DNA from: Catenaria anguillulae PL171
Lineage: Eukaryota > Blastocladiomycota > Blastocladiomycetes > Blastocladiales > Catenariaceae
Assembly (NCBI GenBank): GCA_002102555.1
Contig: MCFL01000036.1
Location: forward strand, 186,001-250,000
Reading direction: 5' to 3'
DNA: 64,000 bases
Made by a program: the position numbers and the translations under genes. Under the pieces are notes generated by a model. It ran no database searches and was not told the origin of the DNA. It saw nothing but the letters and a program-made list of their open reading frames with translations. Shown here piece after piece: positions 1 through 64,000 of the stretch; within the stretch, counting starts at the first letter, position 1; each line of letters starts with the position of its first letter.

Positions 1-1421
1 GGTGAGGTATTTGAGGCGGTTGGGCACGGCGTAGATGCGGGCAAACAGATCGAGGGTAAAGTAGATACACACGACCAAGTCATATGATTTCCTATAGTAC
101 ACACGGGATGTCAGCGATTCGACTCTGTGTCTATCCCTTGTCAAGTTTAAGGACGTACCAAGCGGGCTGCTCATAGTAAAACTGCGGATTGGTCTCAAGG
201 CACACGAGCACAACACTGACGAGCACAATCAAAAGTGCACGGCCGCATACACCTTGCTGGCCCGTGTACTTGGCGCCTCGAGAAACAAAAACAAATCCCT
301 GCGAATCTCGGTCACTTGGGCAAGCTCGCGCTTGAGCGTCAGGTGTTTGCGGAGCAGCCTGTTGCGGTCCGAGATGGATTCCATTTCCGCGGCAATGTCT
401 GGATCCATATCGTCGTCGTCCTTGTCATCCCCAGCGCCACCACCTGGGCCGTCGCCGCTTGGGCCTGGTGGAACGTATCCCGAGGGTGGCGATGCACCAA
501 TCTCCACATCCTCGTCCTTGTGGGCATGTAGGTGATCCGTCAAGCGGGCAGACGAATGTGTCCGATACGAGCGTTCCGACTCGGACTCGTCGCCCGACGA
601 TCCGGGCTTGGATGCCGGCACGCCCAAATGCACCGCAGTCGCACTTCCCGCAGGCAACCGCGCAGCTGACAAGCCGGGCGACCCCTGTGGCGTTCTGCCG
701 ACCATTGAGGGAGTAGGGTCGCCGCTGCCTGGCGCATGGACGGCGCAGGCGACGACGACGACAACGACAAAGGCTTGCGCAAGTCACGCTCCACTTCGGC
801 TTGCAACTCTGCATCTGTCCACGTCTTGTTGACACGCGCAAGTGTCGCGAGCGATTTCAGGCGCGAGGGCGCAAAAGTATCGGGCAAGTCGCGGCGTGAG
901 ATCACGTCAAAGTATTCTGCATCGGGAGATATGAGGTCGGTGGCACTCAGGTCGGTTGCGTTTGCGACCGATGACCCGCCTGTGGATGGTGGGGCCGCAG
1001 GGGTGGACCTTGGCGACGAGCGTCGGGACCGTGATCGAGAAGCGGACCACGAGGGAGGCTGCAGCAGGTTGCGGCGCTTGCCTGTGCCACCGCCGGCAGT
1101 GGCGTGAGTGGAAGAGGCCGAGGACCGGCGGGTGTCGGATGGTAAAGGTAAAGGTTGGCCACCGGGGTCTGAAGCGTCGTGGGATGGGGCACGAAACAGC
1201 GGGATAGGTGCGAGCTTTGTGGATTGCGACTGAGGGGCAAGCCCAGAGCCGCTACCGTGACTGGTGGTGCTAGCGGCGGCAGGGAGTAGCGTGGACGAGG
1301 AGGAGGCGAGTGGAAGGGATGACGAGTGGGTGAGCGGAATGGGAGCGGGCGAAAAGTCGGCGCCGTCCCGCTTGCCGCCTGCACCAGCGCCACTGCTGGA
1401 CCCGCTCATGTTGATTTTCAC
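1..1421 (-). CDS. Voltage-gated K+ channel (Kv/Shaker type), partial at left edge
   Basis: Predicted plasma-membrane voltage-gated potassium channel; only the cytoplasmic N-terminus, S1 and S2 lie in the window. A Ser/Pro-rich N-terminus of roughly 350 residues is followed by a Kv-like pre-S1 segment (RRDLFLFLEAP, then STRASKVY), S1 read as IVLVSVVLVCLETNPQF, a 67-nt intron (92-158, GTACGT...TAG), and S2 ending in LDLFARIYAVPNRLKYLT. The S1 'CLETxPxF' and S2 'F-x-L-x-x-R-x-x-x-x-P-x-x-L' patterns are those of Kv channels. No T1 domain was recognised. Start taken at 1421; the Met at 1409 is an alternative. Two single-base deficits break the frame: near 708-718 (short G runs) and in the AAAA at 231-234. 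One extra base at each gives an open frame. The pore and S4 are off the window, so ion selectivity is inferred from S1/S2 only. Confidence 0.75.
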
Positions 1422-2126
1422 TGGATTGCCAACTAGCTATGATAAGTGTAACGGCTGCAATGTGTACAACGGTGCTTGTCGTGAGAAACTCACTTCAACT
1501 TGGGTTTCTCGAATGGTGACGTTGAATTTCGAACCAGGCACGAAGGCAATAGCTCGACTGTCTCGGCGAGGTTCGGGGTCAGGGTGAGCTGGCTATGTAC
1601 GGCAATTGCATCAAGTCGTCTGCATCCGGTCAGGCATCATCGCAGGCATTCGTTGGCCATGGCGGACTGTGTGTGTGTGTGGGGGGGGGGGGGGGGTGCG
1701 GACTGATCGGGGCTGCGGCAATTGAAGCAAACTGAACACTGAGCCCAGCTCCATCGTTCATCATTTCAAATCATGTATTTACGGTCAGTAAGTCAAGAAG
1801 TGATGTCCAGTGATGGCCTGCATACAGGACGCATGACAGCCTTCCTGTTTTGTCGTAGTGCTTGCATTTGGCTAATAGGTTGTTTCGTTTCGTTACTTGA
1901 TTTCTCTCGCAAGTCCAAGATCCATTGTACGCCGGTGTGTCCTCCCGACAGCTCCCCGGTATCCGAGAACCGATCCTCTTGTATATGCTTGTATGCAATG
2001 TTCGCGTTGTTTGTCACAAACATGAGCAGCAATCATGTCCCACATCTGAAGAAGAGCCATTCGTTGATTTACCTGTGCACCATCCTTCGTACGACTCGAC
2101 GCACTCACATGTGACACGACCCAAGC
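1422..2126. other. Intergenic, divergent promoters
   Basis: Space between the divergent channel gene and the coiled-coil gene. It contains the TG/G16 tract described separately; no convincing gene seen. Confidence 0.6.
1669..1696. repeat. (TG)n tract followed by a run of 16 G
   Basis: A short TG dinucleotide tract runs directly into 16 consecutive G (1681-1696). It lies in the intergenic space, about 430 bp upstream of the coiled-coil gene. It is the longest homopolymer noticed in the window. Confidence 0.95.
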
Positions 2127-3587
2127 ATGACTTCCTTTGGCGTCTTCCCCTCCACAAAACCCCCCATCAAGTCGGCCACTTCCCTGCCCGCAGCGAGTCC
2201 GCGCTCTCCTCACCAACTGTCGCCCAAATTCCCGCCTTCCGCGAGCGCACGCTCATCGTCCACCGTGACAACACGCAAACCTACATCCGCCGACGGATCG
2301 GACCCGCTCATCAAATCACTGCACCAGCAAATCTACCTGCTCGAGCTCGAAACCCGCTTCCTCCGCTCAAACAAGTCACTCGCAGAAAAGGAAACCTCCC
2401 AAGACGTGAGTGCCATTCGCCGCACATTCACGGACCAGATTGCGCTCAAGGACGCACGCATTGCCGAGCTCGAAGCCAAGCTCAAGGATGCACATGCGCA
2501 CCATGCGCGTGTCGAGGGCAAACTCAACGAGTTGGGGCAAGAGCACGAGGCATCCGTCCGGGCACATGCACGGGCATTGGCAGACGCCGAGGCCAATTTG
2601 GCGTCCAAGGGAGCGGAAGTGACGAGGCTCACCACTGCGCTCGCACGCGCTCGGCAAGTGGGCGACCACGCACAGACGCATCTGGTGCACGCGCAGTCCG
2701 AGATTGCCAGTGCGCAAGCAGACTTGCAAGCAACGCGCGCCGAACTCGACACGTTCCGAGCAAAGTGCGAGTCACAGGCCGCACAGCTCGCAGACTTGCA
2801 GTCTAAACTGGACCTTGCCACACAATCCAACACACTGTTGGACCAGGTTTCGCAGTTGCAAGCCCAGTTGCGCGCGGCCGATTCGGCCACCGCGCAGGCA
2901 CAAGCCACTGCGCGGCATCTCCAAGTGACGCTTGCCGGCGAGCAAGAGGCGCGCACGCGTGTGGATGCCGAGCTGCAGCGGGCGCTACAAGAGTGTGCAG
3001 GGTTGACACTCAAGCTGGGCACGGCAGAGAGCGAGTTGGCAAGGGTCCAGCGAATGATTGATGCGGGCAAGGACGAGGGCGTGAGCAAGCATGAGGCGCT
3101 TGGCAAGCGAGTGCGCGAGTTGGAGGCTCAGGTGGATGCGTTGCAGGCGGCAGCCCTCGTGCGGCAAAAGGAGCTGACAAAGTTGAGGGATGAGTTGACG
3201 ACGAGGGATAGATTGATTGTGCAGCTGCGCGAGGAGAGCGCTGCTGAAGCCGAACGGGCGGGCGCAGAGTCGGCGCTTGCGGCCAGTTTGCGCGCTGACA
3301 TGACCGAGGCTGCAAAGGAAGTGGCCGAGTTGCGAGCAAAAATTGGCGTGGTCGAGAATCGGCTGGCGGTGGCGGAAAAGGAGAGGGAGAATGGGTGGAA
3401 TGAGGTAGACAAGGTCAGGGCAGAGGTCAGGGAATGGACTCGCAAGGCAAAGGTTTGGGCCAGGGCAGAGGAGGTGGTCAAGGGTGTGCCGTTGGAGGGA
3501 CTGGCAGAGTTGAGGAGGGCATTGGAGGATTCCGAGAACAAGAGCGCAAGTGGGCACAACGATGGAACGGGCAGGGCCGGAGTATAG
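2127..3587 (+). CDS. Coiled-coil protein, 486 aa
   Basis: Single-exon gene of unknown function. The first ~60 residues are Ser/Thr/Pro-rich. From about residue 60 (motif IKSLHQQIYLLELETRFLR) to about residue 460 the protein is almost continuous heptad-like coiled coil rich in Ala, Glu, Gln, Arg and Leu, with no transmembrane segment or signal peptide. This is the make-up of structural, centrosomal/basal-body or golgin-type scaffolds, but nothing in the sequence decides between them. The ATG at 2127 is the first in frame and is preceded by a stop-rich intergenic region. The opening motif resembles N-terminal motifs of some ciliary coiled-coil proteins; that link is a guess. Confidence 0.8.
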   Translation: MTSFGVFPSTKPPIKSATSLPAASPRSPHQLSPKFPPSASARSSSTVTTRKPTSADGSDPLIKSLHQQIYLLELETRFLRSNKSLAEKETSQDVSAIRRTFTDQIALKDARIAELEAKLKDAHAHHARVEGKLNELGQEHEASVRAHARALADAEANLASKGAEVTRLTTALARARQVGDHAQTHLVHAQSEIASAQADLQATRAELDTFRAKCESQAAQLADLQSKLDLATQSNTLLDQVSQLQAQLRAADSATAQAQATARHLQVTLAGEQEARTRVDAELQRALQECAGLTLKLGTAESELARVQRMIDAGKDEGVSKHEALGKRVRELEAQVDALQAAALVRQKELTKLRDELTTRDRLIVQLREESAAEAERAGAESALAASLRADMTEAAKEVAELRAKIGVVENRLAVAEKERENGWNEVDKVRAEVREWTRKAKVWARAEEVVKGVPLEGLAELRRALEDSENKSASGHNDGTGRAGV

Positions 3588-3892
3588 ACTTTGTTTTTAT
3601 GACCATATGAATATTCACTCAATTCACACAAGTCCTTCACGTTTGCATTTACCGTCCGATCTCTGACGCGTTGGCAAAAGCAAACGAGAGATGTTTACAT
3701 ACGCCTCCAAAGACAGCAGCATGGAAAGGAAACCGTTGATGCATTATTGAATAGACAACCCAATGCAATCCCAATTCCCCGCAAGTCCTGCCACTTCCAT
3801 TCAAGTGCTCACCCCGGCGCTCTGATTATTTTCAAACCATCCGCTCATCTTTCAATCAATCGCGACCGACTGACACTGCCGCAAAATAACCA
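3588..3892. other. Intergenic
   Basis: Short AT-richer spacer between two genes on the same strand. No gene or distinct signal seen. Confidence 0.6.
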
Positions 3893-5080
3893 ATGGCCGA
3901 CCCGTCATCGACAACGGCTCTTCCACCGACTCTCCGCCGCTCCTTGCGGATTTCGTCGCCACCCAACCGAGCTGCCACCCAACCGCCTGCGGTCCTGTCC
4001 GCAGTTCCAAAGCCCAAGTCGCCGCCCAAGGCTGTGATCACTTCGTCACCTCAGCCATCGACCCGTTATAAAGCACGTCATAAGAGCAACAGCACGAGCC
4101 CGATCAAGAACCAACACGGAACACATTCACATGAATACACGATTGCAAGTCTTGCATCGTCGACACCGGCGTTGTCGCCATCTGCTGGACCCCAAACCCG
4201 TGCCCAGTTGCGTCGGCTCCATCTACAAATTGGTACAAGTGCTGCGCTTCCCGAACCGTTGCGTCGAGTCAAGAGGTTGCGGTCGCAGGTGGATGACGGC
4301 AATCAAGAGGAACATGATGATAATTTGGATTCTGAGCAGCAAGGTCAAGTACAAGAGGAAATGGCAACGTCACCGAAACGATCGCGCCTGAGTCAACTGC
4401 GAACGAGTGGTATGGATACTTGTCACTGTCGTTGCCTGCCGTGTCGGATGCCTTCCAAACTCACATGTTTGGTATTTCGAGAATCCAAACGCCGACCCGG
4501 ACCGTCCCGCCAAGACTCCGCCCACGACGATCCAGCTCTCGACAAACTCACACCTACGACCAAGCGCAAACCCAGCATTCTCAAGCACACCAAGACCTAT
4601 ACACGCGCCTTGGCCTCTTCTTCATCCGCTTCATCGACCCCTGCCGTCCAATTCCCACCCAATCTCGTCACACACACGCAACAGGAATCTGACGCGGAAA
4701 CCTCGTCGCTGCTTGCCTCACGCCAATGCGACCCGCAACTCATTTACAAGTTCCGGCGCCCATCCGTGTCAGAGGAAATCGAAAAGCAAAAGCAGATGAC
4801 GCAATTCAAGCGGTACGAGATGCAAGCCGCTAGCAACGTTCACGCTGAGTGGCCCGTCGCGCTGCCGCCGCCTGATGTGATCCGGTATGGCGATTTGGAA
4901 CCGGGCCAGGAAAGGTTTGGCGACCGGTTTTGGCTCAGTAAGTGGGGGCCATACATGCCGAATGTAGCCACGAGCGTGGTAGAGGCTGGGTATGCTGTGA
5001 AGGGTCTGGTCGAGGGGGCGAAAGGGTTGGCGGGGAGATTGGTCGAGTCCATGAGGACCTGGAGGGCCGCTGGGCAGTAA
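3893..5080 (+). CDS. Unknown basic, low-complexity protein, 395 aa (or 371 aa if spliced)
   Basis: No family recognised. The N-terminal half is rich in Ser, Pro, Lys and Arg with several basic clusters that could be nuclear localisation signals. An acidic/Gln stretch lies near residues 138-160. The C-terminal ~90 residues are more ordered, with a Trp/Pro/Phe-rich segment and a closing helix. The unusual Cys-rich patch at residues ~173-192 (four Cys within 12 residues) may be an unspliced intron: 4410-4481 starts GTATGG, ends GAG and is 72 nt, so removal keeps the frame. Donor and acceptor are not strong, so both forms remain possible. No frame disruption seen. Confidence 0.6.
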   Translation: MADPSSTTALPPTLRRSLRISSPPNRAATQPPAVLSAVPKPKSPPKAVITSSPQPSTRYKARHKSNSTSPIKNQHGTHSHEYTIASLASSTPALSPSAGPQTRAQLRRLHLQIGTSAALPEPLRRVKRLRSQVDDGNQEEHDDNLDSEQQGQVQEEMATSPKRSRLSQLRTSGMDTCHCRCLPCRMPSKLTCLVFRESKRRPGPSRQDSAHDDPALDKLTPTTKRKPSILKHTKTYTRALASSSSASSTPAVQFPPNLVTHTQQESDAETSSLLASRQCDPQLIYKFRRPSVSEEIEKQKQMTQFKRYEMQAASNVHAEWPVALPPPDVIRYGDLEPGQERFGDRFWLSKWGPYMPNVATSVVEAGYAVKGLVEGAKGLAGRLVESMRTWRAAGQ

Positions 5081-6294
5081 TATACGAGACTTGTTGTCGT
5101 GATGCATATACCGCTGTGAGAGGAGGTGTCATTTTCTTGCGCAAATGTTTCTTGGTCGCTCGTCATTCCTTGCTCGCGGATCTGGCGGTTCGCATTCTTT
5201 TTTTCGTCGATCTGGTCGCCCGTGTATATGTCTTGGAGCGATTTCTTCAGACCGGTAAATACCTTCGTCATACTCAGGTGACGCTCCATGAGGTCTATCC
5301 AAAGTGATCAATAAATCATGAGATGGATACAGGTCCCACCGTGACCGTCGGATCAGGGGTACAAAGAACGGATAGAGGCTGAGAGCATGGCACACGATCG
5401 TACAAAACCGAGGAAGCAGTAGGTAGTTAAGCATGTTTGGCGCAAATCGCAAGCACTTGGCCGAAGAATTCTGGAGGACTTGGAGGGAAAAGGTATGATA
5501 TGTACGACGAGGCACGAGGCCAAACAGAACTGAAGAGCGGCGGCATCCGCAGGATGGTTCCAGGAGATCATCCGTGGATTACCCCCAACGGTCTGGGCTA
5601 TTTGAGGTAAATACTTTGGTCGACCCAGGCCTTTCGCATGCGTCTCCATCAAGAGTCGTCATTTGTTAAAAGGCTGCGTTATCGGAATATGGAATACGTA
5701 CGTATATCAGTTGGGCAGAAGATGGAATTCGAACTTGTTGCTGGAAAAAATCACTGGATCGCTCACGAAAATCACATGAGATTCCGCTTACCTCATATCC
5801 GTGACGCGTGACTTTCTTGTTCGCAGCCTCAGCTCTGCACGCAACCAATCAGCGCCCGTGCATCGCAACTCGTGAGACATGAAAACTTGTCACACACACC
5901 GAGAGGAATGTCGCGACAATGATGACCCTACGTACGCATGCGCAGCGGGTCAGGCTTCACCCGCGGTCATGCTGAAACACTGCGGGAACAAAATCACTCA
6001 CGCACGCACCAAGCCGTAGCGGTCGCGTGCTCGTCAAATCGCGTGCTTTGTGCCAAGCACCCTCATCAGCATAGAAACGGGACCCAGAGGCACCGTCCTC
6101 TTCCTGCAAAAAGAGTTGAGGCTCTATGGTGGGATGGCTTGGACAACATAAATGGCAATCACCACCCGCCGCCAAACCCACTCGAATCGTGTGACCCCAA
6201 CTGATTCGGAAGCACGACGACCCATGTACATTTAGATCACATCACACACTTCGTCTTTGTCCGACCTCATCCATACCTACATACACGACACACA
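5081..6294. other. Intergenic, 1.2 kb, possibly with an unresolved minus-strand gene
   Basis: Between the basic-protein gene and the S1 protease. No gene could be resolved with confidence. The minus strand of 5104-5880 holds coding-looking fragments, listed separately at low confidence. The part just upstream of 6295 presumably carries the protease promoter. Confidence 0.5.
5104..5880 (-). other. Possible small multi-exon gene, unresolved
   Basis: Three open pieces on the minus strand have protein-like composition: MSHELRCTGADWLRAELRLR (from 5880), a piece around 5530-5600 containing GGNPRMISWNHPADAAALQF, and a Lys/Glu/Gln-rich piece below 5289 containing MTKVFTGLKKSLQDIYTGDQ. Candidate splice sites exist between them (e.g. 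acceptor GGATAG near 5298), but two different frames are equally usable in the last piece. I could not build one convincing model. It may be noise. Confidence 0.2.
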
Positions 6295-7729
6295 ATGCGC
6301 ACCTCTCACCGCACCCTTCTTCTCACACTCCTCGCTCTGGTCGCCGGCCTGGTCGCCGTCAACGCGGCCCCGTCTGCCCACCACACCAAGCGCGCTGTGC
6401 GTTCGCGTGCCACGCCTTTTGAACTCCCTCGGAACTTCCAAGCCCAGCTTGGCTTCTCCTTTGGCCAAGAAAACATTGACATCTCTGCCGCCCCGGTTCC
6501 GTCCAACCGCCGCATTGTCTTTACGCAAGAAGTCGATTTCGGCAAAGTGGACCCGGCCCGCAAGAACGTGCTGTGGTCGCGCCTCGTGTTCGACCCTACT
6601 CGTACCGTCCTCCGGCCCTCCACGTCGACCGCCAACACCTGGGGCGAGAACCTGCCGGGGGATCAGCTTCGCATCACCTCTCTGCAAGACAACTCTGTGC
6701 AATACCTCAACGACCGCACCATCAAGGAATGGAACCACCGGTCTGCCTTCTTCAACGGCGGACGTGTCCGCGTCGAGCTTCTTGCCGACCGCAGCATTAC
6801 CCGTGGCCGCCCCTCGGTCATTGTGCAATCCGTCATTGTCAACGACGAGCAAGGTTTCTCGACCGATCCCATCACATTGCCCCCGCCCAACTCGCTCTGC
6901 AATGCTGCCGATCTGCGTCGTCCGTCGCGTGACCCCCGGTCGGGCCGCATCTTCCCGGTCGGCTGCACAGGCTGGACCGGTTTGCCCAATGGATGCCAAC
7001 TGACGGCGGGTCACTGCTTTGATGGGGTCAATGCTGCCGAACAAGTGCTGCAAGCCAACGTGCCGCAATCCATTGTGATTACCGTCAACGGCCAACGCGT
7101 TGGCGTGCCTCGCCACCCGCCCGCGTCTCAGCAATGGGCCATTGATACCCGGTCGGTGCAGTTTGCGCTCGTGTCGCCGCTCGATGTGGCCGACTTCAAG
7201 GACGCGCAGGATTGGGCTACGTTTGGAACCTACCGCAACCCCAACACGGGGCTCACCTTCTTGCAGGCTGCGGGCAACCGCCGGTACACGCTCGCAAGGG
7301 TGGATCCCCGGACGGGTCAGTTGGCTGCGGGCCAGGCAACTAAAGGATCCAGTGTCACCATCACCGGCTACGGCATTGTGCGCGATACCGCGCGGCGCAA
7401 CTTGCGTCTCACCCAGCAGACGCACAGCGGGCCCATCACCGACTTCCCTTCGCCCAACCACATTGACCATCGTGCCGACACGGAGGTACTTGAAGTTCTT
7501 CGCTCATTTGCGTTATCTAGCTCGGCATGTTCACACGCTCTTGTGTTCATTTTTTTTTTTCTAGGGCGGAAACTCGGGCTCGGCCATCGCCATTGGCGAC
7601 CTTGCACTCGGCATTCACACCAACGGTGGATGTGACACCACCTCGGCCACATCGGCCAACTGGGGCTCGTCTATCAGCATGCCCGCATTGCAAGCGGCGT
7701 TGCGCAGCCAGCGCGGTGTGTGTGCTTGA
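6295..7729 (+). CDS. Secreted trypsin-fold serine protease (S1-like)
   Basis: Secreted endopeptidase of ~451 aa in two exons (6295-7485, 7565-7729; intron GTACTT...CTAG with a T10 tract before the acceptor). A signal peptide opens the protein (MRTSHRTLLLTLLALVAGLV, then Ala-rich), followed by ~210 residues of pro- or accessory region. The catalytic His is in LTAGHCFDG (His240). A likely Asp is in WAIDTRSVQFA (Asp284). The Ser is in GGNSGSAIAIGDLALGIHTN (Ser401), which lies wholly in exon 2. Order and spacing (His-Asp-Ser) fit the chymotrypsin fold; the triad Asp is the least certain. It lies convergent with the P450 gene. The long N-terminal region has no assigned domain. Confidence 0.85.
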
Positions 7730-7940
7730 AGCGTTGACGATGCCAGAGATTGATAGAGCACGCGATGACGAGCAATTCTTTTGGCTGTTGTACAGTATCC
7801 GATCGCGCTTGATTGCACATGTTCTCATACAGATTGTGGATTTTGCTCATTCAAAACATGTTAAGTGTCCCGCAAATGGTGAGCATCAGCATCAACGATG
7901 AGTGAGAATCATCCAACAGATTGATTGCCGATTCAATTTG

Positions 7941-10043
7941 TCACCGCCGATTCATCTGCACCATGATTCCCACTGGGTGCAGCAAGACACCCGGCGACGA
8001 CTGAGGTCTTCCAGCAAGTGCAGCCTCATTGCCAACAACCGTCCATGTGTAACGGAGCAGTAACATGGCCATGACCACTCGCTGCTCAATGACGCTAAAC
8101 TACACGATACATCCCGATTGAGACACAGTTGAGCATGCTTTGAAAAGAAGAGAATAGAAGAGCCGTACACTTTGTCCAATACACAACCGCTGACCGCCAC
8201 CAAATGGAACCCACTGGAACCCGTGCGCGCCTGGATGTAGCGGCACTGAGCTTGGTGTTGCTGCCTCTGTCACGCCATCGTCATCACTCATTGACGCTGG
8301 ATCGTTGGCGCGTTTCCACCGGTCCGGGTTGAACTTGAGGGCATCCGCACCCCAGTACTCTTTTGCCCGGTGTAACGCCCAGATGCTGGCCGTGACGGAT
8401 CCGTTGGCTGGCACGTGGATGTTGGATTTGGTAAAAGTGTATGGACTCATGAGGGTGCGTGGAGGAACCGAGATGAGCGGTGGGTATAGCCGGGTGGATT
8501 CCTAGCACGGTATGTATGCTGAACAGGTGAGCTCTCGAGTTGAGGCGCAGAGAAGGAAAGCGATACAATATACCTTGATGATGCAGGTCAAGTATTCCAG
8601 TTGGTTTTGCTCAGTGTTTGATGGGAACGGCATCGAGTCCGTGTCAGTGGACCGATCTCCAAGGTCGCCCATGACGGCAATGACTTCGTTGCGAGCACGC
8701 TGCTGAATGTCGGGATGCATTCCGAGGAGGTAAATGGTGAATGTGAGTGCATTCGCTGTTGTGTCATGTCCCTGAGGAGAATTCGCAGCATATTTAGCAT
8801 ATTGAGTGTGGTCAAGAATGTGTGGAATCTCATCAGAGTGGTAGGACAGGAGTGCTAAACGTACAGCGGCAAAGAATGCAGCAATATTGGCCCTCAGCTC
8901 CTCGCGGCTAAACTGTTCAGAATCCTTCATTTGAGCCTTGACCATGAGCTCGAGTAAGTTGCTCGACTCGTCCTCGCCATCCGGCTGACCAACCTCTCCC
9001 GCTAGGATCCTGGCCATTGTCTGGTCGATCAGCCCATTCACATGCCCGTTAAACCCGTCAATATCCCGATACATTTGCCTGACCCTCGGTACCAAGCGCC
9101 CAAACACCATGGCCGCCAAGACCAAGCTCGGATCCATCAAGTTGGTCATGAGCCGGTTGTATGCCACGACCATGGGCGCGTCTGGATGATTGACCGAATG
9201 AGTGACGAGCCAAACGCAGCGCCCGAAAGTACATCGAGCGTAATGCGCTGCATCCAGTCGGCGACGTCAATTGGTTGGCCGTGGGCAGCAAAGCGGTCAA
9301 AGTGAGAGAGCAGGAAGCGGGTTGGGTGGCCAAACAGCCAGGTGGGCCAAGTACGGCGAAAGGCCGGATTGACAATACGGCGGTGAATCTTCCAAATTGG
9401 TGTCTACGACAATGTACGGTACAGCGATGTGAGCACGGTAACGACGCAACTGAAGGTACACGAAGGACGGCAAGACGTACACGAGCCTGCACAATATTGC
9501 GGCCAAGAAACAAGTCAAAGTAGTCTACGGGTAGCTCGTCCAGCGACATCTTTTCAAACTGCTCGTGCTTGGTCAAGATGTCTTTGCAATCGTCTGGGTT
9601 GGCAAACACTACTTTCCACGAGCCCATCCTGTCACACAAATCGCACCCCCAACCCCCACCCAACGCGTGTCAATTTCTCTACGTTTTTTCCCAATGACTA
9701 AACGTTTGACCGTACTGCCACATGGCCCACGCCCTGGGTGTCTCATCCATCCCACCAATCATTCCCCGGTGCAGGGCATCCTTTCTCGCAAGCTCCAACT
9801 GCTTTTCCAGCTGGTCGATGATATCCTTTGACGTGAGAATCAGGCGAATCGCGGCCCAGGGCGAAATGCGTGGCAGGTGCGCAAGGTGAGAAGGGACACG
9901 CAAATGCCGCCAGTAGACGCGAACGGCCGAGCCAAAGTGCCAGAGATGAGGGCGAGTGAGAGCAAGAGGGTTGGGCGCTTGCGCCCGCCGAGGCCGAGGG
10001 TGGATGCGAGGCTCGACGCCAGCGGAGAGATGAGGTCCGACAT
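7941..10043 (-). CDS. Cytochrome P450 monooxygenase
   Basis: Haem-thiolate monooxygenase, ~579 aa, ER-anchored by an N-terminal hydrophobic helix (LLLSLALISGT). Six exons on the minus strand: 9683-10043, 9481-9628, 8865-9403, 8574-8771, 8169-8501, 7941-8099, separated by introns of 54, 77, 93, 72 and 69 nt. Landmarks: WKIHRRIVNPAFRR (C-helix), I-helix GHDTT directly after an exon junction, K-helix ExxR as ESTRLYPPL, haem loop FGGGQRLCIGQ with the Cys ligand, then an L-helix opening FSVIEQRVVMAMLLLRY. Two single-base deficits break the frame: at the AAA of 9934-9936 (exon 1) and somewhere in 9185-9215 (exon 3). Exon 1 is 361 nt and exon 3 is 539 nt, each one short of what the splice phases demand. 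Substrate unknown. Confidence 0.85.
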
Positions 10044-10415
10044 GTGTGCCTGAATTTGGGGATGACGGCTGGCATAGAGTTGTCCATGATAACCGCCACA
10101 GGTCATGTAAGAGAAATCGAGTATCCGGCGCAAAGATGCCCCAAGTGCATTGGATCATTTCCTTCCTTTTGCTTGAATCGATGTTTTCGTGCCAAATGAG
10201 AGCCGTGAGATGCCAGTGAAGGCGTCGTGGGAACAGCACGTCACCCAAATCATGCTGACGAACATAATCATTTGCAGTTGCTGAGCCAAAAGTGATCAAT
10301 GTGTATGTGTGGACAAAAACGGAGCAAGTCAACCAAAAGCACGACACAATTTACAGCAGGCACTCAGGTATGTACAACCGCAAGCATCTTACAATGTTCT
10401 TCAAAACCGACAAAC
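10044..10415. other. Intergenic (P450 promoter region)
   Basis: Lies upstream of the P450 start and downstream of the 7TM gene, both on the minus strand. No gene seen. Confidence 0.6.
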
Positions 10416-11639
10416 TCACACGCCATACGATGTCGGTGCCTTTGTCGGCTGCACGGCAGCCCCATGCGAATGGTGATGGCCCGCCATACTCTCCCTTCCA
10501 ATCTGGCTCAACCCAAATGCCTGCGATGACGGCGGCCGCAGTGTTCTTCCTGATGACGTATTCGACTCGGCCGGCCCGCTTCTTGACACGACTCCACCAG
10601 ACGAGGATTGCCCGCTGCCGGACGAGCCGCTAGAACGACTGGATGACCCACCGGCTTGGGTTGCGGCGTATAGCGCGGCCACGTTTTGGAGCGTGAATTC
10701 GACTTGGAAGGCGTTGCCAAAGAAGCCTGCGAGGCCTGCGAGAGCAGTCAGAATGTAGGCGACCACGGCAAGCAGGATGCGGAAGGTGACATTGCGCAAC
10801 AGTTTACGCAGAAGCGTATCGGTGGAGGGTGGTTCGCCTGGTTGGGATGACGTTTGACCTGTATCGAACCGTGTGAGCGCGAAGTGACTTGATGAGACAT
10901 GACGTTGGTGTGATAGGGAACAGTGGACGTACGACTTGGCTGAGACATCTTATCCGCCCCACGTTTCATGGCTCGGATATGCTTGAGCAAGGGTAACGCA
11001 AACGTGATTGCCAGACCAAGGTACATGACAAAGAAGATGATTTTGCCGGCCGAGTTGAACTCTTGGTGATACTTGGCAACGCAAACATCGAGCTGCTTGT
11101 CGACCGACACCGTACGCAGGGCAACCGACATGACCACTGGCGTGAAACCGCAGACAAAGACGAATCCAAACAACATTTGAATGACAGAGCGTCTGAAAAA
11201 GAAGCTGAGTGATCGGATGGGAACAACTGAGGTTGCGCGGCGGATGAGTACTATACTGGCGCATGCTTGGAAGACAAAGTAGGACATGTCGGCCTGAATG
11301 AAGCAAGTGATATGGAGGTGAGCTTTGTGCATACGCCAAGAAACAAACAAGCAGTGGGTAACGTACAACTTCGATCCACAGTCGACACCCACCCATCAAC
11401 TGTGACGCTGGCACCATGAGCTGCACAAGAAACAGGGACTGATTGACGAAGTTGCCGACACTTGCCATGACCTGAGCCGCCGCAATGGCGACGGGCGTCC
11501 AATTCCGGTTGTCGTGTGCAGCAATCGCGTGCTTGCTGATTTGCTTGTTGAGATGCTTGCAGCTGACGACCAGGAGCCAGAGAGACACGGGCAGCGAGGC
11601 ACAGACGATGCCAACGACGGCGGATGGAGACCAGTTCAT
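10416..11639 (-). CDS. Seven-transmembrane protein (GPCR-like)
   Basis: Integral membrane protein of ~358 aa in three exons (11367-11639, 10933-11293, 10416-10858; introns 73 and 74 nt, both with GTACGT donors). Six strong hydrophobic helices plus one weaker are visible: AVVGIVCASLPVSLWLLVV, a helix around AIAAAQVMASVGNFVNQSLF, MSYFVFQACASIVLI, IQMLFGFVFVCGFTPVVMSV, IIFFVMYLGLAITFALPLL, FRILLAVVAYILTALAGLAG, and a weaker last one. A Ser/Gly-rich and His-containing cytoplasmic tail follows. The layout fits a 7TM receptor, but no family motif (DRY, NPxxY) is seen, so receptor function is inferred. All splice phases close without frame errors. Start chosen at 11639 because hydrophobic helix 1 begins a few residues later. 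Confidence 0.75.
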
Positions 11640-12595
11640 GGTTGTTGCGTGTGTAGGAGGAGGATCAGATTGAGTTGGCAATCTCAAGGCGCAGGATGGA
11701 CGTCTAAATGGAATCGTGGGCAGGGAACTGAGTTGCTTTTGAGTCTTGGCTCGCGCATACATTGTCATCACACCACCCCGACTTGGAGAACCGCAAGCGA
11801 CATACCCAATACCTGAGCTTCATTGACGGACCGCTACACGAAAGCACTCGATGCTGTGAATGAGCATGGTCACCAATGTTGGCAGATGATTGAAATCCCA
11901 AGATGCGGCTGGCAAGAATGAGCGGCGGAGGCTGAGAGGTGGCGAAGGTCACTCGTGACAATCGACGCGTCAACTGTCTCACCTCTGCGAACGGCTCAGG
12001 CCACCATCCGAAATTGGTACTTTGAACGATGGTATGAAAAGTCGTATTATGTGGCGTAACGATAATTGCCCATGTTTCTTTGAATACGCGGATTGCAAGT
12101 GCACTGCGGCCACACCGCTTGGGGCTTCAGATGGTATTGGGCCATTGGACCACTACAGCACTTGGCATATGAACAAGAGCTGGCCCTCGTGGCAAACATG
12201 CTGCCAACTTGACTCGGCAAATTGAAACTGTGGAAATTGGGTGCTGTCATCCAATACTCCGCGAAATTGTTGGAAATGTGCAATTCCAATGTCTCGTTTC
12301 ACTGGGTGTGCAAAGATATGCGTGCCTGAAATCGAATCGAGGCAGATAGTGGATTGCATCATTGACAGTCGTCCGGCTTCATTCGTGCCGCACTTGCAGT
12401 GTCGAGAACTTGGGTTGCTTGCATTTGAACCCTCATCAGCTCTCACATCGGCCAAGCCCGGGGAAAAGGGCCTAGTGCGTCAACGCGTCAACGCGTCACG
12501 TGGATCGGGCTGAGTACCAACGCACCCAGTCGCACCCGGACGCGATGGGGCGATGTGATGTAAGCACCGTCTGCTGTCAGACTCGGCCGGAGACA
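11640..12595. other. Intergenic, divergent promoters
   Basis: About 950 bp between the divergent 7TM and RIX1 genes. Apart from the ACGCGT/CACGTG cluster near the RIX1 end, no gene or structure was recognised. Confidence 0.6.
12483..12503. promoter_or_regulatory. Two ACGCGT (MCB-type) boxes and one CACGTG E-box
   Basis: ACGCGT occurs at 12483-12488 and 12491-12496, directly followed by CACGTG at 12498-12503, about 95 bp upstream of the chosen RIX1 start. ACGCGT is the MluI cell-cycle box bound by MBF-type factors in fungi, and CACGTG is a bHLH/Cbf1-type site. Clustering close to a ribosome-biogenesis start suggests a growth- or G1/S-linked promoter; binding is inferred. Confidence 0.45.
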
Positions 12596-14902
12596 ATGAA
12601 GAGGCATGATACGAAAAGGATGACCATGATGAACGCAAACGAACTTCAATCGCTGCTCTCGCTCTGGGCCGTGATCCTGGACCACCACGATCTGTCTCCC
12701 GCAGCCGGAGCCGTGCAGTTGGGCGACGACACGCCCGATCACGTTGCCCAGCTCTGGTCACCACCGGTTGCTGGAACGAACCCACTCGCTGGTGATCTGA
12801 CTGCGACCGCTACCACCTCAAAGCGCAATGGTAGCGCCAATGGCGCCAGCCAGGCCAAGCAGCTGACAGCCATGTCGGCACGATTCGCGTCTCTCGTCAA
12901 TTCTCTCCTGGCGGCAAGCAAGTCGGACGCCGCACGTCTGACGGGGATGTTGCTGGTGCAGATTTGGCTGGAGCAGGTACCTCAAGTGGTTCGCGAGGTG
13001 AGCATGTCGCTGTCGTGGGCCAATGCTTTGTTGACCATTGTGTCGGTAATATGTCTTCTTGCACACGACGATCTGCCCTACCTGCACTTCGGACGGAGAC
13101 ACCAAATCTGACTGATGAATGATGCCCCATCCAAAATTTAGCGTACCGTGGATCCGATCCCACTCCGCATTCATGCCTCGACTTTGCTGTCGCTTCTCGT
13201 TGCCACTGCCGCACGTTTCCCAGACTCTTCGCGTGATGTTGCTGCACCGACCGTTGCCAAGTTTGCTCCCAATTTGAACCGCTGGACCTTGTCTTCCGGT
13301 GAATCGTCACTGGCTCTCCAACGTGCAGGCCTGACGGCCATTTCGCGTCTGGCCATTGCCACGCCGACGTCGATCCGCCCTTTTGCACTGTCTGCACAAT
13401 CCAACGCCCACTCGCTTCTCCATACCCCTTCGCTTCAAACGCTCGCCGCTCGCACCATTGCTCGGCTCGTTCCGCTTGCCGCCAAGGGCGACGCACCTGC
13501 TGCCTGGTCATCGCTGCTGACTCAAGCCCTCGCGACATGCCACGGCGCGCTCGATGTCGTTCTAGCCCCGCTCGATGAGGATGAAGACACGCTCCCTCCA
13601 TCGATCCACGACGCATCCTTGCTTCCGGGCACTCCAAAGTTGCCCGTGCCAGAGCCCACATTGAGTCCATCCGGTGCGCGGTTGGCTACCTCGGTGTTTG
13701 CCTCTGCAGCGAGCCTCGTGTCCCATCTCATCTCGACTCGCCTGCCCTCGAGTGCTTTGGTCGCCATCCCGACGGCGTTGCTGCTCCAAACCACGGGCCG
13801 CATTCTCTGTGCGTCATCCCTCGCTCCGCTCCCCACGGCCCCGGCCGCATCCGCCGCCACGGCTCACGCCCAAGTCCCATTGCTCGCTGTGCACGCCTTG
13901 CGTGATCTGGTCCTGCCGCTCATTCGGTCCGCCGCCTCGTGCACGGCTCTAGCATCCCTGGCCTCGCACTCGACCACGCTTGGCTCGCTGCTGCTGCGTG
14001 CCCTGCACTCGACACCAGCCGTGCGTGCGCAAGCACTCGCCATTCTCTCGGCGGGCGCCGCACACATCCTGTCCATTGACTCGCTCGCGAAATCGCTCGG
14101 CACCCCACAAACCACCCACGACCTGCACCGCGCATGTCCCGCAACACTCGCGGCCGTCTCTGCATGCATCCACGCGCACGGATCGCGCGTCCCGACCCAC
14201 GTGCGGTCGCAATGGGATGCGGCGCTGGTGCCCGGGACGCTTTCCATGCCTACCCCGGAGGCCGTGTCGCAAGCAGCTCAAGTCTCGGCCATGATTCCGA
14301 GCGTCGTGGCCGCACATGGCGTGCCTGCGTACTCGACGTTGGCGCTTGTTGGGTATGCGGCAAGTGGGCGGGTGGCGCGCGAGCCACTGGCGGCGGCTGT
14401 GGTGGATGCGCTGGTGCATCCGCGGCGCGTGGCCGATGTTCAGCCCGTGTTCGTGGTTCAGGATAAGGTCATTGTTGGTGGCGGGCAGGCGCAGGTAGAA
14501 GCTGGAAAGGCACGTGGGAGTATGTTTGTGGATCCATCGCAGATTGCGGCACAGTTGGTGGAAGGTGCAGGTGCGGCAGACGAGGATGAGGTTGAGGATG
14601 AGGATGACCGGCAGCAAAGTGAAGAGCGGCAAGGTGATCAGGATGCAGCTATTCTTGACGACGCCATGGACACCGAGCCCGCGCTTGTGCCGGCGGCCGT
14701 CGTGGTTCAGGCCGCTCCCGTGCTCATCAAGTCGGTGCCGGCTCCGGCCGCGCCTTCTATGGCTGCATCGGCACCATTGGTCAAGGCGGACACCATGCAG
14801 GTGGATAACTCTGTCGATATGACGGAAGGCGACGATGATGAGGATTTGATGGAGGGTATCGAGATTGTGGACTCGGGACCTGACAGTGATGACGATGAGT
14901 AA
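12596..14902 (+). CDS. RIX1: RIX1/PELP1-like pre-rRNA processing protein
   Basis: Predicted nucleolar scaffold of the RIX1 (rixosome) complex that acts in ITS2 processing and 60S maturation. About 736 aa in two exons (12596-13045, 13142-14902; intron 13046-13141, donor GTAATA, acceptor TTTAG). The N-terminal half is an all-helical HEAT-like region rich in Ala/Leu/Ser (MLLVQIWLEQV; ANALLTIVS joined to RTVDPIPLRIHASTLLSLL), as in the RIX1 N-terminal domain. The C-terminus has long Asp/Glu stretches (residues ~630-660 and the last 25), typical of PELP1/Rix1 proteins. The start could instead be the Met at 12620 or 12626. Identification rests on overall layout and a weak family pattern. LAS1, its functional partner, lies 30 kb away. 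Confidence 0.65.
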
Positions 14903-15179
14903 ACTAGTGGACGTGTCAGGCAAGTGTAATTGTAGTTGTGTCTCATCAGGTATTAATATACCGCTTGCCGCTTCAGCGAGCTGGCGATATATTCATAGAT
15001 TCAAACGGTGAGGAAAATGGTTGTGTATTTACATGCGATATCAAACAAATAGTCAAAAGTTGTCGACGGCGGGCGGCAACCTTTCATTCAGTAACAGGAT
15101 CATGCCACAGCACCTACATGAAATGCCAGTCAAGGCACTGGAGGGCAAACGAAAAGCCAGCGCAGCGATCAATGCACAG
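14903..15179. other. Intergenic, convergent gene ends
   Basis: Spacer between the 3' ends of RIX1 and the carboxypeptidase gene. No gene seen. Confidence 0.5.
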
Positions 15180-17050
15180 TTACTCAAACAGCGGGTGCTT
15201 GACGGCATTCTCAATGTAATGCAGCACGGCCGGCAAGATTTCCTCGCCCGTGGGGATGATTTCTACAACAGAAAAACAGCAAGGTCAGTCAGATTGTGGT
15301 AAAGATTCGATAAATGTCGCGAAACGACGGACCCTTCTTGTCAAGCACAAACCCAGGACCCCACCATTCAGGGCTCGGACGCAGCTCAATGGTCTAAATC
15401 AATCCGAAGACAAAACAAAAAGTCAATAATGCAGTCCACGAAGCTTGCATTCAAGAAGTCGAACGGGAAACCACAACGTACAAATCCATAAGGACGGACA
15501 TACTTTGTGCCCTCGGGTGCCTTGCTCGCGACCGCGGATCCTTGGACGGGGAATTTCTGAATGTAAAAGTAGTCCGAAGCTGCACCCGTGGTCGCATACA
15601 AGTCAATGCTCTTTTCGCTCACGTAGCGCTTGCCATGAACCTTCTTGATGATCTTTGCAATCTCGTCGCCAACTTGCTTGTGCTGCTTCTCGTGCGGGCT
15701 ATCTTTACGGTCCCAGCCAATGGGGCGCAGAATTAGTTGCGAGTACGAGTGCAAGTCGAGGCCAGCAACCGTGCGCGGGTGCGAGTTGAAGAAGGCTTGC
15801 AGTGCTTGGACTTCGGGCTCGGACGCAACCGAGGGGCCCTTGTACGTGTCCGAGTACGGGAACGAGGAGGAGCCACCGTGGCCCCAGTTGGCGTCATAGT
15901 TGCGGTTGAGGTCCTATCATGCATGGCCGGCAACCATTATTTAGTGACCAGTCGAGGAGGCATTGGCAGGCGAGGGCAACGAGACATACCACGCCAAAGG
16001 CACCGTTGCCGTTGTCCCTGCGGTTCTTGCGCCACAGGCGGTCGTGCTCCCAAGTGTACACGTATCCGTCGGGGTTCACAACAGGAACTACAATGATCTC
16101 GGTCTCGTCCAAAATGGAAGTGATGCGCTCGTCGGTCGACGTGAGGAGGTTGTACGTAATGTATTGGGTCGTTGCGTCTGCGAAACACCTTGCGAGTCAG
16201 CCATGAAGGCATCGAGAACCATGAAAACAGAGAGCGAAAACAAGAGCATACGCGAGATCCATTCGCGAGCGTGAATACCACCCTGAATGTAGACTTGCTT
16301 CTTTTGATCGAGCGGAGTGGTCGAGTTGACATTGGTGATGTGCAAGGCAACTTGATTGCGGCCCTCGTGCGTGGTGCCAATTTTTGGCAAGTACTTGAGG
16401 ACACGCTCAGGGTGCTGGGCCGCGAGTTCTAGATATAAAGCGAAGCAGGGCAACAGCAATCATTGGCGTGAGAACCGGGTGATCAGGAGAACAGTGCAAG
16501 ATGACCTACCCTTGTACCACGCAATCACGTCATCAAATGGATGATACTCTGAAAACCACACTTGCGGCTCCTTGACGAGCTGCTTGATGCTCTTGTTGGC
16601 CAAGAGCTGCACGCGCGACGCGCGCGATGCCCGCTCGGGCGCCAAAATCTCCTGCTCCACGTCCTTGACGAGCACGGTGGCTTGGACGCCGCCAGACCCC
16701 AAGTACCGCGAAACAACCTCGGGCAAGTCGTCGCGAGCCGTGCGCACCACGATGGCGCCAGAGTCTGGGTCAGCAGACCATACGTCGACGCCGGCAAGGT
16801 CCGAGACGAGTTGGGAGAGTGGCGAAGCCAGGACGCGCGAGTGGGGTGTGAGGCGAAGCACTTGATCGCGCTGGTGTTGGCGCGACGTTGTGGACGAAGG
16901 CCGCGACGCGCCGCCGTCTTTGTGCACGGACCAGTGGTGCTTGGGCGAGGCAGAAAAGATGTCTGGGTACGGGAAAGTCGGGGCGGCGTGCGCCGACAGG
17001 TTGGCCGAGGCGGCGAGCAGGCCAACGGCCAGAAGCGTGAGAAGATGCAT
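15180..17050 (-). CDS. Secreted zinc carboxypeptidase (M14, carboxypeptidase A type)
   Basis: Secreted metallo-exopeptidase with an N-terminal activation peptide, ~487 aa. Six exons: 16510-17050, 16252-16428, 15990-16177, 15500-15913, 15334-15393, 15180-15262. A signal peptide (MHLLTLLAVGLLAASANL) and propeptide occupy about residues 1-150. Zinc and catalytic residues: HAREW (His~232, Glu~235) in exon 2, VVPVVNPDGYVYTW, VDLNRNYDANWG across the exon 3/4 junction, GLDLHSYSQLILRPIGW (third zinc ligand His), and TIELRPSPEWW with the catalytic Glu. The last two introns have the unusual donor GTCCGT. Exon 5 is 60 nt where phase requires 61: one base is missing at the CCC of 15360-15362, within EWW/GPGFVLDKK. 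Without it the C-terminus is misread. Confidence 0.88.
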
Positions 17051-17180
17051 GATGGCGAGCAGTCGGGCAAATGATGGTGAATGTGAGATGCAATGTTTAT
17101 GGTGGAGTTGACACGGAACGGAGACGCGGTCCAGCAGGGGTGCAAGAAGGACGGGTGGCAGTGGCGGGTTGTGGTCTGCC

Positions 17181-17186
17181 TTTATA
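17181..17186 (-). promoter_or_regulatory. TATA-like box of the carboxypeptidase gene
   Basis: TATAAA on the minus strand, about 130 bp upstream of the carboxypeptidase ATG, inside a G/C-rich stretch that makes it stand out. The spacing is similar to the TATA-like box of the neighbouring tandem-repeat gene. Confidence 0.4.
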
Positions 17187-18190
17187 GGGACGGTGGCCTG
17201 TGGACGGGAACGGGGTTGTCGGGGGCCAGGGCTAAAGAAAGCCACATGACGGAATCGGTCCATCCGTCCATCCACGACACTCTTTTGTTCCGCTGGCCGG
17301 CATGTCATTGGCGACCAAAGGCACGCAATCCGACGCGTCGATCTCGATCACCACTTGGCCTCTGCATAAGCTTGCAGATCACGCGTTGCTTCTGCCTGCT
17401 TTCGATCCGGAGCTTTGGCCGACGCTGACGACGTGCATTATCGTTGCCATGCATGCTCACCAGTTGAACAATGATGGCATAAGCTCGTGCCAGGGTGAGA
17501 GCAGGCATGCCTAGATCGGGACATAAGTACCTACGAAATTCTACTGTATACGCACGAAGACGTTGGTATTCACTCGTTGCTGTTCCGGCTTTGATTGGCA
17601 ACGGAATCCCCGCGAATGGTCTGATCTGGGACGCCAACGTATCAAGGCATTTGCCGCGAATCGACACTTTCCAACAATACCGCTGACTCACCGGCCGCCC
17701 AAGAACGAATCAGGACATGTAGATCTGTCGTGAGCGACCGAAAGCGCAGTCAGCCCGCTGAACAAGTTGTCTGATCAATAGTGACGAAGCGGCTGGCGGC
17801 TTACTGCGGTAAGCTGCGTTTCGTCTTTCATGGAGCAGTATTACTCTTCCACTACTTTGGGCAACTTACACTTGAAACGATGGACCCATGACATGTCTTT
17901 TCCTCGTGCCGCAAGTTCAAAATGTCTGCGTGCGGCGTGACGCGAAAGCATGGACAGAATGACGCGTGCCATCGTCACTTGGTGCGGACACAATGCGTTT
18001 GGCATTGCGGTTCTCTCGTTCCCCGCAACAGTCTTGAGTGTAGAGTCGTAACCGCTGCTTGACCGCAGTCCGTTTGCTTGGCCCTTACGACGAGTCTACG
18101 GGCGATCCGCCCAAGTCAAGCTCGAGAATCGCCTTTGGGACAAGTGGGACGTCCCTGGCCGAGTCTCACACGAGCAGGGCGTCCAATACC

Positions 18191-18197
18191 ATAAATA
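18191..18197 (+). promoter_or_regulatory. TATA-like box of the tandem-repeat gene
   Basis: ATAAATA about 112 bp upstream of the tandem-repeat protein start, followed by a C/A-rich leader. Plausible core promoter element. Confidence 0.4.
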
Positions 18198-18308
18198 CCC
18201 ACCAGATCCCCAGTCACTTTCCCGCCATCAACACCATCAAGTCAAGTCTCATTGAATCTCCCTACCTCCCCTCATACACGTCCATCTCCAACCTTTACAA
18301 TCACTATC

Positions 18309-19880
18309 ATGTCCTCTGCTGCCATCCTCAACCTTCAACAAGTCAACCAAGCCGTTGGCAACAACATTCGCCAATCCCAGAACGCCGATGTGGACGTGAT
18401 CGCTGCCACCTCTGGCCACTCGCACTGGGGCTATCATCCCGCACACCATGGCGGCAACGTGCAAACCAACGTGGTCCAGCAGAATGCTGCCAGCGGCAAC
18501 AACATAACCAAGTCCAAAATGCCGACGTCGACGTCACGGCCATCACTTCCGGGTGGGGCCATTTGCACCACGGAGGCAACGTTCAAACCAATGTCATTCA
18601 GCAGAACGCGGCGAGCGGTAACAACATTGGCCAGTTCCAGAACGCCGATGTCGACGTCGTTGCAGTCAACTCTGGCCATTGGGGCTACCATCCGGCCCAC
18701 CACGGCGGTAACGTACAGACCAACATTGGTCAATTCAACCAAGCCAGTGGCAACAACATTCAGCAAGCACAAAACGCCGACGTGGACGTCACGGCCATCA
18801 CGTCTGGCTGGGGCCATTTGCACCACGGTGGAACGTACAGACCAACGTTGGCCAGTTCAACCAGGCGAGCGGTAACAACATTGGCCAATTCCAGAACGCC
18901 GACGTCGACGTGGTTGCCGTCAACACTGGTCATTCGCATTGGGGCATGCCGGCAATGTCCAAACCAACGTCGGCCAATTCAACCAAGCCAGTGGCAACAA
19001 CATCCAGCAGGCGCAGAATGCCGATGTCGACGTTACGGCCATTACATCGGGCTGGGGCCATTTGCACCACGGAGGCAACGTGCAGACCAACGTCATTCAG
19101 CAAAACGCAGCGAGCGGCAACAACATCAACCAATTCCAAAACGCCGACGTCGATGTCGTTGCCGTCAACACTGGCTACTGGGGCTACCACCCGGCCCACC
19201 ACGGCGGCAACGTACAGACCAACGTTGGTCAGTTCAACCAAGCCAGTGGCAACAATATCCAGCAGGCGCAGAACGCAGACGTGGACGTGACTGCATTCAC
19301 GGGCGGGTGGGGCAACTTGCACCACGGCGGCGGCAACGTGCAGACCAATGTCACGCAAGTCAACCAGGCGAGCGGGAACAACATTACTCAATTCCAGAAC
19401 GCCGATGTCGACGTTGTCGCCATTGGCCGGTCGTTCGGGTGGGGCCGCTTGGAGGATGGCGGCGCGCAATCGACCACCGTTGCTGACGCCGGAACATTGG
19501 CTCAAGGCCAAACAGGGACCGAAACAAGTGACGCGTTTGCGCAAATGTCGACGTTTGCCGAGGACGTGGTGACCACCGTCATGCAAGCCAACCAGGCCGC
19601 AGGTGACGGCATTGCGCAGGTGCAAAGTGCCGATGTGGATGTGCTCAACGCTATGAACACGTTTGCGGATGCTGGCGATGCAGCCCAGTGGACCATGCAG
19701 TCGGCGACCATGCAGACGAGTAATGGCGAAGGCGTAGTGAATGTGACTTATGCGTCGTCTGAGGTGCCCGAGGTCATGTCGTTCACGGTGCCGTGTAAGT
19801 CTTTCAGGTGGTTGCGCGCAGAGGTGGTGAGGTGCGAACAGTCCCGTGTACATACTCGTTGTTGTCGTTGTGGTACTTGA
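18309..19880 (+). CDS. Asn/Gln-rich tandem-repeat protein (curlin-like pattern)
   Basis: About 520 aa of nearly identical repeats, no signal peptide or TM helix seen. Each unit of ~40-45 residues follows GGNVQTNVxQxNxASGNNI, then xQxQNADVDV and a variable link. Two link types alternate: a His/Trp-rich one (SGHWGYHPAHHGG) and a shorter one (SGWGHLHHGG). About nine good copies and one decayed copy (VQSADVDVLNAMN) are seen, then a non-repeated tail. The regular Q-x-N-x-A...N...Q spacing resembles bacterial curlin repeats and suggests a beta-solenoid or amyloid-like fibre; this is inference. Three single-base deficits (18508-18509; between 18831 and 18832; 18941-18944) shift the frame, and together they cancel. 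The 3' end is uncertain: a GTAAGT at 19797 could begin a last intron. Confidence 0.7.
18350..19430 (+). repeat. Coding tandem repeat, ~125-nt unit, ~250-nt dimer
   Basis: DNA encoding QNADVDV recurs about every 118-136 nt from ~18380 to ~19400. The two alternating spacer types make a dimer of about 240-260 nt. Copies are highly similar at the DNA level, so unequal exchange is likely. Confidence 0.85.
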
Positions 19881-20140
19881 ACCTGGGCAATTACCACTTT
19901 TGGCTGTCGTTGCTGAAACCTCTCTGGCACAAAATGTAAATACGATTTTCCCTCTCATCTCAATTGCTTGCGGCGACTAGTCAATCTCACAGGGCAATCA
20001 TAGGCAGCGGCAGCTCAGGCAACCATGACCACCCTGAACAAATCATTCACTGGAATAGCAAAACATAACAATGTACAGTATCCAATGCACGTGCATTCCA
20101 AGTCGATGCAACCCATGCACAAGTCCCCGGCAACACCACC

Positions 20141-22373
20141 ATGCTCACCGAAGACCTCGTCCTCGCCATCCTCACCACAGCCTTGCGCCTCCGCTTCCCA
20201 TTTGTGCACTCGCGCTCGTTTGGCTGCCGCATGCGAGTTGCCGATGCTACAGCAGCACTCGTTCCGGTCCTCAACGTTGTGCCTCGTTCAATCTGCCCCG
20301 AGCTAACGCATCTGACACTCATGCTCATGCCATGGATCGATTCCGACGTGGCTGCTCGCCTGGGCGACATTTGGCTGTTGGATACTCTGCACACAAAGCT
20401 CACGTGCCCGCCGTGGAATCGGCCCGTGCAGTACACGCTACCAAAAGCATTGAGTGAGCGGGCGCTCATGGGCATGGTCATGTTCTGGATTGGTGGAGAT
20501 GTATGTTGGGTTACCGTACGGGACGACTTGGAGGGTGTGGTGGACGGCGCGTGCGCCAACGGGCACGTCATCGTGGTTGAGTGGTGGGCACGGCGAGGCA
20601 AGGCGCTGGATGACTTGTGCGAGGGGAGTGCGGCTGATTTGCTGAACGTGGCGGCCGTGGCGGGTCATTTGGATGTTGTGGCGGCGTTGTGGCACTTGGC
20701 AAGCGAGCAAGGATGCTTGCGGCTTCTCGATGGGCATGCGACCCTGGCGCGAGTCATTTTGGCTGATCGGATACATGTTCTGGAATGGGTTTTGGATCAG
20801 GTCGAGGGTAGCGGCATTGGAATCAGTGAGTCTGAAGTGACAGGCGCATTCATGGCTGCGGCCGCCGTGGGCCATCAGCAAGCATTGCAAGTCTTGCTGG
20901 ATCGATTTGGGGCGGCGCTCTTCACGCCGGCCGTTGCCGCGTTTGCCTGTGCCGGCGGATCCGTCACATTTGTGGAATGGTGTGCATCCAAAGTCGAGGC
21001 AAATGCAACCGTGGCTATCTTCATTCCCCTGCAACTATTACATTGCGTCGGCATGTGGCCATGTGCACATTCTTGACTGGTTGCGCTCAAACAAGGTTCA
21101 AGTGAAGGCCTTTCCATGTGCCGAATACTTGCAAGTTGGGTGGATTGGTGCGTCATGGAATGCGAGCGTTCGAGGCATTGTCTGCATTACTCCAGTCGGT
21201 CGCTTCCCATGATCTCTTGTCGTTGCATCCTCACCTGTGCGCGTGTGCTGCCGGGCACGTTGCTGTTGTTGACTGGTGGTTCGCCTTGTTTGTGAAAGAA
21301 ACACGACCGACCAGTATGCAAGTGTCATGCGTCAAGGTGGGCTCATGCAAGCGACGTGGCGAGCAAGCACGGGCAAGTGTGCATTCTCGATTGGCTCCAT
21401 GTACATCCTGAGCTGCTTGTGGTTTCTCCCAGCGCTTGTTACTCTGGCTTGCAGCACGCGACGGACCATGGCCATGTGGCCTGTTTGGACTGGTGGAAAG
21501 CAAAGTGCGAGCTCACAGGCACGAACATGTATTTCACAACAACGACAGTCCAAGTCTGTCGGGCATTTCTCTGGCCAACGCGGTGAAGCGCGGCCATCAT
21601 CAAGCGCTTGTTTGGTGGTTCCGAAATTGGTCCCAGCAGCCGGGTGGACAATGGCCGACCTGGAGGTACCTGGCATCTGTGCGATTGCGTGAGGTTGATT
21701 AGGGACTCAATTGCGCAGCAGCAGCATGAACTACCAGTGGCGGCCGAGGTCACTCATTTGTTGGGCATGGATTCGGCACTTGACAATCATCTGCCATCAC
21801 GCGTTACCAACCGAATCTCGAGCCAGTTGCTTGGCGAATGTTCAGCCTGTGCCAAGTGGATGTACTTGATTGGATTCTGGGGCACAAGTCGTTGCTTGAG
21901 CACTTGTCATACGGGCGAGGTGCATTGTACATGGACGCCAGTGCCGGTGCCATGTTTGACACGCTCATGTGGTGGATGCAATCGGGACTGGACCTTGGCT
22001 GCTGCAAGATCAAGTCATGGAGTGGATGGAATGGGATCTCGCGGCAACGAGAAACACCTTGTTTTTGGATGCATGCAACAAGGTTGGAATTGTGACGGGT
22101 CCAATTGATTTGGATCGTGTGCTGCCAAAGCTCAACATTCCAGTATTGGAGTGGGCCGTTAAATATTCCCACATGGAGATCAAGTACACGGAAACGGCAC
22201 TTGAAGACGTGACACTCGACGGGCGTGTGCTCGTGCTGGAATGGTGGAAAAAGTCGGGGCTGCCAATCAAGCTTTCGGCAGAGGTACTGGAGAGAGATTA
22301 TTGCGACGATGCAGGTGTCATTGAGTGGTGGATCAAGTCTGGACTCTTGCCTGGCCAGAGGGGCGATTTGTGA
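20141..22373 (+). pseudogene. VLDWW-repeat (ankyrin-like) gene broken by many frameshifts
   Basis: Related to the gene at 38792-40809. The first ~300 residues are open from the ATG at 20141 and begin with an F-box-like helix region (MLTEDLVLAILTTALRLRF), then ankyrin-like repeats with a G-H-x-x-V-L-x-W-W signature (GHVIVVEWWARRG; HVLEWVLDQ). After ~21040 the coding trace hops frames about seven times, in both directions (pieces with GHVHILDWLRSN, GHVAVVDWW, GQVCILDWLHVHPE, GHVACLDWW, VDVLDWILGHK, GRVLVLEWWKKSG). It ends at the stop at 22371-22373. No set of introns explains the hops. A decaying pseudogene is most likely; dense sequence error is the alternative. Confidence 0.6.
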
Positions 22374-22790
22374 GTGTGTGATGAGTGTGAGGGAAACGGG
22401 CCGCGCACCATACCATGAAGCCCATGAAGCACCCGTCATCCTGTAGGGACGACTTGGTCTCGACTTGTGTGTGATTTTCAATTCAACAACTTTCGTATCA
22501 TTGCAGTGCGTCGAGATTTCTGTGAAGGGAATGAGTCACGGCCGCACGTGTGGGTTTGCTTGTGAGGGTTGGCGACGGGTCCGATCGGTGGGATCGGAGT
22601 GGCAGATCGCCGATCACGAACGATGCACGCCCTGCGATGCGATGCGTTGGAGTCATCTGTGCAAACAAATGTTTTTCTGCTCACTTTGAATGTTTGAACA
22701 GGTAGGAGAGTGAAAATTACAGATTTAAACCGAATTAAGGACATAAGTACGGACCACTACCCTCTGAAACCGCTCAATACACTGCCAATC
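22374..22790. other. Intergenic (PFK-2/FBPase-2 promoter region)
   Basis: About 420 bp upstream of the bifunctional enzyme gene. No gene or clear motif seen. Confidence 0.5.
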
Positions 22791-25670
22791 ATGGACTCTG
22801 AGCCCACCATCCGCCTCACGTGCACGACGCCCATCCCCATTTACAACCCTGGCGAATCGCAGTTGCACTCGCATTCGCATTCGCAGGCACACTCGCCCAT
22901 CAGCAGCAACAGCCATTCGCCCTCGCAAAGGCCTGCCAGTGCCAGTGATCCCCCTTCTGTGTCCAATTCCAGCGATATGCTGCAGCACCCGCCTCCCTCC
23001 CTACCGCGCGTGCCCTCGGGCATCTCGCTCGTCCTGCCAACGCACCACCTCTCGTCGCACGCGGCTGCAGGCTCGTCCTACGCCTCTCACGCAGCCGCCC
23101 TCGGCATTCATCGCACGCCCTCGCCCTTGCTGCAGCACCACCATCATCTGTACTTGTCGTCGTCACCCTCCAATTCGGCGCACAGCCACCATTTCCCGTC
23201 GCCCCTCAGTGCCAGCACCAGTGCCAACTTGTGGCAAAATCACCACGATGCAGCCGTCGACAGTCCGGGCATTGATGAGGGAGAAGACGGCGGCCTTGGT
23301 GTTGAGCTGCATCATCATCAGCATCCGTGGAAATCGTTATCAGCTTTGCCGAGTTCAGCCAATCAGCAGCAGCATGCAACGCCAACTGCATCCTCTCCAA
23401 GCGCAAATCCAAATCGCGCTCGCTACGCGTCGGTGCCATCACGTCCCATCGCAATCTCAACCAACACGTCTTCTTCTTCTTCTTCTTCTTCTTCTTCCTC
23501 CCACCCTCACTCGCAACAATCTACCCCGCATCTGGTGACTGGCTTTGCCCCAACGGCTTCTGGTATGTTCGCATGCATATGTCTCTCTGTGTATCATATC
23601 TTCCGATCCGTCCTCATGCAATCTCATTCAATCTGGACCCCTATCATAGCCTCCCCAACAACCGCCATTCCCGCGCCCACGTCGTCCGCCCACCTCATCA
23701 TCTTTATGGTGGGCCTTCCCGCACGCGGCAAATCCTACATTTCACAAAAGCTCGTCCGGTACCTGACATGGCTCGGGTATCACACCAAAGTGTTCAATGT
23801 GGGCAACCGCCGACGCACCGTTGCTACAACGACCGACACGCCTTCCTCTCCCGACACGCCCAAAGTGGCCGGCCAGGGCGCAACAAGCACGTTTTTTGAT
23901 CCCACAAACACGAGCGCCGCAACGTTGCGTGACCAGCTGGCGCTCGACACGCTCGACGAACTGATTGACTGGCTTCACGCCAACGGCAATGGCAGTGGTA
24001 ACAATGGCAATGGCAATGGCAATGGCAATGGCAATGGCAATGGCAATGTGCTGCCCACCGCGACCAATGGCGGCCCACGCATTGCCATTCACGACGCAAC
24101 CAACTCGACGCGTGCGCGCCGCCACTTGCTCATTTCGCGCTTGAAGGCGCGCCTCCTTGCTTCCGAAACGGCTTGCTCTCCACACCAGCCGCGCATCAAG
24201 TTTATGTTTCTCGAGTCTGTGTGCACCGACCCGCAAGTGATTCAAGCCAATGTGCGCATGAAGTTGCAGTCGCCCGATTATCGCAACACTCCCGCCGACG
24301 TGGCATTGGCGGATTTCACGCAGCGCATGCGCAACTACGAGCGAGCGTACCAGCCGCTGGGCACATACGAGGACCAGCACAAGTGGCCGTATGTCAAGCT
24401 GGTGGATGTGGGCAGAAAGGTGGAGGTGAGTGGATTGCGTGGGTATTTGATGAGTCAGGTGGTGTTTTACTTGATGAATATCAACATTCGGTATGTCGTC
24501 GGAATCGCTGTCCTTTTCTTGTTCTTCTCGTGTTTCAGTGTGTGTGGACCTCACACTCATGTTTGTGTTTGTGTGTTTGCTAGGCATCGCACCATTTGGC
24601 TCACGCGCCACGGCGAATCCTCGTCCAATGTGGCCGGTCGCATTGGCGGCGACGCCACACTGACGGACCGGGGCCAGCGGTACGCCAATGCCCTTGCGCG
24701 CTTCTTTGCAAAAGTGTATGGCGGTGGGGCAGCGTGTGCGCCAAGGTTTGATTCGGCGCAGCCCGGACGCAAGCACAGTGTGGGTGCCGAGGCGATTACC
24801 AAGCGGACACGGTTTGGGACCGCAGTGGGGTGTGCGACACCTGTGCCTGGTGGCGGCCATGACCAAGGCAAGGGAAACGCAAGCGAGGAAGCGGCGAAGG
24901 CCGTAGAGAGGCAAGTCGAGTCTACAGAAGAGGAAGAGGAAGAGGATGAAGAAGAGTACGAGTCTTCGGACGGGGACTATCAGGTCGACGACGTGACCCC
25001 ACCGGCATCGCCGTCGCCAACGTTACCGCTCGACCCAACACCTCCTGTGGCTTCAACACCCCAACAAACACGTGTAAGTGGTAAACGCCGCGCCCTGCCG
25101 CGCATTCCCATCTGGACATCCACTCTGCGGCGAGCTGTCGCCACTGGCTTGCCCATCGCCTCGACCCTGCCGCATCGTATGCCCCTACGCACCCTACGTA
25201 TCCTCAACGAAATCCATTCTGGTGCATTTGAAAACTTGACGCCACTGGAAATCGAAGCCGGGTTTCCCGGTGAAGTGGCCCGGCGCCAAGCCGACAAGCT
25301 GGCCTATCGGTACCCAGGCCTGGGCGGCGAGTCGTACTTGGACGTGATTGCGCGCCTCAAGCCCATGATTGTGGAAACGGAACGCATCACGCGGGATGTG
25401 TGCATTGTGACGCACAATGTGGTGGCAAGGATCATGATGGCGTATTGGTTGGGGGTACCCTGGGAGGACATGCCCAGGTTGGAGGTGCCGTTGGGCGAGG
25501 TGTATGCGATGCAGCCGAGGCCCTATGGGACCGAGGTGGTCCGGTTCCGGTGGGATGAGGAACGGGATGAGATCGTGAGGGTCGATGAGGAGGCGGACGA
25601 GCAGGAGAGGGACGAGGAGGGGCAAGGCGAGGGAGAGCAAGCGAGGCAGAGGGGGGAGAGAATTGAGTGA
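22791..25670 (+). CDS. 6-phosphofructo-2-kinase / fructose-2,6-bisphosphatase
   Basis: Bifunctional enzyme that makes and degrades fructose 2,6-bisphosphate, the regulator of glycolysis. About 899 aa in three exons (22791-23562, 23650-24490, 24584-25670; both donors GTATGT). Residues 1-260 are low-complexity Ser/His/Pro (potential regulatory tail). The kinase domain has Walker A GLPARGKSYISQKLVRYL (~279) and FNVGNRRR, and later ALADFTQRMRNYERAY. The phosphatase domain has RHGESSSN (phospho-His ~547), IWTSTLRRAVATG, LNEIHSGAFENL and the second His in THNVVARIMMAYWLG (~814), so both catalytic His are present. An acidic, low-complexity insert of ~130 residues sits between RHGE and IWTS. A (Gly-Asn) repeat from (AATGGC)n interrupts the kinase domain. 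The N-terminal ATG at 22791 is the first in frame. Confidence 0.9.
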   Translation: MDSEPTIRLTCTTPIPIYNPGESQLHSHSHSQAHSPISSNSHSPSQRPASASDPPSVSNSSDMLQHPPPSLPRVPSGISLVLPTHHLSSHAAAGSSYASHAAALGIHRTPSPLLQHHHHLYLSSSPSNSAHSHHFPSPLSASTSANLWQNHHDAAVDSPGIDEGEDGGLGVELHHHQHPWKSLSALPSSANQQQHATPTASSPSANPNRARYASVPSRPIAISTNTSSSSSSSSSSSHPHSQQSTPHLVTGFAPTASGMFACICLSVYHIFRSVLMQSHSIWTPIIASPTTAIPAPTSSAHLIIFMVGLPARGKSYISQKLVRYLTWLGYHTKVFNVGNRRRTVATTTDTPSSPDTPKVAGQGATSTFFDPTNTSAATLRDQLALDTLDELIDWLHANGNGSGNNGNGNGNGNGNGNGNVLPTATNGGPRIAIHDATNSTRARRHLLISRLKARLLASETACSPHQPRIKFMFLESVCTDPQVIQANVRMKLQSPDYRNTPADVALADFTQRMRNYERAYQPLGTYEDQHKWPYVKLVDVGRKVEVSGLRGYLMSQVVFYLMNINIRYVVGIAVLFLFFSCFSVCGPHTHVCVCVFARHRTIWLTRHGESSSNVAGRIGGDATLTDRGQRYANALARFFAKVYGGGAACAPRFDSAQPGRKHSVGAEAITKRTRFGTAVGCATPVPGGGHDQGKGNASEEAAKAVERQVESTEEEEEEDEEEYESSDGDYQVDDVTPPASPSPTLPLDPTPPVASTPQQTRVSGKRRALPRIPIWTSTLRRAVATGLPIASTLPHRMPLRTLRILNEIHSGAFENLTPLEIEAGFPGEVARRQADKLAYRYPGLGGESYLDVIARLKPMIVETERITRDVCIVTHNVVARIMMAYWLGVPWEDMPRLEVPLGEVYAMQPRPYGTEVVRFRWDEERDEIVRVDEEADEQERDEEGQGEGEQARQRGERIE
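23468..23500 (+). repeat. (TCT)n microsatellite encoding poly-Ser
   Basis: About ten TCT/TTC triplets in the N-terminal tail of the bifunctional enzyme gene, read as a Ser run. In-frame and coding. Confidence 0.85.
23995..24048 (+). repeat. (AATGGC)n hexanucleotide repeat encoding Asn-Gly
   Basis: An AATGGC/AATGGT-type hexamer repeat within the kinase domain of the bifunctional enzyme gene, encoding a Gly-Asn string between two conserved blocks. Likely length-variable. Confidence 0.85.
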
Positions 25671-25915
25671 GTGATGAGCATTTATGTACATATGTTAATA
25701 TACCTTCTGATGCTGTGCCCCAAGTGTTGGAATACCGTATCAAGGTCGGAAGAAGAAGGTTGGACAAGGTTGGACACGGTTTGGACGTTAGGCCGTCGAT
25801 CTGTCGGACATCGCAAACTCAAGCAATCAATCATGTCATGTGAAAAATGTATAACGATTAATGGACAAAAGTTATCAAAAGTACACTGGCATCTCAATGC
25901 AATGCAATTCTCAAC
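25671..25915. other. Intergenic
   Basis: Short AT-richer spacer between two same-strand genes. No gene seen. Confidence 0.5.
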
Positions 25916-28900
25916 ATGACCAACCACTCCTCGCCAATGCATGCCGTCTCCGAGTCAAATGGCAAAGTCACTGCGAGTGAGTCACCCTCCCGCCCGCTCT
26001 TCCAATCCTTGCTACCATCGCGAGCGCTGCCCGCGTCTTTTGCAACACACGGCGCTCTTGCTCCCCAAGCGGGCGGCGGTGGTCTCGCGGGACTGCGCAT
26101 GCGTGCCAAATCGAGGTCGGGCAGCAGCGGGTCGCTGTCACTGTTTGGTCCATCTTCGTCGTCTTCGTCCACGACGTTGGTGAGGCCATCGCAACCGGCA
26201 CCGCAACAGCAGGGTGGCGACGACTCGGCCGCTCCTCAAGCCAAGAAGGAGCCCCCGCACCCGGCCGTCGGCAAGCGCGCAACCAAACCTCCTGCGAAAG
26301 GTCAAGTCCAGACCAATCTGCACATGTTCCAATCCAACGCGGCCTCTACATCTTCTTGCACTGCTTCATCCACTCCTGCCGCATCAGCACCTGCAGCTCC
26401 TGCAGCACCAACATCAGGTAAATCCTACTCCATGTCATCGATCCCCATTCACTTCCCGTTCCCGGCCTATCCGTCTCAACTGCAAATGATGTCCAAGATT
26501 ATTGCCGCGCTCAACAACAAGCAAAACGCCCTGCTCGAGTCGCCCACGGGCTCGGGCAAATCGCTCGCCATCCTGTGCGCGACGCTCGCTTGGCGCCAGC
26601 ACGAGGCGGTGGCCCGCCAAACCAGGTACGAACGGGACATGGCAGAGTGGGAGGCCAAGATGAAGGAGTGGAGCGAAAAGTGCAAGAGGGACAAGGCCGA
26701 GCGGATCAAGGCAAAACTGGCCGAGAAGGAGAGGGAGAGGGAAGAGCGTAAGCAGCAGCAGCAGCAGCAGCGGTTGGCCGGTGGGATCAAGCGTGAGCGG
26801 TCAAAGATGTCGGTCAAGATGGAAGGTGTTGAGGTGAGTGACAGCGACAGCGACGATGATTTTGTTTCGTATTCGACGGCCACCGCGGCGTCGTCTGTGC
26901 GTTCACATAATCCGGCACTTGCAAGTGGGTGGGATGCAACCACACTTCCGGCCCCCGTCGCCAACTCTGCCACCGAGGACAAGAAACCCGCGGTGCCAAC
27001 TGCCGACTCAGAAACGGCATCTGCCCCTCCCGTCCGCCCAACTCTCACTCCGCTTCCAAAGATCTACCTCGCCTCACGCACTCACAAACAACTAGCGCAA
27101 CTCGTGTCTGAACTCGCGGCTACCTCCACCTACCGCCCACGCATGTCGGTACTTGGCTCGCGCCATCAATACTGCATCCACACACAAGTGTGCTCTGCGG
27201 GCGACCGCAACGCCGCATGCGCCGAGGCTGTCGACAAGAACGAGTGCAGGTACTACGAGGGCGCACGCGCGCTCAAGTTGGCGGTAGCGCGCGGCAAGTT
27301 GGGCAACGTGTGGGACGTGGAGGACTTGAAAAGTGCTGGGCTCAAGCAACGCGGGTGTCCGTACTTTGCCGCACGCGCTTTGGCCGATGAAGCCGAACTC
27401 GTGCTGTGTCCGTACAATTATCTCATGGATGCGAGCATTCGTGGGGCCATGAACGTTGACCTTGACGGGGCAGTCGTGGTGGTGGACGAGGCGCATAATG
27501 TAGAGGATGTGGCGAGGGAGGCGGCAAGCATGGAGGTGGATAATGTGGCGCTGACGCAGTGGGAGAAGGAGTTGAAGGATTTGGTCAAGTTTTTCGATGA
27601 GATCACGGACGAGGATATGGTGGCTATGTATCCGAATGGCGCACCAGAGTATCGCAAGTTGCTCGAGGTGGTCGAAGCCGTTCGCGCATTTGTGAGCGAG
27701 GTGGCGGGCGCTGGGTGGCAGAGTGTGGATTTTGAGCGCAAGGTCAATGTGTGCGTTGTCCTTTTCCTTTTCTTTGACTGACAGCTTTTCACTTGTGAAC
27801 TGACCTTTTCTTTGGGGGGTTCCATTCAGAATCAACCCAGATGTCCTCATCCGCCATTTCGCCACACGTAACATCACCCCGGACCAATCGCTTCCGCGCC
27901 TGCACGCTATTCTGCAAGCCGTTGGTCAAGCGCAAGTCGAGCACCGCGACAACAAGATGATTCAGACCGTTTCCGAGCCGACGTACCGCGGCCTGTCGCA
28001 GCTGTACCTCGGGCTCAGCAATGTCATGAACCAAAAGTACACGCAAGATTTCCACGTTGTTGTCATGGAACGTGTGGACCGCGGCGGCGGATCCGGAGGT
28101 GGTGGTAGTGGCTTTCGTGGACGCGGCGGCGGTCGGGGTGGACGCAGGGGAGGTGGGCGGGGAGGCGGCGGGTCGATCGTTGATAGTACGTGCTTCTTGC
28201 GCTTGCTCGGGGTAAACCATAAATGCTAACCCACATTTTACTTTATCATGATAGTGCTCTCGGCATCGCCAACGTCTGAATGGCACCACAAATTTGCCCT
28301 GTGGTGCATGAACCCAGCAGTAACCTTCCGCCCACTCGCCGACTCTGCCCACTCCATCATTCTCACCTCGGGCACGCTGTCGCCCATGGCCACATTTGCG
28401 TCCGAGCTCGGCACCGAGTTCCCGATCCGGCTCGAGGCCGACCACGTGATCCGCAACGACCAATCGCTTGTCGGTATCCTCACCCATGGGCTCGTACCCG
28501 CACACATGTCGGGTGCTCCGCCAATGCACGTGCCGCTCGTGGGCGATTACAAGGGCAGCGAGCGGCTCGAGTACCAGGACGCCGTGGGCGATGCGCTCGT
28601 GGGCATTGCGAGCGTGGTGCCGCATGGCGTGCTGGTGTTTGGGCCGAGTTATGCGTTTTTGGAAAAGCTGGTGGCGAGGTGGAAGGTCACGGGCGTGTGG
28701 GCGGCCTTGGAGAGGGAAAAGGGGACGGTCATGATGGAGCCGAGGGGTGGAAAGGAAGGGGTGTTTGATGAGGCGCTCAAGGAGTTTTACGATGCGGTGG
28801 ATGCGAGTCGAAAGCGGGAGGAGGAGCATGGCGGTGGAGCGGGTGACGGAGTGGTCAAAGGATGTGGGTGCGTTGGTTTTATTCGGTGGTCTTCCTATTT

Positions 28901-30165
28901 TTCGCGTTTGATGTTGATGGGTGCATGTGTTATCTCTTCCCAGGGCCGTATTGTTTGGTGTGTTTCGCGGAAAAGTGTCTGAGGGCATTGACTTTTCAAA
29001 TCATCGAGCGCGCGCCGTCGTTTGTATCGGTATTCCCTACCCTCATGCGTACGCAAGCATTTCTCAATTCGCTTGGTTTTTAGTCATGTCATTGGCTCAC
29101 TCGCTCTACGTTACTCTTTGCAGCAAGGACAAACAAGTCGCCCTGAAAAAGGACTTCAATGATCGTCTTCAACACTCGCGCGGCCTGCTCTCTGGCCACG
29201 AATGGTACAACATTCAAGCGTTTCGCGCGCTCAATCAGGCGCTCGGCCGATGCATTCGCCATCGTGGCGACTGGGGCGCACTCATCTTACTCGACCAGCG
29301 CATGGCAAACCCGCAGTTGCACAAGTCCATCTCAAAATGGGTGCGGCCGCGGCTCGTGGAATGGAGAGATACACAGGTGGCTGTCGGTCAGCTCACGAGA
29401 TTTGTCGAAGCGAGAAGGCGGGCAGATTTGGGTGAGGAGGTGCCGCCGCCATCTGGACCACCAGTCACGGCTGTGCATCAGCAGCACCAGCAGCAGCTGT
29501 CGAATGGACATGCGTCACCACAGGTCATGTTCCAAACACGACCGCCTGCCCCAATGGTGGCCGGTCCGCCCGTGTTTGCGACCCGACCCGAGTCACCCGC
29601 TCGACCTTCATATCCGCCACATCCACCAGTGTACACAACGAGGCAGCCGCCACCGTTGTCGACGCATTCGCCTGCGCGACTGGCCCCACCACATTACCCA
29701 CCTCCTGCCCAGCACCTTCATGAACCAACCACACACTCGCCTCTCGTATCTGGTCCGCTCGCGCGATCCGACACGTTTCCACCGCCTATTCCCCCGCGCC
29801 CGCACTCACCTCACGGGCACTTGCACGCACACCAACTGCACACGGATTCGCCACAGCCGACGCGCCACGACTCGTATACACCCCCAACGACAACGGAAAT
29901 GTACACGGCGCGTCCGCTGCCGCCTGCGAGTGCGCGCTCGCCTGCGGCTGCGAATCCGTACATGCCCGCGGGCGTGTTTCACTTTGCTCGACCATTGCCG
30001 CCGACGTCGCCGTCGCCAGCGTCGAGTCAGGGTGTTGGCGGGACAGCGGCAGACGCGGCGGGTTTACGGGTGCAGCAACAGCAGAGGCAGCATGTGGTGG
30101 ATATGACTGCACAGGAGGATGAGGGCGATGCTTGGTGGGATTTGGTGGCGCAGGGAGGCAAGTGA
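25916..30165 (+). CDS. BRIP1: FANCJ/BRIP1-type Fe-S DNA helicase
   Basis: 5'-3' superfamily 2 (XPD/Rad3-like) helicase for crosslink repair and G-quadruplex unwinding. About 1316 aa in five exons: 25916-27750, 27830-28185, 28255-28867, 28944-29048, 29124-30165. Motifs: Q/I region FPFPAYPSQLQMM and ESPTGSGKSLAILCATLAW (~207-225); a four-Cys Fe-S patch at ~420-481 (QYCIH, NAACAE, NECRYYEG, RGCPYFAAR); VVVVDEAHNVED (~523); WCMNPAVTF and IILTSGTLSPMATF; FGVFRGKVSEGIDFS; QALGRCIRHRGDWGALILLD. The blocks follow FANCJ rather than XPD, CHL1 or RTEL1. Oddities: a Lys/Glu and Gln-rich insert after Walker A (~235-290), a Gly/Arg RGG-like insert (~693-728), and a Pro/His-rich C-tail of ~240 residues. All splice phases close. 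Confidence 0.9.
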
Positions 30166-34037
<3,872 letters not shown>

Positions 34038-34104
34038 AAAATTGGTTCATGTAATAAACACAGGTTAACATATGATATACACAATAGTGGACTATCGGAT
34101 CGTG

Positions 34105-36075
34105 CTAGTTCTTCTTGACATCAATATGGTACTCCCTCAGCTGTCCCTCGCCCACCACACTCGGGCTGCCCACCATCGCCTCGGCGCCCGAGCTCTTTGG
34201 GAACGCAATCACATCGCGAATCGACGGCCTGTCTAACATGACACTCATCAACCGGTCAAACCCGATCGCAATTCCGCCATGCGGCGGACAGCCGTACCGC
34301 AACGCATCCAGCAAATGCGCAAACTGCCTCGTCTGCGCCTCGCCCATACCGAGCAACTCAAACACCCTTTGCTGCAGCTCGTGCTGGTGGATACGAATGG
34401 ATCCGCCGGCAATTTCAAACCCGTTGAGAACCAAATCGTAGTGTTGGCCGCGGACCGCGCCGGGGCGGGTCGAAAGCAGTGGCAGGTCCGAGGGGTGCGG
34501 GGCAGTAAACGGGTGGTGGGTCGCAGACCATTGCGCGTCATTGGCGCCCAAGGCATACGCGGGCTTGTCGTCGAGGGCCACGGGCGTCAGCAGCGGAAAC
34601 CCTTGGACCCATTGGAAGGCGAATGGGCGCGAGGGCGTTGGGCGAAGCGTGGAGGGCAGGTGTGTGAAGAGGAATTGCGTGCGCCAGGTGCCAAGCGCGG
34701 TGGAACCCCCGCGAAGGTGTTTACCTTTGCGAAGGTGCAGGAAAGCCAGGTCGCCTGCTGGGTAGGGCCAGCGGGCTGTTGGGGACAAGTACGGTAAAGT
34801 TGGCGCGGATCCCTTGGATTTCACAACCGTCACGCCGAGTGCTTTGGCGGCCGCAGCGAGCTTCTTGACCTCAGCACCCGACAGCGGATACTTGTCGGCA
34901 GGCACATGAATCACATCGAGCGAATGCGTCTCACTCATCTCGGGAGTTAACAAGTCGTCAACTTGGCGAATCTCGCACACGCCCGCAAACCGAAAATCGG
35001 GCTTGTCCGAGCCAAATCTTGCCATGACCTCGTCGTACGTAAACACGGGAAAGTCCCTTTGAGTGTCCAACTTGATGCCCAAACACTCGTCAAACGCCTT
35101 GACCATGACATCCTGCACAATGCCACGAATCGTTGGCGGGTCTGCCCACGCCACCTCCAGATCCACCTGCGTAAACTCTGGCTGCCGGTCTGCGCGCTGA
35201 TCCTCGTCTCGATAACAACGGGCAAACTGGAAGTACCGGTCAAATCCGGACGCCATCAGCAGCTGCTTGTACTGCTGCGGCGACTGGGTCAGGGCATAGA
35301 AGAGGCCTGGGCGGCGGGTCGGTACGAGAAACTCACGGGCGCCTTCGGGTGTGGACTTGAAGAGCGTTGGCGTTTCGATTTCGGTAAAGTTGTGTGCGAG
35401 CAGAGCAGTGCGGATCGAGTGCATGGCGAGCGACCGCGTGCGGAGTGCAGATTGCAGAGCGGGCCGGCGCAGATCGAGGTACCGGTGTTTGAGACGAGCG
35501 TCTTCGCTGGGTAGAGAGTCGGGTGGGCCAAACAAGTGCACAGGCAGCTTGGCCGCCCGATTCACAACCTCCACACTATCCACTTCCAACTCCTGCGTCT
35601 GCTTATCCCCAGCGGGGCGAGGAACTACTTTGCCCTTGACGGCGACTACGGATTCAAGCGACGCCTGCGAATCAAACTGCTTGACCAGGTCGGGCCGATT
35701 GCGGAGAACAAGCTGCACTTTGCCCGTGCCGTCACGCAGCACAATAAATGTGAGCTCTGGAGACAGTTTGCGGATGGATTCGACCCAGCCTGTGAGCGCA
35801 ATGGCCTTGCCCGAGTGTTGAGAGAGCGAGACGTGGCCGCAGAAGGTTGTGCGAGTGTATGGCGACACGGGATCGTCAACGGGCGTTGCCGGTACAATGT
35901 GGGAGTTGCCGAAAAGTGCTGCGTCTTGCTCGTTCGGTCTTGGTACGGCCGCGAAACGCAAATGGCGGGCGGAAGCGGCTGCCGCCCGCAACGGCCGCAC
36001 GCTTTGGTGGCGAATGACTGGAACGAGCAGGTGGAGACAGATCATGGTAGTAGTCGATGCGCCATGGAAATGCAA
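34105..36075 (-). CDS. DARS2: Mitochondrial aspartyl-tRNA synthetase
   Basis: Class IIb synthetase charging mitochondrial tRNA-Asp; 656 aa, single exon. The N-terminus is Arg/Ala-rich (mitochondrial targeting). The OB-fold anticodon domain contains GWVESIRKLSPELTFIVLRD. Motif 1/hinge: RLKHRYLDLRRPALQ. Motif 2: FQFARCYRDEDQRADRQPEF. A bacterial-type GAD insertion domain (~370-500) marks it as organellar rather than cytosolic. Motif 3: GGIAIGFDRLMSVMLDRP, then the closing IAFPKSSGAEAM. Start at 36075; the Met at 36045 also gives a plausible presequence. It is tail-to-tail with the DHX16 gene, with under 70 bp between stops. Confidence 0.93.
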   Translation of the reverse strand: MHFHGASTTTMICLHLLVPVIRHQSVRPLRAAAASARHLRFAAVPRPNEQDAALFGNSHIVPATPVDDPVSPYTRTTFCGHVSLSQHSGKAIALTGWVESIRKLSPELTFIVLRDGTGKVQLVLRNRPDLVKQFDSQASLESVVAVKGKVVPRPAGDKQTQELEVDSVEVVNRAAKLPVHLFGPPDSLPSEDARLKHRYLDLRRPALQSALRTRSLAMHSIRTALLAHNFTEIETPTLFKSTPEGAREFLVPTRRPGLFYALTQSPQQYKQLLMASGFDRYFQFARCYRDEDQRADRQPEFTQVDLEVAWADPPTIRGIVQDVMVKAFDECLGIKLDTQRDFPVFTYDEVMARFGSDKPDFRFAGVCEIRQVDDLLTPEMSETHSLDVIHVPADKYPLSGAEVKKLAAAAKALGVTVVKSKGSAPTLPYLSPTARWPYPAGDLAFLHLRKGKHLRGGSTALGTWRTQFLFTHLPSTLRPTPSRPFAFQWVQGFPLLTPVALDDKPAYALGANDAQWSATHHPFTAPHPSDLPLLSTRPGAVRGQHYDLVLNGFEIAGGSIRIHQHELQQRVFELLGMGEAQTRQFAHLLDALRYGCPPHGGIAIGFDRLMSVMLDRPSIRDVIAFPKSSGAEAMVGSPSVVGEGQLREYHIDVKKN

Positions 36076-36488
36076 AGAGTCTTCATGGACCGCAAGTAGG
36101 TGTGTGTTGCATGAATGAAAATTTTAGTTGGAGCAGAAACACTCCAAAGTCAATCGCCAAATTATCGCACTCAAGCGTGCTATGCTATGTAGACGGCAGG
36201 GAGCATGTCCGATTCAAGTCCGGCCACTTCGCCCCCTCCAATGTCCATCATCGCTCAGATCCCCGTTTGGATGCAGCCAGTGCAAGTGATACGGGCGGCC
36301 GTTGTCAGTTGGCCAAGTCGAGTTGGGAAGCATGGACAAGCTACTATCGTCACACAATTATTCAGCAGAATCTGGAGTCGTGTATGCAATTGGTTCCATT
36401 CTCAAAATTTGATAATCATGTGACACTCTACACTGACAATAAATAACCCACCGAGCTCTCGACGCCCTGTCGTATCTCTCGCATCGCC
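36076..36488. other. Intergenic
   Basis: About 410 bp between the AspRS start and the 3' end of a 7TM gene, both on the minus strand. No gene seen. Confidence 0.5.
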
Positions 36489-38252
36489 TCACTTGCCTTT
36501 CCGCGGCACGGTCACCACCTCAACGGAACTCCTTCGCGACGACTCCTCTGCGATGACTTGCGGCTGACCCGACCCCTTTCGCGACTGATGTTGCTGTTGC
36601 TGTTGCTGCAAATGGAGCCCAGACCGCGGGGATGATCCCTGGACAAGCGACGGTAACTTGACCTGATGTCCCTCACCCTGCCCTTGCCGCGCATTCGACA
36701 CAATGGTCCCGTCGGCCCTTAAACATGTAGGCGCGGACCGGAGGACTGTCGGACTCGCCGCTTGTCGCATGGTTCCCACCGCAACCTGATTCGACATTCT
36801 TCTTGCGCCTGCTTGCTCTGACGCACGCCTTGATCCACCTCCCATCGCCCGTCCGAGCGTCTGCCGAATGGTCGAAAAGAAACTGAAATGCGCACTCACC
36901 GTCTCCCAACTCTGTTCATTCTGTCGCTTGGCGGCCACGCGTGCCAGTGACTCGAATGACGCATCGGCCCAGCACCCGAGAATGCCAAGCAGGCTCATGA
37001 GTGTTGCGGATCGAATTGGACCAATGAATGGGCCCTGTGCGGAGATGCCCAGGACACCAATCCATGAGAGTGTAAGAAGCAACGTGAGGATGAGAAAAGA
37101 GCGCGAGAGTGGATAGGCGAGTTGCTGTGACGGCGCGGTATGCGATACAGGTGTGTGTTGGGAAGACGGAGCGGCAGATGGTGGGCACATCGGCCCGACC
37201 GAATCAAATGTTGTTGGCGAATGTGACTTGAGGTTGATTGACGAGCCTGTTGCACGCTTGGCCATCTTGGACAACTGAGATGCGAGCGTATTGCTGGAGA
37301 GAATGTCCGCGCTCCGTGATTGTGATTCTCTGCCATGTACGTCAACAGCATCCAATGATGGAAGTACCGTCGTGCACACGCTCGTTTGCGTCTGGACATT
37401 GAACGTGGTTGAGTTGAGATGATTGCCCGAATCCGATAGCGTATTCTGGCTTGGGCCTGGAAAGAACGACGCCGTGCTACTGGCGGCCATGCCCGACACA
37501 CTAATGCGTGGCGCTGGCGGAAGTTCACCCTGCGTCTGAGTGGTTGTTGTCTTGGATGTTCGCACCAAGTACGCGAGGGCCCAAACCGACGCCCCAAACA
37601 CCAAGAGAGGCAGAATGATGACAATCATCGAGACTTCACTCGACACATATGGCGAGGTCGACCACAGCTCGGCGTGCTCGCTTCGTGGCCCGGCCGCGAG
37701 CAACGCCGCGATAATTTCACCGCCGCTGATTCCAATCGCCAACGACACGCCAAAGCACAGCATAAACGCGATCGCGAGCAGTCGCCACCTTCGCCGTGCG
37801 CAATGTTGGCCCACAATAAAGATGCAACGATGAACGATGGCAAATACAATCAAAGGGTTTGTAGTTGACGACGTTGCCACGTAAATCACTCGGTAGACCA
37901 ATGGGTCTGCTTCATGAAGCAGCCAGAGCGACCCAAAGTAGAAGATGTGATTTAACGAATCGACAATCAAAAGAATGCTGGCATAGAACAGGAGCCGGAA
38001 ACGTCGCTCAAGAGAACGAATAGCTGATTCATGTGAGACATATTGCCGGAAGCGATTGGGAAATGCGCGTGCAAAGAGTGCGAGGGCCAAATGAGTGGAT
38101 ATCAGCAACGTTATGGTGCTGACTATGGCCGACGAAATGCATGTGGCCACGCTCAGGTTGCCTGGTCGCACAGCCAAGTTCATGATGTCGTTCATCGATT
38201 TTGTCGTGAAAAGTGCATGTCGAGGCGAAAAGGGGCCAGTGGATGGAATCAA
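36489..38252 (-). CDS. Seven-transmembrane protein with long third cytoplasmic loop
   Basis: Single-exon, 587-aa membrane protein with GPCR-like topology. Hydrophobic helices: AIVSTITLLISTHLALALF, LLFYASILLIVDSLNHIFYF, a helix around NPLIVFAIVHRCIFIV, LLAIAFMLCFGVSLAIGISG, MIVIILPLLVFGASVWALAY, then a Ser/Thr/Gln-rich loop of ~160 residues, SFLILTLLLTLSWIGVLGIS and ATLMSLLGILGCWADASF. A long Ser/Arg/Gln-rich tail with a short poly-Gln run follows. No diagnostic GPCR family motif is visible; it shares topology but no obvious sequence blocks with the 7TM gene at 10416-11639. The start at 38252 is the first Met; the Met at 38198 is also possible. Confidence 0.75.
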   Translation of the reverse strand: MIPSTGPFSPRHALFTTKSMNDIMNLAVRPGNLSVATCISSAIVSTITLLISTHLALALFARAFPNRFRQYVSHESAIRSLERRFRLLFYASILLIVDSLNHIFYFGSLWLLHEADPLVYRVIYVATSSTTNPLIVFAIVHRCIFIVGQHCARRRWRLLAIAFMLCFGVSLAIGISGGEIIAALLAAGPRSEHAELWSTSPYVSSEVSMIVIILPLLVFGASVWALAYLVRTSKTTTTQTQGELPPAPRISVSGMAASSTASFFPGPSQNTLSDSGNHLNSTTFNVQTQTSVCTTVLPSLDAVDVHGRESQSRSADILSSNTLASQLSKMAKRATGSSINLKSHSPTTFDSVGPMCPPSAAPSSQHTPVSHTAPSQQLAYPLSRSFLILTLLLTLSWIGVLGISAQGPFIGPIRSATLMSLLGILGCWADASFESLARVAAKRQNEQSWETVSAHFSFFSTIRQTLGRAMGGGSRRASEQAGARRMSNQVAVGTMRQAASPTVLRSAPTCLRADGTIVSNARQGQGEGHQVKLPSLVQGSSPRSGLHLQQQQQQHQSRKGSGQPQVIAEESSRRSSVEVVTVPRKGK

Positions 38253-38791
38253 TGCGTGTGGTCAACGAGGGAGGAGCGCAAAAGCGATGCGGACAACGCG
38301 TGACACCGAGTTTGCAGACCTCATCACTCAACACCAACCTGTTGTGTGAGGAATCTTTCTTGCTCAGGCATGGAATACCTAGGCGGCGCGCGATCTCATC
38401 TACGACTTGCTCAGCTCACCAATACCCACGAGCTTGCAGTGAACCACTGTCGTTTGTGACGAACCTGTGATTGGCTCACAATGCCGTTGTCGATGTTGTT
38501 TGTCGCGTTGATTCCAAAGCCAGGGTGAAGCGAGCAAGGCTCAATGATTCTGGCTGTGGGATTCTGCTCGTAATGGGAACAGTGAGCTCTCGCCTGTGCT
38601 CAGATGCGTAGAGAATCGGATGTGTAGTATCTATTGCAAACGAGTCGAATGTCTCTCATGCAGGCTTCTGAAAACTATCGATCACTTTTCGCACACCTGT
38701 CACTATTCATCGTATTTATGAGGACATTGACAAACGACAGAGATGGCAAACAATCCGACAAGATTGAAACAGCATGGAGCAGTGGCCAAAT
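38253..38791. other. Intergenic
   Basis: About 540 bp between two minus-strand genes. Only short frames; nothing supported. Confidence 0.6.
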
Positions 38792-40809
38792 TCAAGGCAG
38801 TCCACTTGACAGCCACCAACGAACAATCTCGGCCCGCTTCTCTTGAGAGACGAAAGGCGTAAACTTGAGTGCCCGCTTGGAATACTTGAGTGGGACAATG
38901 CCCGACGATTCCCACCATTCCAACACCTCCAGATGGCCATTGCGACTCGCATTGTCCATGGCGGCGCTGGTATACTTGAGCAGCGGGTGATCGTCTTCAT
39001 CGTTGTCGCAGTCTAGGGCTCGTGCGTGCGCCAAGGCAAATTGTTTCCAGCAATCCAGCAAGTCCAATTTTCCATCGGCACTGGCTTGATCAATGGCAAT
39101 CGACGTGTACTCGAAATCGGAGCGGTCGCTGGAGAGCCACCAATTCAAGACGCCGGGGTCGGTGATTGAGTCAAGACAAGTTGTTTCGGGCTCGCCATTT
39201 GGATGCTGGGGCGGTTGTTCAATGACCTTGTCCCACCATTCCAACAGGGCAACCGACTGGGAGAACGACCGATTCGACTTTGGTTGCGGGAAATCAAAAG
39301 CAGATGGGTATCTACGCCGAATCCATTCCAAGACGTGAATGTAATCAGAGGCTCTTCGCGTATCAAAGTAGCGCAAAACACATGGAACCAGCTTGTCGGC
39401 GACAGCATTTGCTCGTGCACCTTCATCCAAAGAGCTCCGCACCGGATCATTCGAGAGCCACTCCAGTACTTGCCACCTTCCTTTCCGGATGGCACCATCA
39501 ACGCATGAATGAAACGTGTGTCGGTCCAATGTGATGCCGTTTTTAACCAACCAGTCCAACACGGCCACATATCCATTCTGCGAGGCACACAGAAGACAGT
39601 CTTGAATCTGCATGCAACTGAGATCGCCAATTGCCATGGTCGCAAATTTCTTGCCCCAAAGCAACGCCGGCGGGCTTTCCAGTCGGTTGACAATCCAGTT
39701 GAGACAATCCACAGACCCGACCAAACTCGCCTTGAGAAACATGCACACCAACTTATCGGCCTCCCTGACGGCACTCTGCTCTGCAACATCGAGTCGCTCG
39801 TAGCACCATTCCACATACTCAACATCAGCACGCTCAAATGCCCGCAAGAACAACTCGAGTGTAACTTGAGAAATGCAAGTGTCCAACAGCCACTGGGCAA
39901 GTACCTTGTCCTTTTTGTGGTGCATGGCCCACATGACCCCGTCATTACCTGGGATGCGCACCTTGTGTTGCGCCAACCACTCGAGCGAGTTGCGCATATC
40001 CTTGTCAATCAAATCACCAACAAGATAGCGTTCAAATCTGTTCACGAGACTCTTTGGCTCATGCTCCAGCATCCAATCCAGCACATGCACATTACCACAT
40101 CGAAGCGCATCTATCGCCATGTGCTTGGTGTATGGATCGGTTGTCCAGTTGCGTCCAACTGCATCCTTGTTTGCAAGCAACCAATCAAGGACGTCGAGTC
40201 GACCCGATTTGCCAATACAGTCGAGAAATCCCTTGGCCTCGGTGGGCGACCGAGTATCAAAGCAGCCAGACTGGAGCCACCAGTCCAAGACATGTACATG
40301 GCCGGCCTTGGCCGCCCCGCGAAGTGCTTCGCTGCCGAATCGCAGCGGCAAACCCAATTCATTCGTCCACCATTCCAGCACATCCAACGGCCCAATGCAG
40401 AGGCGCGGTCCATGGCCTCTGTCCAGTACTTGAGCGGCAGCTTGTCTTGATGCGCAACCCACCAGTTCAGTACAGCAATATGCCCTCGCTCGCTCGCCAA
40501 ATGCATGGCCTTGTCCGTGTAATGCAACACGAGCGACTCGGAGTACTCGGGCAGCTGGCTCATGCGCACCATGAGATTGAGCAACTCAACGTCGCCGCAC
40601 GCACTTGCGTGGTCCATGTCGACCCAGACTTGCCGGGCAATTGCGGCTTTCGTGACCTCGGGCAACACCGAGCGCAGCGCAACGTTGAGGTACGGCGCTT
40701 GTTTGGCAGCGTCGGAGCGGCGAATGTAGCGGATGGAGCGGATGGCGGCCACGAGGACAGATTCGGCGAGCTCGAGCGGAAGCGTCGGACAGATTTCGGA
40801 TGAGTTCAT
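38792..40809 (-). CDS. VLDWW-repeat (ankyrin-like) protein
   Basis: About 672 aa built from a dozen or more degenerate ankyrin-like repeats of ~35-50 residues with the signature A-x-x-x-G-H-x-x-V-L-(D/E)-W-(W/L) (e.g. GHIAVLNWW, GPLDVLEWW, KAGHVHVLDWWLQSG, GNVHVLDWMLEHE, NGYVAVLDWLVKN, GHLEVLEWWESSG). An F-box-like N-terminal helix region (LPLELAESVLVAAIRSI) precedes the repeats. Such proteins are likely protein-interaction adaptors; substrate unknown. One base is missing at the CCC of 40391-40393, which joins residues ~1-137 to the remaining ~535. Start chosen at 40809 by analogy with the related gene at 20141; the Met at 40866 is also open. Confidence 0.75.
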
Positions 40810-41138
40810 CGTGTCATTGCCTTGAGTCGAATCAACATTGGACGGTGGTTGCATGGGACGATGCACAAAAATGCGGTTCGGGCAACATGGGCGGCGCGCG
40901 GCCTTGACGATGTGGATTGCAATTGACTCGACCGGGACCAGTGGGACAAGGGCGCGCCGACGACTTTGAAATGGGCGAGCTCTTGCAGTCCACGGTGTCG
41001 GCCTGGCCGTCGATCCGATCTTGCATCATCATTGGACACCGTCACTGGTCGAGTTTTTGTCGTGATTGGTGTTGGTGTTGATGTTTGGTTGTCGCACCGA
41101 TTCGTCTTTCTTCTCGGTGTGAGCATTTGTCAACAGCC
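40810..41138. other. Intergenic, divergent promoters
   Basis: About 330 bp between divergent starts. No distinct motif noted. Confidence 0.5.
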
Positions 41139-42018
41139 ATGAATCGCATTCCATTACCAAGGATTTCGCCGGCCACTGCGGTCACGGTCAGTGCTCGGCC
41201 TCAACCCCCATTGCCCGCCCGCCGGCAACAGAGTCATCCATCGTCTCAATGCGCTTCCGTCGCTTTGCAACCGAGCCAACCCGCCCCAGCCAGTCCGCCG
41301 CTCGCTCGGCCAAGTCAATCGTCCATTGAACTCGCGCTCAACATCCCGCCAGCCCCTCCTTCCATCAATGCCTTCATGCAAGTGTCCAATCAGCTTCCAG
41401 TCCGGCACCGCAGCCGCCGGCTAACCTCCGACACCGGACCCGGATCCGTGGGATGCGACCCGCACAACGCTGCAGGCGTTCTGGTCCCGGTACGGCAACT
41501 ACGTGTATGCGTACCTGGTGTGGTCAGTTGTCGGGTCGTTGGCCTTGAATGTGTTGTGGACCAGGCAGGAGCGCGAAGAGTTGGAGGATACGGCCATGGT
41601 CAAGATTCGCAAACTGGAGCGCCAACTCAAGGCGGTCGAGGACGAGTTGGCGGTCAAGTTGGGTGCCGTGGAAGTGGACCGTCATGGCAAGGGAATGCAG
41701 ACGCCAACGGTGGGCACGGCGCAAGTAGCGGCGACGGCGGCTTGGTACTTGCCTTGGACGTGGTTCTCATCAAGTGCGCCCATCACCGCCCCCGATTCAT
41801 TGACTGTGGCTGGCCCTGTTGTCGGCCAAGTCCAGGATGACCAGGGACGGCAACTTGTCCCTTCAACAGATCGAGAAGTGGCGATCCCAGGGACCAAAGC
41901 CAAGGAGAATGCCGAAACGGAGCAACCCGAGTCGATTGTGGCTACATTTTCCGCGAATCCTTCTTCCACTCACCCCGCCACACCTCGCCGACATCGCTCT
42001 TCGGTGACATTGTACTAG
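41139..42018 (+). CDS. Single-pass membrane protein with coiled coil, unknown
   Basis: Roughly 293 aa of unknown function. The N-terminal ~95 residues are Pro/Ser/Gln-rich. Then comes a segment reading FWSRYGNYVYAYLVW, a hydrophobic helix (LVWSVVGSLALNVLW), a short charged coiled coil (REELEDTAMVKIRKLERQLK and following), and a Pro/Ser/Thr-rich tail. To connect the two halves two single-base additions are needed, near 41400-41401 and at the CC of 41425-41426. This gives a Pro-rich linker. A splice explanation was not found. The membrane and coiled-coil part alone is open from 41503. Confidence 0.55.
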
Positions 42019-42511
42019 ATTGTTTCTCTACCATCCAAAGCGGCTACGGTTATGTATTTATCCATGTATCATTTGATATGCTTCTTTTCATGCGTGCGAG
42101 TGTGGGTGCGGTTTCACATTGCGCACGACTCATGGCATCTCACCCTCCCTGGTACCGCGATATCGCCGCCTGCATTCAAGACCTGATGATCGAGCTGCCA
42201 GCTACAAGACGATGCCGCATGAATATAATACCATCATCACAATGTGCTGCGAAACCTATGTGATGCTTGCAAAAGTTCAAAATCAAGACTTGCAGAAAGC
42301 ACAGAAACGGATGCAATACATAGGCCCAAGACATCGATACAAGTGCAAAGCAGAAAGCACCAAGACACGCTGGGAAAGCAACGGGAGAGGGTGTGCGAAA
42401 TACAAATACAAATACAAATACAAGCTGCAAACCGAAGCTCCAACAACGTCTAAACTATGGTCATCTCCTCGCGCCTCAAGGTTGCTACCACCACTTTACG
42501 AATCATCTGTT
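42019..42511. other. Intergenic with a short hexamer repeat
   Basis: Convergent spacer of about 490 bp. It contains the AAATAC repeat listed separately; no gene. Confidence 0.6.
42398..42424. repeat. (AAATAC)4 repeat
   Basis: Four tandem copies of AAATAC in the intergenic spacer downstream of the Kre9-like gene. Confidence 0.85.
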
Positions 42512-43238
42512 TTACATCATGGCCAACACGGCAACAGGCACGGCCGCCGCCGCCGCTGCCGCCGAAATACCAACCTGCACTCCCACCAAAGCGCCAGAGT
42601 CTTTGGGACTGGCCGTGGCCGATGGCGTAGCCGTCTGCCTGGTCGCCGTGACCGTAATCGTGGTTGTGGACCGCGTGGCCGTGGTTGTTGTTGTGGCACT
42701 GGCGGCCGTTGCCGAGCCGGTCGTTGTCGTGGCCGTGTTGATAAAGTTGGACTGCTGCCCCGATCCACCAGTGACTGGGAACACGGCAGAGTACCGGAAT
42801 GTGGAGGTGGGCTGGCCGATCCATTCCCATTTGAGGGCATAGTCGTCGCCGTTGACAATGGTTTGCGGGACTTGCCATTGCTGGGTACCGGCTTCAGGGC
42901 GAACAGATGAGAAGATTTCGGCGACAGGGGTCATGTTGTTGACGTTGCCGTTGACCTGGTACGTATACATGAGGTGAAGCACAGGAATGTGTGAGACGAT
43001 GCCACAACGACTCAATCATGGGTGAAACACATGGTATACATACCTTCATGAGCACAATCTTGCCGAGCGTTCCATCGGGGACGCCCTGAGCGTTCTGGTC
43101 AACGGACCAGGTGAGGGTGACGGTCGAGCCGGCGCGCCAGGGACCGTTAGGAGTATTGAGGGTGACTTGCGTGGCGTTGGCGGCCAGGGCAACGAGGGCG
43201 AGGCCGAGGAGGGCGACCGAGGCGAGCGAGGGGGTCAT
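42512..43238 (-). CDS. GPI-anchored Kre9/Knh1-type cell-wall protein
   Basis: Small secreted wall or surface glycoprotein, 212 aa, two exons (43044-43238, 42512-42955; intron 88 nt, donor GTATGT). Signal peptide MTPSLASVALLGLALVALAA. A Kre9/Knh1-like beta domain follows, starting VTLNTPNGPWRAGSTVTLTW and closing with VNGDDYALKWEWIG. Then a Thr/Ser/Ala-rich stalk of ~50 residues for O-glycosylation, and a hydrophobic C-terminus (GISAAAAAAAVPVAVLAMM) fitting a GPI-attachment signal. Proteins of this family are linked to beta-1,6-glucan or wall assembly in yeasts; in early-diverging fungi the role is inferred. Confidence 0.85.
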
Positions 43239-44062
43239 GGTCAGCTTGTTTCACAGAGTGGCTGCTGGTTTGGTGCGCATATGGGTACATGGATAGGGGA
43301 GGCTTTGGGCGGGGAGAGGCCAAACTTTTCAGTGTTTTTCGCCTTCTGAGTCCGACCGAAATTTTTTCAATATGTTGCTGTCTCGATCGGCCACGACTCT
43401 GAAACGTGTTGATGAAAAACAAAACAGCCAAAGTTCTAGAACAAGGCTAAACCGGACCCAGCCGGATGCCGAGCCAATCATGAGGCAATGAGAGACCGCT
43501 GTTGCCTCGCCCAAAACGGTGGCGGGTGGCTTGACATCCATGCGCTGGTTGCATCAACCACGTGTGGACTTGTTCGGGTCCGCCTAGGTGGTCTGGCAGC
43601 AGTCGGGCGGCATCCATGCGACAACCGCCTTGCTTGGCCATGCAATGCTGGGGAGGAAACGCGGCCAAATCCAACTCGTGGTCGAGCGTTTGTTTACACG
43701 CCAAGTCCAACAGCACCAACAATAATCGTTCTGTCTCACCTGGTCTCACTTGATCGCGTTTGAGGAGGAGCTTAATCAAGGTTGGGTGGGAGCGAGTTGG
43801 CCAGCGCCGCCAGCGCAACGAACATGAGGGAAGGATTCCTGCCGAAGGAAGCGGCACTGCACTGCGCCCGAGTCCGCCCTGCAATCCGTGAAGCTCGTCC
43901 CAACTGGATCAAGGTAACCAGTCACGTGACTGCAGATGATGGAGCCAGCCTGCACATTGGCGACATCCTTCCGTTATTCCGTTAGCAACTCTCGCCCGTG
44001 TGGCTGCGTACATTCAGGCAAGCGGCCAAGGCATCGACTGCAACGTAACCAACTAACGCCTA
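43239..44062. other. Intergenic, divergent promoters
   Basis: About 820 bp between the Kre9-like gene and LAS1. A 145-codon minus-strand open frame (43447-43884) lacks any protein-like pattern and is not called. Confidence 0.6.
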
Positions 44063-45702
44063 ATGAACCATGAACACTACTGCGAACATCTCGGCACACG
44101 GCGACAATCGCATGCAGATGCGCGCCTTGTCCCATGGATTGATGACCACGAGTGGCAGCACGTCCGATCACTGCTCTTCAGCCAACCGGATGCCTCTTCT
44201 TCTCCAAGTGATCCCAGCAGCGACATCTGGGCTGCACTCAACCGCATCCGCGCCTGGTCGTCGCGCGGCCGCCTCCCCGTTGCAGTCTCGTCCACAGTCG
44301 CTCTTCTCGAAACCATGCTGCGCGACCAGCACCAATCCGCGCTCGACTCGGAACTCAAGTCGCTCTACTCGCTTGCAATTATTCGCTTTATCAACGGCGT
44401 GGTGGACCCAGAACAAAAGCGCGCAAATGCACGGTCCGTGCTCGTCATTGCCAAGGAGCTCGACCTGGATCCCTGGTTGGTTGAATTGCGACATCAAGCA
44501 ACCCACGATCCGCAGTTGCCGAGTCTGCCGACCTTGCGCAAGGCGGCGAGCATAGCAGTCAAGTGGTTGCAGGACCATTACTGGGACGTGCAGGGAAATG
44601 TACTCGAGGCGGATATCCGTGACCTGTTGGCCGAGCAGTTGACTGCGTACAAGAAGGCAAGGAAGGAGATGTTGCGGTCAGCACCTTGTACGTCAACTGC
44701 TAAGCTCCGATTCACGAGGCCGTGTGTGAATGTGTGCTGATTGAACATGTCAATCAGCTTCGGCATCGGCCATGCGAGACGCTGCACAGAAATCCACAAC
44801 GTCGATCGACCCAATCCTCACTTCCATCCTCGCGTTGCTTGATGCCACCTCCATCTCGCGTGTCGCCATTCCGCTTTTGCTTCAAGATGGCTACCTAGTC
44901 CCGTCCATGGCTCGCGTCTTGCCCACATTCCCCGGCGATCTTCCTTCATCTCAGTTTGCCATTTGGCAGCCGCTGCTCGCCGCCATCAATGCAGATTTCC
45001 CCTGGTTCCTGCATCAATTGGCGCTGGCAATACAAAAGGCACTGGTGGCAAGTGTGCTCGCAGGTACGACGTTTCTCGAATCCCCGTCGACCAACTTGTC
45101 TTTTAACGCGCGTCGCCAACCATTCCACGACAGACCCAACCAATGATGCAATACTGGCCAAACCATCCCGGTCTGCGGCCCTGTGCTCATGGCTCAAGTA
45201 CCTGCACCGCAATATTGAGCAGTCGCAAACCCGATCCGCATCGGCCGCTCGCGACATTGCACAGCGAGCTGCTGTTTTTGTTCAACATATACCCACAATT
45301 GCACACCCCTTGTACGCCTCTCTTCCGCATCCAAACTGGCACCATCATGCACTGACAACTGCCATCTATGTGTTCAGCTTTACCTCGCTCCTCGTCTACT
45401 TTTCTCCCCCGGCCATCGCACATATACCCTCCCTTGCCCCACTCGTCGACACACTCGTTTCCAACATGACCTCCCCATCCATGCCTGCTTCTACCTCGAC
45501 CGACCCGATTACGAGCGCCATGGCACGGGCGAAATCGCTCTTTGCACAAACGCTTTCACCATCAACGGCACGCAACCAGCCAAGGCACAAGTGGCAGCAA
45601 GTGAGCGCGCCGGTCGTGTTTTCCGTACATGAAGTGTTGCCGCTGGGAATGACGGCGATGGGTCATGACGGTGGCGAGACGTTGCGGGTTGGCGGTGAAT
45701 GA
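44063..45702 (+). CDS. LAS1: LAS1-like ITS2 endoribonuclease
   Basis: Nuclease of the rixosome-linked LAS1-GRC3 complex that cuts ITS2 during 60S maturation. About 499 aa, three exons (44063-44687, 44758-45063, 45134-45702; introns 70 nt each, GTACGT and GTACGA donors). The N-terminal LAS1 domain has ALNRIRAWSSRGRLPVAVSS, SLYSLAIIRFINGVVDPEQ, and the HEPN-type Arg-x-x-x-His block ELRHQATHDPQLPSLPTLRK followed by WLQDHYWDVQ. The C-terminal part is less conserved, as is usual for the family. The RHxxxH-like RHQATH holds the predicted catalytic residues. The start at 44063 gives a short extension before the conserved domain. Confidence 0.87.
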
Positions 45703-46751
45703 TGAGATCGATACCTGGTATGACACCAATCCCATTGCATTTTGATTTCATCCGATATCCCACATGGCGAATCAGCCTCCAATTCTGTACTACATGTCAC
45801 AAGAGTGGGAAAAGGATTTGCATTCGGCAGCGGCGCGTGAAAAAAGTGCATGCCGGATGCTGCATGCAATGGCCGCCACAAGCAATACATGTATAATAAC
45901 GATGGAGAAGCAGGACAACAATCATGCCACATATGTCGCTTGCATGCACCCACTTGATTTCCAGCGTCGTACCCAGTGGCCCGCAACAACGCATGCCTCA
46001 AACGTTCGACCCGCGCCAACTGTATGCAAGTCACACGTCCGAGTTGGTGATTGCGTGGCGAGTGGAGTGGGGCCGAGCGAGCGCATTGCGATTCGGATGG
46101 CTGCGGCTGGGGCGTTGGCGGCGTGGTGATACTGGTTGTTTCTGCTGCATACATTGATCGATTTGCCGTCGTTGGCGAACCATGAACGGCAGATGCGAAG
46201 AGTGCAAGCAATGTTGTTGTCATGTTTTCAACTATTGTTCCGCTCCCTCTTCCACCTCCTTCCATTAACGATCAACATTTTCCATAATTTCCCGTCAGTT
46301 TCCACCACCGTGACCAGTTTATGCTCTACATTCTTAGCCGATTGGTGCGCTCCCCGGGTATAGTAAGTATACACCATACTGGGCCTGCCGTCGACGTCGA
46401 CCTACCGTTAGCAAAACATCCTCCTCGAGTCATGATCGGCCTAATTGTGTATACTCTCAAGATGGGCCTGCTGCACCGACCACCACGTCCAAATTGTCGT
46501 TGTCTCACGTCCACTGCTTTTCATGTCTCACGATCACCCAAGGCTTTTCCTGAGCACAGCCAGTTTTGTCCAGTTCAGTTCGCCGCGTTTGGCCACGACC
46601 GAGAAAGACGTCACAACGCCACACCCACACCCGTGCCAAGACTTTGCTTCCATGATCGCGACGGACGAAGAGCACCCCACCGCGGCCTCCGAGGCTCCCG
46701 CTCTCCGGCTGTATCAACGCAAGTGCCCGTCCATGTTTATGTACTTCTACC
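45703..46751. other. Intergenic, 1.05 kb
   Basis: Between LAS1 and the Pro-rich gene. Several overlapping short frames on both strands have no protein-like pattern. An unmodelled 5' exon of the downstream gene cannot be excluded. Confidence 0.5.
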
Positions 46752-47912
46752 ATGTCGTCGTCCAGCCAACTTGGTAGCCGTGCCCCGCCGCCGCCACTGC
46801 CACCTCGGCCGTCGACCATGTCACGGCCGGCACTAGCACCAGCATCGGCACCACCGCCGGCCATCCAAGAAACGCCCGCCACACCGACCCGGGCCTCTGC
46901 CGACGCCGCCATTGCTGCAATAGCTCCCTTTGGGCTTGTACCGCCGCCTTCGCCGTCATTTGTGCCCGCGTCGCCCTCTAGTCACCGATACCCATCTCAG
47001 ACGGGTGCCACAGGCTTCGTGTCCATGGCCAGCTCTCCATTCCCAAACGAAACCGATGAGGGATCTCTACTCCCGCCGCCACCGGCATATTCACCAGTGC
47101 CACAACCAGGCGAAAGCACACTGCCGCCCGACCACTCGCCGCTCTTGGCACCGGTACAACCACCCTCAACCCCTCCAACTCAGCCCTCATTCCGCTCATC
47201 AGTACCACAAACAGCCTCTGTTGCCGATAATGATCCCAACCCTGCATTCATCCCCTCGCTCGTCTCCACACTCGTCCCACTGCTCCGCTCCCCAACCTCG
47301 TACCTGCGCGCAATCCACCCACTCCCCAACCTCCTCTACATGTCCGGCTCGCGCCTCGTTCTCTCCCCGCTCTCGGGCTCGCACCTCTGGCACACAAGCT
47401 CACCGCTGTCGCTGCACATGCTCACGCTTCCGCGCAACCCCACAAGCACCGCCGCAGGTTCCATCACCATCACCATTCTGCCGCTCATCCCCACACACGA
47501 CTCGTCGAGTGACGGCCTGCTTTCCACACTTGTGCAGCTTGCGACTGCGCTACATCTCAAGCAGTACTACTTTAACGCTACACTCAGCGCACCACACCAC
47601 GACTCTGTCGCGCTCACGTACCGCAACCCGGCGCTTTCCGGATACCCTCACCCGCCCGTGGCACGCGTCAGCTTGAATGCACAGCTCGATGATAAGAAGG
47701 ATGCGTGGACGGGCAAGACGCCCAGGCGCACGTATTGCGCGTTGCATGTGCCCAGCGTCGCATTAAGCGATGAGTGGGTCAGGCACAATCGGGCGGGTGG
47801 AGGTGGAGGAGCAGTGTTGGTGGTGTATGCGGATTGTCATGGGGGCATGTTGGAGACAAATGTGGTTGGCGGGGCGGTACGGGCAATGCTGGCGAGCGCC
47901 GTTGTCTTGTGA
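46752..47912 (+). CDS. Pro-rich protein of unknown function, 386 aa
   Basis: Single exon. Residues 1-165 are Pro/Ser/Ala-rich, including a PPPPAYSPVP stretch with a PPxY motif that could bind WW domains. Residues ~170-386 look globular, with many beta-type hydrophobic alternations (SLHMLTLPRNP; GSITITILPLIP; GAVLVVYADCHGG) and a Gly-rich loop. No family recognised. The frame is intact and codon use resembles the neighbours. Confidence 0.7.
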   Translation: MSSSSQLGSRAPPPPLPPRPSTMSRPALAPASAPPPAIQETPATPTRASADAAIAAIAPFGLVPPPSPSFVPASPSSHRYPSQTGATGFVSMASSPFPNETDEGSLLPPPPAYSPVPQPGESTLPPDHSPLLAPVQPPSTPPTQPSFRSSVPQTASVADNDPNPAFIPSLVSTLVPLLRSPTSYLRAIHPLPNLLYMSGSRLVLSPLSGSHLWHTSSPLSLHMLTLPRNPTSTAAGSITITILPLIPTHDSSSDGLLSTLVQLATALHLKQYYFNATLSAPHHDSVALTYRNPALSGYPHPPVARVSLNAQLDDKKDAWTGKTPRRTYCALHVPSVALSDEWVRHNRAGGGGGAVLVVYADCHGGMLETNVVGGAVRAMLASAVVL

Positions 47913-48024
47913 TCTTGTTGACTGCATACATACGAAATGTATCTGACCACGACTACAAATGGGTACTTCATTTGGATTGAGGAACAATATGTAGACAGAA
48001 GCAACGTCATAGACACGCCAGGTC

Positions 48025-48904
48025 TCAAGCGGACCAATCAAACATGCCATTCGGTACAACTTGTACCTTGACATCATTGCTCACCTTGGCCGCCGTCTGC
48101 GGGGCCACAATTGCGCCCTCCTCGACCAACAGAGCATACTTGCGCATGGTCATGGGACACTGGCCCGTGGCACCGTTGAAGCCGCCGAGCTTGAAGTCGC
48201 TGGAAATGACGCGGTGGCAAGGCACGAGCGGGGCGTACGGGTTGCGCTGTAGGAGAATGCCATACGGTTTGATATTTTGAGGTGAGCCCAACGGAAGGAT
48301 ACAATGGCACAATGGCGGGGAAGGTAAACGTACGCGAAGCGCTTGGCCGACAGCCCGCGGGTGAGCTTGGATGGATTTGGCCAGGGCGGCATACGTAGTG
48401 AGTTTGCCTGACTCGGAGGACAATGAGAGGTTAGCTTGAGCCATCGTGAATCTTGGCCAGCGATAAAGGATACCTTTGGGAACCTGTCGTTGCATGTCGC
48501 ACAAAGATGTGTGAGTCATCACGTCATAACGAGCGATTCCGCAACATGCAACATGGTCGGCATACCTTGAGAAGCGCATCGTACACCTTGAAATCAAACT
48601 CACTGACCTTGCTTGGCTGCCTTCTCCCCTTGGCATCCACCGCCTCGGCAGGCCGTGTCGCATTGGCGCGCTCGAGTGGATCCGTCGGGTAATGAATCTC
48701 GCGGGGATCGGTCGTACCAAATGCAAGTGCGGGATTGGGAGTGGCTGCCGGAGCAGGAACCGTTTCTGGTGAAGCGGAATCCCCTGGTTGACGCTGTTGA
48801 GGTGACTTGGAGGAGCGGAAGTAGGGCGATGTCCGCGTTGTCGACGCCGAGGTGGCGCTACCGGCCGTCGGTGCGGTTGAGCGAGTGGTGCGAGTCCGTG
48901 GCAT
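48025..48904 (-). CDS. MGMT: Methylated-DNA-protein-cysteine methyltransferase (MGMT)
   Basis: Suicide repair protein that removes alkyl groups from O6-alkylguanine. 214 aa in four exons: 48566-48904, 48474-48483, 48334-48407, 48025-48246. Exon 2 is only 10 nt (VPKG region) and is needed to join FDFKVYDALLK to VPKGKLTTYAALAKSI. The domain continues RAVGQALR / RNPYAPLVPCHRVISS, with the acceptor Cys151 in PCHRV and the Arg of the RAVGxA helix. LGGFNGATGQ and a KYALLVEEGAI block close the fold. The first ~90 residues are a low-complexity Ser/Thr/Pro extension absent from typical MGMTs. The active-site Cys is present, so this is not an alkyltransferase-like protein. Confidence 0.9.
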
Positions 48905-50393
48905 GTTGTGCGGATGCGTGTAAACAGTAAACTGTGAGCTTGTGAGCTTTGCTAGAAGTGTTGTCGATATCGGTGGATACTTTGCTTAACGATGGATGGG
49001 GAAATCGCTGACCAAGATGTGAGATGTGAGTGAGTCATTCGGTTGATCTCAACATTGCGGGCGGATGATAAATACCATTTGAGATGACCCGGAATTGATA
49101 GGAGGACAGGTGACAAACAACGATGGAAGCAAAAAGCCATAATGGGAAGCAAGTCAAGAGAGAGAGAGGTATGGGTCGTTGGTAGGTATGAAGAAGAAGA
49201 GTTGAATCGAGAGCATTGTGCAAGGTAGAAGGGAGGAGTTTACAGGAATTGGATGAGAATCGCACTTCAAACACACACAGGGAGCGTGGGGCGAGGACAC
49301 GCAGTCAGATTTACTTGTACAATGTCCAGCGTAGTGAAGGAAGGGCGTGCATGTCAGGAGGGAAAGGGCGGATACATGCCACAGCGCCAGGCGGAAAGTG
49401 AGTCCAGTCGGGAAGGAGGGCATTTGATGTCTCGCATGCCGACACACCAATAAGCCGACTGTCTTCATGAAGAACGACATGTGGGTCGGATCACCCTGTC
49501 ACTGGAACGAGACTCTTCATTTGTCAATCATTGGCATCCGAATCCCAATAGACACCGTATCATGCGTGCCGACCCGCAATTTTGTGGGAAAACTCAAACC
49601 CACAGAACCAATGCCTTGGCCGCGGCCATCTTCGTAGCCACGAAGCGCTCCTTGTCTCTAAATGGTTGTCTCAAACATTTTGAGCTTGCTCTCCTTGCCA
49701 ACAGGCATCAACTCGACGACGCGCACAGTGTCCGACTTTTCGGGCACCCCTTTGCTGGCAACGAAACGAGACCCAAGACGTGAGGCTTGGATCTGTCGCC
49801 TACGACAATAACAGGGCGTTCATGGGAGAAACATTTACGTCGTGCGGGCACATTGGGGTGATTCGCCCTATCCGACGCATTTTGGGAATCCTTCGATGTC
49901 GCAGGATACGGCAAAGTGGGCGATTGACGTGGCCGGTTGCGGCGCAGGTTGCGGGCCGTGAACTGGCCAGAAGCGGCACCAAGGTGTCTTGACGGCGATA
50001 TCCAACTCACGCTGGTTTCCCAAGTCAATGCGTGGTTCGACGTGCTGGAGGGTGGTCGACTCGGTCGTGTGATGCGGAAGAAGGTAATCGATAGATCAAT
50101 GACGGCGAAATCGACAGAGTTGGATGCAAATCAGGATGACGCAGATATGCATGTACGCCGGATTAGTCTCGCCGAACTATGCTTGGCAATCAGTCGGTCG
50201 TCGTCAGTCTCAGCTTGACTGGTGACCGAAGCACCACGAAACGCATCACGTGAGCTCGTGTGCCTATTGGATGCAAGACGCGTCCGCACCCTTATTGGGT
50301 GCAGTCCGAACTTGTACGTGTGCAAGAAGGCAAGAAATCAGTGAAACCATCATTAATCCATGTAAATTGGGTTGAGAGAGTCAAATCACCACC
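48905..50393. other. Intergenic, 1.5 kb, with a gene-fragment repeat
   Basis: Between MGMT and SPB4. It carries copy 1 of the duplicated gene 3' end (49411-49765). The rest shows no supported gene. Confidence 0.6.
49411..49765 (-). pseudogene. Duplicated gene 3'-end fragment, copy 1
   Basis: Aligns by eye with 60013-60366, same orientation, with substitutions and small indels. On the minus strand it encodes RVVELMPVGKESKLKMFETT then an ATT TAG stop; the +1 frame continues KERFVATKMAAAKALVL and stops (TGA). Differences from copy 2 are largely synonymous or conservative in both segments, so both were coding in the ancestor. The parent protein was not recognised. Upstream coding (RFVASKGVPEKSDT) can be followed for ~15 more residues. 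Confidence 0.55.
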
Positions 50394-52043
50394 ATGTCGC
50401 CATCATCCAAGCCGAAACCAAAGGCCAAGTCCAAATCCAAGGCGACAAAGGCCCAACCACCGGCTGCTGCGACGACCACTACGGCCGCAGCCACTGCCGC
50501 CGCCAATGCGCTGCCCGTCGTTCCCGCTGGATCATGGCAATCCTTGAACCCGGGCCTGTCTCCCATCATGTATGCCTTCCCTCGTCCAGCGCTTCTTTGG
50601 CACAGCCGGACCACGTCACTGATTCGCCTCTGCGTCATTGCGACCTAGCCTGGACACGCTCAATGAGCTCGGATTCCACTCTATGACGCCCGTGCAATCG
50701 CAAACGATCCCGCTCTTTCTCAAGTCCAAGGATGTCGTTGTTGAGGCCATCACGGGATCGGGAAAGACGCTCGCATTTGTGATTCCTGTCATTGAAATGC
50801 TGCTGCGCAAGACACACGAGTCGCCGCTCAAGAAGAACCAGGTTGGCGCCATCATCATGTCCCCCACTCGGTACGAGCTTACCCATTGCACACTGTACAT
50901 GTGCCACATTCTCACAAAAGCACTCATGTGTGTAGTGAGCTCGCCATTCAAATCTACACTGTTCTCCAGCAGTTCCTGCCGCACTCGCCAACAAACTTCA
51001 ACTCAACCGACTCTGAATCCGACTCTGACGACTCGTCGCCGCCCAAACCCAAATCGCCACTCACCCACGCCCTTTACGTGGGCGGATCCACATCGTCGCT
51101 CGAGGACGACCTCGCGCACTTCCGCACCCACGGCTCACACATCATTGTTGCGACGCCCGGCCGCCTCGAAGAGTTCCTGAAACGCGGCGTGGGCCGCGCC
51201 GGCGGCGCATCTGGTGCCATGGTCAATGTCAAGGACACCGAAGTCGTCGTGCTGGACGAAGCTGACCGGCTGCTCGACCTCGGGTTCTCGCGCTCGCTGC
51301 ACAACATCTTGGCCTACCTGCCCAAGCAACGGCGTACGGGCCTGTTTTCCGCCACCATGACGGATGCCGTTGGATCGCTCATCTCGACGGGCCTGCGCAA
51401 CCCCGTCAAGATTTCCGTGTCAGTGGCCAATGCGGCCACGGGCGAAACGTGGCGCACGCCCGCCACACTTGCTATTGGCGCAATCACCGTCACAGAGGAA
51501 TCCAAACTTGCCTGGCTCGTACAATGCATGCGCGCATGGTCGCGCCCCGGGCGCAAAGCCATCGCGTACTTTGCCACGTGCAAGCAAGTCGATTACTGGT
51601 ACAAGATCCTGTCGTCGATCCCCGCCACACGCGCGTGGCCGTGGTTTTCGTTGCACGGCCAGCAGACGCCGCAGCGGCGGACGGCCGTGTTTGCGGCATT
51701 TGCGGCCGCGGATCAGGCCATTTTGTTGACGACCGATGTGGCGGCGCGCGGGTTGGATGTGCCCAATGTCGATGTCATTGTGCAGTTTGATGCGCCCACG
51801 GACCCAAAGGCGTTTGCGCATCGGTGTGGTCGCGCGGGCAGGGCGGGCAGACAGGGTAGGGCTGTGGTGTTGCTCACCGAGGCCGAAGATGCGTTTGTCG
51901 AGTTTATGGAGGTGCGCAAGGTGCAAATGGCCAGGGTGGACACGTGGGGATGGGGCGTAATGGACACGGACGATGCCGAGGGGACACAAGTGCAAGGTGT
52001 GGCCGTCAACGATGCCATGGATGTGGACAGTGCATCCGATTCA

Positions 52044-52085
<42 letters not shown>

Positions 52086-53024
52086 ACGCCCAACGACACG
52101 ACCAACGCCAAGAAGCCCAAACCCGCCAAGGTCGGATCGCACTACCTGACACCAACCTGCCCATTCTCTGCCCCGCCCGCACTCATTGCCGACCTGTACT
52201 CGCAAATCATCACGCTGGCCAAATCCGACCGCGACGTGATTGACAAAGCCACGCTTGCATTCACCTCATCGATCCGATCCTACTCTGCGCACGAACTGTC
52301 GTACATTTTCCAACTGAAAAAGACCGACCTCCTCGCGCTCATCCGCATGTTTGCCCTTGTCAAGGTCCCCAACATGCCCGAGCTGCGTGCGCGCGGCGCA
52401 GCGCTTGCCGATGCCCTGGCAGAGTACGAGCGCAGCCTTGGCGTCAACTTGGACGAGGTCCAGTACAAGGACAAGGCACGCGAGGCCGCGCGGTTGGCAA
52501 GGCTCGAAAAGGCCCGGGCAGCTGCTGAGCTGACAAAGGGCGTGCTTGCGGCCGATGGATCCAACAAGAAGGTTAAGGCCAACAAGGGCAAGTCACTTGG
52601 CGAGGCATGGAGTGACCAAAAGGAGAAGAAGCGGCGCAGGGCAGAGCGCAGGGAGAAGCGAGAAAAGCGCAAGGCCGCGATTGCAAAGCTCAAGGCCGAG
52701 GGCAAGGAGTACACAAGCTCAAAGGCCAGGAGGTTGGCGAGGCGCGCGGCTGGGGAGGCGAGTGGCAGTGGCAGTGATTCGTCTGATTGGGATTCGAGCG
52801 ATAGTGATAGCTCCGAGGACGAGGCGCCCGCAAAGAAGCGTGCGCGTGGTGGAGCAAAAGAAGCAGCGGTACCTGTCAAGGTGTCCAAGGCTGCAGCAAA
52901 GAAGGAAAAGGCGGAAATGGACGCAGAGTGGCGGGAGCTCCAGCAGGAGAAGCGGGAAAAGAAGAAGCAGGGTGGCATGGAGTTCAACATGTCTGCAGGT
53001 TTCGATGGGGATGACAGCGAGTAA
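50394..53024 (+). CDS. SPB4: DEAD-box RNA helicase SPB4/DDX55
   Basis: Nucleolar ATP-dependent RNA helicase for late 27S pre-rRNA processing in 60S assembly. About 828 aa, three exons (50394-50569, 50649-50870, 50936-53024). Motifs: Q motif [33 protein letters not shown] (~92-105), Ia SPTRELAIQIY across exon 2/3, DEAD in [14 protein letters not shown] (~240), [46 protein letters not shown]. The SPB4-specific C-terminal region has [19 protein letters not shown] and [16 protein letters not shown]. An Asp run (D13, from GAC repeats at 52047-52082) and Lys/Glu coiled-coil segments follow. Closing phrase [17 protein letters not shown]. Frame intact. Confidence 0.92.
52047..52082 (+). repeat. (GAC)n microsatellite encoding poly-Asp
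   Basis: About a dozen GAC triplets in the SPB4 coding region, between the helicase core and the C-terminal region, giving a run of Asp. Likely length-variable. Confidence 0.85.
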
Positions 53025-53229
53025 ATGTTGTGTGTTTAATATGTAGCAGTAGAGATATTTGATTTCGATGTTTACACTTTTGAGTGTTTCTTCAGTGAAG
53101 CACACACAATACACAATACGGAAGGAGGTTGGAAGATTGGCAAGGATGGAAACAAGCAGCACACATGCTCTAGCAGATGATACATTATTACAAATACAAA
53201 TGAATGAAACAGGACAAAAAGAGACTAGC
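53025..53229. other. Intergenic, convergent ends
   Basis: AT-rich spacer between the SPB4 and HSP60 3' ends. Nothing seen. Confidence 0.5.
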
Positions 53230-54966
53230 TTAGAAACCCATGCCACCCATGCCGCCCATACCGCCCATACCACCGCCACCGGGCGCAGCGGGCGCCTCCT
53301 TCTTGGGGGCATCCACAATCATGCACTCGGACGTGGTCAACAAGGACGCCACACCGGCAGCATCGACAAGAGCCGTGCGCACAACCTTGAGCGGATCAAT
53401 GATACCGGCCTTGATCATGTCAACGTACTGGCCGTTGGCAGCGTCATAGCCAATGGTGAAGGTCTTGCCCTCGGGACCAGATTGGTCGAGAAGCTTGCCG
53501 ACGACAAACGAGCCAGAGTCGCCAGCGTTGTCGACAATGGTGCGGGTGGGTGCCTGAAGGGCACGGCGGACAAGGTCCACACCGAGCTGCTGGTCAAAGT
53601 TGTTCACGGTGGCCTTGAGGGCGTCCAAGATCAAGGTCGACTTGAGCAAAGCGGTACCACCGCCGGGAACAATACCCTCCTCGACAGCAGCGCGCGTGGC
53701 GTTGAGAGCATCAACAAAGCGATCCTTCTTCTCGCCGACTTCAACCTCGGACGAGCCGCCGACCTTGATCACGGCAACACCACCCGAGAGCTTGGCAAGA
53801 CGTTCTTGGAGCTTTTCCTTCTCGTACTCGGAGGCCGTCTCGGCAATGGCCGAGCGGATCTGCTCGCAGCGCTCGTTGAGCATGGCCTTGTCGCCTTGGC
53901 CGTTAAGGAAGATGGTGTCCTCCTTGGTCACGGTCACATTGTGGGCGGATCCGAGCTGGTCAATGGTGGTCTTTTCGAGCTTGACGGAAACTTCGTCCGA
54001 GAAGACCTGGGCGCCAGTGAGGATGGCCATGTCTTGCAACGTGGCCTTGCGGTTGTCACCAAAGCCGGGGGCCTTGACGGCGCACACTTGGACTTGGCCG
54101 CGGAGCTTGTTGAGAATGCAAGCAGCGAGCGCTTCGCCGTCAACGTCCTCGGCAACAATCAAGAGCGGGCGACGGGTTTGAGCGGCAATCTCGAGCGACG
54201 GGAGCACGTCTTGAATGAGGGAAATCTTCTTCTCGGAGAGCAAGATGAGGGGCTTCTCAAACTCGACCTTTTGGCCCTTGACATCGGTGATGAAGTAGGG
54301 CGAAATGAAACCGCGGTCAAAGCGCATGCCCTCGGTGATGTCGAGCTCGTCCTCGAGCGTCTTGCCCTCTTGCACGGTGATGACACCCTCCTTGCCCACC
54401 TTTTCCATGGCCTGCGCAATGAGGGCACCAACGTGCTTGTCGCCGTTGGCCGAAATGGTGGCCACCTGGGCAACCTCCTCGGACGAGGTGATCATGCGGC
54501 GGTGCTCCTTGAGGTGCTTGACAACGGCATCCACGGCAACCTGCACACCACGGCGGAGATCGGTCGGGTTGCACCCGGCAGCAACATTCTTGAGACCCTC
54601 GTTGAAGATGGCACGGGTCAGCACGGTGGCGGTGGTGGTACCGTCACCGGCAACCTCGTTGGTCTTGTTGGCAACGTCCTGGACGAGGCGGGCACCGAGG
54701 TTTTCAAACTTGTCCTCGAGGGTGATGGCCTTGGCGACCGACACTCCGTCCTTTGTGATCTTGGGCGAGCCGTACGGCTGCTCAATGAGCACGTTGCGGC
54801 CCTTGGGGCCAAGCGTCACGGCGACGGCGCGGGCGAGCGTGTCGACACCCTTGGCGAGCTTGGCGCGGCCGTCGGCGCCGAATTGGAGCTCCTTGTGGCC
54901 CGTCGAGAAGGTACGGCGGATGGCAGCAGTGCGAGCGAGGCGAGCAGCGTGAGGAATGCGGTGCAT
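53230..54966 (-). CDS. HSP60: Mitochondrial chaperonin HSP60
   Basis: Mitochondrial matrix chaperonin that folds imported proteins with HSP10. 578 aa, single exon. A presequence ([20 protein letters not shown]) precedes the mature start [20 protein letters not shown]. Conserved blocks: [34 protein letters not shown] (ATP site), [55 protein letters not shown], and the C-terminal GGM repeats. Intact throughout. The opposite strand holds an equally long open frame (53059-55158), which I treat as a shadow. Codon use is strongly G/C-ending. Confidence 0.97.
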
Positions 54967-55699
54967 GGTGGTGGACAGATGCGGGTTGGTTGGCTTGGGT
55001 GCGTTTGCGTTGGCAACAAGGGCAAATGGTCAATGTGGATACGAAAACAGCAGCAGAGAGCGCTTCTTCGTGGAGGTCGAGGACACGACGAGCCCTTTAT
55101 GGATGATGGATGGGATGGATCATGGATCCGGATCCAAGCTCTGCTCTGGTTTCTCTGACGATCGGAACTTGTCTCGCTCTCGCTCGCGTGTCTCCCACAG
55201 TCAATCAACAGCCACCAGCCTTCAACGGAACCAAACCGACTTTCCAGAGCCTTCTCTGCCCCAACAAGCAGCGCGTCCTGATTGGCCAGACATCATGTGA
55301 CTGCACGCGTCCCCTTTCCGTCATGTTCCTTCTTTGTGTTCGCATCGCCCGACGCGCGCCGCTCTTGCTGCTCTTCCAAGTTGCCTGCCCATGGCATGCA
55401 GCTCTTGGCCGTTGACAAGCTCTGTTGGGCCAATGATAAATACGAGAAATGATGAGCACAGGACAGCTGCGCGGTACCTTACTGTACGCAGACTCTTGTT
55501 GATGGCGTTATTCCACGAACTGAAGGAGCGACCGACTCACAACTGGCATGAGCTCATGCATGCAAGTCCAAATCAACAAAACTTATTGCATTTCGTAATG
55601 ATATACAACAACACATGCAATATTGCAAACGACTACCAAGTCTGGAGCATACAAGACGTTCACTTTCAACGGACAGTCAGGCAACTCTATGTCGACTGC
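54967..55699. other. Intergenic (HSP60 promoter region)
   Basis: About 730 bp between HSP60 and the subtilase gene, both on the minus strand. It carries a possible heat-shock element; no gene. Confidence 0.5.
55242..55254. promoter_or_regulatory. Possible heat-shock element upstream of HSP60
   Basis: TTC-CA-GAG-CC-TTC fits TTCnnGAAnnTTC with one mismatch, about 280 bp upstream of the HSP60 ATG. Position and neighbour make it plausible; a single 13-bp match is weak evidence. Confidence 0.3.
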
Positions 55700-58600
55700 T
55701 TAATCGATGCGGGCGTTACCACCAACAGCCGGGCGCGTGGGACGACGGCCGTACACGGGCTCGGGAGCCACCACGGGCGTCGAGGGACGCGGGCGGCGGC
55801 CATACACGGGCAAATCGGTGGGCACGGTCGGGTTGGCCGTTGAAGAGCCAGCACCCGAAGTGGTCGTCGCGGTGGTCGCAGCGGAAGAGGTCGTCGTGGC
55901 AGCAGCCGAGGTCGTCGTGGTGGCAGCAGCAGTCGTGGTGGTCGTGGCAGCCGCGGTCGTGGTCGACGTGGTGGTAGACGCGCCGCCATCACGACGAATC
56001 AAGATGCGCGGCGATGTCCAGTACTTGGCATGACGCGTCTCCCACCCGTCGTTTGACTTGCCCGGGCGCACAAACGACAGCTCAAAGTAGTAGTCGCCAT
56101 CGGGCACCACCTTGGCGGCCGACGTCTCGGACTCAAAGTACTCGCCTTGCCAGCCGCGAAGCGGGCGGGTGCCAACAAGCAACGTCGAGTTGGCCGACGG
56201 CAACAAGTAACGGTTGGGTTGCGTGTACGGGTAGTCGGCAACAAGACCGAGACGCTGCTTGTTGGTGGCGTTGAACACCTCAATGCGCATGTTGCGGTTG
56301 ATGTGCGCGGGCTCGACGTACAAGAGCGGAATGTCGGTGCCGTTGAGCGAGTAGGGGCCAATCGACTTGGTCGAATCGGATTCCTCGCGCTTGGATTTGG
56401 GGCGCGGGCCGGTGGAGGCGGGATCCCAGGCAGACAGGTCCGAGTCGGCAATCACGGGGCTGCGGGTCGGGTCGGCGGGGAGCTGGGCGTACTGCGAGTA
56501 GTCGCCAGTCATCAACAGGTAAGGAACACGGAGCGTCGGGGTGCCAGCAGGCGAGCCCTCGGACGGGGTGAGCACCACCCAACCAGATTGGAGCCAGAAG
56601 GGACCTTGGCCGGGGTTGGGGAAGACTTCGATTTGGACACGGGCAGACTCGCGAGCACGGAGCGTGATTTGAGCTGCGCTGATGGACACGCGGGCGGTAG
56701 TGGTGTTGGAGAAGATCGGGTTGAGCGGGGCGCCATTCTGGTTGACCGAGGTGGCGGGTTGGTGGGACAAGGTGTAGGCAATGGTTTGCGAGCCAGTGTT
56801 AGAGACACGAATCTCGCGCGTCTTGCGGTCGTTGCCGTCGCCGAGCTCAAGCTTGGACGGGGTCACAGCCACGCGGTTGGTGAGCAAGTTGTACGCGTTG
56901 ATGTAACCAGCACCTTGGCGGGGGACGGGCCAAGGGAGACCAGTCGAGGCGAGACGCACGGGCTCGGCCGTGTTTTGCACGCGGCGCTGCATTTGGTCAA
57001 AGGCACCCTCGAAGACCTCGGGGAAGGCTTCACGGAAGAGTGCAGAGACACCAGCAAGGTACGGCGAGGCCTAGATTCGCAATGTAAACAACTGTGTGAG
57101 TAATTGTGCTGGACCGGCTGGCATCAGGCCCCGCAAGTGCCATACCATCGACGTGCCCGAAAGCGAAGCGTAGCTGCCTTGACGGCGTGGGTAGGACGAG
57201 TAAATGTTGCCACCTATACGAGGTTTGATGAAATGTCAGCACGATCGAGATTGACGCGATTCAAGGCAAGCGGCACGCACCGGGAGCAATAACATCGGGC
57301 TTCATGACAAGGGTCGGGCCGGGACCCCACGAGGTGAAGTCGGACGGCTGACCACCCGTGACGAGGTTGGGGAGCGCAAGCTGGCCGCCATTGTTGGCAA
57401 TGGTCACCTCGGCGCCAGTGTTGGCCGCAGCCCACAAGCGCTCGCCATCGACACCCGACACGTAGCCGACGGGGATCGCGAAGCCAGCGGGAGTGATGGA
57501 GCCAGAAAACAAGCCTGATGAGACAAATCCAAGGAATTGTGATCAGCACTCGGAAAGTCAGAAATGGGTGCTTCAGGCATACCTGGAGCGTTATTGTACA
57601 CCAAGACTCCGGTAGCGCCAGCAACACGAGCGTTCTCGGCCTTGATGGCGAAAGCGCAGGTACCACGGCGGACCAGAGCAACCTTGCCGGTGAAAGTGCC
57701 AGCAGGGAACGCATTGCAGCCGTCGTCGGCGGTGGTGGGTGCGTTGGGCGAGTTCTTGATGGCAAAGGCGGTGCCGCGTGTGAACTTGCCGGCGGTCGAC
57801 TCCTCGTTGTTGAAGGCAATCTCGGTGGCGCCGGCCAAACCAGTCACGGTAAGCGACGACGAGACAGTCGTGGGCGCGTCGGCGGAACCAGTACCGAAAC
57901 CGCGGCGAGCGGCTCCAGGAGCACCACCCCAGAAGAGCTATTCAACGGCAGGAGCGGAAAGCAAGTGAGACTCGAGTTTCGAAGATAAAGTGTGAACAAT
58001 GCGAAAGCGAAACGTGTACGTACGCCCTTGGGTCCGTTGTTGCCCTGCGAAGACACTACAATGACACCCTTGTCGGCGAGAGCGGTCGCAGCTTGCGCGG
58101 TCGGCCAGTCATCAAACATCTGCCAAAACGCAATTCTTGGCGTTAGACCCGCACAGGGGTGAAATTTAAACGGCGGAAGGTCATACAGCTCCCCCTCCAA
58201 TACTCATGTTAATGACGTGAGCACCGTCGTCAGTGGCGCGCTCCATGGCGGCAACCATGGCGTCGGTTGTAGTCGAGGTGCGGGGACCCGTGCAGCCAAA
58301 CACTACAAGAATCAGACAGGAAAATGTCAGCCGTCAATGGGAACCGGAGCAAACATGGGAAGCAGAACGGACCCTTGTAAGCCAAAATGTCGGCATCGGG
58401 GGCAACGCCAGTGAACACATTGTCGGCACCAGCGGAGATACCGGCAACATGGGTACCGTGGCCACTGATGCAGTCATCGGGATCGTCGTCGGGCTTGACA
58501 ACATCGCGGAGCGGATCAGCCGGGTTCCAGTCGTCGCCGACAATGTCAACGCCCTTGATGACACGGCAGCCAGACTCGCCGAGACGAGGGCAAGTTTGGC

Positions 58601-59177
58601 CGGGACGGGCAAAAGCCGGGTGGCGGTAGTCCACGCCAGAGTCGATAATGGCAATACGAATACCCTTGCCGGTAAGCTTGAGCTCCTCACGCACACGGGC
58701 GACACCAGTGGCATTGTGCGACGACGACAAGTCAGTCCGCTTGGCCGGGTCGGCGTTGGGCGTCACCTCCATAGGATCAAACGAGTGCAACAAGACCGGG
58801 TAGATGGCCTTGACGCCAGCAACCTTGCTGAGCTCGACAATCTGGTCCTTGGTGGCACGAATCGACACACCGTTGAACAGCTTGGTGAAGGACCGCTCGA
58901 TCTTGACCTTGGGCAAGGCCCTGGCGCGAGCATTGAACGACTCTTGCTGAGCTTGGGCCGCGTTACGCAACGAGGCCGACTCGCGCGTGTTGCGGAGACT
59001 GGCTTGGACGGCGGGCGCACGGGTGAACTGCACAATGTAGCGGCCTTCGGCGATTTGGGCGCCAGAGGGAGCTTGGCGGATCACATCTTGCGAGTTGGCG
59101 CCCAGGGCGAGTGCCGAGAGGATCAGGGCAAGGAGGATGGAGCGCATCATGAAGCGCTTGGGCTTGGTGGTGGCCAT
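55700..59177 (-). CDS. Secreted subtilisin-like protease (vpr-type, S8A) with PA insert
   Basis: Large secreted serine endopeptidase, ~1014 aa, seven exons: 58373-59177, 58187-58302, 58024-58119, 57583-57937, 57281-57514, 57146-57213, 55700-57070. Signal peptide (MMRSILLALILSALALGAN), I9 propeptide (GRYIVQFTRAP ... VKAIYP). Catalytic triad: Asp in IAIIDSGVDYRHP (~179), His in GHGTHVAGISAG (~240), Ser in LSGTSM/ASPYLAG (~557), whose codon lies just before an exon junction. A protease-associated insert (FTGKVALVRRGTCAFAIKAE) sits between His and Ser. A Fn3-like region follows. The end is a Thr/Ala/Ser stalk of ~50 residues and two PVYGRRP copies. Intron 1 has donor GTCCGT. Start at 59177; the Met at 59210 adds 11 residues. 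Confidence 0.92.
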
Positions 59178-60012
59178 GTTTGAATTGAATGGAGGATCGG
59201 TGAAAGTCAACGAGGTGTCAGATGCATCTATGAAGCAACAGAGTCTATCGAGGTCTATGACTGTGGCGAGAGAATCGTCGCATCCACACTAGGGAAACTG
59301 TGTGAAGGAAGGGATGACGGGGGATGGATGCTACTTGTACCGAAGTCGCAAGCGGGCAGAGCGTTGGACCAAGCGCAAGCACACGCAGCAGAAATAGCAA
59401 GATGAGCGACCAGACTTCTGGACCTGACATCGACGCGCTGATGGAGAAGAACTGGGATCCACTGTCAAGGGATGTTTGGGGACAGTCTTGTGATTAGCTG
59501 CCACCGCCACATGAATTCACCGAACACACGTCATTTCATCATTTGACATTTATGTTGCTCGTCATCCATTGGTCAGCTTTTCAGCTTGATTCGACCGATC
59601 GTGCCTTGGATCCATGTTTGTGAGACATTCCAAGCGCAAACAAGCCTCGCTTTGATCAGCTGCGAGTGGTGGGACGCGAGCGGTGAAACATGGTCATGGG
59701 ACCTTACAAATCGACGCGTTTGTTTCAGTGTGACCACATTTGATTATGTCCCAATGATCGATGTTCTCGTACATACGTACATAGACGAGTACATATCTAC
59801 CCTGGAATAGGTACAAGGCTAGGGATGCTGACTCAACGAGCCGCGTGAATGGATGATTCGAGGGGAACTGATTGGCATCCTGGTTTGCGCTGGATTGCGC
59901 GATTGCATCGGCCACCGTCCATTGATTCCTGCACACCCACGGCAAGGCGAGGTACATTTCACTCCTGTGCTCGCCCTTTTGGCGTTGTCGGTGAAGCCGT
60001 TCATTGGATTAA

Positions 60013-60366
60013 GGAAGGCATTTGATGTCTTCAATGCCGACACACCAATACGTTGACTGTCTCCATGAAGAACGACATGGGTCGGATCACCTTGTCACTC
60101 GGACGAGACTCTTCATTTGTCAATCACTCTCATCCAATTCCCAATAGACACCGTATCATGCATGCCTCCCGCAATTTCGTAGTCAAACGCAAACTCACAG
60201 AACCAATGCCTTGGCCGCGGCCATCCTCGTAGCCACGAAGCGCTCCTTTTCACTAAATGGTTGCCTCAAACATTTTGACCTTGCTCTCCTTGCCCACTGG
60301 CTGCAACTCGACAACGCTCAAAGCATCCCGCTTTTCGAACTTGACGCCGCCCTTGCCGGCAAAACT
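60013..60366 (-). pseudogene. Duplicated gene 3'-end fragment, copy 2
   Basis: Diverged direct copy of 49411-49765. The minus strand encodes SVVELQPVGKESKVKMFEAT, then the same ATT TAG stop, then the +1 frame KERFVATRMAAAKALVL and a TGA stop. K/R, M/Q, L/V and T/A replacements and silent changes relative to copy 1 show past selection in both segments. The coding trace continues upstream (FAGKGGVKFEKRDAL). No parent gene is in the window. Confidence 0.55.
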
Positions 60367-60401
60367 GGTTGCACCGTGTCGAATGGGCCGCGAACTCAGT
60401 C

Positions 60402-60689
60402 CTAGTACAGTGCATGTTGAAGCACCCCCGCCGCAATCGGCAGTTCGACAAACATGCCCAGCTCGTGCGCCATACGCGTGTCTTGGGCCGCGTCGTCACA
60501 GAGCCCCCCGGCGTTGAGTTGCGCGCGTCGTGCGCAGCCTGACGGATGGCGTTTCATAGTAGCGGCCCGGTTGGGCTTGGGGACATTGGACCGGCCAATG
60601 TTGACAGTTCGAAATATGGAATGCCGGAGTGCTGTTTCTGGCTTGGTTTTTCGATGACTTGAAGCCGGGTCGGCGGACATGGTGGCCAA
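60402..60689 (-). pseudogene. Possible remnant of a beta-hydroxyacid dehydrogenase
   Basis: A 95-codon minus-strand frame ends DAAQDTRMAHELGMFVELPI and AAGVLQHALY. This resembles the helix 'KD-x-x-x-A-x-x-x-A-x-x-L-G-V-x-x-P-x-x-x-x-x-x-x-x-Y' near the C-terminus of 3-hydroxyisobutyrate dehydrogenase-type proteins. The upstream part has no recognisable Rossmann fold. Treated as a weak, probably decayed fragment. Confidence 0.25.
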
Positions 60690-61413
60690 TGGATCCTGCG
60701 AACAGGTGTGACGCAGGCGATGGGATCTATCTCGGTTCGTGTCTCGTGTTCGAATGGGCCGGATTAGCGACCAACGAGGGAGAAGGAATGGAACCGAGGT
60801 TATCTAGACGTGGGATGTGTCCGCATCGGGATCCGGCAGACAGAGGTTGAAGGAAAAGTTACGGGCCGGGAATCAAGAAGGGATGTGATCAGTGTTTGAC
60901 TCTACAGCGACTTGAGCGCGGCGAGGGAGGGGCGACATGTGCCTAGCCTGATCAAGAAAAAACAGTCTTTTACAGACTGCCTTAGATGGCGCGGGAGGGG
61001 AAGGGGCCGCCACCAGAAGAGCTGGTGCTGGCGGATGCGGTGTCGCGTTGGATGAGTCCTGTCTGTGGGTGACGTGATCATGATCTGGCGGCGGCCGGAG
61101 CACCGTATAACGGAGCCATGGGTGGGACCAAGTAGACGGAGGAAATGCCGTCGATCGGTCTTATTGCATGGTGTCAAGTGGTGTCGAGAAGTGCAGAATG
61201 ACAGTGAGACCAGCGACTTGATCGCGCGCACGTGTCGACGTCAAGCACCGTGCAGTGCAGTTTGGCGGGTTCGCCGAGATGCACAGTGAATCAAAATCCA
61301 ATCCTTGAGTCGATGTCAAAGAGCCGAGCCTCGACCGCAATGGATGATACAAGAGCCATGTAAAGAAACCTAAAGAAGAATAATCTACAAACAATCCGTC
61401 ACCACGGCAACAC

Positions 61414-62265
61414 TCAGATATCCGAGAAATCCTGCATCCGCAAATCGGTCCAGGGCTCATGCTGCTTTTCCTTATCACGCTTCCCCTCCTCGACCTGCTG
61501 CGCCAAGCTCGTCTTCTTGACTTCCCCACGACCTTGCCTGACGGCCTGTGCCACCGTCTTGACGACCAACTCCAAACTGTGCACCGAATCGTCATTTCCT
61601 GGAATCGGGTAGGTGACCCACCTCGGATCCACATCACTATCGACCACGGCCATGGTCGGAATGTTGAGCTTGCGCGCCTCCTTGATGGCACGCATCGTGT
61701 GCTTGCTGGTGAGATCCACGGCCACCACCAAATCGGGCTTTGGCGCACTCGTCGGCAACTGCTTTTGGGTATCGGCCATGGCTTGCCGCTTGACCACCAC
61801 TTGCTGGGCATTGGTCAGTGTGCCCGGTGTCCATTGCGTCACATAAAACGCTCCCGCATACTCTGCGGCCTCGACAGCCAAGTGTTGCACTTGCGGGTCG
61901 TTGGCGACAAACAGTACAATGCCGCCGTTGGCCGCAACCAAGCGCGCAAATGCAGCTGCGCGGCGCAGGTGGGCAAGGGTAGCATTTGGGTCAATGATGT
62001 GCAGGCCCTGGCGAGTGCCCAGCAGGTAGGCGAGGGTTTGCGGGGTGGAGCGGGACGGCGCGTGGCCAATGTGGGTAGTGGCGGCAATCAGGTCTTGGGT
62101 GGTGAGCTGGGTGGCCGACGGGTAGGATGGCTGCTGCTGCGCTGGAGTGGCGGCAGGTTGGGCGGTGGTGGCAAGCGAGCGGAGGGACCCGAGACCCAGG
62201 GAGCGGCGGGCGACGCCTGAGCCTGAGGTGATTCGGATCCGTGTAGTGAGCTTGAGTGCATTCAT
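61414..62265 (-). CDS. MRPS2: Mitochondrial ribosomal protein uS2m
   Basis: Small-subunit mitoribosomal protein uS2, 283 aa, single exon. Presequence of ~45 residues rich in Arg/Ser/Ala. The uS2 fold reads HIGHAPSRSTPQTLAYLLGT, RQGLHIIDPNATLAHLRRAA, a stretch with GIVLFVANDPQVQHLAVEAA, then KPDLVVAVDLTSKHTMRAIK, LNIPTMAVVDSDVDP and YPIPGNDDSVHSLELVVKTV. A Lys/Glu-rich tail follows. Start chosen at 62265 because upstream codons in frame overlap the divergent neighbour's promoter. Confidence 0.9.
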   Translation of the reverse strand: MNALKLTTRIRITSGSGVARRSLGLGSLRSLATTAQPAATPAQQQPSYPSATQLTTQDLIAATTHIGHAPSRSTPQTLAYLLGTRQGLHIIDPNATLAHLRRAAAFARLVAANGGIVLFVANDPQVQHLAVEAAEYAGAFYVTQWTPGTLTNAQQVVVKRQAMADTQKQLPTSAPKPDLVVAVDLTSKHTMRAIKEARKLNIPTMAVVDSDVDPRWVTYPIPGNDDSVHSLELVVKTVAQAVRQGRGEVKKTSLAQQVEEGKRDKEKQHEPWTDLRMQDFSDI

Positions 62266-62534
62266 TGTTGTGGTGAATGCTGAATACTGACTGATAAGGA
62301 CGAAATCGTTTGCTGGCTTGCAATTGTGGTTTTTGGTTGTTCGGCCGTTGGGCTGTGTGTTGGTCGGCAACTGTGGATCACCCGGTTGGATCGACGGTCC
62401 TGCTTCCATCATGCTTCTGTCGCGATTCCTCACGTCGTTCCGTCTGCCTGCGAGACAGCAGCGTGAGCCCTGAGCCGACAACGACAACGAAACGATGATG
62501 AGCCAATGAGCATGACATAACTCCACCTACCACG

Positions 62535-63705
62535 ATGATTGCTCTGCGCCGCTTGCACTCGACCAGCTTCTCGGCCTCGCCGTCGTCGCTTGTGCCGCCC
62601 CCAATGACGTCGAACCGGCTGCTTCGGAATTCCACCTGGACACGAGCAGTGCCACGTCATGCTTCGACCGCGGCCGTGTCCTTGACGTTGACGGGGACTC
62701 GGAGCCACCCGTACCCGCTGCGTACTGGCCGCCCCTCTTCCCGATCGCTGTCGACCTCCCCTCCTCCACCACCTCCCTCCTCGCCCGCAACTCCGCCGCA
62801 GACGCAACAGCAGCCCGTGGTGCGTGCCCCCATGATGGGTCCAACGACGGCAAGGGACAAGCTCGAGTATGCCAAGGCACAGGCGACCCGTATTGGTCGC
62901 TATGTCCTCTGTGCGTTCTTGTCTGGTCGTTGTTCTTCCCGTTGTTGAGAGATGCTGACACTATTGCACGTCGGATAGTCGGCACGGGCGCATACGCAAT
63001 CTACTGGATCGCGACCGAAGTCACTGGCTTCTTTGTCGGTCCGTGTGATACTCTTGCTGCCTTTCTTTGCCCTCTCGATGCCCCCTCTGATTGTTAAGTT
63101 CTGCATTTTGCTCCGCAGGCTTTTCTCTGCTCGACGTTGGCGAAATCGGCTTCTTTATCGGCGGCGCCTTTTCCACCTTGCTCCTTGGCGCGGCCCTTGT
63201 CGGCACCCGGCGCCTGGGCGTGCGTAGCCCGCAACGTGCCATTCACGCCACCTTGCAACGGCTCGAACTGGATCCGACGTTGCGGACCCGGATGGGCGGA
63301 CACGTGCGATTGGGCGGGTTTCAGGCCGCGGCACACGTCGGCGGGTTCAAATTGAAGCCGTTGCCCGTGGCGCCGGCGCAAGCGCAGTCGATGGTGGGTA
63401 AGTGGGCGGGCAAGATGGTTGTGCCGCAGTGGACTGGTCCGCGTACGTTGGTTTGGTTTTCATTTGTCACCTGGATCATGCCACGGATGTGTGCTAACAA
63501 CGCATACATAGAACGACTCAACCTCGTCTTTCACCTGCACGGTCCCACCACATCGGCCGTCGTGTCTGCCGACCTGACGCGCCGCTTCCGTGGACCGTAT
63601 ACATACCGGTCACTTGTGGTGGACGTGGACTCGACGGGCGAGCGGCTCGTGTACCAAGGCACCGAGCGCGATGTGCTCTTCAAGGGCTTGTTGCGCCTGC
63701 GTTAA
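62535..63705 (+). CDS. Mitochondrial inner-membrane protein, COA1/TIM21-like
   Basis: 317 aa in four exons (62535-62910, 62979-63038, 63119-63442, 63512-63705; donors GTGCGT, GTCCGT, GTACGT). A long Arg/Ser-rich presequence and Pro run (residues 1-100) suggest mitochondrial import. Two hydrophobic segments (YAIYWIATEVTGFFVG; IGFFIGGAFSTLLLGAALVG) are followed by a C-terminal domain with LNLVFHLHGPTTSAVVSADL and YRSLVVDVDSTGERLVYQG. That pattern (polar beta strands, G-x-x-x-A-x-V-x-A, final hydrophobic strand) is like the COA1/TIM21 domain of respiratory-chain assembly or presequence translocase proteins. COA1 versus TIM21 is not decided, and TIM21 normally has one TM helix. It is divergent from uS2m, ~270 bp apart. 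Confidence 0.6.
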
Positions 63706-63744
63706 AATTGTTGTTCCCGGGCATTATACGTATGATGTCACCAT

Positions 63745-64000
63745 TTATTCCGATTCCGAATAGAGTTGTGACTCAAACAACCATCCATGCACACGATTGT
63801 TGCCCGTGCCTCCCGTGTATGCCTCTGCAACGAGCGCCCATCCCATGGACGGTTTGATTTCAGGCTTCTTGGATGGCGACAGCACAATGAGAAACCGGGC
63901 ACGTCGGGCAAGCGTTGACAGCACACCATACATGAGCGAGGCGTCAATCAAGTGCAATGCAAATGAGCAAATGACCAAATCCCACGACTCGGGGATGGAT
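63745..64000 (-). CDS. SAM-dependent methyltransferase, C-terminal part (cut by right edge)
   Basis: Only the last ~84 residues are in the window. WDLVICSFALHLIDASLMYG is the post-motif II/III region of class I methyltransferases (D-L-V-x-C-x-F-A-L-H-L). RFLIVLSPSKKPEIKP then gives the strand and the typical fungal 'L-x-P-x-K-K-P-E-I' turn. The SAM-binding G-x-G motif would lie beyond position 64000. Substrate unknown. Confidence 0.6.
   Translation of the reverse strand, partial: SIPESWDLVICSFALHLIDASLMYGVLSTLARRARFLIVLSPSKKPEIKPSMGWALVAEAYTGGTGNNRVHGWLFESQLYSESE

Follow-up and report, generated by a model that had tools for sequence, protein, structure and literature searches.

The repeat locus and its neighbours

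The window, a stretch of 64,000 nucleotides from Catenaria anguillulae PL171 with a base composition of 57% GC, carries on its plus strand a gene built of ten repeat units (18309 to ~19799), in which two alternating His/Trp/Gly links create a double period of 255 bp. Tandem Repeats Finder (TRF) reported the repeat at 18360–19421 with a score of 1115 for 4.2 copies of a 255-bp period, and alternatively described it as a half unit of 122 bp in 7.7 copies. Upstream, on the minus strand, lies a probable zinc carboxypeptidase gene spread across several open stretches (15386–17047); its piece at 15386–15913 matches Peptidase_M14 (E 6.1e-26), and its piece at 16460–17047 has a hydrophobic N-terminus and gave no Pfam match. 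Downstream, on the plus strand, a neighbour gene extends over several frames (20069–22535; its piece at 20069–21076 matches ankyrin weakly, at E 0.0065 and short of the cut-off) and is followed by a 6-phosphofructo-2-kinase / histidine phosphatase gene in a single open frame (22698–25670; E 4e-63 and 3.4e-34).

Three-frame translation located nine full repeat units by their GNN codons (at 18357, 18495, 18617, 18749, 18871, 18993, 19116, 19248 and 19374), spaced 122–138 bases or ~41–46 codons apart, and a degenerate tenth unit marked by SADVDV at 19626. The original prediction of about ten units of ~40–45 residues is confirmed, as are the two alternating His/Trp/Gly links that it described. The same prediction envisaged a single readable protein from 18309 to 19880, which could not be upheld. 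The gene contains three frame changes and hence is not one open frame: the starting frame (frame 0) reaches a stop at 18873–18875, and the units are read in frame 0 to ~18503, in frame 2 at ~18504–18830, in frame 1 at ~18830–18945, and then in frame 0 again.

The features of the gene, all on the plus strand, begin with a TATA-like element (CATAAA, 18190–18195) located 119 bases upstream of a plausible start codon at 18309. A first open stretch (18309–18503) holds this start codon, unit 1 and the beginning of unit 2, a second in another frame (18504–18830, boundaries approximate) the remainder of unit 2 and units 3 and 4, and a third in the third frame (18830–18945, boundaries approximate) unit 5. 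The fourth (18948–19793) returns to the frame of the start codon and comprises units 6–9, the degenerate unit 10 and the C-terminal tail. The gene probably ends ~80 bases upstream of 19880, because the matching frame on sister contig C315 runs for 48 codons and meets its stop ~80 bases earlier; judged by this contig, the frame-0 extension at 19794–19880 is mostly non-coding.

Comparison with C315 also bears on the nature of the frame breaks, although this contig begins inside the gene, so that the comparison covers the 3′ end and downstream sequence and not the three frame changes themselves. Over 4928 aligned bases, 17 one-base gaps fell in the window (14 of them within 20458–21997) and 4 in C315, and in five comparisons, which involved four other pairs of near-identical contigs, either side had 0–5 such gaps. 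Because one-base gaps are in such excess in the window, sequence error appears a likelier cause of the frame breaks than decay. That only the window copy has become a pseudogene, with the family functional elsewhere, is a rather unlikely alternative that could draw on the three frame changes and on the one other member (L011) that is broken as well, whereas the distribution of gaps between the window, C315 and the other pairs fits base-calling error.

Family members, selection and relatives

Searching the genome with the last open piece of the window gene revealed at least 15 further loci, in addition to the 3′-end fragment on C315, so that the window locus is one of at least 16 family loci; searches of the genome with two diverged members added zero loci. 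All but one of the 15 further loci are open from end to end, L011 breaking after 323 codons, and members contain from 3 to 15 units. Five pairs on separate contigs are alike through gene and flanks (L009/L010, L015/L016, L018/L019, L020/L021 and L022/L023), the identity of their leading blocks being 95.6–97.6% in four pairs and 90–94% in L009/L010, where the unit number differs as well (15 versus 11). This contig pairing extends to other genes of the genome. If the near-identical contig pairs are taken as haplotypes, about 11 genes would be left. C335 and C301 are contigs that each carry two closely spaced members in opposite orientation. As to the identity of the genome, its rhodopsin-cyclase domain equals chain 6sir across all its 187 residues, bar one near the construct start, and the available text of PMC7384201 assigns this entry to Catenaria anguillulae.

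Purifying selection was observed in eight of the nine pairs compared. Over whole alignments, dN/dS was 0.20 in L020/L021, 0.03 in L022/L023, 0.09 in L015/L016, 0.05 in L013/L014, 0.09 in L009/L010 and 0.15 in L011/L012 (the shifted tail of L011 included), and it was 0.19 in both L012/L014 and L014/L020, for which dS is near or above 1. The exception is L018/L019, in which dN/dS is 0.44 over the whole alignment and 1.01 within the cores, the latter calculated from few changes (4 synonymous and 13 nonsynonymous).

A hydrophobic N-terminus is absent from the window gene and from all 15 paralogs, as judged by 10-residue hydropathy only (maxima 0.48–1.15), in keeping with the predicted lack of a signal peptide; the window gene peaks at 0.98, versus 2.77 for the N-terminus of the carboxypeptidase gene in the window, which served as control. 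A TATA-like element lies 98–162 bases upstream of the start in the window gene and in 14 of the 15 paralogs (L011 has none), against a background of 119 among 5000 pieces of 120 bases drawn at random from the window, a contrast that is partly circular in that the patterns were chosen after inspection. Compared with long ORFs of the window, the family favours AAC (0.86 vs 0.63) and avoids GCA (0.07 vs 0.21), which weakly suggests high expression; isoleucine runs opposite (ATT 0.65, vs 0.30 in a translation-factor set), so that the overall codon bias is mixed, and both reference sets may contain false ORFs.

The family has so far been seen only in Catenaria anguillulae. Searches of a 5.8-billion protein set returned 7989, 7984 and 7418 candidates, with none at E ≤ 0.001, E ≤ 10 and E ≤ 1, respectively, and none of the pattern matches in viral contigs (90 and 105) or prokaryotic contigs (96) was confirmed, in collections that may contain few fungi and may omit the Catenaria genome. 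Among PDB sequences, L014 gave one match at E ≤ 10 (E 1.8), via a His tag. Scanning 14 paralogs against Pfam yielded 16 families at E ≤ 10, with PilN (2.8e-4, in 5 of 14) and DUF4062 (6.5e-4, in 1 of 14) as the best, and the four matches shown for the first member were under the curated cut-offs. NCBIfam matches, none of them shared by more than two of the 14, were to SDR oxidoreductase (9.3e-7), aspartate carbamoyltransferase (1.8e-5) and six further families. These mutually inconsistent matches were taken as composition artefacts. No convincing Pfam match was obtained and no known unrelated family emerged to which the unit could be assigned, in agreement with the earlier remark that no described fungal family is known to have it, and the family represents constrained genes outside Pfam and NCBIfam coverage. 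Among the matches listed for literature on Catenaria, Blastocladiomycota, fungal amyloid or curli, and zoospores, no published description of the family was found.

Repeat unit and predicted fold

The anatomy of the unit was derived from 129 units (136 before removal of 7 false anchors in L009/L010, which left the outcome unchanged), of which 81 are distinct and which form 41 clusters at 80%. They align without gaps over 31 positions, with Gly14 and Gln19 invariant, Asn10 and Ala12 each in 127 and Ile17 in 119 of the 129. The core of ~30 residues has the consensus D-V-Q-T-N-V-I-Q-A-N-Q-A-S-G-N-N-I-G-Q-F-Q-N-A-D-V-D-V-T-A. Unit spacing in the family is mostly 34–54 residues, and links are mostly 7–24 residues long, with a few much longer and some zero-length entries that stem mostly from the false anchors. 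The average identity between units of the same chain is 0.43–0.69 (lowered in L009/L010 by the false anchors), although some chains contain near-identical units (pairwise maxima of 0.97–1.00 in L009, L010, L015 and L016).

Cores and links differ in composition: outside the cores, His accounts for 391 and Trp for 94 of 2576 residues, against 44 and 2 of 3870 inside, and runs such as HHHHHHH occur in the family chains. Whole chains contain 0.3% Lys, 0.4% Arg and 6.1% Asp; L009, for example, has 53 Asp and Glu, 4 Lys and Arg, and 55 His. L018–L021 keep the core with only 17–19 His in 441–643 aa, which makes the core, and not His, the constant feature. Cys numbers 0–2 in 13 of 15 chains and 8–9 in L020/L021. 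Six of the 15 chains (L015, L016 and L020–L023) end in -GC, Cys being otherwise almost absent except in L020/L021. The latter two also carry long Gln-rich inserts between units in mid-gene; these copies apparently differ in length there, one Gln run of L021 far exceeding that of L020.

Conservation alternates from residue to residue along the unit. With the inferred inward face defined as even positions 2–12 and odd positions 17–29, a parity picked after inspection, information on the inward face exceeded that on the outward face by 0.98 bits (a difference reached in 43 of 20000 permutations), and charged residues were rare at inward positions (16 of 1677) compared with outward ones (312 of 1677).

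AlphaFold2 predicted a beta-solenoid for an intact paralog (pLDDT 81.2, pTM 0.84), with the His-rich links placed between turns. For the last five units of the window gene (model m9a905d1774c2) it predicted a beta-solenoid less confidently (mean pLDDT 69.6, pTM 0.73), 10-residue blocks in units 6–8 reaching pLDDT 92–93 and residues 240–282 falling under 50. The suggestion of a beta-solenoid is thus borne out at the level of models, and the ladder-less disorder that would have spoken against it was not obtained from a program that is itself biased towards solenoids. According to the available text of PMC11795689, AlphaFold2 over-predicts beta-solenoids for perfect repeats, and such unrealistic solenoids can hold internally stacked charges, which is why the rarity of inward charge matters here. 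Subject to this bias, the family likely adopts a two-sheet beta-solenoid with an alternating inward and outward pattern.

Foldseek found zero matches in the PDB at E ≤ 0.001 for either model, the nearest solved folds being SufB/SufD and curli CsgA. CsgA was the best PDB match of the paralog model (E 0.061, prob 0.04) and stood at rank 16 for the window-piece model (E 4.8). SufB and SufD function in iron-sulphur cluster assembly, and their core beta-helix (PDB 9a7k, 5awf, 2zu0, 1vh4) shares geometry only, at 5–12% identity; SufBD is absent among the 16 Pfam families matched by the 14 paralogs at E ≤ 10. FapC, a functional amyloid of Pseudomonas (PDB 9u4u, 9nqd; ranks 4 and 14), has repeats connected by links, as in the Catenaria family. 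In the viral library, the sole matches at E ≤ 0.001 were the Tetraselmis virus 1 proteins A0A2P0VMJ8, A0A2P0VMK3 and A0A2P0VNX5 (E 2.2e-4 to 7.0e-4, prob 0.72–1.00, TMq 0.23–0.45), which are uncharacterised, exist as predicted models only and share 12–14% identity. Tetraselmis virus 1 infects a green alga, and several of its uncharacterised proteins (A0A2P0VMK3 and relatives in BFVD) are predicted as similar solenoids.

Relation to curlin and a proposed mode of assembly

The original prediction had pointed to a curlin-like pattern, which stands as a likeness of fold, CsgA being among the nearest solved structures, and is not supported as sequence kinship. It remains very improbable, and mostly refuted, that the family is a diverged eukaryotic member of CsgA/CsgB transferred from bacteria: despite a similar Q-x-N / G-N-N / Q logic, the whole genome contains 0 candidates for Pfam curlin PF07012 at E ≤ 10, although the control was detected in E. 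coli and Haloferax (above cut-off in one of the two), and the Pfam scans of three window pieces and 14 paralogs gave no curlin match either. Aligned with hhalign against a profile of nine E. coli K-12 repeats, the units (a set that still contained the 7 false anchors) scored 8.4, a value reached by 48 of 200 column-shuffled profiles (mean 7.37) and hence at chance level. Moreover, CsgA repeats (PDB 8c50) are 22–23 residues apart, and the fungal family differs in its longer cores, in the link (mostly 7–24 residues) added to each turn and in lacking the hydrophobic N-terminus. Membership of PF07012 was therefore rejected, and we regard the resemblance as an analogy: the family may work like curlin, and a convergent curli-like fold is probable on the evidence of the models.

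In our best reading, to which we would give about even chances, the gene in the window belongs to a multigene family whose products are leaderless, self-assembling beta-solenoids. Each ~30-residue core would form one turn, with a first strand, a tight S-G-N-N turn and a second strand, and the variable His/Gly/Trp link would close the turn; because each link closes its turn, the links should line a single edge of a flat rod made of two sheets. The inward faces would carry Val, Ile and Ala together with Asn and Gln ladders, and Asp would point outward. By analogy, rods of varying turn number might then join at their ends into filaments, either cytoplasmic or released by a non-classical route, that serve as structural material. 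A structural rod or filament would be the most likely role because the core is retained although turn number varies among members and presumed alleles, as if exact length were of little importance. The His edge may tune assembly via pH (near 6) or a divalent metal, given that Lys and Arg are almost absent, which leaves His as the chief candidate for positive charge opposite Asp; the few His of L018–L021 for their length imply that such a switch cannot be general. A bolder form of this reading is tentative and clearly less likely: an independently evolved fungal intracellular functional amyloid, leaderless, with curli-like Asn/Gln ladders and a histidine-loop edge, whose cytoplasmic filaments would be switched by pH or metal and might occur in zoospores or resting spores.

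Two other explanations, both of them improbable in our estimation and to a similar degree, were weighed against self-assembly. The protein could be a beta-solenoid that stays soluble and does not assemble, its His-rich edge acting as a cytosolic buffer or store of metal (Zn/Ni/Cu), as the abundance of His outside the cores and its uninterrupted runs might suggest; L018–L021, however, are long and keep the core with few His, most chains have almost no Cys, and the Pfam scan of the paralogs found no metal-protein family. Alternatively, a flexible Asn/Gln/Gly/His-rich protein could form condensates or gels, the AlphaFold2 solenoid being an artefact of repetitiveness. The program's known bias (PMC11795689, available text), the biased composition and Foldseek E-values above 0.05 in the PDB would all agree with this, but such a protein would hardly explain why the inferred inward face bears so little charge, why conservation alternates and why units stay gap-free while links vary; the units of a chain are, moreover, too dissimilar to resemble the perfect repeats behind the bias.

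Suckerins and the histidine-rich proteins of squid beak offer a likeness to the self-assembling solenoid proposed here, in that beta-forming modules alternate with Gly/His-rich modules in a load-bearing material; they differ in being secreted animal proteins. Among the papers listed as joining functional amyloid, curli, beta-solenoids, eukaryotes and fungi, none concerns zoosporic fungi to judge by its title. If the fold holds, a fungus would have evolved curli-like stacking with Asn/Gln ladders while showing no detectable kinship in sequence with the curli of bacteria, and the family would be a candidate structural protein family of zoosporic fungi as well as a natural scaffold with a variable turn number and an addressable histidine edge.
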